Source of the DNA: Marchantia polymorpha subsp. ruderalis
Lineage: Eukaryota; Streptophyta; Marchantiopsida; Marchantiales; Marchantiaceae
Assembly (NCBI GenBank): GCA_037833965.1
Contig: AP031355.1
Coordinates: forward strand, 24,453,501 to 24,517,500
Direction: 5' to 3'
Length of the DNA stretch: 64,000 nt
The notes beneath the pieces were generated by a model. The model had not been told where the DNA came from, made no database searches, and was given only the letters and a program-made list of their open reading frames with translations. Below, in pieces: positions 1 through 64,000 of the stretch. Numbering within the stretch: position 1 is the stretch's first letter; every line of letters begins with the position of its first letter. Made by a program: the position numbers and the translations under genes.

Positions 1-3000
1 TGCTTTAGCCTTGCGAAGACGTGTGTTCTGTTTCCAACCGGATCTACATATGTTATGGAAGTGTATGTCATGGTACCCTTTGAGAAATCCTTTTCATATC
101 TAGCTTCCATGTAAGTCTGACATCGTAAGAGTGCTTACACATTCTTTGAATGCTAAGAAAGTTACAAGGAGTTTGTGTCACGCCACATAGACAAACCACC
201 TGCCATACATGTTTTGCAAGTAGAGCGAGTTGCTCTAGCAATGAATCAATGTGATGTTTGATACACTTAACTATAATACTGTTACTACACCTATTTTTTC
301 CTTCACATACGTTCATATCACCCTTCGAAGCCTTTCATATGTTTTGAAGATATTATAAGTCAATGATTTTCTAGCTTGTTTGACGATCGATTTGACAATA
401 TTTATTCAAGTTTCATGTTTATTATGGGGAAATGAGACTTGTTTCATATCATATTTGTCTAATGTAATGTTATTTCTCCAATTCACTTTTATAGATAAGC
501 TTACTTCGAAATGTATGCAAAAAATGGATTGGATTATCTCTATTATTTTAACTGAAATTAATACTTTTTTCATACAGAATAGTATAATTTTATTTCCTTG
601 ACACGATCATGCAATCTGACTCTACAAAGAGTCTCAACATGTTTTCAATTTTCTCTTAATGAATTTGGTCAATTTTCCTACTCATAACTGATTAAGCTTT
701 TGCATTAAAAGTGGCATTTGCCACTTCTCCCACCTTTTCGTTAATTGTGGCATCCAAAATTTCTGAAAAATGGCATTTGTGTCATTATATTGAAAATTTC
801 TGTAATAGTCTTGAAACTATAAGAGATTGAGATTATTTCACGGGAAAATCAAGGAGGGTTGTCTCTCCGTTGTGGCTAACTTAAAGCTATCGATATCTAA
901 CTAGAAGTTAGAAGAGTCCATGAACAGCGCTTTGAGAAGGAATGAGTCCGAGGTATATGAGGATATTAGACTTCAACTAAATAGTGCCAATTTCCAAAAT
1001 CCTGAAACGTGAACTGTATAACTACTCAAAACCTCGGTCAAAGATGAGTGACATCACCTGTTTTCAATACTAGAATTGGAGAGAAATTCGGTTTCATAAC
1101 CAAAATATTATAGTATTAGAGTTTTAGAAATCTTTCATTACTTATTTTGAGTTTTTTTAACTTCACACTCGATACTTTGAGCTGTTATAAGCATCCTGGT
1201 GCCTCGTCATTTTTTTGAATATAATGTTATATCCAGCATAAACGCCTACTTATAGACTACGTATGGCATATTAAAAAATTTTAGAAGATGGAAAACATGA
1301 CACAGGTTTGTCCAAATGCTGCGTAATATTCCTCATCACGGAGCCGAACAAGTACATCGTACCTTGGACTAAACGAGCGGCGGCAATATCTTGTGATTCT
1401 CATACTGCCCCAGAAAGACCAGAACTCTTTATTCATTTGGCGCTGGGTGCTCTAATCTGAATTTACTGTCCACACATCTCTGCCCCTCCTCGGTGGTTTT
1501 GGGTTGAATAGGTTAGACGGTGGTTAGCCCACCCAACCGCTCCGCCTCGTTAGTGCTTCTTCGGTTGAAAATGTCAGCACGAATTCAGCTGATGAAGGAC
1601 CGACTGAAGAAAATAGCTCGCTGCTCCAGGCGAGGTTTGAAACTTTGGAGGTTGCCTCTGGAGCAGGTCTAAGAGAGTGTAAACGGTGCGTACTAGGGAA
1701 GGAGACCAGAAGAGCCAGGTGATGATGAGGGTAGGCTGCGATGCGGGAACGGAATGAGCAGCTTCGTACTCACATGCAACCATCAGCGACGTATTCTGCA
1801 GTTTTCAAAGACGGGTGCATTTGCGAGGTTGGCTAAGTTTGGACCTTGTCAACATCACAGGAGGCGTTCAATTCGACGTGAATTGCAGAAAGGCGGATCC
1901 TAGTGCTATGATCGAGAGAGCCTCGGGTCTAGTCAAAAAGTCGAGATAGATGTTCCTTCCGGATGAGTATGGGTAGACTTTCTTAGAACGTGCACCATAC
2001 TCTCCAACTATGAGAATCACTTCCAGAAGCAGGATTTTGGACTGCTGTCAGTCTTACTTACTTTCTTAATTAATTGGTCCATTTTCCCACTGCCTCTCGC
2101 ATCAAAAGTTGGGGCCTTCGCAGAAAGACCGAAGTCCCCCTTCCAGTTTCCCAATGCTTGTAGAAACCTCACAGAATGTAACTTTGTGAAGCACTTCGGA
2201 AATCCACAAAGCCCATTCTCCAGGGGCTGAACTTCTTTTATTGCTGAGCAGTAAGAGAGCTGGCAGTATGAGTACAACACAGCATGGTATATTCACCCTA
2301 TTACCAGCAGGAAAGTGGCTATTATTTGATTCCCTATGCTCTCTCATGAATGTACAACACCTCTAGCTTTTCTTGCCGGAAGAAATCAACGGACTTCAAC
2401 ATGTTCTCATTGGAGCCTCTGAAGGTCTTGACTATTGCCTCTTAATATGAAGTCGCTCATAATCCTTCAATATCATGAATAGCTCTTGCTCTCGCCTTGA
2501 GTATTTACTTACAACTCAGCCTACTATTGTGCATATGAGTCCCATGAGTCCCAAGTATGTGCCTGTAGTAAATGGCCGAAAGAGAAGCGAATTTAAGGGG
2601 CAGGTGAAACTAAAAATATTATTAAATGGAATAATTCTATTTACAAAAACGGCAAACTTGTGAATTATATCCTCCACACTAAGAACTATTAACCCGTATC
2701 CATCAGGAGCACAGCACGGTCACGGTTACGATCAACCGGAGCACGGACCCCGGACCCCGAACGAACTTCGACAGCCGAGGAGGGTACGAAGTCCAAACGA
2801 CCAGAAGAAACGATGATCACTGGATGCACAGAACCCGCTTGTAACTCCCAGACCCGTATGTGCCAGCCAACTGGACGTCCAATGTGGCACCAGCAACCCT
2901 CTCTTCCCGTTTCAGAAGTCATGACGACAGAGGACGATTTGAACTCTGTCCTGCACGTTTCAGATCCAGATTTCAGAGTATTGAGTTCTGAAGGAGGAGT

Positions 3001-6000
3001 GATTTGCCGCCTTCCTCTCTGCCAAGATTTGTGTTGTACTGGATAGGATGCTTACTGAGTCTCGACTTCCTCCCGCTACCTGACTAATCTGACTCACCAG
3101 TGCCAGCTCCCTCCCGTGATCGAGTTAATCTAATTCTGGTAAAGCAGGGGGACAGGACGGGACAATTTTGCCCACGATCTGATGGTTCGATTTACAAAGT
3201 TGTCAGTGGAGTCGTTTACGTACTGCAGATTGTGTGATATATTTCCAGCATGTACCTCTATACTCAGAGTGAGTAAGAACGCTTCATTTCAATTCCCGTC
3301 ACCAGTGCCGTGAAACTCGAGAATCACAGTACAGCATTGCCTTTCTTCAGTAAAGTTTGTAAGCATCCGAGTTTATTATTAGTTTCGCCAGAGTCAGAAG
3401 GATTGTGATTCGCTGCATTGCCATACGTAGCTCACGAGTGCTAACCTCCATAGTTGGTGGCTTACATCTATCTTATTCCCGTCAAGAGAAGGCATTGCCC
3501 TCTTTATTTGTAGCCAGCTGCAGTATAAGCAATCCACGATGTGGTTCTTGAGCATATCCATTCATAAAACTCTTGTAGCTGGACAATCCGGACCCAGATC
3601 TAAAACGTACAATCCAACTCAAGATTATTAAACTGCCAGCAAGCTGGGTGAGAGCCTCCTGTGAAGCTGTTGTATGATGGCAGTCATTAGAAGCTCTGGT
3701 TGTGGAAACATTTCGTGCTAGAATAGAAACCCAATGGTCCTCTCGCACAGTTGATAATGTTATCTACACGGAGCTTAATTTCTAAACGGATTGCTCTACG
3801 TATCACGTTCTATATCATCGGAAGAATGCTAAGGTTTTTCAAATCCCATACATTCATACCGTGGCCAAACATTTGTCGGAAGACAACGGTACACAGTGCA
3901 ATGTGCAGAAGATAGCTAAATAGTCGAGGGCAAGATGTTTTACGCAATGCCAGTCAGACTATGAGAAGTTTTAGCAAAATTATGATCCAGGCAGGACTTG
4001 AACCCGCAACTCAGTGGACCTTCGAGGCGGTTCCGGGCAACGAGGTTTGATCCTCGCCCCTGGCCTCTCCAGCCCGATCGTGAGTTTGTCAAACTACTGG
4101 ACCTAACATGACAATGTTTGTCAACTGCCAAGCTTTGAACACATAGGCACTGTGCGTAACTGGTAGGGTCAGAACACAGCGTCTCTGATGTGCAGCAGAA
4201 ATTACTTAATCGATCTGAAGGTAAATGGAAGTAAGAACGTAGAGAGAATATGAGAATCGAATGCTTCGACGCCATCTACTGAAACCATTGATATCTCTTG
4301 CTACAATGCTCTGTAGAGGAAGGATCATCGATGACGAATCCATAATCGGTTGCTAATGCCAACCCTATAACTTTTTTGACTCCAAACTCCAGGAAACCTG
4401 ATTCGAAGCTACAACTCCTGTGATCTTTTCATTATGAGTCACCTTCGATATTATTACACTCTCTCATCAAAAGGGATGGAAACATGTTAAGTAACTGTGT
4501 GTATTCCCGAACGTCCATGCCAAGGTGTTCTATTTTTTGAAATCAACGCAATGCTATATCTTTCTCAATATCATAATGTTCAGGACATGCATTCATCAAA
4601 GCTCTTTGTAAAGGACCGCATACGCAGAATTGTACAATGAAGTTAGAACAACATTATACATGTTGCACAATATGATAGACTGTCCTACATTATATCTTTC
4701 ATTAAGTTATAATAGGTGTGAACAAAGCTAAAAATAAGAAGAAGAAGAAATCTCAACATTTAAACATACTCAAAGGCGTGGGATGTTGCAGCTCCATTTT
4801 TGGTACAACTACAGTCACTCATGTAACAATAGAACATTGCACATCTTCCATGGCAATTAGTTCGGTCAAATAATACAACTCGATGGATATCACAGCCATT
4901 TAAATTCCCAAATAAATCAGCATATGATTATCACGTCTCCGAGTAACCAGCATTTCAGGAGAAAATCGCAACGTGGCGTACAAGATGAGAGGAAAATAAT
5001 CGGCCAGAGACTCAAAAGGAGAGGGCAGAGAGCATTATAGCGACTAGAGACTTTACAGCAACAAAAGTCATCGCTGTGCTTACCACTCCGAGCTCAGTGC
5101 ATATTGGAGCCTGACGTGTCACAGATCCAAGTGTAGCAGCTTAACGAATCCCCTGAGTGAGCAGCACCGAGAAGAAATGACATGGCTTTGACCTGGACAG
5201 GCCAGCGCTACCGTAGGGCGATCTCCTAGAAGAAGTGCCGATATTGACGGGGACGAAGCGAGTGCCGCTGACGACGTGGCAAACGGGGTGGCCTTTGGCT
5301 GCAGAAGCCACGTAGCTTCTTGCAAAGTGGTGGCGATGGCCAGGTCTATTGTGAACTGTTAGGACCAAAGTACCGCTGTAATCATCATTAGATCTGTCTA
5401 ACTACGGTTTATTTTAAACAGGGGGATGATTAAAGACCGCCGATGGACGGCCCCAAACTCGTCGCTAGAGGATTAGGACCCTCTCTACTTCCGATGCTGC
5501 CGCCTTCGTTTTAAAGCAGGATTAGTTCTCGGTTATCCAGTCGGTGGACCTGCTCCCACTCCCTTCCGATACCTGTTGCTACCGGTGCACTTGACCGGGC
5601 AAGGAGCAACTCCACCTTCCTCTTTGCTCTTAATAACATTAAAATTCGCAACAAATTCGAGCCTTGCAGACAACGTAACTGGAGTGAAATTCAACGGAGG
5701 GTGACATGATTATTCTGAAACACATACATTTATGAATGGACCCTTGGAAAATGTGAAGGGGGAATTTCTTCCAGTCAATGTCATATGTGAAGATACTTGC
5801 CTTGGATACACCTCGAAGAGAGTATATGCAATTTAGCGTACGACTCTTTCAACCTCACCCACTAAAGGGCACGATTGACTTTCATCACACTGACGAAAAG
5901 ACATGTATCGAGGCAAGAATTAGAGCGGCTATAGCCCTCTAAATATTAATCGCCTTAGAATACCATAGAAGCTGAATTTTGCAGGAGAGCAAGAGACATG

Positions 6001-6100
6001 GTTAGGGTCGAGGTAACAGTAAGAGAGGCGGCACGGGGCATCTAGCCGGTGGGTCAGGGTGGGGGCGTGACTGGACACCGGATGGGAGCGCGAGCAGGAA
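1..6100. other. Intergenic region, no gene recognised
   Basis: No open frame here resembles a known protein, and the short frames lack a run of plausible exons with splice sites. The first 1.3 kb and 4.3-5.0 kb are AT-rich; 1.4-4.2 kb and 5.1-5.6 kb are closer to balanced composition. On the minus strand around 3985-4080 a T-arm-like sequence (GCGGGTTCAAGTCCTGC) is followed by a plausible acceptor strand. The implied molecule would be about 96 nt with poor D and anticodon arms, so it is at most a tRNA relic or SINE head. Nothing else was seen. Confidence 0.6.
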
Positions 6101-6119
6101 GTGGGTGGAATGCGGAGCA

Positions 6120-6284
6120 CGACGGAGCGTGCATCACCCGGCGCGTCACTTGTTTTAAGCTCGTCGCGTGCTCTCGTTCATTCAGCACCATCTCGTCTTC
6201 TTTCGCACCATCTCGTCTGTGGTCTTCGAGGAATCGGTGCGCGTATTGATCTGCGTTTGTTCTCTCGTTGGGAATTTTTTCACC
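6120..6284 (+). promoter_or_regulatory. Probable 5' UTR of the malate dehydrogenase gene
   Basis: A pyrimidine-rich stretch (repeated ctcgtc/ctttcgc runs) runs into the start codon, whose context tcaccATGGcc is a good plant initiation context. No clear TATA box was found upstream, so the transcription start is not fixed. Confidence 0.4.
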
Positions 6285-9016
<2,732 letters not shown>

Positions 9017-10044
9017 TCGGTTAATATTCCTGTAAAAAAGAGTTCAGGCTTTACGTTTTGTCCCCCTTTGGGGGCTCAACAAGTTTATGTTGCAACCTCA
9101 ACATGAACATATTTTTTGTATCTAATAATTTATCATACAAAATTACATCTTGCTTTGCAAGCTCGGATTATTCATCATATCTCCCAAGGTGCATAGGTGC
9201 ATCTCGTTATCTACTACGGGTTATTATTCTCGCCACAAGTTTTGCTACTTGTTCTTCCATTTATGTCATTGGCACCTCTCTTCTTGGATGATTTGTTGTT
9301 TTGATTGTAGCTATGTGTTGTCTGACAATTCATACGCAAGTTCCAGGACAGAGCCTGTACTTGAAAGTTTGATCATAGTAGTTTGGGTTGTCAAGGAAAG
9401 ATTTGCTTGTGGTAGAGGTGGCTCAACTCGCGGCGTCCAGGTATTGCACGGTAGAGCTGTGCGAACACTATCTGCAAGTCAGAAAGAGCTCTTCTCCGGA
9501 AGATATTTCGAATCTCTGTCAGGAGGTGACTCAGAAGGTCAAACGACATGAAAGGAGTATACGTGTTTGAATGTCTTCATTGGCTTTGTGAGAACTTCAC
9601 GAAGAAGGATTTAGTTGGAATGTTTGTTGAGTTTATGAAGGTTCCAAGTGGGAACATGTGGATACTACTGTTAGGAGCTATTCTGCGCTAAGTTTGCGTG
9701 CCATAAACTTTGCGCAGAGTGTGTTCATGAACTTGGTTTGAGTATCTCACATGCATTTGCTGTACATTGGAATTTGTTTCCTTGACATTGCAGTTGTAGT
9801 TGGAATTTGGCTTACTCTAACGCGCTAGGCATGCCATGGTGCTATGTGGTGCTTCCTCACCATATTCATAATTGACTTTCCCTCACCTACTTTGGTAACT
9901 TGATGGTTAATGAGTAAGTTAATGCTGTGGTAAGTGCCTCTGGAATATTTTCTTCCTATAATGTCAGTATTGAAATAAACGCTTATATACAAATATGTGA
10001 TTTGTCCATGAAGGGTTATAACTACTTCCAAAATAGGGTGTTCG

Positions 10045-10106
10045 ATCAATCAGAGACTAGTTTATAGTAGGGTGAATCAATCAGAGACTAGCTTATAGTA
10101 GGGTGA
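10045..10106. repeat. 31-bp tandem duplication
   Basis: Two adjacent 31-bp units (10045-10075 and 10076-10106) beginning atcaatcagagactag differ by a single base. This is a recent local duplication in spacer DNA. Confidence 0.9.
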
Positions 10107-11515
10107 AGGCTAATTAGCCTCAATGGAGGAATAACTAGCTACTCCCCAATTTAATCTCCCTACACACGTTGTATTATTGAGGATATTTTGTTGCTTGACT
10201 TCCCGGTGCATTACCCCCTTCATTCTTTGCTCCGTGAATTTATATATCATCTTTCCTCCACGTTCATAAATATGCGCCAATCACTCAGTCATCCGTTATC
10301 CTTCGATTTTTATCGATTTCGCTCTTTATCTCTTGCATCTCCTTCACACATCTACCCATCCCATATCTTATCCTTTCCCTCCAATCATGTCGCATCACTC
10401 TTCTTCTTTCATTAATATACCACCTATAGAATTTCATCATGATTTTCTCGAATACCTCATGTTTCATTCCTTAGGATTTGCATTCATGTCCCTGATAATG
10501 ACGAGTCCATTGGTTATATGCGCTTTTCATTGTTAAGTTGAGTATCTCATATTCAACCTTTGTTCAAATATATCATCATTTAGCTTACGAAAATTTATGT
10601 CACAAAATTTTATTTCTACAAAAATAATAAATTTATGGTTAAATGTTGTAGCGGCGAGCGTTGGGCATCTACGTTAAATAATAACCAATGACACAAGTGT
10701 ATGTGGAACCACCTCTCGACCTCAACATAATTATGCACAATGTCTTTTTATCTTTACATTATAAGCATTACATAACTTATGTATATGGATTATGAAGATG
10801 TAACTGGATGTCAATATGTGTTTTCTTATCGAGTTTTGGAAATTGTGATTCTAATTGTCATCAAAGTAGATAACACAAGACAAACTAATTTCATCGTGAT
10901 TGTAAAAGTATCTTGGTATTCACGTTGATGTTTTTGACACAATTTTTATTTTGAGATGAACAATGAACATAAAATAAATGTAGTTTACATGACGATTATG
11001 TTATTTTCGAGTATCACATTCCTAAGTGAAATATCAATACTAAACATGAGAGAAATTTAAAATATTTTATTGTTTTATAAAAAACTTTCTAACAAGTAAG
11101 TTCTCACTGATTAATTCCAATTCTAGTGAATGGATAAAAATCATGCGTCGTCATTAATTAGCACATTTATTCTGTAACGAGGGATACAATTTTCATTGTA
11201 ATTATTATAGATAATTCAACATAAACTACTTCAAATAATTTTATTTCAATAACTAAAATTTCTAATAATCATATGAATTTTATTTTATTTAGTTATAAAA
11301 AATTTATTTGAACTCATTTACTCTTTAATGACCAAAACACATAATTATTAATGTGAATATTATAGATAACTCAATTTTATTTAAACTTTATTTTCATATT
11401 GAATAATTTAAATTTCATTTCTAATCAACTATAGATTGTTAAAATTGTTTGACATCCTTTTTATATTTTAATAATAACAAGTTGATTTGAACATACGTAA
11501 TGTACAAGAAATATG

Positions 11516-11560
11516 ATATATATATATATATATTTATTTATATTTATATATATACATATG
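11516..11560. repeat. AT-type microsatellite
   Basis: A run of alternating a/t with a few ttta interruptions, in the AT-rich spacer before the hAT element. Confidence 0.9.
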
Positions 11561-12291
11561 TCAATTTTATTCTTGCAAAATTTAGCTCACAACTCTATTT
11601 CATCTTCAATTATGATTTATTAATAATTTCTCCCAATAATCCATTCAATCCTAGTATAGATATATGTGTGTGTGTTTTTGTAGCACTATATTCAAAATTA
11701 AGTCTTACATAAACACAAATGTATATTCATATCGATCTATCAAAATTTTCAATCTTTTCGAACGCTAAAACATACAATTGACCTCTAAATACAATTATTT
11801 TTGCACTTTCTAGGATTTTGATTTCAATTTCAAAATAAACTTTATCTATGTATCATAAGTCATGATGATTGATTGATGATGAGATGATTTGAACAATGTT
11901 TAAAATTTTGAATTTCCATGATAGTTTTTTAGACAAAAATAGCAAGGCTGGCAAGCGAGGTTATTTTAATTCACGTTTTATTAGGTTTTAGTGTTCATTC
12001 AATGTCTTTTGAGTCCACATATATCTGGTTTAATTCGATTTTAATGAGGTGGATCCTACTACTATAATATTTTTATATCGCCAGAGTTGGTATCTACTAG
12101 ATACAAACGCATTTAATTTGCCGTCTCGCTAGATCCTATCTAGCGAGGGGCTTAGGGTGCTTGAATTCCTTTGCTTGAACTCAGAGTTTTTAGTTTCTTG
12201 ACTCATAATCATTTCCCTTGAGCTCGTTGTCGTCATACGTCTCGTTCGGCTGCAGAATCTTCAACTGACGACGCAATTGTCAGTGCTGTCA

Positions 12292-12409
12292 TTTGCTTCA
12301 AGCTAGTTCATTACTATGGAACTCAAGGTTGCAAATGCAATCACCCTACGTTTGCTTCAAGCCAGTTTATTACTATGGAACTCAAGGTTGCAAATGCAGT
12401 CACCCTACG
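12292..12409 (+). repeat. 59-bp tandem duplication at the hAT transposase N-terminus
   Basis: Units 12292-12350 and 12351-12409 both begin tttgcttcaag and end caccctacg, with three mismatches in 59 bases. The unit is not a multiple of three, so the duplication changes the frame of anything upstream. It lies just before the BED-finger coding stretch. Confidence 0.9.
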
Positions 12410-14260
12410 AGCACGGTCTGCATCTTATTCACAAATGATGTCGATCCGCATAATGCCAAAAATGTCAGATGCAAACATTGTATCAACCTCGTCAATCATC
12501 ACACAAAGAGCGAATCCGCCAAGAAGCACCACAACAAGTGTCTGAAATTCCGCACGTTCAAGAATGGACTAGAAGATGCAGATAGTCGTGACTAGTTCGT
12601 CCGCAACAAAAGCAGGTCTATGTAGAGCATGCAAATTTGCCAAATATGAGCCAACAGTAGTATTCAGAGATCAATCAAAGATTACGCGCTTTCGAAGTTG
12701 TCTTATGCCAAGAAACAAGAGTTTTGAAAAGTAGATTGCTATGGATTACTTCAACACCGTCACCTCCTTGTAGTGCATCGGAGACGTACATTTGATGGAG
12801 GCTATCAAGATGCTTCGTCCGATGATGGATTCTTACCAAGTCGAAAGCAGCTCACAACCTCCCTGCTCGACAAGTGCCACGAAGAACTGAAGGCGAAGGT
12901 CGACGATCGCATGAAGGGTTCTTTGACATGCCTCACCATAGACGGATGGTCTAACATAAAAAACGACGCAGTCATTAATTATATGGTTGTCTCTCGCGAT
13001 TTCTGTTTGTATCTGAAGGCAGTGTTGATGGCCTAGCAAGGACACAATCACGAGTTTACTTTCAATGACGTCGAACGCGTGTTCAAGACTTACGAAAGCA
13101 CGACGTTTGTAGGCGCGGTGACGGACAACACGAGTGCGAACAAGAAGTCATAGGCAGGGCTACTTGACAAGTTCTCGTCCCGCTTCTTCCATGACTGCAC
13201 ATCACACGAGCTGCACTTGTTTGTGAAGGACATATTCTATGCGACAAAGACCAAGAAAGCGGGCGACGACAGAGCGACAACTTCGGTCTACTATTCGTTC
13301 GAAGAGATGTTGCTTTTCATCAACAAGTGCAAAGATATTCTGAAGTTCTATCACAAACATCATGTGGTCAAGGCGCAGCTTGAAGAGATGCAAAAAGCTT
13401 CAGGTGCTCAGAGACTCGTTCACCCATGTCCCACGCGCTAGAGCACCATCAAACAGATGTGCAAGATCCTGCTCACTTCTGAATGACATATGCATGTGAT
13501 CGTCTCTGCAGACGATTTCATGAAGGGAACAGTCGTCCAATTCAAGTAGTACACCAAGGTCAAGGAAACTATTATAGATCCGAGATTTGTCGCACTTTTG
13601 AAGAAGGCGATCGAGATATTGGCGTCCCTCGACATACTCATCATCAAATATAAATCCAAAAAGCTTCTCATCTCGGAGGTGATGATAGATTTCCACGCAT
13701 TGCTTCTTGAGTTTTCAAAGTTGCTCGCCGCTAATATCATCAACGAGGACGAGCTCGCGTATCCGATCAAGACATGCGTCTCGCGATTGATGTTAATGTA
13801 CGGCAACGCACACGGTTTGGCCTACATGCTCGAACCACAGTTCATTGCGGAGGGAATGTTGAGGCAGATTGTGAAGCGCTGGTAGACATCATCATCCAAT
13901 TTCCTGCTGATGATGAGATGCGTGAGTCTGTCGACAAAGCGCGAGCGCAAATCATCTTCAAGCAATACACCCAGTTCGTCATCGCTGCGAACAAAGCGAA
14001 GGAGTAAAACTACATGCTATCTAAAGACCACAATGACTGTTTTGCAGTATCGGTTGGTCGAGAATAAATATTGGTCCGAGCTCAAAAGTATGGCCATCAA
14101 GTTCTTCAGCATGGCGACGTACAGTGGCGCCTCAGTGCGTAACTGGTCGACAATGGGCTTCATGCATTTGAAGTTGAGGAACTCCCTGACCTCGAAGAGC
14201 CTCAACAAGCTCACATACATCAAGAGCAACTTGTCAGCCTTCTATGATTATGATGTGTAG
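12293..14260 (+). pseudogene. hAT transposase pseudogene (BED finger, DUF659-like core, hATC region)
   Basis: A cut-and-paste transposase relic. In order: a BED-type finger (RCKHCINLVNHH...KKHHNKC, about 12467-12545); the core with SLTCLTIDGWSNIKND (about 12930-12970) and FHDCTSHELHLFVKDIF (about 13185-13236); and the C-terminal dimerisation region SGASVRNWSTMGFMHLKLRN (about 14125-14180). Most coding lies in one frame (codons starting 12293, 13217, 13598), interrupted by TAG at 12593, 13034, 13151, 13439 and 13547 and TGA at 13484. There are frame changes near 12.7 kb, near 13.87 kb (the reading moves to codons starting 13774) and back near 14.0 kb. The TAG at 13439 falls at the Trp of the conserved Thr-Arg-Trp motif. 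It cannot make a working transposase. Confidence 0.85.
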
Positions 14261-14524
14261 GAGGTCATTTACGATTAAGATGTGCAGGAGTATGAATATA
14301 TAACCGATGATTACGACAGCGAATAGGCAGTATCTATTCGCTGTCGCAATGAAAGTGACAACTGGAAGTTTCTATTAGAGACCTTCACTTTTCACTTTTG
14401 ATTGATGAAGTCATTTCAGAGAAGTACACGTGTCAATAAAAAGCCCATCAAATATAAGGTTTTATTGTATTAAACCATCAACCCAATTGATTTTGCAAAA
14501 ATTTACTGGTTTTAGCCAACCTTG

Positions 14525-16160
14525 TGAATTTGAAATCATAAGATTATTTTTTGTCACAAAATTTTGATGTTAAATATATTTTGTGATATTTCAATTGATC
14601 TCATATGTAAATATAAATAAATTTTATTGAGTTGATTATTTGATTCATGAGACCCAATTCAAAATTATGAATAATTTTTTAAATATCAAAATAATATCAA
14701 AATATAATAAATTTTGATTATTATTCTATTTTATCAATATTATTCATCAGATGCACTCATGACAATAAAAATATTTACGAACAGTTTAAGAATTATATAT
14801 TTTTCCAAATAAATAATAATCTAAATTTTATTAATGTTAAAATATTTTTTTCAACCAAAAATACTTAAGGGTAAGAATTTAGTAATATTTAAATAAATAA
14901 ATTATATTATAGATCTATAAACATGATAATTCAATTAACATAACACATAAAGTCTGTTAAAAATCAACTCAAGTATTGATAGATTTTGGTAGACTAGGCA
15001 GCTAGGGGTATAATAAAAAGTTTTTAAAAACTAGCTTTAACTAATTAAAAAAAACATAGGTAGCCTCACTGACTTAAACAACTTATATTTGGTGTCAAGT
15101 GAATATTCTAGGTTTTACTTGTTTAACATGATCTTTGATTTGAGACTGTAATTGTCATGAGTATTCATGTTGATATAATGTATGATAAAGTAAAATCTTA
15201 GATCAATTTAAAGTTATATATATATCATTAGCAAGATTTCATGTTTCATATATTATAAATTATATTTCTATACATAAATGCATGATATTAGCTGACTCTT
15301 AAATTTAGGCAAGCCATAGTTAATTTAAATATCTGTATATTGTGCAGCAATATTTTTTGTGGTATACTATTTATATATATTAGTTTTTTCAAAAGCCATA
15401 TATGGTGAATAAAAAACTTATCAATGGCCTAAAGATAGAGATCAAAATGATGCATATTTTTTGAAATTAATGTGGTTTGACTTTATCATCACATTGTACA
15501 TTATAAAATGTTACATAATCATGTGCTTCATAGCACGTGTGTAAAGTATGATAAACTGATTGATGATTATATTGTCATTATACGGAATTTGCTTGTTTCT
15601 GTTTATGGTTTTTCTCCCTTTCTTGTTATAGGAACAGACTTGAACTTGATCGATCATCTTTTTTATCATAGCTGCACATTACAAAAGTGCAGCTTGATTG
15701 TTTCGTTGTCTACAATAACTAATTTTCTAACTGATGATCTTTTTCTAGATAAGTGTATTAATGATTAAAAATAAAATCTGACATATTTGAAGAGAGTAAA
15801 AGAAAAAGACTAGTAGAAGTGCAAAAGAAGTGAAACTAAAAAATTGTAATTGTATAACAAACATGAAAAGTCTTGATTATTAAAAATAGATTTGATCAAA
15901 AGTGCCACTTGAATAATGTTCAAAAAAATATTTAGGGTAATAAGAGAGTTATGTGCAAGCCAATTACATTCTCTATATGTTTTATACTTGTAATTTTCTT
16001 TGGTAATTATTCTTACGATTTATCGTATTGTGTGGCATGCATGTGTTATATTAGTTTTGAACATTGGTGATGCTAATTCTTAAACCCAAAAAAAACTAAG
16101 TATTTTCATACCTTCTCTACAACCATGTAGAGAAGGTATGAAATATCTAACCATCCAACC
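14525..16160. other. AT-rich spacer
   Basis: Very AT-rich sequence with short homopolymers and no recognisable coding or RNA gene. Its composition matches the DNA on the other side of the hAT element (10.2-11.9 kb), consistent with one AT-rich block that received the transposon. Confidence 0.6.
16104..16143. repeat. Perfect inverted repeat (17-bp arms)
   Basis: tttcataccttctctac at 16104-16120 and its exact complement at 16127-16143 flank a 6-base loop (aaccat). Diverged pieces of the same words (aaccat, gtatgaaata) follow to about 16180. It could be a foldback or MITE relic or a small hairpin RNA; no family was recognised. Confidence 0.85.
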
Positions 16161-19100
16161 ATGTATTTAAGTATGAAATACATATCTAACCAAATGGTAT
16201 TTATAAAAACGTTTAGTAGACGTCAACATATAGTCTTGGTGTTTGACATCATTGTCGACTGTCAAATATTGAACAACAGGAGCCACATCCGATTTTTCAA
16301 AAATGACCTGGCGAGTCAACTTGATACAAGAATACTCTCGAGTCTACTGTACAGTTCAGTCTGTTCTACTCGAAGCCATTGAAGCTGTCTAATTATGAAC
16401 TGCAAGTTAGGCCTCGCCCTTGGTGTTAGTTTATTTGACTGTGGACAGCAGATGCCATTATTCTGAACGTCAATCGAGCGACACACAAGGTCTGTGGAAA
16501 TGGACGGAAAACTACAAAATTCCTCGTCCAAGTCATTAGGAAATCCAAGGATGAAACTATAATGTACTATGATAACCCATATTCCTGGTTTCCCCGTTAT
16601 CTAATTGAGTCCGATCCTCTGCTGCTACAAGTGCCGATTGAGTGCAATGATGAACATATACGGTTGGTAAAAGTCGATGAAGGAAATGTCCACGGCACGT
16701 TCTGGCGCAAGAAGCATGGCGCCACTCGACTCGTGACAGAGGGAAGCGGTGTCTGTCTAAAAGACACAAAGCTCCGGAGGCTCACAAATGTTCGCGAATT
16801 TGTTGTGGTTTTTGTTCGCTGGGACTAGATCTGGTCAACGGGCCAACCACTCCACAGCGTTCCACCGCTAACATTCAATCGATTTGCATAGAGTCCCGAT
16901 TTTCAATGCGTTGTTGTTGCAAGACGGACCCCTCCCCTACTCTCAGGTGCGGATAAAAGATTCGTCATGAGCCAGCACCCACTTGCTGTGTATCGTGTAA
17001 AGCGTTGTTTGTTAACTGTGCCGGCTTGTTCATTCTGACCTCAATCGTCAGAGGACTCTCCGGGAGGTTACATCAATTCCTCAGTCCAGGAGAGAGACTG
17101 CTGAGAGGCTACTAGATATAGACTGGTGAGAGCAATCGCCTCATATCTAGCGAGCCTTTTCGTTATCTGGCCCCTGTTCTTTCTGCCCCCTGGTTGATGC
17201 AAATGGTCCCAGCCTCAGAGGGGACTTCAGACCACTTTTCTGTTCAAACTGGTGCCTCTTGATGAGAGCAACGGACTTCGTGCTGCCATGGACTGCTCTC
17301 GTCGCCCATCTACTATAGGCAACGATTACATGATTGTCTTGGGGAGAAGTTTGGAGTGAATGGACCCACACTACGAATCGGGGCGTTACTTATCTCGCGA
17401 TATTAGTATCCTACCTTCCGAACTGGTATCTTTGCTGCTCGCTCGTTGGTTATCGTGCTCAGTGCTATGTTATCAAGCCCACTTGAAGCCTTCGCTACAT
17501 ACAGAAGAATAATCATAGGATTGAATGGTTCCTTCCCCCGGCGGTGCTCTTGTTTCTTCCTGCTCCCTCCCTTCTGAGCGCCTTCACATTACAGAGAGGA
17601 AATGCATTCGAACCACTCCCATACAGTCCGTCTTTATGGGGCGTGTTTTCAGGGTTCCAGGCTGCTAAAAGCCCGCCATAAGTGCAGGGCTCGAGTGTTG
17701 CCTTCGGGAAAAGACTATTTATTCAACAGTTGACCCACGGGCGAAAAAATCATAGATTCAGCTTTCACATCTTCTCGCACATGCTTGAGGTGTGGGGCCT
17801 GGGACTTAGCAGAACGTGTTATACTTGTCTCTGTGATTCCGAGCATTTCATGCAAAAGTGCCAATAATTCCTCATTGAACTACAGTAATTCATCTGCCAG
17901 TCTGACGAAATTTCGAAGGTTTTGTACTCAGTTTAATGTATATTATTTGCTGTCAGTGCGCCGAACACCGTATGAGAAATGGATGATAGAACGTGGTTCC
18001 TAGTCTCATGTGTGACTGATTCCATAAACACCTTGACCGAATGAACTGAGCTTGATTTTGTATTCTCTACTGACAGTGTAGGCATTATGAGCGAGACGCT
18101 TGCAGAGCCTTAAACAAATGTTCTCGACTTTTGAGAACCTTCGCTAGAGTCGTCGACCGACTTACAGTTAGACTCTACGTAGTAAACTCTCAAGCTCGTG
18201 ATTAGTCTTTACATGTATTCTCCTCACCACATCAGTTCCCTCGCGTACTAAAACCTGGCCCAACGAACCTGGGAATGCTGAATGCTGTCAGGAAGCCTGC
18301 TAGCACGTCCAGGGCATGCAAAGCTTGTTCCGAAGCTCCGGATTCCAGAAGGAGAAGATTCCTTAGCCTTTCCAAACTCCGGGCTTGTTCAAAACGTGTT
18401 CGTAATCCTGGGACCTACTTCATATCCCGAACCGCTGGGCACGACGAAGGAGCGAGTTCTGCTTCCGCCGAAGGTACAGCTGCTCTGCTGTAAGAGCTGC
18501 ACATTTCAGGGATGGATTTGCACATTTCAGGGATGCACCGCTCGTGGAGACATGTGAATCGAAGAGCATACGACCTAAAAAGGTCTCGGGGCTGCTTGGT
18601 TCAGCCGAGAACAGTCACGAAGTATTTAAAATGGCCTGAATCACTGAACCTGCGAAGATGTCGCTGGATGGAGAAGCACAGGAGAAGATAAACACCAAGG
18701 CCCTGATGAGGGAATATATACTCTCTCCGTCGCGCTTAACTTGTGCCCTCTACATCTTGACTTCATACCTGATTCTCATTCCGCTTCTTTTCCACATGCT
18801 GGGCACAAGTGCGAATATGGCCCGCAGCTGACGCATTCTGCCCCCAACAGAACCAAAATGTCGATGCAAAGGTGCACGCCACGGACTTCCGAAGAGGACG
18901 ATGCACCGGCACGCTGGTGGCGAGGTCTGGGGAGAGGGAAGGAACATTGATTGCTCTTGTAATCACTAAAGTGACTGGAATTTGAGAATACAACCGTGAT
19001 TCGAATACAAAAAATTCATATGAAAACTGTACACTGGCGAACATCTCGACAATCAATTGATATCAAGAGATGTAGTCTTTGGGTCCCGAGGCGACTCCTA

Positions 19101-22100
19101 TCACAACTTGAGGCTGGTCGCCAATTGTCTCTGCAGCTATGGCGTCTATGCTACGGCCCCAGTGGTATTGAAGGCATCATTATTTGTGTCCCATATCATG
19201 AATGTGGCAGACTTGGACACGATTTGATACCGAGCCTTTATAGCTAGCTGACTGACTGGCCAGCTTGAAGAACATGGAGCAGAAGTCTTATCATGGAGCA
19301 GAACCTGGTCTGCATGGCGAACCTTGGCAATTCATCGAGTGGGATGATTTTAAAATGCAAAAGTTGGAAAGTGGAAAAGTTACTGATGCGTTTGAGATGT
19401 TCACGTGCGGTTTTGGAGGTTGGAAGTATCAATGCGGCCGTGCCGACATTCGAACTTTCGAGAGGTAGCCTGTGAAAATCTATGCCGTTCGACCTAAATA
19501 GAGCTGGGAAGTCCGGAAACAAAATATTCGACTTTAACAGCCATGGTGGTAGCTGATCGTTCAGGTGCCTCCAACCTTTCCGAGCTCTTGAACCGTAGCG
19601 CATCGATCAATCTGATGCAAACGTCTGGAAAGCTATCGGACTTTCGACGACGAGAGCTCTTGCTCGAGCTTCTCGTTTCGTTACTATACATTTTGGCAAA
19701 GCACCAATCTGTGAGCTTAGGTGATGCTCACGAGTCCATTGACCGCGTGCGAAAAAACGCACGCCAAGTTGGACCTTATCATTACCGAATCATTACCAGC
19801 CCGAATCGAAAGGTTCACTTGTCAATCGTGGACCTTCGAATCCGCAAGCAGCTCTGAACTTGTTCGAGAAAGCGACTGTAACTTGGAACTGCAATTGTGA
19901 GAACAGACGGGCAGAGCCGGTGAGTGTCTCATCTTCGAGAATTTCCCGAAAGCCAGAATCAAATTGTTTAAAGATTTATACAGCTGGAGAGCAAAAAACA
20001 GAGCGATATGCAAGGCCATGGACATCCAGTCCACAGAATGCCCCTCGTGTTGATGACTTCTGAATCCGCAAGCGCGGCCAGAATACTCCGCAATAGTTCT
20101 ACTCATTTCACCCGGGGAACGTGGTCAAATCTTGCACTTTCGAAGGCACAACTTTTCTCGGTGCACCAACCGGGTGAGCCTGAAGATATCTGTAGCCTTA
20201 ACAGGGTTCCAAGTTCTGGATGATTCTGTTTCTGTGTGAAGTATAAATTTTGTGACCAAAAACTGGTGGACCCGTTCTTCCGGTGCCTCTACGAGAAAAC
20301 TGGAAACTTTCCGGCGTGATTGAAGAATGCGGCACATTTTTCACGTGAATCTGTCAGATTCCGTGGTCAAGAGTGATCTGGATATGTAGGCGAGCGTTTG
20401 ACATTGGTTCATAGGTCGCAATTGTGAGCAACAGTGAGGACGACGACGATTCTTAACAACGCTGTGGGCATGAGTGCAATCGACGATGATTCGCATCGCA
20501 ACCTACCTCGACGGTTTCAACGTCGCCAGAAGCAAAGAAATCCAATCCTTCCCATAAATATGAGGACGGATTGCGTTTCAGAGAGTGAGGAGATGATGAC
20601 CACATCTGTGAACTGTGCCACTTGCGGCTCGGCCATGTGACCGTCAGCGCAATCACTTCCTCGGAGACCTTCTCAAGCTTTTTAGGCCAAATCCGATTCC
20701 AAATTCGACCGCGCTCTTTCCGATGTCTCCGGTGTACAACCAAAGTATCAAGCTGCAATCTTAGACTGCAGTCGGTCCTACGTGAAAGAACGACAACCCG
20801 GGGTGGGAAAAAGATGAAATTGTCCGTTTGCACATGAGAAGATATACGAAAAAAAATTATAAGACCGAAGGACTGCGTCGAAAAAACAAAGCTGATGTAA
20901 GATTGAGTCTTCTGTCTGAGACCATCAACTCGTCAGATCGGGACAGGGAGAGGGCCACCCACACTCCAGAGATGCTGCAAATAAAGACCTCCTTGGAAAC
21001 GACCTCCAGCTCATGGAAAGAAGAAGGAACCCGTCTAGAAGCCGAGCCCCTGAACTTGCAGCGAAGCTCACGCTGGCATGGAAACGGACGGACCACGAGA
21101 GAGTGGCTGGGTTTCAAGGCAGATAGATCTTTAGCAAAAGCTCGACAGTCGGATCCTTCTCCACCAGTCCGAACCTCCTCGCTCCAAGCTCATCCACGCG
21201 CCCTCATAATCACTCCCTCCTGGCTCCCCCCCAGATGACCACGGACGAGGCTTTGCGCCTTTCCGTTCACTTTATCCCCCGCCCCAAGGCTGGCACGCCA
21301 CATGGCATGCCACCGCGGCTCTGGCCTGGCCTTGGCTTCGCCACATCAGCAAGGATCGGGCACTTCAAGGTAAGGCAGGGCAGGGCAGAGCAGGGCAGGG
21401 CAAAGCTAAGGTCTGAGAAACGAGCTACAGACCAAATGTGATCGTGCTTCTTGTAAAGGCTGGGGAAGGGTAAGGGACTTGGGGTAGAGTACGAGGGAGG
21501 AAAGCAAGGGAGCGCACTTGGGCGCTCCACAGGTTCGCACCTCCACTTCGCACTGACCGTCTGCGAACGAGAAATCGGCAGGTCCCAACTGGATTTATAA
21601 TGGTTTCTGAGGGGCTGGACTCTTCGTGCTCCACTGAAGCACCAGGTTTGGCCTGGCCAGATCTCTCTCTCTGTGGGCGAGAGTCGGGGCCAATAATTCA
21701 GATCTCGTCGTCCGTGGCCGTCCACCGCGATGGTGGTGGTGGTGGCGGACGGACTCAATTTGGTTCGCTCAATTTATAATTTGCTGCTGATTATTCTCGT
21801 CCGAGCGTTGCCTGGCACAGAGGCCCGCAGCCGGCTCGAGGCACGCAAGAAGGTCTTCGAAGGTCAAGTCTCAGGACTTGCCCTCGGGCCCCTCCCTCCC
21901 TCCCTCCCTTCAGTCCGCCATGTCTAATCTGATCTCGCATTTTCCGATTGTCCGAGGTCTTTTACTTAAAACGCACGAGTGAGGTCTTTTACTTAAAACG
22001 GTACGAGTGTGCCTGCACACGGGCCGGTCATCAGGTCCATGCGCCTCCGGAAACACAACTATCAGGTGAGGACGCTCACCCAACCATTCCCGAGCCGAGA

Positions 22101-24460
22101 GAAGGGTGTAACTCACGCATCGTAATGCATGTACAAGCCTCGAGGACTCTACAATCGTGCTCCACTATGAGCTTCGAACTATACTCCTCGAAACAATTCC
22201 GGCACAAAAGGCCTCGAGGCGAATTTCTAGTACTCACCGAATTTGGGCCTAATGTCAACGCACCAGATCAACTCTCCAGATTTTCGGGCTGTGAAGTATA
22301 ACGGAGCCCGAGTTGTTTACTTGAAATAATAAATTTCATAAATTTCATCTTAAACAGCTCCGAAAACTGCTCAGACGGACACCGTATCCCTCCATTCTGA
22401 TAATGTCTGGAGGACTGAAGTGTAAATTTAGCTGGCCACGTCTTCGAGAAGGTGTCCGTCTATAACTTCTAGTTATAGATGGAGAAGCAGTGGAGAATGG
22501 ACAGTTTAGGACCCGGATCGACAAACTGTAGCTACTTACAAAGTGAAGTACCTGTCCACGCCCCGAGCCAGGAACCCAGAGGAAGACAAGCTATTCCTTC
22601 TTACAAATCTCGGAACTACACACGCTGTCCAGAAATGCGAAAATCAGATTTCCAGATTGCATGGAAGAATGTGCCGGTCCGGAAACGGTGAGCACATCTG
22701 GGGCTTCCAAATCGAGTTTTAGATCTGCGAAGACGCTCGCCAATGCTTGGCCGGTGGAGATGGTAGATGCTTGCCTGCTTGCATACTTGCTTACAGAAAG
22801 ACGGCGGTACTGAACTGGCAGGCACTGCACTAAGAGTCGCTCGCGCGGGTTGACTGCTTACAGTCACGTTCGCTGAATTCGCTGCCGCTATCTTTTGGAA
22901 AATTCTCTGTAGGATTTGAGAGAATGTCAAACCTTATCTATCCAGTTCCAGACCGGAGCAGAGCAGAGCAGAGCCTGTTGGGGGTGTTGGCACTTCTCTC
23001 ACAATTCGAGGGCTAGAACGCGAGAATTTCGGATCATGCACCGGGTCATCGGCTTCTCCACTTATCTCACCCCTCCGGATCCTCTCCTTAAACTAAACTT
23101 TGGCACTGGATGTGACTTCTGTAGAAGGGTTGAAGCTTTCAGCTCGTCCACATTCGGATCGAACTTCTTTCCCGAAGGTCGATTCGGTTATCGTCTGCTG
23201 TGGAGGACCTCAATGATTTTTGCTTTGACCGGAGTAACAGAGAATGATTGCAAGGTTTTGAATGCGAGCAGCGGAAGCAGATAATTCCTGACCCATGCGA
23301 GCATGATCTGCAGTCCGGAGGCGTGGTAAAGTGTGGAAACAGAATTGCAACCATGCGAACGTTTCACCGAGGCTCTCGGTGCGGAGACGTCTGGCACCAG
23401 GTCACAAGATTCCAACGATCCCTCGACTGTTGCATGAATTCCACAGGCCAAGGATCTTCCCAACTATGAAAGAGCTTGAATCAATCCGCGCGCTTCGCTG
23501 AGAGGGTGGGTGACGAGATGAGACAGGTCTCCGGGCACCAGATTTTTCGAGTTTTCAAACCCCCAAATTCTCTTCTGCGGGCACCACGAAACCAGGGCCC
23601 GATTCAGGACATAAATTTCCGCCATGTTTAGTTCTGCAGGCAGCTTCTCGGCAGGACGTCGTCAACTGAACAGATGGAGCATTCCTTCTGAGAATTCGAA
23701 TCCTAATGCTCGGGCAAATATCGGCACTGCCTGTGGGCCTTAGCGCCGCCCTGCTTCCCGCCAGTCTATCCCGTCGACACAACGACGGCGTGGGCGACGG
23801 CGACGGTCTGGCAGGCCCCACGCATGTACGGCCGTCGTGGTGCGCTGCCAGGCGCGGAGGACAAAGGAACGGTATTACGAGTGTCATCCGAGGATTCTCA
23901 GCGCTGTTTCCCGGATTTATTTCTGGCGACTGACTGCAGGGCAAATACCCGGTCCACCGGTAGGCGCGGGCACAACGTGCAGGATGTCCGGAAGGATAGA
24001 AGCGGCCCCGGAATCCGCTTGACCAGCAGTCGGGAGTCGTTTGTCCAAGTTCTCTCCTTGGGTGCCTGCATACTCAACTGACTCTAGGTCATAATCTGGA
24101 CCCAGGGTATCATGCAGGTCCGCTCTCGAGCTGTCCCCGACTCCCCGCCCGCAGCCTGCAGCCGTACCCACGTGTCCGAGGTCGAAGACTTGGAGAATCC
24201 ACATCAGCATTCCCTCATCCACCCTGTAGGTGTGGCTAGAGCTTGACCCAACAAGTAACCGTCGATGCGGCTAAGCGTCTTTGTAATCACCACTCGAGCC
24301 AATTTCCACGCAAGTGTTGTCCTTCCGAGAAATGGCTCACTTTCGGCCAGATCGTAAAAGGCGAACAGGAGTTTCACCACATGCATCGGAGTAATTCGGA
24401 GCCATGTAGAAGCTGGTCCCTCTGTCCACAGGGTTTTCCACGTCGCATCGCGCTCGAGAG
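16160..24460. other. Gene-poor region of balanced composition, nothing recognised
   Basis: About 8.3 kb of clearly higher GC than the flanking AT-rich spacers. Several frames of 60-160 codons exist on both strands, for example 16562-16828 (+, 88 codons), 19244-19603 (-, 119 codons), 19543-19857 (+, 104 codons) and 21267-21758 (-). None shows a known domain, and overlapping frames on opposite strands are equally good. Simple repeats occur at about 21371-21405 (gggcag-type) and 22958-22972 (agagc-type). This may be promoter, UTR, long non-coding RNA or worn element sequence. Confidence 0.45.
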
Positions 24461-24462
24461 CT

Positions 24463-24500
24463 AAATTGCTAAATTGCTAAATTGCTGCTAAATTGCTTGG
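24463..24500. repeat. Short tandem repeat (taaattgc)
   Basis: Several adjacent copies of taaattgc, one expanded by an extra gct. Marks the passage from the GC-richer block to AT-rich spacer. Confidence 0.8.
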
Positions 24501-27300
24501 CCTCCATGCATGGTCCCAATATCAGATTATCCATTTATTCTTCAACCCGTGTTCTGAGATTGTCCGTAATACTGTCGAGAGTGGAGATTTGGATGCATTT
24601 GAATAATCATTAATTCGTGAAAGAAAGAAAATTAATGAAAGGTAAAACGTTAGAGGGATCAAAGTTTTCTAAATTGTTTGTAAGAAGTTAATATTGAAGA
24701 GGACAGATTTGGGAGTTACGCAGAGCACGGATCTATTTCATTTCCATCATGCTTAACGAGTGTATTCTAGAAGATTATATTTTGACGATATGATCTAGAT
24801 TATATTGTACGAGAAAATGACTTATCAATATAAATTCGTGGATTTATCTGCAAACTTTGCATCAACAGTCAAAAGCTGGTATAAACTCTTAAGGTGTTAT
24901 CGAAGGATCACTGTGATAATCTGACCATTACATTTGTTTTGTTCATGAGAGAAATTGTACTTCAGTTTACACTTTAAACCTCTATCCTCATTCATTTATC
25001 CTTATTCTTGCAAATAGTTATGTATATACTGAAGTGCAAGGAGATCTATTCATATACTCATAAAGTTCACGCGGAATTTGAAATGGATATGGTGAGGTCC
25101 AAACATTCATTGAAGATTCTAGCGAACGCTAAACGTCAAAAGGTCGCACCCTCAACTGTGTTATGTTATCCTTCAAAAGCATGAATGTGCTGGTGAGTGA
25201 GCAAGTGGGATCTTAATCTGTATTAGACAATATTCTTTTAACCTTCACGAGTGCTTAGTATGAGACGTGTAACTTCTACCTACTGTGATGAAGTTGGCTT
25301 GTAAATTAACTGCCCGAGAAGGATCAAAACATGAAAACATGATCATGGACTAATGTTCAGGACAAACGCTTGTGAGAAGCTACGGACACAAAGAGGTTTT
25401 CAGATTACAATTCCTACCAGACAATACTACCTACTTGTTCATTGAGCAGTCTGCTGCTCTATATTTTTACAAAATGACAGGTTTGTAAGACGTCGTTGAC
25501 GAAAGGGGAAATGGGGAAATGGGTATTCCGATAGTTGAACATCCAAGAGTCATCCTCCTGACAGGACAAATCAACTACTGCTATTTCTGGACAATGCCGA
25601 CATGTAAGAGATCAGAGTTCACTGTTGAGTTACCTTCAACTCAAAGGACGTTAAGTAAGAGAAGCTCCACTAGGACACTACACGTCATAGTCATTAGATG
25701 TCCCGTAGGGCATGCCAGATAGTCTCCACATCGGAGGCATTTCCAGTTGGCAGACACGGAGCGTGTAGTGATCTCAAGTTTGTGTGAGTTACACTCGGGG
25801 TTACTATTTCCCGCAACTAGTCGTGGACCCTCGTCTGGCCTACCTAGTACGGTAATACTGTTGTTCCGCAGTATATAGGGGTCGGAAAATGTTCTTTCAA
25901 GTTTAACCCTCGCAAATTATACCATGTTGCAATGTGCATTCATGAATATGAGAAAATGTGTAAGAGCATTTCATATAGGGGCGAGGGTTATGACAGTGCT
26001 TGGTTTATTGTATAGCAATATTTTCGTCAGTATGTTTCTAGTTGGAAGAGATTAATGACATCATGTGATACTTATAACTATGTCCACACAAGGTTTGAGA
26101 TAGTTACACATCCACAGAAAGATATTATGTACTTCTCGTCGTTATGATATTAGATCATATACTTTCATTTAACCACAGATGGATAGCGTCCTTCCACGAT
26201 TGTCGTATCCGAGTTTATGTAACAAGTTATCTGAATCATGTAACTTGATTCAAGTAAATGTGAATTAAGTGTACTTTTGTTAAGGAATGGGTGTCACAGT
26301 CATGAATTGTAAATACATGTACCATATATGGCCACAACTTTCACAGTCCTTAACTGCTCTATACATGTGCAAACATAGACTTCAGATTATTTACACGGTA
26401 CACGTTTCGCACGTAAACCCTCCGGAACCAATTTGTGATCGCATAGTTTCCTGCTCTTCACATCTGAGTCATTCTAATGCAACCTTACACACAACCATAC
26501 GTTGACTACGGTACCACAAACATACCCTCCAAAGTCTCCATCCTACTTATCCTAAATGTCTTTAACTGCCAAGAGTAAATTCTTTCAGCAGAACTTGGTT
26601 CATGACATTGTGACTTCGTGTGATGACTACTGCACAAGTCACCCTTTTCAGCTCCACACTGACCTGTTGAATATTGTGAACATTCTATTTATTTGACCTG
26701 TTGGAAGAAGACCAGAAGATCATGGTCGATTTGACCAGATCATTCACGAGGTGACCAGGTATTTGGGTTCAGCGACGTAAATAGAGCACATCATCATTCT
26801 TGCTGCTTTCCAACTCCATAGTCGCACCAGATAAGCAGGCCGATCGAAGCAGAATTAATAACTCAACTCAATCAGTCGGAAAAGAAGAAGCCCCCCAGCT
26901 GCTGCTGCAACCGGTAGAAACAAAAGCGACAGCGAGGAGACTGTCCCAAACTTCTTGGAAATGCGGCAACATGGTAAATGTGGCCTCTAATATTGTGAAC
27001 GTTTCGCCGAAGCGCTGGAGCTGCGCGGGTCTGAGACTCGGACCCGGGCTTCAGGTCGGGCCTGCCGCCCCGTGCTGCGCACAAAAGCTGGCTGGCTGCT
27101 GGACCCGCAGATGCTGCAGATGCTGCTGCTGCTGCTGCAGCTGCTCAGGCTGTTGTGTTGTTGGCCTCTCTACGCTGCCGCTTGTAACTTGTTTGCGCTC
27201 ACGCGAACCCTGCAGAGAGTGGATTGGGAGCTCATCCGGGTTTGGCGTAGCTGGAGCTGACGATAATGCTAATGACATGAGACCGAGATCAAGCAAGGGA
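24501..27300. other. Spacer upstream of the MFS gene
   Basis: No recognisable gene. AT-rich to about 26.8 kb, then GC-rich. A frame at 26800-27522 (+) is open for 240 codons but is Cys-rich only because it crosses a CTG/CTGCAG microsatellite (about 27108-27160) and has no family likeness, so it is treated as upstream sequence. Confidence 0.5.
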
Positions 27301-27339
27301 TTAATTAATTGTAATTCCGGGCTCGGTCTACGTCACTCG

Positions 27340-28322
27340 TGCTATATATACAATCTCTTAGGACGCTCACGGTACTCACATCCCGTCCCATCCCATCCCA
27401 CCGCGCATCGGATCGCATCGCATCGCGACCCTTTCTTGTGCTGGGAAGAGTGGCCGTCCTCTCGCTTCGGTCTGTCTGTCTCTGTCTGTCTGTCTGGGCT
27501 CGTTGAGGTAGAATTGAGTTGATCTTTGGGACCTGGAAGTGTCAGGTGCAAACTATTCGAATCCGTAGACTCACAAATTTGGCGGAGAGCAGTTTGTAGT
27601 TGGAATTGGCGACTCGAGGAGTTATCGCGCGGTTGATTGACAGGGGTCACTGCGCAACAGCCAAATTGAATTGTCGCGTCCCTTAGAGGCATAGATTGAG
27701 AACTTCTCAACAGAGGTATAATCTTCCAGGCGACCGCTTGATTGTTCACTCGCTTCTGTGCTTCAAATGAGATTGCTTAAAGGCGAACGCTGCTTTGAAT
27801 CCAGAGAATGAGAAACGATAATTCTCTGAATTCTTCGTCTGTGTGGGTGTGTCTGTGTTCGACTCAAACGCACATACAGAAACAGCGATAAGCAAAACTT
27901 GACGATCAATGCCCGCCCGCTCGTCTAAGCTTGACCCCGTCGGTGGTTCTCTGCGCTTTGCGCTGCAGGAGGACTCAACCTTCTAGCTGGCTCATAATCA
28001 GAATCGCTGCCTAGTCAAGAAGACGACACCGGTAGGGACCTTGGATCAGCGGAGCACGCAGCCTGCACAAGTGAGTCAGCCAATTCGTCGACAGAACATT
28101 CGAACCGAGCGAGTTTGTGGATGAGCCAGTGCTTCCGAACTTGCGTTTGAGGATTCTTGCGAAGTGTGCGCATTGTGGTGAAAGGTGTTTTAGTGTGAAA
28201 GTGTGTAGGGGTCTGGCAGTGAGCGCTGGCTGCGGATCGCTTGCCTGCTCGCGTGAGACTGAGAGTGAGAGCGAGAGCAAGCGCAGGCACGTGGTGCACC
28301 ACCACCGTAGCAGCCATCCGAG
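27340..28322 (+). promoter_or_regulatory. Probable TATA box and long leader of the MFS gene
   Basis: A TATA element (gctatatatac, 27341-27351) is followed by pyrimidine-rich simple repeats (cccatcccatccc, gcatcgcatcgc, tctgtctgtctg, about 27375-27500) and about 0.8 kb of GC-rich sequence up to the start codon. Short upstream frames, including ATGs at 28117 and 28241, could lower translation. The transcription start and any leader intron cannot be fixed from sequence alone. Confidence 0.35.
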
Positions 28323-30353
28323 ATGAGGTTCAGCTTGAAGCATCCAGGAATGAACGGGAAATTTCAGTTCGCGGCGCGGATGCTAAAGAGCCGATGGTTT
28401 GTGGTAGTTGCAGCGATTTGGATCCAATGCTGCAGTGGATCATCTTATAACTTTGGTATTTATTCACAGAGTATCAAAGTCGCGCTCGGCTACGATCAGA
28501 TGCATTTGGACACCCTGGCCTCCTTCAAGGACATCGGTTCCAATGTAGGCGTCATGTCAGGACTGGTGTTCGACCAAATTCCTCCATGGGGCGTTCTGAT
28601 CATCGGAGCTCTGCAGTCTGGGTTTGGATATTTGATGATGTGGCTTTCGGTGACCGGCAGAATCTCGCCCCCGGCCCTCTGGCAGATGTGTCTCTACATG
28701 TTCCTCTCGGCCAATGGCCAGACTTATTTCAACACAGCCACGGTCGTAACATGCGTGCAGAATTTCCCCCGCAGCCGTGGTATTATCATCGGATTGATGA
28801 AGGTACTGCTCACCCTTGCCTTCAGCCTCGAGTCCTCTTCCAATTTCAGCAGGGGATCGTCATAGTTCGCGTCTCTGATCAACCGAGTGATTGGTTTTCG
28901 AAGGATGAATCATGAATCAAAGAATCCCTCTAATTATTGACCTTGCGAAATGTGCCTGCAGGGATTCTTGGGCCTGAGTGGGGCAATCTTGACACAGGTC
29001 TACCATGCGATATACGCAGACGAGCCTTCTTCTTTCCTTTTCATGTTAATGTGGCTGCCTTCGGCGATGTCGCTCCTCTGGATGTTCGTCATTCGCCCCG
29101 TGTCCTCACCCAAGCGAGGCAACGAGAATCGGAACCTCTATCTGATATCGGCCATCGCGTTGGTTTTGGCAGCGTACCTGATGACGCTGATTATCATCGA
29201 GAATACAGTGACATTGAGTCATGTGGTCAGCTTGATCACTTGCTCTATCTGTGCTCTGGTTCTACTGGCTCCTCTCGGAGTGGTGTACAAATCAGAAAGC
29301 GAAGATGCGAAAGCGCAAGCTGCGTCTTCCAACTCCTCCCCATATTCTTCCTCCTCCAGCTTGCCACCTTCCCTGACACCTTCCCTGACGCAGCCACTTC
29401 TCAGAGGTGAATCCTCGTCGAGGCTTCCGGTCTCGGTCCAGGTGGTGGTGAACCCTCCGGAGCCACAATCCGAGAGAACAGGACCCAAGGTTGTGTATTC
29501 GGAATCCGAGGGAGACATGAGCATTCCAGAATCCATCGTGGAGAATCCAGCCGAAAGAGTCAAGCCCCACAGGGGAGAGGATCACACATTCACCGAGGCA
29601 GTAGCCAAGGCAGACTTCTGGCTTCTATTCGTTGCCATGGCCTGCGGAATGGGCTCGGGGCTCACAGCCATCGACAACATGGGCCAAATCGGCGCTTCCC
29701 TGGGCTACTCAACCCAGAAAGTAGGAACATTCATCTCTCTCTTGAGCATCTGGAACTTCCTGGGGCGGCTGGGATTCGGAACCGTCTCCGAAGTCTGCCT
29801 GCACCGCTACAGAATTGCCAGGCCAGTGTTCCTGGCTTTGACCCAAGCAACCATGTCTGTCGGCCACCTGATGATCGCCACAGCGTTCCCGGGGTCCCTG
29901 TACGTGGGGTCCGTGGTGATCGGCCTGTGTTACGGCGCACAGTGGTCGCTCATGCCGGCAATCACATCGGAAATTTTCGGGCTCATGAGGTTCGGAACTC
30001 TGTACAATACAATCACAATTGCCAGTCCTCTGGGCGCGTACTACCTCTCGGTGCAGGTTGCAGGCCACATTTATGACTACGAGGCCAGGCAGGAGAGGAT
30101 CACAGCTCCGGCTGTAAATACTGTAGGACTAGGATTTCTGAGGTGGTTCAAGTCGGGAGAGCTCCTGTGCCACGGACCCCATTGCTTCCGCCTGACGTTC
30201 ATCATCATGGCCGCTGTGAGCTTTTTCGGCTGTCTGGTTTGTTTGATCCTCGTGGCTCGGACGAGGAAGTTCTACGCCCGAGTTGTTTATGCGCGCCTGG
30301 AGAGTCAAAGGATCGAGAAGCAAGAGCAGGAGCGCGGTCTGCAGGCGGCTTGA
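28323..30353 (+). CDS. Nodulin-like / NFD4-type MFS transporter (2 exons)
   Basis: A membrane protein of the plant nodulin-like major facilitator group (relatives of NUCLEAR FUSION DEFECTIVE 4); the substrate is unknown. Exons 28323-28802 and 28962-30353 join at a GT-AG intron to give 623 residues, in the usual range. The N-terminal half has the first membrane segment WFVVVAAIWIQCCSGSSYNF, then Gly-rich segments and NFPRSRGIIIGLMK-GFLGLSGAI across the splice, a hallmark of the family. A Ser-rich, charged cytosolic loop of roughly 100 residues (about 270-375) separates the halves. The second half begins DFWLLFVAMACGMGSGLTAI-DN, also typical. About twelve membrane segments are expected. The start was chosen because it precedes a basic, Met-rich N-terminus as in homologues. 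The frame is intact. No neighbour suggests a substrate. Confidence 0.9.
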
Positions 30354-33300
30354 ACCGAACCATGCACCAATCTCGCACAGGCCTCCACGATCGACGACAA
30401 CCATGGGAGCACAACAATGCGCTCTGACCACCGGGGTTTAGACTTTTTGTAGCTGTAGATATATCCATATTCTTTCAATCAACATGCTGCATTCAGCTTC
30501 AAGAGCTGTTCTTGACACTAGGGAACCTGTAAATTAGTGTATAGTACAGAATTCAGAAATCTTAAACGGCAAAACTTATAAAGCCTTTAAAAATTTCAAC
30601 AAGCAAACCGATATTTTCCGCAACTTGTGTCGAGTCTTCCTCTCTCTTCCTCTTATTCTCGCTTCATCCGATTGACGATGCCGCTCACCAATTCAGATTG
30701 CTCGATCCTTTGTCTGACATTTTGGCCTTTCCACGACATGCGAATTTTTGTTTTAAATTGGCAATAAGAGCAAATGAATTTGATCGATTGCGTGCAGAGC
30801 TATTAGCCTGTCACCGAGGAGCGAAAGATTCAGGACTGCTGGTGAACTGCAGTGGGGTTCATTTTTTTACCTCTTCTCTTGCAATTTTTATTTGCTTATC
30901 GAGAACTTGGTCCTGATTCGTCCACGGCGGCTTCCGGGCCGAGACCTATTGCTAATCGATTGAATCGTTGTATTTGGCAGGGCCGGGCATTCAAACGTGT
31001 TCCACTTGCAGTTCCGTGTCCAGGTAAGCACTCAAATTTGACAGTTTACGACATGCAAGGCTGGAAGGAAACTTTTATTCCACCCCAACGATAAATCTCC
31101 TGACACGGGACTGAATCCGGTAAATTTACTGACGAGAGACGACAAAGGGACATCTCTCCAAGTTGCAGACAATGAGGTGGAACTCCATCTGGGGTTGCTG
31201 TAAAGACTTATCCTCATGAGGTGGATTTCTTTCTATCGTTGCAATCCTCATGTGGCCTTTGAATCAGCCTCAGCTGCAATAGCTTCAATCCATTCTTCCT
31301 CTCCAAAGTTGTCGACCTCGCAGAAGCCGGTGGTCCCAGCCATGGCTTCCTTCGCGCCCCCTGACTCCTCCGAAGACGCATCACGGCCGACCCGTGCTCG
31401 TCATCAGAGATCGGGTCTCTGGCATCTACCTTATCTGCCTACTTCGAGGGCCTCCTTCACGCTCGCGCTCATACCTCTGCTCATCCACATCGTTTCACCT
31501 CCTTCAAGGCCGTGGTGCTGAGTCCCTGGTCACCTCAGCTGCGCAATGCGGTCGTCTGACCTTGCCCGAAGAAACTATGCACCGGATAAAACCTACTACG
31601 AAGAGTCGACGGAATGAAGACTTGATAACATCACGGACTCGAGAGAGGAGGCAGAATTGACTTCTCGACCATGGTCTCGGTTTCAGACGACGATGTGTGC
31701 GTCGATTTCTCGCCGCCAGTTTGACATCATGTAAGTAAGTATACGGCGCAACAGGGAACTCTTTGACGCATCTCGCAAGATACGGGGAGTCTACAAGTGT
31801 CAGCTCCTTTTAGCTCCTGGACGAAAGCCGATCGCTTTTCCACGGAGGCCTTCTTTATACCACCATGAGAGACGAGGTCGAGTAAAAGGTTCCACCGTAA
31901 AAATCGCACAGCTATCAGCCACCCAGTTTTTCGTTCTTTTATTGGTGGGACACGCTGCTTTGCGGCCGTTTGGCCCTCGACATATCTCGCCACCTGTTTG
32001 TTCACCACAGGATTCGGAGCCAGTGATCTGGTTTAGATACAAGTGTACCCTTTCTCTTGCTGGGTCCCAGGCACCAGGCCTGGTCATTTTTTGGAGATTT
32101 CCCTCTTCGCTGACCCGTCCGCCATGGCTCGGGGTTCAGCAGTTCATGGCCCAATTCTGGTATTCTACTTATATTTGTCGGCGGGGAATGCCCCTGTATC
32201 CGGATTTCCCGCAGGAAATTGCATCGGGCTTCGGGCGGTTCATCATCTTCATAACTCCGGCCACTGATACTGGACCTGTAACTCGATAGGACAGAAGTGG
32301 AAATGACCCAGACGTCATTTATTCAAGGAAAGTCCCATGATATACAGAATTCCGGTTCTTTGAAAAATCCTCATGAGATTGCTGAGCTGTATTTAGCATC
32401 GTCCTGACGTGTGGAGTGCTGGTAAGCAGTTCCAGCCCAGAAAACAGAGCGTATTTGCACAGAGCTCTCCCTCGAATGGAAACGTGTCTTTCCTATACTT
32501 TCATGAGTGCAGCCCGCTTGCTCAGAGGTCAATGTCGGAAGTTGCATGGAGTGGAAACGGTGTTCCAACTTCCCAGACAAAATTTTATTCGACATACTTT
32601 TGGAAGCTTCACTGGAGACAGACCATCGGGTAACGAATTGTGAACATCCAGTTCTGGTTAGAATGCTCAACGTCCAATCTTCACAGAGCATATGCACACA
32701 TCTGCACGGGACTGGCTGATCCAATCAACTTTCCTCCGAGAAGAAGATAGGGAGACCCAGAGAGGATCTTTCGTCTCAATTACTCTTCGATTGGATAAGT
32801 AGGAGTGTTTAGTAACGACGAGACCAGTTTATGTTACATGCGCAATGCTACCTCAAAAATCCACCTGAACCTCACATTCGTCCTTTGGCTCTTCGATACC
32901 TCAAGGCCAAATGTGTTACATTGACATTTTGTATGGTTTTGTCGGGAGTGGTGGACTTTGGAGGCGTCCCAACGAGAAAGGCAGTGGCTGGTCGGTGATC
33001 TTGTAAACGAGGCTTTTAGTGCAAAGCCTTCTCTGCATTCAAAAGCCTGTGATATATATTATCAGTGAGCGGCAGAAAGACAAACATCAATCGTGTGCCC
33101 AATCAGAACAACAGCTTATTTTCACAAGCGGTCGATAAATGCAAGAGCTCGGGAGTACTTGGATTTTTGCACTTAATTGTTCTTAAAGTGCTCTGGACCT
33201 ACCATGGACAGTTATAGCGTGAGCAATTCCATATGTTTACAACCTTTCTAACTGCTAATGCACTCAACCGGATTACTTCCGTTAGCAGATTGTTGATCAA

Positions 33301-35519
33301 TTCAAGTTTTACAGGTAACTGAAAATGCAACTGCATTTGCAAAGAAAAAACCATCCCATATAACATCAATGAAACATACTGTATCACGCAAGTAATTGAT
33401 TTGGAGCCAGATTTTCTCTTATAGACCACTACGACTGATTCCTCTTTTAAAAGAATCATCTGAAGTAACTATGATCTTTTGAATCTTTAAATGTTCAAAA
33501 AAGTGATGGGTCTAAGTAACTTTAAAACTCAAAACATGTGGTGGGTCTTACTTCCAATCTCCTATGGTTGGCCCATCTAATCTATCAAAGAAATCATAGG
33601 CTTGGACTCACAGAAGGTGAAGCATTAGAAGGATGTCTTCATTTTAAAAGATATATGTATTATTTAAAGTAGAGGATCACAGTTAAATCTTATATGTGGT
33701 CTGTATTCAGTGAAACTCAAACCAAATATGTTTGTGTCAGAGCTATTCACACTCCACTCAGTCTTTATGTCTGACGCATTCAAGGTCAACCTGAAAGGAG
33801 GACATTTTGACCAAGGGTAGAGATTTAGTGGGGTTTTCACCATGATAGTAAAACAAATAACACCGTGTACATCTTCCACAAGTGAATATTGTCCATTATC
33901 TGATCTGCATAACTCGGCATGACCCTCCCGTACGATCTGAATGCTGCCTAAGATCACTAGAAATACTCGTAGAGGACCATGACACAAGAAAGAGGACCAT
34001 AGCAGAAGCCAAAAGAAGTGAAGAACGGACTATATTAAACCAAACTAGTGTAATTATAAGAAGAAATATAAAGAACAAAATATTCACTTAACCCTTTATG
34101 AGCTATCCACATCTAAAGATCCTCAACTCGATGACGTTGATGTTGTAGCACCAGCATGAGTCTCATCCTAAGATGATAAGTCATGGCCAACCATGTTGCA
34201 AGAGATCTACTTGTGCTCTTGGTGCATGAACTTCAAGCTCCTTGATTCTCTGGCACAACTGAGAGGGGAGCAAAGTGGATAGCACAACTGATGGAAAAGA
34301 TCCCATCAAGACTTGCAAAGGGGACAAAAAAAACAACCAGGTGCACGAATCCAATAGTATCACCATGAAAAATATGATCTACTATATCCAAACTATATGA
34401 ACAAATTATCTATAAACAAATAAGAGTTTGATGTTGCATCATCTCATGTGATTGCTTTGCTTTAATATGATTTATGTACTTTGTAGAGCAATGAAAACCT
34501 GTCAGTCTAAAATAATCTACTCAATTTTTAAATTTTCTAGAAAGGAAATTCTCATATAGACTAAGTATAATAGGCTCTTTCACAAACATATCGATTCTAC
34601 ATCCATAACTAATCCCACATTGTCCTTTACTTATAGACAATTGTGAGTATGCCACACTCTGCCATCCATATTAATTATTCAAATATCATCTCCTTGGAAA
34701 ATTCTCACATGTATGATGGATAATAATTATGTTGAAATTAAACATGATAATTATCTACAATCTACTATAATATCTACTGATTTGAGAGTATCTATATTTT
34801 GATCCTCTCAATCAAATATAGATTGAGAGGATCTAATGTTAGTAGATCACTACTAACATTCTGTTGACAGCGAAGCAAATCAACATTCTCTTCATGTAAC
34901 AGAAAAATCATCTTTGGACGCCATTGCAAAGAACTCATTTCTAATGGGGACCTGACTATCTGTCATGTGCCTCAATGACAACTGCAGGCTAAATTTAAAG
35001 TTGATCATACTCATACCTGAACAATGAAAACCTACACGAAGAATTGAAGCCCAACCAAATCTCAGTCTGAAAACATGTTGTAGCCAAAATATAAAACTTG
35101 AATATTTTTCAAGAGCATGATTATAAGTGAAACAATATGGTAAAAAGCATTCTCAAAGTTACTAAGAATGAATGTAGAGCCTGCTAAATCAAGTAAGTCG
35201 TTTGTAAACCTTTAATTTAATGTATGGATAAGATGAAGATGAGGCCAAAGTCTCTTTCGATAATTTTATCATAAAAAAAAACGAGATAGACTAGAACATT
35301 AGCACAATAAAAGAACATAAGCTCAATTACAAATCAAAAGCTATTATTGAAAATCTCCAATCTTATACCAATTTTAAAATTAATTGAATTTTCTTATAAA
35401 ACCATCTCTCCGACTCAACTTTTGATGTCTCATGCATAAAGATTTCAAATTAGATGAACTACATATTATAATAAATTAGTTGCTTTTCAAAGCTATGTGT
35501 GCTAATAAGAATGACAGGT
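30354..35519. other. Spacer between the MFS gene and element A
   Basis: It begins with the MFS 3' UTR. 30.7-32.8 kb has moderate GC with several short frames (e.g. 31216-31521 +, 32371-32724 -) and no recognisable product. From 33.0 kb the sequence is AT-rich. No RNA gene or transposon protein was recognised apart from the hairpins listed separately. Confidence 0.5.
34801..34860. repeat. Two adjacent perfect hairpins
   Basis: Hairpin 1 has arms 34801-34813 (gatcctctcaatc) and 34821-34833 with a 7-base loop. Hairpin 2 has arms 34835-34845 (aatgttagtag) and 34850-34860 with a 4-base loop. Both are perfect and they are one base apart. Imperfect echoes (attgagagtatctatatt, atctactataatatctactg) lie just upstream. 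Likely a foldback or MITE remnant. Confidence 0.85.
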
Positions 35520-35710
35520 TGTAATAACCCACTAAAGGCTAAAACTGCAATATAGTGGTAGAAAGGTAGAACCCACAAGGACAGAGGAACACACAGGGTA
35601 CAAAGTGTGACGTTTAACAGACTATTGAGGAGTTTGAATTCTTAGGCGACTGTCACTCCCATAAATACTGCAAGTGTCCACTCGGAGCGCACTTGGAGGT
35701 CGCACAGTGC

Positions 35711-35713
35711 AGC

Positions 35714-35743
<30 letters not shown>
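35711..35743. repeat. (AC)n microsatellite in element A
   Basis: A run of AC dinucleotides in the 3' part of element A. Element B has the same run, shorter, at 45489-45507, so this is an ancestral feature of the family that varies in length. Confidence 0.9.
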
Positions 35744-35744
<1 letters not shown>

Positions 35745-36538
35745 CTGAAACTACAGAAACACAACCCAGAGATCCGTTAGGACCTCTACTCAAGATTTCA
35801 GGGGGAAGGTCCCTCAAGAGTACCCTCAGCGAAGCTGCGGGTAGTGACTCCCAACTCCGGCTTTTACAACACTTCCACTAGCTTGCTGCTAGCATAGGAA
35901 ACCCGGTTTGGACTGCCTACTTCGGATCGAAGTCACTCATACGCGGTGAACAACACTATCAACTCACAAAACGCGCAGAAAACACAGGTCCGCACAGAAG
36001 GACTCACTGAGAAACATTCCAGTAACACACCATAACAGTCTATTGAAGAGTTTGAATTCTCAGGCACTTGTCATTCCCAGAAATACTACAGGGGTTACCC
36101 AGAAGGCACCTGCTGCAGCGTAACCTGAATTTACAACCAAGGCTTACACGAAGTAGCAAAACTTCACTTTGGCATTCAGGGGAAAAATCCCGAAGGAGTA
36201 CAATCAGGAACAAACACTCGAAGGTGTAGGGGCAAAACTATTCAAGTATCTAACTAGTCACTGGCTCTGAGCATCGGCAATCACCCGCAGGTGTAGATCC
36301 GAACTACTCAAGTCTCTAACCAATGTACTAGCTCTGAACATTCGGCCGAAGACCTTCAGCTACAAAATGCGGAACGCCAAGTTGTAGCTCCTCTGGCGTG
36401 GTGACAGAACTAAGGACACAAACACGCAGAGAAAATGAGTTCCTGATCTGCACTTCCGAAACTGGAAAAATCCCAAGGCAAGACGCCTTGAACTACTTTA
36501 TACCTTCTAAATCCTAACTAGCACTACACTGCACTATG

Positions 36539-39500
36539 CTATGCGCCTGCACGGAACCACGCTACACTACACTCCGCGGAACTTGTGCTTCGCCTCCTGC
36601 GCGACGGACTGCCGCGCACTAACTCCCTACCCTGCCAGTCTTCAGCTCGACTGCGCAGTCCCAAACGCTGCAACGCCGCGGACACCTCCGCCTGGAGGGT
36701 GGACATGGTATCCCGCGCCTTCGACAGAAAGGAGTCTAACTTCTTCGCTACCCGCCGCCGACTCCTACTGTCACCTGTCAACAACCCGGTTGCACGAATC
36801 TCCAACTCACGCAGTGTGAGTTTCTCTTGCGCCGCCACTTCCCAGTGGGCGTAGCCCTTGAGACAGTGGGCGACTCGCCTCGCCATCTCCTCCTTCGTGC
36901 GATCTGCCTCTCGCTTGCGATCATCTTCAATTACTACCAACTGCGATTCGGCCTCCGCACGCTGATCTCTCAATTCCCTGCACTCCGACTGCAGCCTGCG
37001 GATTAAATCCTCATCCGCCTGTCGTGCGAACTGACACTCCGCCAACAACCGCGTCTGTCGCACGAGCTCCTCTGACAGAACCTGATTCTGAGTCTTCTCA
37101 GAAATCAGCTCTTCTAGTCTCTCCTTCTTCAATGTGTCGTAGTGGGTGTGCGACTTCCGCACGAGATTATACTGTCCCCACAAGCATTCATGCTTCTCCC
37201 GCAGCTCCTTAAGTTCCCGGTCCACCCGAGCTAGTAGCTTGCTGGTGTGGACTTTAGTGCGAGTCCGCCTGCGCACTAACTCGACGTAGGACCCAGGCTG
37301 GCGAGGATCCGCGTAAATATCAAATTTGCGATCCAAGTACCTCAGCAGAGGTACTACCTGCTCACAGAGCGCCGCCGCCGGCGCACCAACGATTTCCTCC
37401 TCCTCCTCGGTGTCTCCCGATCCCGACATTGCTTCCGTGGATCCTCCTTCGTCATCATCCAAGGGAAGGATTTCGGTCGCCATTGATTGCGTTGGCGACT
37501 TGCCCGAGTGGGGCTGCGAGTGGTCTGCGGGTGCTGCCGCCGATGGCACTCCTGCAGCTTCGCTGCTCCCCGCTAAAATGTCCAAGGCGGTGGGTGAATG
37601 TGGCCGTGCTACATCCCCATCATCCGCCTGTCGAGCGTCGATCGTCGCTCCTTCGCCGCCGACGTCCGCCGCCGAAGACGATTGAGCGGGATGTGTCTGC
37701 GCGGGGTGTAATTGCGCATCGCGCACTCGAATTTCGTCCCGCGGACGTACAACCTGCTCCTCGGTTAGGTCCTGCGCGAGGGCTGCGCCTGAACTGCGCG
37801 TAGGCGCAATTTCCGGCGCCTGGTCCGCCGCAAGCGCAGCACCGAAGGCGACAGAGCCGAAGGCCGCTCGCCTGATGTACCTGGGCCCGAAGGCCCTACC
37901 GCCGAAGGCGCATCTGCCGGCGGATTACCCGCCGAAGGTGCGGTCCCCGCACGCTCCCTGCTAAAGACTCGATGGCCCGAAGGCCCTGGCGCCGAAGGCG
38001 CAAATCGCGGCGTGTTATACGCCGGAGGGTCTGGTCCCGAAGGCCCTTGACCCGAAGGCGGATCTTCCGCCGGCTCCTTCCCCTTCCTACGTTGTACCGG
38101 GGGTGAATCCTGCCTACTCGTAGACGGCCGCCTGTGCTTAGGCGAACTTTCTCTGCCTACGCGTAGGCAGAGGTCCACGTCTGCAAGAGGTCGCCTATCC
38201 GCTGGAAATCGCCTGTGCGTAGGCGGAACACTCGTCCGCATCGCACGTGGTAACTCCGGAGGACCTTGTTCCGCAGGCCCCTGGCCCGAAGGCCGCCTCT
38301 CGTCCGCCGGAGGTGTAGCGTGGTCCGCCGCTCCTGCGGACTTCCGCGCTCTCCCGATCATCTCCACTGACGCACTTCCCTTCTCCGTGGCGATCGTCGC
38401 CGTGTCCGCGCTGCTGGCTGGTAACACAAGCCTGCGCGTCTTCTGCTTCGGCCGGCTGCACACTTCGTGCAGTGGCCGCTGTCGTATGGGAACAGTGGGT
38501 TCTCGATGCTACTCCTCCTCTGGTTCCTCTCTCCATCTCCGCTTCCGCGGCACTCTTGCTGCGGGTGTGCTTCTTCCTTCGTCCCGCCGGGTCGGCGGAG
38601 TAGAAGCTGGTGAATCCTCTACATCGGTGTCGACCTCGTTATCCCGCACATACTTCCCGGGATTGTCGACGGACAATGGCGGAAAGCGAGCGAGCTCCGC
38701 CGCGGTCAAATAGTTCCTCTGCCGATAGAAGTTTATCAAGAAAGGGGAGAGGTGATTGAGAGTTCCCCCCTTCTCCTCGTAGGCGTGCTGTCGCATCACT
38801 CTATGCAGGATGCTCGCCTAGTGAACTGGAGCTCCGGCCAAGATGAGCTCCACAAAAGAAACCTGCCACAAGATGATGTATGAGGTGCGGTGTGGGTGCA
38901 ACAATTGCAGCAGCGCCGCCGCTACAGTTCGGCGGAACCGATCTTTGTAGTCGCGGGTCTTGTACCCGTTCTTGGTAGACCTCTCCCGCTTGAACAATTC
39001 CACAAATTGCGCTTCGTCCTGCTTCGTCACCTTGACGCTCTCACTATCAAATAGGAGGTACCCGTCGGTGCCGGCACACATCCCTAATGCCTGCGCCCAA
39101 TCGTGGACGGTCCACCGATCTACGTGCGGACGCAATCCGCGCGTAGGTTGTCGCTCCGCATCCAGCCATTCGCGCACCATGTCTACACATATGTAATTCC
39201 ACCCCCACAGCAAGAAATCAAGCTTCCTTGCAATCAGCCGCTCCTCGAAAGCACGCAACCCGTTCTGTGGAAGCCGGAGCGGCAACATCCGCAACCTGTT
39301 CACTCTTGACATTGCGTTCTTGAACTTTGCTTGCGCAACAACTCTTTCTCTGCTCTGCTCGAGCTTCTTGCTTCCTCTGCAAACTCTAATCTCCCTCAAT
39401 TCCAAATCGCGCGCACCAAATTCTCTCTTAGTCACCAAGCAATCCTCCACGCGGCGATGTCTAGAATGTTTAACAGCTAGCAAGTGGACGCGCGCAGCTC

Positions 39501-39564
39501 GCACTAGAAAGTGAAATCGCGAATTCAAGAATGGGGCGTACTCCGTTTCCTGGTCGAAGGTCAT
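36539..39564 (-). pseudogene. Element A large ORF, broken
   Basis: The counterpart of the 1045-residue protein of element B, present in several open pieces. The N-terminal Trp-rich domain (KLDFLLWGWNYICVDMVREW), the Pro/Ser/Gly-rich linker, the acidic stretch and the coiled-coil tail ending CSVAWFRAGA are all recognisable. Differences from B in the coiled coil are mostly conservative, which suggests the protein was under selection while the two lineages diverged. About three or four breaks; not functional as it stands. Function unknown. Confidence 0.7.
38151..38172. repeat. 22-bp perfect palindrome in element A coding region
   Basis: Centred on the ACGCGT core of GCCTACGCGTAGGC and extended by ctct/agag arms. 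One of many short palindromes of the A/B/C elements, here inside the linker-coding part. Confidence 0.85.
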
Positions 39565-40818
39565 GGTCGGCTCTCGGTCGTGAAGGTCGAATCACTTGAT
39601 GGCCGTGCCGGCTCCGCGCTATAACGGCCTCCTCTCTCACGCGCGGCTTCACGCTCCGCCGACGCCGACTTAACTCACACGCTCGAATTGGCAATTTGAA
39701 CTCCGCTAGCGTACTACGCCGCGGACATGGGTGCGCAGCGCCGAAGGCGGATTTCTCGCCTTGCGCGCTACACTCGTTCGTACTAATCTTTGGCCAATCC
39801 CTCTCCGCCGAAGGCGATCGTCCGCGCATCGGACAAAAGTCGAACTCCCTTCTGCGTAAGCGGAATCCCCGGCGGAATCTCCGCCGGCGCGGAACTTCAT
39901 CTGCCTGTGCGTAGGCAAATTCCGTCCGCCTATCAAATGTTCGTCCGCGCTGCTGCGCTGGCGCCGAAGGCGTTGACCGCGGTCAACAGACTCCGTCTAG
40001 TCTGTCCATTTCTCTCGCCTCTCCGTCGGCGCTCTTGTCGCCGTAACCCCGACCGGCCGAAGGCGCACTCATCCGTTCCGTCCGTACGGTCCGTACGGAT
40101 TTTACTACTCCGTTGGGTCCTCTCCCGTCCGCGCTGCTGCGCTAGCGCCGAAGGCGCCGTACAATTTCCAACCCCGAAGGCGCATTTCCAGGGCCGAAGG
40201 CGGATTTCCCGCCGACGCCGAAGCGCCTGTGCGTAGGCGAACTTCGCTCGTCCGCCTGCTCAAAGGTGTTAATCCTCCCCGCCTACGAGTAGGCGACATT
40301 CGCGGAGAACATCCCGCCGACGTCAAACCCTATTTCGCCTACGCGTAGGCGGACTTTCTCCCGTCCGCGCATAGGACAAACTTTCCTCGCCTACTCGTAG
40401 GCGAGAAGCTGAGTGTCTTGCGACCTTCATAACTCCCGGAATCCTCCTCCGTTTGTGGCGTTCTTGGGCTCGTTAGAATCAGCGCGTCGAGATCTTTCCA
40501 ACAAGACCCTAACCAAGTCGAGGCGTTTGGAGATTGACCAGATTCTGAAGGATTCCTCTAGCGCCGAAGGCATAGCGCCGAAGGCGGATTTCGCACCTTG
40601 CGCCGAAGGGGTTATTCCTTCAGAGCCCGCATGTAGGGTGGTGTCTGTCCCCGACGTTGCACCCAACTCCTGGATTCTATGAGTTCTCTCGAGAATCTCT
40701 GCGATCTTCCAGTTTCACTCTATTTTGATGCACCGAGGGCTATTTACACTGTTGCCGCGGTACAGTTTTCCAAAAAATGTTTTAATTTCCTCAAAAATAC
40801 CAAAAGTGGGGTACCACA

Positions 40819-41883
40819 AAGGTATATATGAAGGTATATTAAAGTGCATATGTGTTCATGTTCTACACTCATTTTATGACACATACGGATTAGAGCATTG
40901 TTGTTTGTATTTTTTCCGGTGTGACTTGTTATGTTGTCATTATACTACTGTTTTAGCTATACGAAAATCTAATTCATGACAATGATTCTTTACTTGAGCA
41001 TTACAAAGAGCACTACGTAAGACTAGAAACCTCCAATTTAATAAATTTATAAGGTAAAATTTAAATTTTCTCTAAAATGTTTTTACCTAAATTTCCCAAT
41101 AAAAAAAGAATAAGAACGTACATAAATAATGATGAGTATTTTTGCATCTTAAAGTACTAACTTCATCCAAGTGAGCAAATGTATAATATTGAGATTAACA
41201 TGATATTTTTGATATGTTGTTATCTAGTACATCGATAATGGATATCATAGTGTGTTCATTCAGATCAGTATGAATCATAATAACCACATTATGTTATTGT
41301 ACATTAGATTACAAGTGAATATTTTCTAGCTAGTGGTTTCATGGATTGTATACTATACTAAGTAGCAATATAAGCTTTGAAAATATACATATTAAATTAT
41401 TTTTAGAATTTTGAATTTAATATTCTCAAAATAACGGATTTCAAAACGTGAATTAAAAAAAAGTTGCTTACTAAAAACACCTACATATTTTTTTACTGGG
41501 TTGAGACTTGAACACATCCTTGTTTTATTTTATTTGACCTGAATGCATGGAACCAACCAGTAGAATTGATTTTAAGAGGTTGATTTCAATTCCTCATAAT
41601 TGTTTATTACAAACAAGCTACACTAAATAATTTTTAGGAAGTTTAGTACAAATTAAGCATTTATAAAAATTTATGAAATTTTCTAATTTAAATGTCTTAA
41701 ATGTTTTAATCTCTTATTAAATGTCTCTCTATAATTTGTCTCTACTTGGTAGATTTTTTATTTTTTATTTCACCATTGGATTAAGTTTTTCTGATATATT
41801 TATATCACGGTGATGTCATGTATTTTTGTATTTACTATTTGTAGTCGTCGTTCTAATGTTAGTGGTCAAAAGTTATATAGTCA
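40819..41883. other. AT-rich spacer between element A and the gypsy element
   Basis: About 1.1 kb, very AT-rich, with no coding or repeat structure recognised. It matches in composition the DNA left of element A and right of the gypsy element, so it is probably the original host DNA. Confidence 0.55.
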
Positions 41884-41956
41884 AGTTGTAGTATTTGAAT
41901 GTGTAAACTCTCGTGTATTATGTGTGTGAGTATCATGTTAACGATGTATAGTGTAT
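41884..41956. repeat. Possible terminal repeat remnant of the gypsy element (left)
   Basis: Resembles 55061-55149 with gaps: both have agttgt, then ctctcg, then atgtgtg, then catgtta-cgatgtat. The pair lies at the two outer edges of the gypsy-derived sequence, as degraded LTR pieces would. The full LTR length could not be determined. Confidence 0.35.
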
Positions 41957-42062
41957 AACAATTGTCATGTGTATCGACGTTGGTGTCGATTTGAGTACAG
42001 ACACGTTAGATTTGAGTTTGAGGGGAGATACACGTTGGGACGTCCTGCACGTTGGGTCCGTC

Positions 42063-42342
42063 ATGAATATCCCAGTCCCCAAGATGCCCCTTCTGTAGGC
42101 CATACTTGCGCAACGCTCTCTTCATCGTCTAGACAACACGCTCAGCCAAGCCATCCGCCTCTTGATGATCTCGAGACGTGGTCCGGTGATCAATCAGCGT
42201 CTTGTCACACAAAACCTGAAACTCACCCTGGAACTCTGTCCCCTGATCGGTCAACACCTCAGCTGGTGCACCAAAGTGACTAAGCACCCTGTCAAGAAAA
42301 GCATATGCTACTCCCTCACTCGCCTTGTCAGGTAATGCCACC
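42063..42342 (-). pseudogene. Gypsy integrase, distal catalytic-core part (fossil)
   Basis: Recognised by PDKASEGVAYAFLDRVLSHFG and VLTDQGTEFQGEF, the region around the second catalytic Asp of a retroviral-type integrase. It is separated by element C from the proximal core and is part of the fossil element. Confidence 0.85.
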
Positions 42343-42814
42343 TGTGAGCCTAAACTCCCCACCCTTCAGCATTTGTAGTCCAGGTGGGGGTTCGAGCTCC
42401 CATAATCTAACTTCTCTGATCTCAACCATGTGGTCAAAGTGTATTCAAGACAATGAGATCATAAACACTTGCTCTTTCACAGACAAATTATCCAAAACTG
42501 AAAATAATAACTTGCTGTCTGCTATCTCCACAAGAGCAGCAGACAAGCTCTTTGTTACATAAAGATCTAACCCAACTCTGGGTGACTTTCTCAATACCAC
42601 AATCGCTGTGGTCTATCCTAGCTCCGAGTTCCACTCCCAATTCCTACTCAGATTTCAGTGTCGATTTCTCAGCATCCACCTTCAGACCCCACCAGATTCC
42701 TCTCTCAGATTCAACTCTCCCTTTTCAGTTTCAAATTCTGATCCTTATTCTCAAATTTCAGTCTCAGATTTCGCTTCACTCACAGCTACCATTCTCAGGT
42801 CTTCCACTCTGATC

Positions 42815-43122
42815 TCGGATCCCACTCACAGATTACACTTCAATCTCAGATCCCACTCACGGATTTCACTTCAATCTCGGATCCCACTCACAGATTACAC
42901 TTCAATCTCGGATGCCACTCACAGATTACACTTCAATCTCAGATCCCACTCTCAGGTCTTCCACTCACAGATTACACTTCAATCTTAGATCCCACTCTCA
43001 GGTCTTCCACTCACAGATTATAATTCAATCTCAGATCCCACTCTCATGTCTTCCACTCACAGATTACACTTCAATTTCAGATCCCACTCTCAGATCTTCC
43101 ATTCCGATTTCAGCTCCCACTC
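42815..43122. repeat. Two-length minisatellite in element C
   Basis: Units begin at 42815, 42846, 42877, 42908, 42939, 42985, 43031 and 43077. The first four are 31 bp, and the later ones are 46 bp because they carry an extra 15-bp word (tctcaggtcttccac). The unit reads roughly tcagatcccactcacagatt followed by acacttcaatc. Confidence 0.9.
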
Positions 43123-43596
43123 ACAGATTTTCCACATCAGATACAACTCTCTACCCACGAGAGGTTGCTTCCTCCTACTTCGAACACTCCACACTCCCCT
43201 CCTAATCCTCACCACTCCCTTGCGAAAATCACTCACATCCACACTCTATTCCAGCGACCAATCCCACCAGCGTCACCACACAATGGCACACCACACGATC
43301 TCTATCCCCAGGCTGAAAATTCCTCTCCAACGTTCAAGGGCCGAGTCACCCACAGCCCGCGTGAATGTCATTCCCGCGATGATGTGCAACGGCCTGGCTC
43401 CCATGTGCAACTTCATGCCCCGCCGCTGCCACACCTGTACAGTCTTTATTTATGATCACGTCAACATCCGCCGTCCGAAATTGTCTTCCGCTCACCGCCG
43501 AAGGCATCCCCCCGCCGAAGACACTCTTCTGCACCTTTGCCAATCTATAACAGTCACCCCGACGCCTATAACTCACAGATTCCTGCCTCGTTTGAA

Positions 43597-44840
43597 ACGT
43601 TCTTGGGCTCGTTGGAACAAGCGTGTTGTGTTCTTTCCAACGAGCACCTAAATAAGTCAAACCGATAAGAATTGAGAAAGTTATGACGGTTTTACTCTTC
43701 CGCCAAAGGCGTTTGCCTATCCGCAAGCGTCCGCGTCCTACCCGCAGGCCGACTATCCGCACGCGTCCGCCTACTTGCAGGCGTCCGCGTCCTCCACGCA
43801 CGCCGCCTACTCGCAGGTCGTCCTTGGGCCAAAGGCCCCTCTATATGTTAACGCCGAAGGCTTCTCTAACTGTTAACGCCGAAGGCCTCTCGCCTAACCA
43901 TGACAGCCGCTTTCGACGCTCATAACTCATTGATGACTGATCCGTTTTAAGAGATCTTGGTCTCGTTGGAACCAGCGCGTCGAGTTCTTTCCAACGAGAA
44001 CCGAATCAAGTCAAACCGCTAAGAATTGAAAAAGATATGCGGGTTTTACTGCTTCGCCGAAGGCCTGCAACCGCCGAAGGAGTCCGTCCGCGCATAGGAC
44101 AAAAGTTGAACTCCCTTCCGCGTAGGCGGAATTCCCGCCGGAGTCGAACTCCTTCCGCCGAAGTCGAACGTCTACGTATCTTCCGATAGTCATAACTCCC
44201 TAAGTTCTTATCCGTTCCAAGCGTTCTTGAGCTCGTTAGAACGAGCGTGTCGAGCTCTTTCCAACGAGACCCTAACCAACGCAAACCGTTAAGAATTGAA
44301 AACGTTATGTTGGTTTTACTGCTTCGCCGAAGGCCTGCAACCGCCGAAGGCGTCCGTTTGCGCATAGGACAAAAGTTGATCTCCCTTCCGCGTAGGCGGA
44401 ATTCCCGCCGGAGTCGAACTCCTTCCGCCGAAGGCGAACGTCTACGTATCTTCCGATAGTCATAACTCCCTAAGTCCTCATCCGTTCCAAGCGTTCTTGA
44501 GCTCGTTAGAACGAACGTGTTGAGCTCTTTCCAACAAGACCCTAACCAATGCAAACCGTTAAGAATTGAAAACGTTATCACGATTTTACCCTTCCGCCAA
44601 AGGCGTTTGCCTATGCGCAGGAGTCCGCGTCCTACACGCAAGCCGCCTACGCTCAACCCGCCGAAGACCCTCCATATCAGAAACTTCCGCCGCTCCTAAC
44701 TCGGTGATGCCTCATCCGTTTCAAGAGTTCTTGGTCTTGTTGGAACGAGCGTCGCGAGCTCTTTCAACAAGACTCTAATTGAGTCAAGGGGTCACACATT
44801 GAAAAAGTTATGAGAGTTTCACTCCTTCGCCGAAGGCCTT
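43597..44840. repeat. Five tandem copies of the A/B/C leader module
   Basis: Module starts at 43597, 43951, 44221, 44491 and 44725; the central spacings are exactly 270 bp. Each copy opens with a conserved block (gttcttg-gctcgttggaa ... ctctttccaacgagac) that can fold with about 10-bp arms (CTCGTTGGAA/TTCCAACGAG). It is followed by a GCC-GAA-GGC hairpin zone and a ccgcgcataggac hairpin. Single homologous blocks lie in element A (about 40420-40545) and element B (about 50180-50400). Confidence 0.85.
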
Positions 44841-45024
44841 TTCCCGAAGGGACTTCCCCGAAGGCACTTCGCCGAAGACCTTGCCCCGAAGACCTCCTTC
44901 CGCACCTCTTACCCCCTAACCATCACACCAACTCCTAATCTTGCAGAAACTTTCAGAAAACCCCAAGCATAATTTTGCAAGAGCTTAAATCCAAACTTTT
45001 AACTCTCATTAGGGTAAAAAGACA

Positions 45025-45048
45025 TGTGAGCACAGTTTTGTGCTCACA
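45025..45048. repeat. Terminal perfect hairpin of element C
   Basis: TGTGAGCAC (45025-45033), loop agtttt, GTGCTCACA (45040-45048). The same word TGTGAGC opens the element at its other end. Confidence 0.9.
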
Positions 45049-45052
45049 CCTC

Positions 45053-45288
45053 CAACTCAATCCACTTGGAGAAATGCTCCACCATCACCAACACATACCG
45101 ATGATGTCGTGTAGTCAAAGGTAGTGGTCGAGCAAAGTCCAAACTCCAAATATAACCCAATCCCATGATAGGTAAGGGATGTAACTCTGGTTTCGGGGCA
45201 TTGAACGATGCCCTCACTCGATCACAAACCATGCAACGTGATACCAACTACTGTACCTGCGTATGCATACCACGCCACCAATACTGAC
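45053..45288 (-). pseudogene. Gypsy integrase, zinc-binding end and proximal core (fossil)
   Basis: Contains the YWWRGM motif that usually follows the HHCC finger, SRCMVCDRVRASFN, and the proximal core SLDFARPLPL...YVLVMVEHFSKWIEL. It lies between elements B and C. Its two flanks are the insertion points that prove both elements came later. Confidence 0.85.
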
Positions 45289-45388
45289 TGTAATAACCCA
45301 CTAAAGGCTAAAACTGCAATATAGTGGTAGAAAGGTCGAACCCACAGGGACAGAGGAACACACAGGGTACAAAGTGTCACGTTTTAAC

Positions 45389-46230
45389 AGACTATTGAGG
45401 AGTTTGAATTCTCAGGCAACTGTCACTCCCAGAGAATACTGCAAGTGTCCACTCGGAGCGCACTCGGAGGTCGCACAGTGCAGCGTAACACACACACACA
45501 CACACACCTGAAACTACAGAAACACAACCCAGAGATCCGTTAGGACCTCTACTCAAGATTTCAGGGGGGAAAGTCTCTCGAGGGTACACTCCGCAAAGCT
45601 GCGGGCAGTGACTCCCAACTCCGGCTTTTACAACACTTCCACTAGCTTGCTGCTAGTGTAGGAAACCCGGTTTGGACTGCCTACTTCGGATCGAAGTCAC
45701 TCCTACGCGGTGAACAACACTCTCAACTCACAAAACGCGCAGAGAACACAGGTCCGCACTGAAGGACTCACTGTGAAACATTCCAGTAACACAACAACAG
45801 TCTATTGAAGAGTTTGAATTCTCAGGCACTTGTCATTCCCAGAAATACTACAGGGGTTACCCTCAAGGCACCTGCTGCAGCGTAACCTGAATTTACAACC
45901 AAGGCTTACACAAAGTAGCAAAACTTCACTTTGGCATTCAGGGGAAAAATCCCAAGGAGTACAATCAGAAAGAAACACTCGAAGGTGTAGGGGCGAAACT
46001 GTTCAAGTATCTAACTAGTCACTGGCTCTGAGCATCGGCAGTCACCCGCAGGTGCAGATCCGAACTACTCAAGTCTCTAACCAATGTACTAGCTCTGAAC
46101 ATTCGGCCGAAGGCCTTCAGCTACAAAATGCGGAACGCTAAGTTGTAACTCCTCGTGCGTGGTGACAGAACTCAAGGACACAAACACGCAAAGGAAATGG
46201 GTTCCTGATCTGCACTTCTGATGGGAAAGA
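45389..46230. repeat. Diverged ~410-bp tandem duplication in the 3' part of element B
   Basis: Two blocks begin cagactattgaggagtttga (about 45390) and cagtctattgaagagtttga (about 45801). They share further words in the same order (tcattcccag-type, gcagcgtaac, attcaggggg, gaactactcaag, ctagctctgaacat). Element A has the same layout at about 35619 and 36038, so the duplication predates the split of A and B. Confidence 0.7.
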
Positions 46231-46298
46231 ACCCCAGGCAAAACGCCTGGAACTATTTTATACCCTCTAAGTCCTACCTAACACTACACTGCATTACG

Positions 46299-49200
46299 CT
46301 ACACGCCTGCACGGAACCACGCTACGCTACACTCCGCGGAACCTGTACTACGTCTCCTGCGCGGCCGACTGCCGCGCACTAACTCCCTACCCTGCCACTC
46401 TTCCGCTCGACTACGCAGTCCCAACCTCTGCAACGCCGCGGACACCTCCCCCTCGAGGGCGGACATGGTATCCTGTGCCTTCGACAGAAAGGCCTCGAGC
46501 TTCTTCGCTACCTTCCGCCGACTCCTACTGTCGCCTGACAACAACCCGGCTGCGCGCAATTCAAACTCACGCAGTGTGAGTTTCTCCTGCGCCTTCACTT
46601 CCCAGTGGGCGTAGCCCTTGAGACAGTGGGCGACTCGCCTCGCCGTCTCCACCTTCGTGCGATCCGCCTCCTTCCTGCGATCCTCTTCAATCGTCACTAA
46701 TTGCGATTCGGCTTCAGCACGTTGCGCTCTCAATTCGCCACACTCTGACTGCAAACTGCGGATTAATTCTTCATCCGCCTGCCGTGCGAGCTGACATTGT
46801 TCCAACAACCGCGTCTGTCGCACGAGCTCCTCTGACAAAATCCGATTCTGGGCCTGCTCAGAATCGAGTGCTTCCTTGACCTTCACCTGCTCCTTGGTGA
46901 GCTCGCCCAGTTTCTCATCCTTCATCTTCTCGGAGTGCTTGTAGAATTTCTGATTAAGCTTGTACTGTCCCCACAAGCACTCATGCTTCTCCTTCAAGTC
47001 CCTCAACTCCTGGTCCACTCTAGCTAATAGCTTGCTGGTATGGACTTTAGTGCGAGTCCGCCTGCGCACTAACTCGATGTAAGACCCCGGCTGGAGTGGG
47101 TCGGCGTATTTATCGACCTTGCGATCCAAGTACCGCAGCAACGGAATCACCTGCTCAGAGAGCGCCGCCGCCGGCGCTCCAACAATTTCCTCCTCCTCCT
47201 CCTCGGTGTCTTCTGCTCCTGACATCTCTTCCGTGGAGCCTCCGTCGTCATCATCCGAGTGGAGAATTTCAGTCGCCATTGATTGTGTCGGCGACTGCCC
47301 CGAGTGGGGCTGCACGTCCTCGACGTGTGCTGTCTGCGAAGGCACGGCTGCAGCCTCGCTGCTCATCGCCAAAATGTCTAAGGCGGAAGGCGAATGTATC
47401 CGAGCGGCATCCTTGTCGCTCGCTGGTTGATTGCCTACCGCATTCTCTCTGTCGCCGTCGTTCGTCGCCAAAGGCGATTGAGCGGAAGGTGGCTGGGCGG
47501 GGTTGGATTGCGCATCGCGCATCGAGATTTCATCCCGCGGACAATCACTCCGCTCCTCCGTCTGCTGCTCCCTCGATCGGTCCGTGGGGGCTGTGCCCGG
47601 CCCGTGCGCAGGCGCATTTACCGGCGCCTTGTCCGCCGCAGGCGTAGCGCCGCGGACACCTATCGCCGAAGGCGACATGGTCGGGGGCCGCACGCCCGAT
47701 GTTCCTTGGCCTATAGGCCCTACCGCCGAAGGCGCATCTATCGGCGGGCTTCTCGCCGATGGTGCGGCCTCCGCACGCTCTCTGCTCATATCTCCTCGGC
47801 TCGAAGGCCCTGGCGCCGAAGGCGCAAATTGCGGCGCGTGGTGCGCCGGAGGGTCTGGCCCCGAGGGCCGGTGTCTCGTAGGCGGTTCTTCCGCCGGCTC
47901 CTTCCCCTTCCTGCGTTGGAACGGGGGTGATTCTTGCCTGTGCACAGGCGGCACGTGCGGAGGTGCCCTGTGCACAGGCGACCTGTGCACAGGCGAGCAC
48001 CTGTGCACAGGCGGACTGCTCCTTCCCACGCGTAAGCGTAGATCCACGTCCACTTGTGTTCGCCGATCCGCGGAGGCTCGTCCGTCCGCGGAGGTTTGCC
48101 TGTGCGCAAACGGAACATCTGTCCGCATCGCACGTGGTAACTCCGGAGGCCCTTGGCCCGTAGGCGGCCTATCTCCCGACGAGGTTGCAGCGTGGCCCGT
48201 CTCTCGTGCGGTCGTCCGCGCTCCCTCTCGCCTCTCTGGCGACGCACTTCCTATCTCTGTCGCAATCGTCGCCGTGTCTGCACTGTCAGCTGGTAACACC
48301 AGTCTGCGTGCCTTCTGCTTCGGCCGGCTGTATGGCTCGCACAGCGGCCGCGGTCGAATGGGAGCAGAGGGTTCTTGATGCTGCTCCTCTTCAGACTCTT
48401 CCCTCCATCGCCGCTTCCGCGGCACTCGCGCTGCAGGAGTGTGTCTCCCTTCGTCCCTCCGTCTTGATGGGGTAGAAGTCGGTGACTCCTCTGCATCAGT
48501 GTCGACCTCGTTCTCCCGCACATACTTCCCGGGATGGTCGATGGACAATGGCGGAAAATGTTCAAGCTCCGCCGCTGTCAAACAATTCCGCTGTCGATAA
48601 AAATTGATGAGGAAAGGAGAAAGATGGTTTAGAGTTCCCCCCTTCTCCTCAAACGCGTGCTGTCGCATCACCCTGTGCAGGATGCTCGCCCAGTGAATTG
48701 GAGTTCCCTCGATGACGCATTCCACAAAAGAGACCTGCCACAATGTGATGTAGCAGGCGCGGTGCGGCTGCAGTAATTGCATCAGCGCCGCGGACAGAGT
48801 CCGGCGAAATCGATCTTTGTAATCACGGGTCCTGTACCCATTCTTGGTAGACCTCCCGGTCTTGAACAGCTCCACAAATTGCGCCTCTTCTTGCTTGGTC
48901 ACCTTGATGCTCTCGCTGTCGAAAAGGAGATGCCCTGGCATGCCAGCACATCTTCCCAACGCCTGCGCCCAATCTTGGACTGTCCACCGGTCAACATGCG
49001 GACGCAATCCGCGCGAGGGTGGTCCCTGTGGCTCTAGCCACTCGCGCACCATATTCGCGCAGATGTAATTCCATCCCCATAGTAAGAAATCGAGCTTTCT
49101 TGCTATTAAGCGCTCTTCGAAAGCGCGCAGCCCGTTCTGCGGCAGGCGAAGTGGCACCATCCGCAATCTGCTCGGTCTCGTCATTGCGTTCCTGGGGTTC

Positions 49201-49436
49201 GCTCGCCCGCTCATTCTACTTCCACACTGTCCGCGTTTCTTTCTCTCTCGGCAAACTCTAATCGCTCTCAATTCCAAATCACGCGCACTCACTTCTCCCT
49301 CAATCAACAAGAAATCTCCTGTGTGACGACGTCGAGAATGGTCCGCAGCCAGCAGATGGATGCGCGCAGCGCGCACAAGAGATTGGAATCGCGAATTCAA
49401 GAATGGGACGTTCTCCGCCGCCCGGTCGAAGGTCAT
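46299..49436 (-). CDS. Element B protein, 1045 residues, unknown function
   Basis: One uninterrupted frame starting ATGACCTTCGACC. Residues about 1-330 form a mostly helical, Trp-rich domain (KLDFLLWGWNYICANMVREW; WTVQDWAQALGRC; YITLWQVSFVEC). About 331-690 is a Pro/Arg/Ser-rich disordered linker with PSA/PSG and PVHR repeats spelled by DNA palindromes. About 720-760 is acidic (DDDDGGSTEEM, EDTEEEEEEIVG). About 765-1000 is a strong coiled coil (LLARVDQELRDLKEKHECLW; SEELVRQTRLLEQCQ). The end is basic (RPRRRRSTGS). No transposase DDE/DDD core, reverse transcriptase, Gag knuckle or helicase was recognised. The layout recalls a structural or nucleic-acid-binding Gag-like or plant-transposon ORF, but that is a guess. 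It is conserved with the broken copy in element A. Confidence 0.7.
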   Translation of the reverse strand: MTFDRAAENVPFLNSRFQSLVRAARIHLLAADHSRRRHTGDFLLIEGEVSARDLELRAIRVCRERKKRGQCGSRMSGRANPRNAMTRPSRLRMVPLRLPQNGLRAFEERLIARKLDFLLWGWNYICANMVREWLEPQGPPSRGLRPHVDRWTVQDWAQALGRCAGMPGHLLFDSESIKVTKQEEAQFVELFKTGRSTKNGYRTRDYKDRFRRTLSAALMQLLQPHRACYITLWQVSFVECVIEGTPIHWASILHRVMRQHAFEEKGGTLNHLSPFLINFYRQRNCLTAAELEHFPPLSIDHPGKYVRENEVDTDAEESPTSTPSRRRDEGRHTPAARVPRKRRWREESEEEQHQEPSAPIRPRPLCEPYSRPKQKARRLVLPADSADTATIATEIGSASPERREGARTTARETGHAATSSGDRPPTGQGPPELPRAMRTDVPFAHRQTSADGRASADRRTQVDVDLRLRVGRSSPPVHRCSPVHRSPVHRAPPHVPPVHRQESPPFQRRKGKEPAEEPPTRHRPSGPDPPAHHAPQFAPSAPGPSSRGDMSRERAEAAPSARSPPIDAPSAVGPIGQGTSGVRPPTMSPSAIGVRGATPAADKAPVNAPAHGPGTAPTDRSREQQTEERSDCPRDEISMRDAQSNPAQPPSAQSPLATNDGDRENAVGNQPASDKDAARIHSPSALDILAMSSEAAAVPSQTAHVEDVQPHSGQSPTQSMATEILHSDDDDGGSTEEMSGAEDTEEEEEEIVGAPAAALSEQVIPLLRYLDRKVDKYADPLQPGSYIELVRRRTRTKVHTSKLLARVDQELRDLKEKHECLWGQYKLNQKFYKHSEKMKDEKLGELTKEQVKVKEALDSEQAQNRILSEELVRQTRLLEQCQLARQADEELIRSLQSECGELRAQRAEAESQLVTIEEDRRKEADRTKVETARRVAHCLKGYAHWEVKAQEKLTLREFELRAAGLLSGDSRSRRKVAKKLEAFLSKAQDTMSALEGEVSAALQRLGLRSRAEEWQGRELVRGSRPRRRRSTGSAECSVAWFRAGV
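47936..48012. repeat. Cluster of four GCCTGTGCACAGGC palindromes in the element B ORF
   Basis: Four copies of the 12-14-bp perfect palindrome lie within 77 bp. In the minus-strand frame CCT-GTG-CAC-AGG reads Pro-Val-His-Arg, giving the PVHR repeats of the linker. Further copies lie in the non-coding leader near 49783, 50102 and 50162. Confidence 0.9.
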
Positions 49437-50689
49437 GGTCGGCTCTTGGTCGTGAAGAACGTCTCACTTGATGGCCGCGCCGGCTGTACGCTGGAACGGT
49501 CTTCGCTCTCACGCGCGGCTTCACGCTCCGCCGTCGTCGATTAAACTCTCACGCTCGAATTGGCGGATTTGAACTCCGTGAGCGTGTCACCCTGTGGACA
49601 TGGGGACGTAGCGCCGAAGGCGAGTTTTCCGCCTTGCGCGGTACACTTGTTCGTACCGCCCCTCGGCCAATCTCCTTCTGCCTTGACGCGTGTGTCCGCA
49701 TGTCGGACAAAAATTCAACTCCTGCCTGTGCGCAGGCAGGGGCCTCGGCGGTTTTCTCCGCCGGCGCGGAACTTGAACATCCTCCTGTGCACAGGCGTTC
49801 GCCTGTGCGCAGGCGAATTCCGTCCGCGGCGCTGCGCTGGCGCGGAAGGCGTTGACCGTGGTCAGCCGTCTCCGTCCAGACTGTCCGTTCCTTGTCTCTC
49901 CGTCGGTGCTTCCACTGCCGCAACTCCGTCCGCCCAAGAGCGCATCCACCCGTGCCGTCCGCACGGTCCGTACCTGTTGGATTACTCTGGCGGCTCTTCC
50001 GACGTACGCGGCGCTGCGCTAGCGCGGAAGGCGCCGTACACTTTCTACCTCACAAGGCGCATTTCTAGGGCCCAAGGCGGATTTTCCGCCGACGCCGAAG
50101 TGCCTGTGCACAGGTGTACGCCTGTGCGTAGGCGGACTTCGCGCCTTCCCTAACCCTACTTTGCCTGTGCACAGGCGAACGCCTTCGTCCGCGCATAGGA
50201 CAAAACTTGAATCCCCCTTCCGCGTAGGCGGAATTCGCGCCGGTGGCGAACTCCTTCCGCCGTAGGCGACCGCCTCCGTTTCTTCCAGTAGCGATAACTC
50301 CCTAAGTCCTCGTCCGTTCCAAGCGTTCTTGGGCTCGTTAGAATCAGCGCGTCGAGCTCTTTCCAACGGGACCCTAACTTGGTCAAGGCGCCCAAGGGTT
50401 GACCTAATTACGGGGGCTTCCCTACAGCCGCGGACGCAACCTCCGAAGGCGAGTTTTGCGCCGTGCGCCGTAGAGATCCTAACTGCGGAGCTCGCAGGGA
50501 GGGTGGTGCCTGTCCTTACTGCGGCACCCCAAATCCCAGATTCTACAAGATCCCTCGAGAATTCCCGCGATCTTCCGGATTCACTCTGTTTTGATGTACC
50601 AAAGGCTATTTACAATGCTGCCAGGGTACAGTTTTTCAAAAATGTTTTAATTTCCTCAAAATTGCCAAAAGTGGGGTACCACACTGACC

Positions 50690-51235
50690 AAGGAGTAAGC
50701 TATACGTACGCTTCAGTCCAAAATATCCCAACTCCTCATGAGCATGTCTCACAATGCGTGCTCTCTGAGCTGGATGCAGTACTACTCGTATCCTACCGTC
50801 CTCCCACACTCGGAGAACATGTGGATCCTCCAATCGGTATCCCTTCGCCCGCTGGAGAACACGATCTCGCTCCTTGGCACCCACTGTGCCTGGCACCATA
50901 CTGGTCCGTAAGAACTCCAACACCAACGCATCATCATGAACATAACGCTGGTACACACCACCATCCTCAACCTCAAGATCTGAAGGCTGACTATCTACTC
51001 TCTGACTAGAGTAAGATGTCAAGTGATCCTCATTGCTAGAGGCTCCACGTAACCAACACATGAAGGCAGATGCATGCCAACCGGGCACCATCTCCTCATC
51101 AACCTCACCATGCCATCTAACTCCAGTGTCATCCTCCTGGCTAGTGCATGGGTTCCGACTCAAACCGTCGGCATCCAGGTTCGCAACTCCGGGCCTATGC
51201 ACCAGCTGAAAGTCATACTCTTGTAAGATGAGAGC
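50690..51235 (-). pseudogene. Gypsy RNase H end to integrase zinc-binding region (fossil)
   Basis: Motifs HRPGVANLDADGLSR (typical RNase H C-terminal signature of Ty3/gypsy) and VRHAHEELGYFGLKRTYSLL (His-rich start of the integrase zinc-binding region). Element B interrupts the sequence immediately after LLLGQ. Confidence 0.85.
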
Positions 51236-52621
51236 TCACCGTGCAAGCTTCCCTGTGAGCTTGTTGGACTCCATCAACCACTTGAGCGGCTGATGATCGG
51301 TAACAAGGGTAAACAGCGTACCAAACAAGTAACACCTGAAGTGTGTCACAGCCCACACCGCTGCCAAACACTCTCCCTCGTACGAACTATATCGCGCCTC
51401 TGCTGCATTGTTCGAATCACTAGCGTACGCAACCACAAACTCCTTGCCCTCATCATCACGCTGCGTCAACACCGCTCCAAGTCCTAACATACTTCAATCA
51501 ATGTGCAACTGGTATGAACGACCTTTGATAGGTCTCCTCAAGATGGGAGCGGCCACCAACCTGGTCTTGAGCTCAATAAAAGCTCTCTCCTGCTCATCTT
51601 CCCATTGCCACTCCTGATCCGACTTCAGCAACTACTTCAAAGGCTTCGCTATAGCACTAAATCCCTTCACATACCTCCGGTAATAGTTCGCCAAACCCAT
51701 GAATGCACGAACCCTACTCACATCCGCCGGACAAGGAATGCGCGCAATAGCCTCCACCTTTGCCTGCTGAACTCCCAAACCACCTGGGTAGATCACATGA
51801 CCCAATTACTCCACCTTCTACTGGAAGAACCTACACTTCCCAGGATGTAACCGCAAACCATGAGCCCTAAAACGCTCAAGCACAATTTGCAAATGTATCT
51901 GGTGTTGCTCCACCGTGTCGCTAAACACCAAGATATCATCAATGTAACATCTAACGAAATCTAGCCCCGCTAGAATCCTGTCCATCACTCTTTGGAACTC
52001 GGTAGGTGCATTCTTCAACCCAAAGGGTAAGAATCGCCACAGATACAAACAATCCTTGCCGTGGGAGTTGACGCGCCAAAACGCTGTCTTGGCCTTGTCC
52101 TCCTCTCGAATCGGCAACTGATGATATCTTGCCCGAAGATCCAAAGTACTAAAAATCCTCGCATGTCCCACCACATCAAAGATTTCCTCAGGTGTATGCA
52201 TGGCATACTTATCGGCCTTCGTCTGCCGATTGATAGGACGGTAGTCTCCACACATGCGCCTATCCGTGTAGTTGCCATGTACATCCTTCTTTGCCAGCAT
52301 AACAGTGGCTGAAGCATACTCACCATGCGACAACTCCACTAACCCAGCCTCCAATAACTCCAATGTCCGACTCCGAATCAAATCCCTTTCCATATCACTA
52401 TATCAATAGGGACGATTGAAGATTGGCGTATCAAAGTCCAACTCTATCCGTATGCCAAGTCCAATCAAAGTACCGAACTCCTTCATACTGAAGGCAAAAC
52501 AACTACTATAGTCACGTAGGAATTGTGTCAACCGTCGCCTCTCTCCTCCGGTGATCTGAGAACCAATCGATGGCTCCCACTCCTCCTTCATGGATACACA
52601 AGAGGGAAGCGATACTGTCAC
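51236..52621 (-). pseudogene. Gypsy reverse transcriptase and RNase H (fossil)
   Basis: The reverse transcriptase is recognised by DYRPINRQT, FSTLDLRARYHQLPI, FLPFGLKNAPTEFQRVM and the catalytic YIDDILVFSD box. The RNase H region has LGAVLTQRDDEGKEFVVAY, SSYEGECLAAVWAV and LVTDHQPLKWL. This order and these motifs place the element with Ty3/gypsy rather than Ty1/copia. Broken. Confidence 0.9.
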
Positions 52622-52839
52622 TGGTTGCTATGCCACATCCTCCAAAGAAGGGCTCTCCGTACCCTCCTTCGTAGCAACCTCCACGTGACCAACATCTCCA
52701 ACTGCGTGGGCGGCCACTCTAGCAAGTCCTCTCGTCACGTTCCATGAATTCCAAGGATGACGAATATCTCGCCTGTCGCCCCCAGCCATTGCCACTACCG
52801 TCCCGGTAGACAATGAGCTAACAAGTGGTGTAACAACCA

Positions 52840-53850
52840 CCAAATCAATGTGCAAACGGCGTTGCTCGGCCAAGCCCAAGCTCACAATCCATGTCAAGCA
52901 GTTCAGGTCCATAGCCTGATCCAAAACCTGACGACGCGACGCCTCTGAAATTGAAGAAGCCGCGGTCACACCAGTCATAAATCCCATTGCACGCTCTCTC
53001 TCATCGGCGTTGGGCTCCATCAACTGATGTAGGGTATTGTCCCACAATAGTCCAGGTCCAACTCACAATATGCATGTGATGCCGGATAACTGACTAACGT
53101 AGGTAAAGTCATCCGAGGCTGACCTACGCGGTTCACCAATGCCATTGGTGACCTGTCCGCAACTCTCACCACCTGAGAGTATCGAGAGACATCCAAGATC
53201 CTGTCAACGTTGAGTGTAGGATCGTGATGCACATAATCATACGCATGACGCAATATCTCTCACAGCACAAAGTTGGTCCACCACAAAAGTGCACGATGAG
53301 CACGTGAACCAACCCTCGCAACATCCAACAACACTGTTGATCCAATCCATGCCCTAACCTCATGAACACTCGCCATTAACTAAGCCCGAGTGTCACCCAA
53401 CAATGGTACGTTCTCTAGAATGTATGCTGGAGAACGTGTCTGCTGCTCCTGGAGATGACGTAACACTCGTAGCATCTCCCAAAACATCCGAGATCTAGGG
53501 TCATGCAACCATGCTCCATGCCCAGCGCGTGTGTGCCCCTGACATAGCCATCCCGCAATCACCAAATAGATATGTCCAACTCGATCAAGGTCTGGCGCCC
53601 CCAATAATGAAATGTCAGAAGGCAACGCCTTCTGGTATCCTCGAACAGCTGATTGCGGCAACAACAAAGGAAACGATGCATCAACTATGTGACATGTCGT
53701 GAAGAAACTCGACGTGCAGTCTCGTCCTTCTCCACGTACAAGTATCTACGTACAAGAATACCTGACTGCAACACTGCAGCCAAACCCGTGCTGATCCCTC
53801 CAAAAAGATCCAGCAAACAAACACCCTCTGGGGAATACTCCCATACGATA
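52840..53850 (-). pseudogene. Cytosine-5 DNA methyltransferase domain inside the gypsy element (fossil)
   Basis: Five landmarks of C5 DNA methyltransferases occur in canonical order on the minus strand. Motif I is CLLDLFGGISTGLAAVL (about 53770-53830), the AdoMet-binding loop. The motif IV region is GWLCQGHTRAG (about 53520-53560) with the catalytic-Cys position. The motif VI ENV box is YILENVPL (about 53408-53432). The motif VIII region is SRAHRALLWWTN (about 53275-53310). The motif IX-X region is ERERAMGFMTGV (about 52970-53010) and AMDLNCLTW (about 52895-52925). The order is not permuted, so it is not DRM-like; AHRA--WW resembles the DNMT3 group, tentatively. It lies between protease and reverse transcriptase of the same strand and element. 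It is broken with the rest of the fossil. Confidence 0.85.
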
Positions 53851-54211
53851 GGTGTAGTAACTAATGGTGATAGCGTGCTAGGACCACATACTAGCCGACC
53901 ATCTAAGACTCGCTCTGCCTCTGCTGGTAAAGAGGCCTCACTCCAAGCCTTCTTCACCAAGCTATCAGCCTCCAGCTGTAATGCATGGCAAGAACTCCAA
54001 AGTGGCACATCCAAAGATGAAGACACTGCTGCCGCGAGGCTCACAATCTCCTCCACCTCCTCATGAACTGGAGTATCGTCGGCTGACCTCTTCCCCCCCA
54101 ACAAGTCATCAAGCCATGTAAGCACTCTACTGAAACCCGCAACGGAGGCTAAAACCGCAGGAGAAGATCCCAGAGGTCCATCCCGAGAAATAAATCTCAC
54201 AGGCAACTCGC

Positions 54212-55087
54212 TCATACGTCCATCGCCGGACTGCCAACCAGGACGATAGGCAGCGGTTTCCGTCCAGTAGTCCATCCGAAAACCCATGGATATAACACGG
54301 CTCCACCAACAAGCACATCGTATGACTCTGCTGATGAAACCACCGCACGAACTCCAAACTGCGAGCTATCCTGAGCATGATCATGCCTCAACTGCACTGA
54401 TATGCGCTCTCTGGTCATCATGTAAGACCTATCGCTGGTGCCACCGAGTGATGTCTGAATCTGAAATGGACAAGGCTCCAACTCGGACCTTCGAACTCCC
54501 AAACTAATGCAGGCTGTCTTGCCCAACATCAAGGGCTGTGCACCAGAATCCAGCAACACTCTGGCTGGGACATACACCTGCCCTGTAGCACTCATCAAGC
54601 AAAATACACCACTCTGATTGTCCACCATAGACACACCAGGGACAACACTCTCACGATCAATGGCTGGTCGAGCTCGTAAGAACTCCATCCGCGCCAATGA
54701 TGCCTGCCATGTTGACTCATCGCTCAATGTAGTCGTAGAGTATAGCTCCTCAACCATAGCCTCGCCTATCTCGGCACTCGTAGCAGTGACACTCCCACGT
54801 TCACACAACGTGGCTGCTAAACAAAACACCCGAGCCAAGTCAATCCCAAAGTCTATCAGCTCCGTAGCTGAAAATAGTGAAGATCTCAACACTGAGCTAG
54901 CCATCCGCGTCAGTGCACTAGATGGTGTGTTTGTGTCCACAACACGTGACGTAGATGTCTCAGTCCTCCCACTAAGGTCACTAGGTGGTACACGTCTCAT
55001 GGATGAAGTCCTGCCCACACAAGAACGACTGAGGAAGTCTGGCCTGACGCCCACCCTCACAGTTGTGATACCTTTGTGTGTGGACAC
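54212..55087 (-). pseudogene. Gypsy 5' coding region with retropepsin-like protease (fossil)
   Basis: The protease is recognised by ARVLLDSGAQPLMLGKTAC, the DSGA catalytic box of retropepsins with its usual flanks, and by ESYDVLVGGAVLY further on (the flap and ILG-like end). About 170 residues precede it without a recognisable Gag feature such as a CCHC knuckle. Part of the fossil element. Confidence 0.75.
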
Positions 55088-55149
55088 TCTCGGTCCTTGT
55101 GTATATGTGTGAGTTGTGAGTAGAGCATGTTAGCGATGTATGATGTATG
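55061..55149. repeat. Possible terminal repeat remnant of the gypsy element (right)
   Basis: Partner of 41884-41956. A weak match to the plant initiator-Met tRNA primer site (GGTATCA) occurs next to it on the minus strand. Short and diverged, so the assignment is tentative. Confidence 0.35.
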
Positions 55150-55483
55150 GTGATACCGAGTCTCATGACAGAATACATATTCACACGACATTAAAAATAT
55201 TACGAGGTCTATCGAAATCTGCGTACAAAAATAAAATATTACTTCGTCTATCAAAATATGCGAAGAATACAAGCCGTTCAACTAAAAGATGTCGAAATCA
55301 GGAAAAAAATTACAAACAACCAACCAACGAGCCTATGTATCTTATCGATGGGTTAAATTTCATACCCTAGTTTTATCTCAATCTTTTATTGATAATGAAT
55401 TTTATTCCAATGAGATTGTGTTTAATGAAGTCATTTGTTCAGACTAGACAAAAATATGAAGAAAGAAAAGCAATTGAACTCAT

Positions 55484-55572
55484 TTTTTGGACCAATTCTC
55501 TATTTGTGCGTGTCATCCTTGTGCAGAGGCTAATCTTCTCTGTATCGTTCCAATTTTTATGCTGTCCGAAAA
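55484..55572 (-). pseudogene. U6 snRNA-like pseudogene
   Basis: On the minus strand the U6 core is unmistakable: AATTGGAACGATACAGAGAA, GATTAGC, AAGGATGACACGCACAAAT and the 3' end TTGGTCCAAAA. The 5' stem is shortened, and about six bases are missing where U6 has GCATGGCCCCTGCGC (here GCCTCTGCAC). No upstream sequence element or correctly spaced TATA box is visible on the minus-strand 5' side. It is most likely a retro-copied or decayed copy rather than a working gene. Confidence 0.85.
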
Positions 55573-58500
55573 CCAATCATTATTTCACCTAATGGCAGAA
55601 AACTACACATTGAAACAAGTGTATCACTTTTGTAATCGACTTAGAATCAAATTCTCAATATGAACCAACAACCAAAATGATTTATGGAGAGCAACTCGAG
55701 ACTTTACAAAAAAAAAAATCAGTCCACAACCTCTACTATCACAAGTACGTGCTTGCAAATACTGGCTCACTAAAGTGAAACATACAAAGTCATGTTCGAT
55801 CGCAGATCCATACTCGCCTTCTCTGCAGCACACACGAGCACTAACACTTCAATTTATAAATGCACGCCCATGCAATATACGAATAGACTAATTCCAAGAT
55901 ATATCTCACCATAAGTGGTATATTTTGAAATTTGTCACGTACTGAGTTGTTGAACTATCATACCATATCCACATGTAGAATACTTAAGAAGAAACTGCTG
56001 TAAACCTGCTACCTGTCGGTGTCAACCACCGAAATTCCAAATAATTTTCACCAGCCGTATCACGTCACACGGAGAAACAAATATCTCTCATTCCATCTGG
56101 CGCTATTTCAATTGATAAGCAGTGCTGTTAAGTAGAATTCACCGCATCGGATCCGTTTAAGGTCTCCAGGGGCGAAGCACAACAAAACTGAAGCCACACT
56201 TCGAAGCTGATCTTTGTTGTACATAATCAGTTCCTCGCTTTTGAAACCCAGATTAGAATCCAAGTTGCTCTCTTCCATTTCTAGGCTTATCCTGGAGTAC
56301 CGGATGGATGCAATTAAAGTTTTTCATTTCATAGGCTTTTCATCGTGGGCTTTTTAGGTGGATTCCGAAACTGTTTCCTGCATACGAACATGTGACACGC
56401 AGAATGTTGGCATTAGTTCGAAGGGTTTCTGGCCTTTCGGTTCCCCTTCGGTTTGCAGCCAATTTTGTGGATACGGAAGTCAGCTGATGACAGTGTACAC
56501 TCTTGCTAGAGGCACAGTCTATCAGAAGAACGTTGGCTGCGGGAGTGTGGTCAGGGTGGTGAGGGAATGACTGATCGAGCTTCGCCGGTCCCGCAGACGA
56601 CGTGATGGAGGACGAGAGTGTTGACTCCGTGGAGACGCTGTGCTGCTGTCAGTCAACGCTGTATGTTTGGTGTGTGGCGGTCACCGGTCTAGTACAGTAC
56701 TGACCAGCAGCAGGAGTAGCAGCTGACGTAGCTCATGAAAAAGTTTGTGACGCTCGCAAACCGTGCATCCATGACATTCACATTCGGACAAATTAATTGT
56801 TTAGTTTTGGATGCCATTGTGTTGTCACCAGGTGGTTCAATATAAGCCTGGAACTTGAGAAAGTAGAAGCATCTGAATATATTTCAAATTTGGCTGCCTT
56901 GTTGTTCCGCAACCGCAGGGTTCTGAAGTATGTAAAGTTTGTGTTTTCCGGTTGGCCATGGAACGGAGGACAGAAGTAACGTAACTTTCCTGCGTCATAT
57001 TTCTCAAATGTCCTTCGTTAGCGGCAGAACTTCGGTTGAAGTTTAAAGCTCAGACTACGCGTGAGGAGATGCACGTCTTCATGAGTTCTCATTCTAAAAG
57101 TTATCATCACAAGGCTCTTAATAGTCTGGAATCAGCCAAACTCCATTAGCTGAAATCCAAAATTCTGGAACTTCAACGAGTGAAACTTCACATTCGGTCA
57201 TTCAGATGATCACATTAAGTCCATCGGAATGAATGAAGAGCGATGTCAACATTCTTTCGCTACGTTCTCTTTTGTTTTATCCAATCAGGTCCAGACTTAT
57301 ATCTTTGTTACAAAATAGTATTATGATCTGATCCCACTGCAGGCAGCTCTTCAGAATTCAGAATTGCTTAGGGGTCTTCAAATTCGTGCAGCTATCCACT
57401 GTCCGTCTCATGGCCGCTTCGGCCTTCCATGGATTGAGAGTTTCAATTTTTTCATCTACGTGCGTTCATACAAAGATCAGATTATCATAAATTAACAATC
57501 TACCATCAGTACTTTCCTTCTTACCCTTCATTCCATATTTCTCACAGTTCGATTGTGTATTATACGATATGCATAATAGCGCAATGTGTACCGAATATTG
57601 TTTGCCTGTCAGATAGAGCCACATTTAAAGCCATGTACGAAGCAAATGAAATACTTTACCTATTTTTCAACTATATTTTAATTGCTCATATTTCATGTGA
57701 ACTATCCAAATATTTGCTATCGAAAACATTATACCCTCTCTGGCTTCTATGTGTTGGGTCGAAACCATGTTGCGGAGAGGTTTTGATTATCAAACTGTGT
57801 ACGGTAGAGATTTAACTTTGGAATAAACATCTTGCTTTTGAATACGAGCTTGCTGTAACTCCCATTCAGTTCGAATTAGCGTGCTTTGTGACAAATCAGA
57901 CTTGAATAAGCTAAATTCCAAGGTGGGGCAGAAGTTCAGTAGAGCAACTCCTGCTAGTGGTGACCCAAGGGTTCAGGGTACCAAGACTATAGGGTACTAA
58001 GACTATAGGGTACCAAGGTGACACACTTGTACCAAGACTATATGTGTTGGCAGCGAAGGTATGGAACTGGGATATTCTGGACTTCCATCCCAAGGCGGAA
58101 ACTGTGCATGAATTCTCACCCGCCAGCGAAAGATGTCTTAAACTGTGTACGTGTCGAGAAGAGGAAACAACGCCGAGTAGATTCAGAAGTCGCTGGATCG
58201 CTCTAATCTCGAGCTGACATATAGACCTTGACAGCTTGAGCTCGTCCTTGATGGATCCAGTTGCACCAGACCTACCAGACTTGCTGAATGAAGTCTCTGT
58301 CCCAACCCTCTGGCACTACGCATAGCTCCAGACAGTAGGACTTCCATTTTCTCCACATGCAGCATCTTGGTTGAGTCTCGGTGGGCTGCGGAGGCCTTCG
58401 AGTATGATCACCATGGGCCGAAAGCAAATGACAAGCAAGAGTCCATCAGACCTGTCTCAAGTTCTGATTGGTGCTAGAGTATAGCGCTTTTTCCACGTAA

Positions 58501-61500
58501 AAAAGCCTCTACCCGTTGTTTCCGAATTGCGTACAAGGTGAGTCTCTTCAGGATCTTGTTCTTATTAAACTCCCGTCTTATTAAATTACTGTCACCATCT
58601 AAGAGAGTGAGGAGGGAAATTATTCCATGAGAATTGAAGTTCCAACGGGACAGAGAAAATTCAATACGGTTCGTTACGAGATTTTGCCTGTTCGAGGGCC
58701 TACGACGTGCCACAAACTGCAAGCGCCTCTCTCACAAATAGTATTAGTACTAGAGCAGAGCGCTTACATGGTCCAAAAATTCCTTTAACATGTTTACCGT
58801 CAAAGGGTAACGTGCTCTCACCTTCTCCGACGACACACTCAATTCATCTCTGCTTTTTTAAGCTCAGAAAACCTGCAGAGATGTCTTCAGGATACAGTCT
58901 ACAGCAAGACTGGGTCTTTTATTCTTGCATCGTTCATGTATCGTCCTCTGATTGAATGTAATGCATCTGAGTGCAGAGTAGCTGAACAACCCTCTCGCCA
59001 ATCCCCGAGGGCCTAGAGGAACATATTTCTCCCCTGTAGCCTCATCTGCTTACGCTTCTACGACAAGAAGAGCACTTCCAAAGCTCAGCAGCGTCGAAAC
59101 ACACCACGTAGCACATAGCTAAGGTGCACGCAAACATCTCTTTCGGCCCAAAAGCAAATAGTTCAGCACTCTCGCTCTTCTAGTGAAGCAAATCCTCACG
59201 AAAACACCGTGTGACGTCGGAACAGCCAGTCATACTCGGCGGCTTTCCATGTGAATTACCAAAGCGGGTGAACTACAACTTAACAGTGTTCTTTCCTGAT
59301 CTCTGGTCTCGACTGGAGTTGAAGCTGAATTTTACAAGAATGGACGAATCGTTGATATTGAGCATGTTTGGACACTGAAGAATATACTTTCGAAATCTGC
59401 ACTGTTGCTGCTGTTGTTGCTGTTGCTCGCGGGGTGCCATCATGAGCAGGCTCTCCACAAGGGCCCATAAGTCCTGCATTTCTCAAAGATCAGGGAATAT
59501 AAGCTAGAGCTGCGACATCTGAATTCAGTGGCGTCCTAGAAACCCAAAGTTGCAGGAGTGGGTTAGAGTGACTTTCTCGGGACCACCCCATGCCCAATGC
59601 GGGGAGGCCGTTGGGCCAAGGTTCGAGCTCACAGGCGGCTGACTTCCTGAAATGCTTGCGTCCTCTCTCCCGCGAATTGTCCACTGAACCACCGTTAAGA
59701 GGAAATTGTCGAGACCGGGAAGCTTTAGAGAGGAGAGATCCGAATTGGTGTAGAGGCCCCCCCTCGGCACTCAGTCCTTCCGCCCGTGATGGCCACGGGG
59801 TCTGATTCAAGCACATAAAGCACCATCATGATGGAAGATATGATGTAATGATGATCAACCTTGTAATCAAATTCTGTACAAACTTCTCAACTTGGAGAAA
59901 ATGCCTCGCAACCACCACACCAAATGCTGCATCGGCGCATCCTAAATTGTCCACACAGACTTCAACAATGGCACCTAACTGGTGAAGTGCCCCATCCCAC
60001 AGGGGAGAGAATGAGAACAATGATATGCCCATCAAAAGCTCATATCCGAGACCAGAGTACCTGTGACTGAATACATGACCTTCCTGCCTTCGGCGGCGCC
60101 AGATGGAACCCCGGAATCACTCGCTGGATTGCCAACATTTTTGTTTCCCGTCAGTCTCAACTTTCTATTTTTTACCTGCATTTGCCAGCAGCAGCTCAGC
60201 TCAGAGGGCAGAAAAGAAACCAAGTGGCAACGATGCTGACAACGTCCAATTCTCAACATGTGGTAGATAAAGATCTCACCGCCTCCTTATTTGTTGTGAT
60301 GCACTTTTGCTCTGTTCAGCGTGAACTGGCCGGAGATTGTGCAGGAGGAGATTCAGCTTCTGCGAACACTTGTCAGAAGGCTGGTGTGTTCATGAATGAA
60401 GATTGTCTACAGAGCATTTCATTACATAAGACTGACGGTTGATCTTGCTGAAGATTATTACCCTTCATTGTATCAGTTGCGTCCATTCCATTGAAATCTT
60501 TCACCAGTAATGTGTTTGATGAACTGCGACGCAATTCAAAGTAAACACGTTCCGAGTCCATCTTCTGTGAATTTCGAAGTCCCTACACCACACCATCAAC
60601 GAGGAGACCGTATGCACTTCCGAAGTTGAGGGTCGAGTTATTCCGTGTCGATGATGTCATAACTTGGTAGGTCAACTTCACTCTCTGGCGGTATGAGTTA
60701 GTTCGAACTTAAGCCTGCAATGGCGACTTCATTCATTCTCGTCTGCCTCGTCCGGAGGAGATTTTGACATTGCCGGAAGAGTTTCAATTTTTGTTCTCCA
60801 TCGTTCTCTTTGGACAACTTGTCACTCTTCAAGACTGCAGCTTCTACATCTATCCAGAGTTTGCGGCTGTAGACATGCAAATCTCCTCCTTCTATAAGGT
60901 TTCTACGACTTAATCTTCATGTGACAGTGGACGTCTCTCACTCTTTGTTTCTGGCTTGAGAAATATTTCTGCATGAATTTGTAGTTTCCCCTTTCTCGTA
61001 GAAATTCATCCGTGGCTTTGGTGATTACTAGATCGGTTCAAATGCAAGAGTTTTCCTGATTGATTCGAAACCTCCGGAGTGCGAGAATCACGATCTGTAA
61101 GTAGGAACTTTCACGACGTAAGACATGCATTTGCGTAAAGTTGCGGATGCACAACTGGTTGTCGTCTTTCGAGCTTTGGTAAATTCCCTGAGACAGAGAA
61201 GACAAAGTTCGGTCGTCTGTGGTTGGAGAATTCTTCAAGGACAGGTTAAGTCAGGGACGGTACCACATCCAAATGAGAGGTTTCGCACTTCTGTCGTCCT
61301 AATCACGTCGTTGTCTCGATGAAAAGGATGATATGATTATCCCGGGAAGAATCTAGCAAAGCCACTTTTAACTACAATTCTTCCTTGCTGAAGGAAAGTG
61401 CTGTCAGCGGTTGTATAGCTGATGACTGCTGTTGAGTCACGTCGCCGTTTGGCAGGGAGAAAGCTTGAACGTCTCTCAAGGGCATATATGATCGGAGATT

Positions 61501-62009
61501 ATGATCATAATTGCGAGCTCCGAGTCAATAATCGGCGTGAACGAAGCATGAACCTTGAGCCTCTGGCAGTGACGAGTGAGGCCAGTTAGCAGATAATTCG
61601 TATTTCGGAAAGCTGACAGCAGCTAAAGAAGACTCATTACACTTCAGAACGAAGCCTGATGACATCAGGCCGAGAGGACGACTAATTCTAACACTTGATC
61701 ACCTTCATCGCCATCATCTTCACATCAGAATAACACCTCCCGACGGCTTTCTGTTCAAAACAATTGCAGGTTCAAGCTGAAGGAAGAAGAGAAGGCTCTT
61801 CCTGTCACCAACATAAGGAGCCTCCGGGAACCATCTCGACCTTCAGGAGACAGTCATGAAGTATTTCAACAAAAAATCGATCACTTTTGCCAGCCGAGCA
61901 CTTGTTGACAGTCCTGGGTGGAATTGGCTGTGACAGATTTCGAAAGTGAGCCACACTCGAGCATCGAAAGGGGAAAAGGATTTAGTCCAGCACATCTGCA
62001 CCCGTATCG
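55573..62009. other. Spacer between the element complex and the beta-galactosidase gene
   Basis: About 6.4 kb of mixed composition with no recognised gene; the frames are short (mostly under 90 codons). A tRNA-type B-box-like word (aaggttcgagctcac) near 59620 within a GC-rich patch could be a SINE trace. A CAG/CTG-type repeat (tgttgctgctgttgttgctg) lies at about 59404-59423. The final part must hold the promoter and 5' UTR of the beta-galactosidase gene, but no clear TATA box was picked out. Confidence 0.5.
57976..58017. repeat. 16-bp tandem repeat, about 2.6 copies
   Basis: Units gggtaccaagactata (57976-57991) and gggtactaagactata (57992-58007) and a partial third copy to 58017. A related word (gtaccaagactata) recurs at about 58029. 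Confidence 0.9.
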
Positions 62010-64000
62010 ATGTCTTCAATCCACAAAAAGATGGCTTGGTCTTGGACTTCCATTTGCGTGATAGATCTCATACTCACCATCTTGAATACTATGACTGTCA
62101 GCAGCGCGAAGTCTCCGACCCACAGAGTAGGAGGCATAGTGGGTTTTGATCACCGTTCTCTGGTGATCGATGGCCATCGTCGTTTCCTCATATCAGGGTC
62201 CATTCACTATCCTCGCAGCACGCCAGAAATGTGGCCCGGTTTAATCAGGCTCGCCAAGGAAGGAGGTTTAGATGTCATCGACACTTACGTGTTCTGGAAC
62301 GGCCACGAACCACGGCCAGGTGAATATAACTTTGCAGGGAGGTACGATGTGGTCCGCTTTCTGGAGACTGTGCAGACCGAAGGCCTCCTCGTAAACCTGC
62401 GAATCGGACCCTACGTTTGTGCAGAGTGGAATTTCGGGGGCTTCCCAGAGTGGCTGACAGACATTCCTGGAATCGAGCTGAGAACAGACAACGAGCCGTT
62501 CAAGAAAGAAATGGAGAAATGGACCACTCACCTGGTGAGATATCTCAAGGACCACAAGCTCTTCTACTCTCAGGGAGGTCCCATAATTATGAGCCAGATC
62601 GAGAATGAATATGGTCACGTCTCGGCTTCATATGGCGAAGCAGGCAAAAAATACTCCTCGTGGGCAGCTAACATGGCCGAGAACCTACGCACTTCAGTTC
62701 CATGGATCATGTGCCAGCAGAAGGACGCTCCAGCCCACATCATCAACACCTGCAACAGCTTCTACTGCGACGAGTTCACTCCCAATTCTCCAAACAAGCC
62801 CAAGATGTGGACCGAGAACTACCCAGGCTGGCTGCACTACTGGGGCCAGACTCTGCAATCTCGCCCAGTGCAAGACCTGGCCTTTGCGGTGGCTCGCTTC
62901 TTTCAATTTGGTGGCAGCTACATGAACTACTACATGTACCACGGAGGCACCAACTTCGATCGCACTGCTGCCAGAATGGTCACCACCAGCTACGACTACA
63001 CTGCTCCCATCGATGAATACGGCCAGGCCAGACAGCCCATGTGGGAGCACCTGAAGAACCTCCATTCGGCCATCAAAATGTGCGCCCCGGCTCTGGCAGC
63101 TGTCAGTGGAGAGCCCCTGGTGTGGAGGTCTCAGAATAACGTGCAGATCCATGTCTTCCAGACCCAACACAGTCAGGTTCGAGAGTTCCAAAACTCCCAA
63201 GCACCGACCGGGGTCTGTGCAGCATTCTTGGCCAACGTTGGGCTGACTGATGCCCTGGTGTCGTTCAAAGGGAGGCAGTACCAACTCCCGGCATGGTCTG
63301 TAAGTATTCTGCCTGACTGCAAAACTGTTGCTTTCAACACCATGCACGTGCCCGATGTGAGTTCTGCCAAGGAGATTGTGACAGTGAAGCCAGCAGCAGC
63401 ACACCGAAACTGGAACTTCTTCGCAGACGCGGTTGGACCTTGGAATTTGCACACAGTCGTCACATCCAAGTCTGCCTACGAGCAATTCAGACTGACGAAG
63501 GACAAAACAGACTACCTCTGGTACAGGGTCCGCTTCATTGCCCCACAGAATGAGCTGCCGCATTGGCTGGTGGTAGAAAAGGCCGAGCCAGACCTGATGC
63601 ACGTCTTTCTGAATGGCAAGCATCTGGGGCACGCAATTTCCAACAGCAGTGGGTTTTTCCAACCGCTGACTTTGCGCCAGGGCCACAACACCATCGACAT
63701 TTTGTCGGTGACTTCTGGGCGGCCATCATCCGGCCCGTATCTGGAGCAGCAGCATGGAGGAATCAAAGGCTCTGTGACATTGCATGGACCCAAGTCCAAG
63801 GTTACGGACCTGGCTGACATGGAGTGGGTGCATCAGGTGGGCTTGAAGGGAGAGACTTTGCACCTGGAAGCTGTGCAAAAGTCTCAATCTCGAGCATGGT
63901 CGGCTCATACGATTTATCCGCCCAAGTATCATCCTCTCGTGTGGTACAAGACCGTGCAGGATGCTCCGAGAGGTGAAGCTCCGGTTATGCTTGATCTGGG
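62010..64000 (+). CDS. BGAL: Secreted beta-galactosidase, GH35 (5' part; runs off the window)
   Basis: It removes terminal beta-galactose from cell-wall polysaccharides in the apoplast. The frame is open from 62010 to the window end (663 codons) with no intron, whereas plant BGAL genes usually have many. The start is the first ATG after an in-frame stop at 61983. It gives MSSIHKKMAWSWTSICVIDL, a basic then hydrophobic signal-peptide-like N-terminus; Met at residue 8 is an alternative. The catalytic domain begins about residue 46 (FDHRSLVIDGHRRF, SGSIHYPRSTPEMWPG). The GH35 signature GGPIIMSQIENEYG carries the acid/base Glu200, and MWTENYPGW carries the nucleophile Glu269. Then come GGTNFDRT, FLANVGL and LPAWSVSILPDCKT of the middle beta domains and the start of the C-terminal beta domains (WYRVRF, HVFLNGKHLGHA). 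The frame looks intact; the 3' end is missing. Confidence 0.93.
   Translation, partial: MSSIHKKMAWSWTSICVIDLILTILNTMTVSSAKSPTHRVGGIVGFDHRSLVIDGHRRFLISGSIHYPRSTPEMWPGLIRLAKEGGLDVIDTYVFWNGHEPRPGEYNFAGRYDVVRFLETVQTEGLLVNLRIGPYVCAEWNFGGFPEWLTDIPGIELRTDNEPFKKEMEKWTTHLVRYLKDHKLFYSQGGPIIMSQIENEYGHVSASYGEAGKKYSSWAANMAENLRTSVPWIMCQQKDAPAHIINTCNSFYCDEFTPNSPNKPKMWTENYPGWLHYWGQTLQSRPVQDLAFAVARFFQFGGSYMNYYMYHGGTNFDRTAARMVTTSYDYTAPIDEYGQARQPMWEHLKNLHSAIKMCAPALAAVSGEPLVWRSQNNVQIHVFQTQHSQVREFQNSQAPTGVCAAFLANVGLTDALVSFKGRQYQLPAWSVSILPDCKTVAFNTMHVPDVSSAKEIVTVKPAAAHRNWNFFADAVGPWNLHTVVTSKSAYEQFRLTKDKTDYLWYRVRFIAPQNELPHWLVVEKAEPDLMHVFLNGKHLGHAISNSSGFFQPLTLRQGHNTIDILSVTSGRPSSGPYLEQQHGGIKGSVTLHGPKSKVTDLADMEWVHQVGLKGETLHLEAVQKSQSRAWSAHTIYPPKYHPLVWYKTVQDAPRGEAPVMLDL

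What the first reader, a model, noticed from the sequence alone, without database searches (positions are those of the whole stretch)
52840..53850. Cytosine DNA methyltransferase carried inside a Ty3/gypsy element
Seen: five C5-methyltransferase landmarks in canonical order on the same strand, between the protease and the reverse transcriptase of one gypsy element. Known: cytosine methyltransferases captured by retrotransposons have, as I recall, been reported in dinoflagellates and charophyte algae, and a gypsy element was involved in the latter. A land-plant example would widen that picture and raise the idea of elements that methylate their own or host DNA. Inference: the domain was part of the polyprotein, since the pre-RT linker follows it directly. 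This copy is a fossil.
Basis: partly seen in the sequence, partly recalled or inferred. Interest (0 to 1): 0.92.

Follow-up and report, generated by a model that had tools for sequence, protein, structure and literature searches.

The report
Liverwort jumping gene carrying DNA methyltransferase
A family of retrotransposons in the liverwort Marchantia carries its own DNMT3-type DNA-methylating enzyme, in many copies of which some are recent and still open, so that a parasite of the genome seems to bring along the very kind of enzyme that plants use to silence it.

Summary
The window copy is a decayed, nested fragment of a family with 275 matches to its stop junction in the same genome, which is Marchantia polymorpha. 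Open copies encode Gag–protease–DNMT in one frame, then UAG-CAACCA, then in phase RT–RNase H–integrase–PHD finger. Six DNMT motifs are all kept in 17 of 18 stop-free copies; dN/dS is about 0.12 between two subfamilies; terminal repeats are identical in 6 of 10 copies and 4-bp target duplications flank 9 of 10. The enzyme is DNMT3-like by sequence and fold, but lies far from the host's DNMT3 genes (26–27% identity), in an element lineage shared with other liverworts, Sphagnum, Closterium and metagenomes. Closest known: KnitGypsy-Dnmt3 of Klebsormidium, where the DNMT is reported in the Pol ORF; here it ends the Gag-side ORF. Split repeats, a palindromic repeat junction and a 12-nt self-primer suggest self-primed reverse transcription and integration from a circle (inference). 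Most likely role: methylating its own cDNA (untested). New variant of a known kind.

The parts
50683..55060 (-). body of the DNMT-gypsy copy (end of Gag side to start of integrase), 87.8% identical to copy L021 over 4396 alignment columns
53994..55024 (-). region with the protease (LLDSGAQPLMLGK)
   Evidence: Pfam only weak (RVP_2 E 0.03 in copy L021)
52631..53993 (-). DNMT3-type cytosine methyltransferase region, decayed (frameshifts and stops; motif IV reads GWLCQ, GWPCQ in 18 of 18 stop-free copies)
53784..53810 (-). DNMT motif I, DLFGGISTG
   Evidence: by eye
53539..53559 (-). DNMT motif IV, changed to IAGWLCQ
   Evidence: by eye
53398..53421 (-). DNMT motif VI, ILENVPLL
   Evidence: by eye
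52877..52918 (-). DNMT motif X region, QAMDLNCLTWIVSL
   Evidence: by eye
52622..52630 (-). TAG CAA CCA, the stop and its 3' context between DNMT and RT, kept in both subfamilies
51428..52627 (-). ORF2 start: reverse transcriptase and start of RNase H
50684..51427 (-). RNase H and start of integrase zinc-binding domain
45049..45288 (-). continuation of the same copy's integrase beyond a later insertion
   Evidence: 93.75% nt identity
42064..42342 (-). further continuation of integrase beyond a second insertion
   Evidence: 90.7% nt identity

Best explanation
SHOWN by sequence: the window holds a dead copy of a high-copy, recently active gypsy-type retrotransposon family of Marchantia polymorpha. 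Copies with open frames encode Gag–protease–DNMT3-type methyltransferase, UAG-CAACCA, then in phase RT–RNase H–integrase–PHD finger, between split direct repeats (A1 … B1–A2–B2) with TGTC…GACA ends and 4-bp target duplications. The DNMT evolves under purifying selection and groups with its RT lineage in separate trees. INFERRED: the upstream frame is the main product, so the DNMT is made in Gag-like amounts and packaged, while RT–integrase–PHD comes from readthrough of the UAG. Reverse transcription is self-primed by a stretch in repeat A that pairs with the bases directly after A1. The cDNA is circularised and opened by the DDE integrase at the palindrome GACAGCTGTC of a repeat, which would explain the split repeats. 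INFERRED and least certain: the enzyme methylates the element's own double-stranded cDNA before or at integration, so that new copies arrive already marked.
For: Layout: ORF1 of 1351–1361 aa in 10 of 10 copies that were fetched because their frames were long, unbroken 1042-aa ORF2 in 8 of 10. TAG-CAACCA in 10 of 10 of these, in the second subfamily, in the window copy, and in 29 of 30 junction loci (L043 has CAA before CAACCA; two of the 30 are among the 10). Domains: PF00145 1.7e-10, RVT_1 7e-34, rve 1e-13, PHD 1e-10. DNMT3: best solved relatives DNMT3A/3B, E 7e-10; a model of the 73%-identical homologue P0058 matches DNMT3A at E 2.8e-16, TM-score 0.76 by target and 0.46 by query. Selection: dN/dS 0.123 for DNMT and 0.149 for protease against L016; medians 0.21, 0.17 and 0.08 for DNMT, RT and PR among copies. 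Five motifs kept in 18 of 18, ENVPLL in 17. Youth: A1=A2 in 6 of 10, TSD in 9 of 10. Self-primer and palindrome. RT and DNMT trees agree on the main groups. That retrotransposon DNMT3s can methylate CG was shown for Symbiodinium elements (PMC5890265, section 10).
Against: No enzyme activity, transcript, protein, particle or methylome was looked at. The KnitGypsy DNMT gave no methylation in yeast, judged inconclusive by its authors. ORF2 has an AUG 12 codons after the stop, so reinitiation could replace readthrough. Several annotated bryophyte models join DNMT and RT in one protein (P0006, P0010, P0011, P0038, P0123 and others); they are predicted genes that may have skipped the stop, or real variants. 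The C9 copy at 10060255 shows no TSD. The exact 11-nt primer complement is in repeat A2 of 7 of 8 fetched copies that have A2, not in L023, and the bases after A1 were seen in only three places; a 10-nt match arose in 6 of 2000 shuffles. Some copy pairs have DNMT dN/dS up to 0.62. The selection figures use copies chosen for lacking stops, which favours low values. The place of P0042 differs between RT and DNMT trees.
Confidence: 0.55

Rival explanations
1. Chance: a host methyltransferase fragment landed next to a gypsy element, or the motifs are coincidence.
For: In the window alone the Pfam score is below cut-off.
Against: Same order and about 1.3-kb spacing in 79 of 150 RT hits; open frames joining Gag to DNMT in 10 of 10 copies fetched for long frames; separate clade from host DNMT3; same arrangement in proteins of other bryophytes.
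Confidence: 0.01
2. The DNMT acts in trans on the host: it methylates chromatin around insertion sites or host genes, perhaps led by the PHD finger of the integrase, so that the enzyme shapes host expression rather than protecting the cDNA.
For: A PHD finger follows the integrase core; PHD fingers read histone tails (general knowledge).
Against: The PHD is encoded after the stop, so it is joined to the DNMT only in the readthrough product. No methylome data. K. nitens, which carries such elements, has a methylome like that of land plants (PMC5890265 section 9).
Confidence: 0.2
3. The DNMT works without DNA methylation: as a nucleic-acid-binding or chaperone part of Gag, or as an RNA methyltransferase.
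For: It sits at the end of the Gag-side frame; an RNA role was proposed for the Symbiodinium LINE enzyme (PMC5890265 section 11).
Against: The PCQ and ENV catalytic motifs are kept in 18 and 17 of 18 stop-free copies, which mere binding would not need; the fold and nearest relatives are DNMT3, not DNMT2.
Confidence: 0.12
4. ORF2 is translated by reinitiation or from a separate or spliced mRNA, not by UAG readthrough.
For: An in-frame AUG lies 12 codons after the stop; some annotated gene models join the two parts past the stop.
Against: The two frames are in phase in both subfamilies, and UAG-CAACCA fits the leaky CARYYA context (recalled from tobacco mosaic virus work); a plant retroelement, SIRE1, is reported to use stop codon suppression (passage in PMC2829016).
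Confidence: 0.25
5. The split repeats arise as in DIRS/PAT elements by a tyrosine recombinase supplied in trans, not by the element's own DDE integrase acting on a circle.
For: The repeat order is the DIRS order: the passage seen reads A-coding region-B-A and is then cut (PMC5890265); the final B is recalled.
Against: The element encodes an rve integrase and its insertions have 4-bp target duplications, which fit a DDE integrase.
Confidence: 0.1

Closest known systems
KnitGypsy-Dnmt3 of Klebsormidium nitens (de Mendoza et al. 2018, PMC5890265; abstract, sections 9–11 and passages read)
   Same: Dnmt3-type, unrearranged methyltransferase in a gypsy-type element; repeat structure like DIRS with gypsy domains; purifying selection on the DNMT (Ka/Ks < 0.2 there, about 0.12 here between subfamilies)
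   Different: There the DNMT is reported in the Pol polyprotein ORF; here it ends the Gag–protease ORF, before an in-phase UAG. The words PHD and target site do not occur in that text; self-priming was not looked for there. Host is a charophyte alga with fewer copies than Symbiodinium (section 11). No K. nitens sequence was named among the hits, so descent from one element is untested.
SymbioDIRS-Dnmt3 of dinoflagellates (PMC5890265)
   Same: Dnmt3 within a retrotransposon; split repeats of the DIRS kind; CG methylation activity shown in yeast
   Different: DIRS element with tyrosine recombinase; here an rve integrase and target duplications
Tf1/sushi and Tcn1 self-priming gypsy elements (PMC7175516 and PMC6317226, passages)
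   Same: Stretch of at least 10 nt in the 5' repeat complementary to the bases right after it
   Different: By recall those are ordinary two-LTR elements; no DNMT is mentioned in the passages seen
Host MpDNMT3a/MpDNMT3b (P0175, P0172)
   Same: DNMT3 family, unrearranged order
   Different: 26–27% identity, separate clade, no retroelement domain among their Pfam domains

Membership tests
Ty3/gypsy-type retrotransposon (by coding region) | order protease–RT–RNase H–integrase with rve core | tested here: met
   RVT_1, RT_RNaseH, Integrase_H2C2, rve in this order; protease weak (E 0.03–0.12) but DSGA motif present
Ty3/gypsy-type retrotransposon (by coding region) | RT falls in a named gypsy clade | not tested
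   only relatives with DNMT were placed; no reference gypsy set was used
Canonical two-LTR retrotransposon | two identical full repeats at both ends | tested here: not met
   A at the 5' end, B–A–B at the 3' end
DIRS/PAT elements | split direct repeats A…B-A-B | tested here: met
DIRS/PAT elements | tyrosine recombinase, no target duplication | tested here: not met
   rve integrase and no recombinase in the ORF1 and ORF2 pieces scanned; 4-bp TSD in 9 of 10 copies and GGGG at one subfamily-2 copy
DNMT3 family (catalytic domain) | unrearranged motif order I–IV–VI–VIII–X and nearest to DNMT3 | tested here: met
DRM (rearranged plant DNMT) | motifs VI–X before I–V | tested here: not met
   order I to X in P0001; compare the rearranged host frame in L002
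KnitGypsy-Dnmt3 | Dnmt3 in gypsy-type coding region with DIRS-like repeats | tested here: met
KnitGypsy-Dnmt3 | DNMT in the Pol polyprotein ORF | tested here: not met
   a stop separates DNMT from RT in 10 of 10 fetched copies and 29 of 30 loci
KnitGypsy-Dnmt3 | sequence clade with the K. nitens enzyme | not tested
   no K. nitens sequence named among the 53 hits and the 120 listed of 125
Self-priming retroelements (Tf1 type) | at least 10 nt complementary to the bases 0–5 after the 5' repeat | tested here: met
   12 nt at the A1 end of the L021 copy, also in one subfamily-2 copy whose A is 56% identical; A2 of L023 lacks the exact 11-mer
Self-priming retroelements (Tf1 type) | mRNA 5' end at the primer | not testable with these tools
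   no transcript data
Stop-readthrough retroelement | in-phase UAG with leaky context | tested here: met
   the CARYYA rule is recalled
Stop-readthrough retroelement | fusion protein made | not testable with these tools
   needs protein or reporter data

The most novel reading that the evidence does not exclude
Bryophytes host a retrotransposon that packs a de novo DNMT3-type methyltransferase into its particle at Gag level, methylates its own circular cDNA, and integrates from that circle through an internal palindromic site with a PHD-guided integrase, so that new copies arrive pre-methylated; the lineage has kept its enzyme through several domain orders and has moved between distant bryophytes.
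Probability: 0.2. Interest if true: 0.93.

Novelty: new variant of a known kind. Interest (0 to 1): 0.79.

Why it matters
Why a transposon would carry an enzyme of the kind that silences it was left open by the report of the algal and dinoflagellate cases (PMC5890265 section 11). A 2019 review (PMC6338049, passages seen) says DNA-methylase transposons are not present in land plants such as tracheophytes. Here such a family is in a genetically tractable land plant, with recent, open copies and many older ones as natural controls, so the question becomes directly testable with methylome, small-RNA and protein data. The anatomy also offers a mechanism (self-priming, circle, DDE integrase) for split direct repeats in an element without a tyrosine recombinase.

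Tried and rejected
Chance motifs or host-gene insertion: rejected. Ordinary LTRs: none found at both ends; the first 10-kb fetches missed the 5' repeat, and only the upstream fetch showed A1. One search used the wrong strand (minus-strand locus L018 read as plus) and hit a high-copy repeat in the flank of that copy; its result is not used. Viral contigs: one scan, no relative confirmed. The third protein search went to host DNMT3, so the RT was not searched against the large database. In the first DNMT tree several host rows were cut short and long branches stood inside; one search repeats it with fuller host rows and without P0052, P0056 and P0171 (46 of 49 rows). In the duplicate-free selection count repeat fetches of the same copies were dropped: DNMT 27 to 18, RT 26 to 21, PR 21 to 14 rows. 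Deamination in the window copy: 31 of 53 derived changes are C>T or G>A, in 9 of 123 CHG, 7 of 130 CG and 15 of 388 CHH sites; consistent with past methylation, not proof. Horizontal transfer: the element DNMTs of Marchantia and Sphagnum (249 residues) and of Marchantia and Calypogeia are 74% and 75% identical against 49–52% and 58–65% for host DNMT3, and the element tree joins Marchantia with Sphagnum (and two metagenome rows) to the exclusion of Calypogeia (96/91). This is a hint only: the Sphagnum model is incomplete and no DNA was at hand for synonymous distances.

Not in print, as far as searched: Marchantia, retrotransposon, methyltransferase domain, Gypsy (one unrelated review, listing only); Marchantia, DNMT3, retrotransposon (nine papers listed, two seen in passages); split direct repeats, Gypsy, methyltransferase (three, listing only); KnitGypsy (one paper); DNMT3, LTR retrotransposons, bryophyte, Gypsy (one paper); PHD finger, integrase, Gypsy, retrotransposon, Marchantia (none); liverwort, retrotransposon, DNMT, transposons encode, any three (16 papers, 15 listed, listing only). 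A 2025 survey of eukaryotic DNMTs (PMC12344493, passages seen) says that some DNMT3s are embedded in retrotransposons as reported before in streptophytes and dinoflagellates; its tables were not seen and may hold Marchantia rows. The plant LTR survey PMC6317226 has no mention of Marchantia, methyltransferase or PHD in its main text. Most subscription papers are not held.

Full report
WHAT IS IN THE WINDOW. On the minus strand the window holds a protease region (55024–53994), a DNMT region (53993–52631), a TAG followed by CAACCA (52630–52622), RT–RNase H (52627–50684) and, beyond two later insertions, more of the same integrase (45288–45049, 42342–42064). The copy is dead: the frame is broken several times and motif IV reads LCQ where 18 of 18 stop-free copies read PCQ. 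It belongs to a second subfamily: over the DNMT it is 92.7% identical to L016 and 87.9% to L021.

THE FAMILY. The genome (G000; 241 Mb, 9 contigs) is taken to be Marchantia polymorpha: protein MpDNMT3b is recorded on a contig of 31,446,154 bases, the length of the window's own contig. A PF00145 search scored 123 of 290 candidates; 24 of the 123 lie in open frames of 1350 aa or more, and a few of the 123 are host genes. A pattern at the stop junction gives 275 matches with up to 3 mismatches and none for the reversed pattern. RT search: the 150 best of 3141 candidates are 93–100% identical, and 79 of these 150 have a PF00145 hit 1.2–1.8 kb upstream on the same strand, 0.1 expected. Ten copies fetched because their frames were long all have ORF1 (1351–1361 aa) and the same TAG-CAACCA; 8 of 10 have an unbroken ORF2 of 1042 aa in phase. 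Of the first 30 junction loci listed, 29 have TAG and one CAA; 24 hold at least 431 of the 455 residues of the DNMT piece, one 379, and five 22–202.

CODING PARTS. ORF1: Gag (weak Retrotrans_gag, E 0.011), aspartic protease (weak), DNMT (PF00145 1.7e-10). ORF2: RVT_1 7e-34, RNase H 6e-25, Integrase_H2C2 4e-15, rve 1e-13, and a C-terminal PHD finger 1e-10. A leader between A1 and ORF1 holds a further frame of 116–119 aa, ORF0, with no Pfam match above cut-off. Of its 40 best places (126 candidates), 29 have a listed RT hit 4.9–5.6 kb downstream on the same strand. Its dN/dS is 0.23–0.55 in the 15 pairs of six copies; over its last 75 codons one pair exceeds 1 and one has no synonymous change, so selection on ORF0 is only suggested.

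THE ENZYME. Best solved relatives are DNMT3A and 3B (E 7e-10), then HaeIII, DNMT2 and DRM far below. In a model of the homologue P0058, 272 of 472 residues have pLDDT 70 or more and 128 under 50 (mean 69); it matches DNMT3A at E 2.8e-16, TM-score 0.76 by target, and the 50 PDB matches shown are all from DNMT3 entries. Of 18 distinct stop-free copies, 18 keep LDLFGGISTG, YVE, GWPCQGH, SRAHRARLWWTN and LGQAMDLNC, and 17 keep ENVPLL. Against L016, dN/dS is 0.123 for DNMT (17 pairs) and 0.149 for protease (13 pairs); among copies the medians are 0.21 (DNMT, range 0.09–0.62), 0.17 (RT) and 0.08 (PR). Choosing copies without stops favours low values, but dS of 0.28 with dN of 0.03 between subfamilies is more than such a choice would give (judgement).

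RELATIVES. Close relatives are in Calypogeia fissa and Riccia sorocarpa (liverworts), Sphagnum fallax, S. troendelagicum and S. jensenii (mosses), the alga Closterium NIES-54 (P0171: Gag zinc knuckles, protease motif, DNMT; 40% identity over half the query) and many metagenome contigs. Three domain orders occur: Gag–PR–DNMT then a stop; DNMT–RT in one frame (P0122, P0052, P0056); RT–RNase H–DNMT–integrase–PHD (P0040 to P0050, P0055). Some annotated bryophyte models (P0006, P0010, P0011, P0038, P0123 and others) also run from DNMT into RT; whether they skip a stop or lack one was not tested. In the tree of 46 rows the 25 element DNMTs stand apart from host DNMT3 and other DNMT3-like rows (100/100), and the Marchantia-type rows form one group (99/98); Marchantia's element enzyme is 26–27% identical to MpDNMT3a/b. 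RT and DNMT trees of 18 elements both group the four Marchantia-type rows (99/97 and 100/99) and the ten rows of the third layout (100/99 and 79/94); P0042 falls outside the third layout (96/96), and the second layout is not one group in either tree. So the enzyme has by and large stayed with this RT lineage while changing its place in the polyprotein. The trees are unrooted and hold no outgroup such as DNMT1.

TERMINI. Repeat A (about 294 bp) stands at the 5' end and again near the 3' end, flanked there on both sides by B (119 bp): A1 … B1–A2–B2. Ten copies were picked from A pairs 10.6–12.1 kb apart among the 40 listed places: 9 of 10 show a perfect 4-bp duplication outside TGTC…GACA; the L021 copy (ATGT) and a subfamily-2 copy (GGGG) do too, read by eye. 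A1 and A2 are identical in 6 of 10, differ by 1–2 in three, and by 14 of 301 in one. B1 meets A2 in GACAGCTGTC, a perfect palindrome, in 8 of the 10 copies (the match of the other two ends at B1) and in 3 of 3 subfamily-2 copies.

HOW IT MAY WORK. Directly after A1 of the L021 copy stand the bases ACTCGAAGAACT, whose complement AGTTCTTCGAGT lies inside A. The pair is also in a subfamily-2 copy although A there is only 56% identical (127 of 226 columns), and L026 shows the same bases after its A2. The exact 11-mer is in A2 of 7 of 8 fetched copies that have A2, not in L023; six of 2000 shuffles of A gave a 10-nt match. This meets the self-priming rule used in a plant LTR survey (at least 10 bp, 0–5 bp after the 5' LTR; PMC6317226, passages) and resembles Tf1 (first 11 bases; PMC7175516, passage). 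A purine-rich tract AGGGGGGCGAG lies at the start of B1 (10 of 10). If it primes plus-strand synthesis, the cDNA's repeat would be B–A. Joining the ends of such a cDNA into a circle and opening it at the palindrome of one repeat gives exactly A1 … B1–A2–B2, with a DDE-type target duplication. This is inference from anatomy. The DNMT, sitting before a UAG in a context that by recall is leaky, would be made with Gag, and RT–integrase–PHD by readthrough; a plant precedent for stop suppression is SIRE1 (passage in PMC2829016). In this picture the enzyme is present in the particle during cDNA synthesis, and the simplest substrate is the element's own cDNA, the role de Mendoza et al. proposed for Symbiodinium DIRS elements. 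That last step is untested here.

KNOWN OR NEW. The kind is known: KnitGypsy-Dnmt3 (PMC5890265). New here, as far as the searches listed under Tried and rejected go: presence in land plants with hundreds of junction copies and recent insertions; DNMT in the Gag-side frame before a conserved UAG; PHD finger; 4-bp duplications with split repeats; self-primer and palindrome; the shared history of RT and DNMT. A review states absence from land plants such as tracheophytes (PMC6338049, passages), which bryophytes do not strictly contradict.

Noticed in passing
L100 446–1075 (minus strand), leader of a subfamily-2 copy on C9: Coding pieces of a host-type MND1 gene (Mnd1 HTH 2.2e-18, LZ3wCH 2e-18), in broken frames, lie between repeat A1 and ORF1: a captured or inserted host cDNA or gene.
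   Followed up: partly
L018 9262–9682 (minus), L022 317–673 (plus) and other copies: ORF0, an acidic frame of 116–119 aa in the leader, is followed by a poly(A)-like tract about 0.5 kb before ORF1, as if a polyadenylated host transcript had once been captured; the upstream blocks are 76–98% alike among copies while the body is about 98%.
   Followed up: partly
L026, about 8873–9981 read on its minus strand: A tandem arrangement: repeat A2 is followed by the primer-binding bases and a second element start instead of B2, with most of the leader missing.
   Followed up: partly
window 45289–50682 and 42343–45048: Later insertions of about 5.4 and 2.7 kb split the integrase of the window copy; the GC-rich stretch near 50,000 was not identified.
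   Followed up: no
L057/L058 (C3:10327741–10327970): Two copies of the stop junction lie 203 bp apart on opposite strands, an inverted rearrangement.
   Followed up: no
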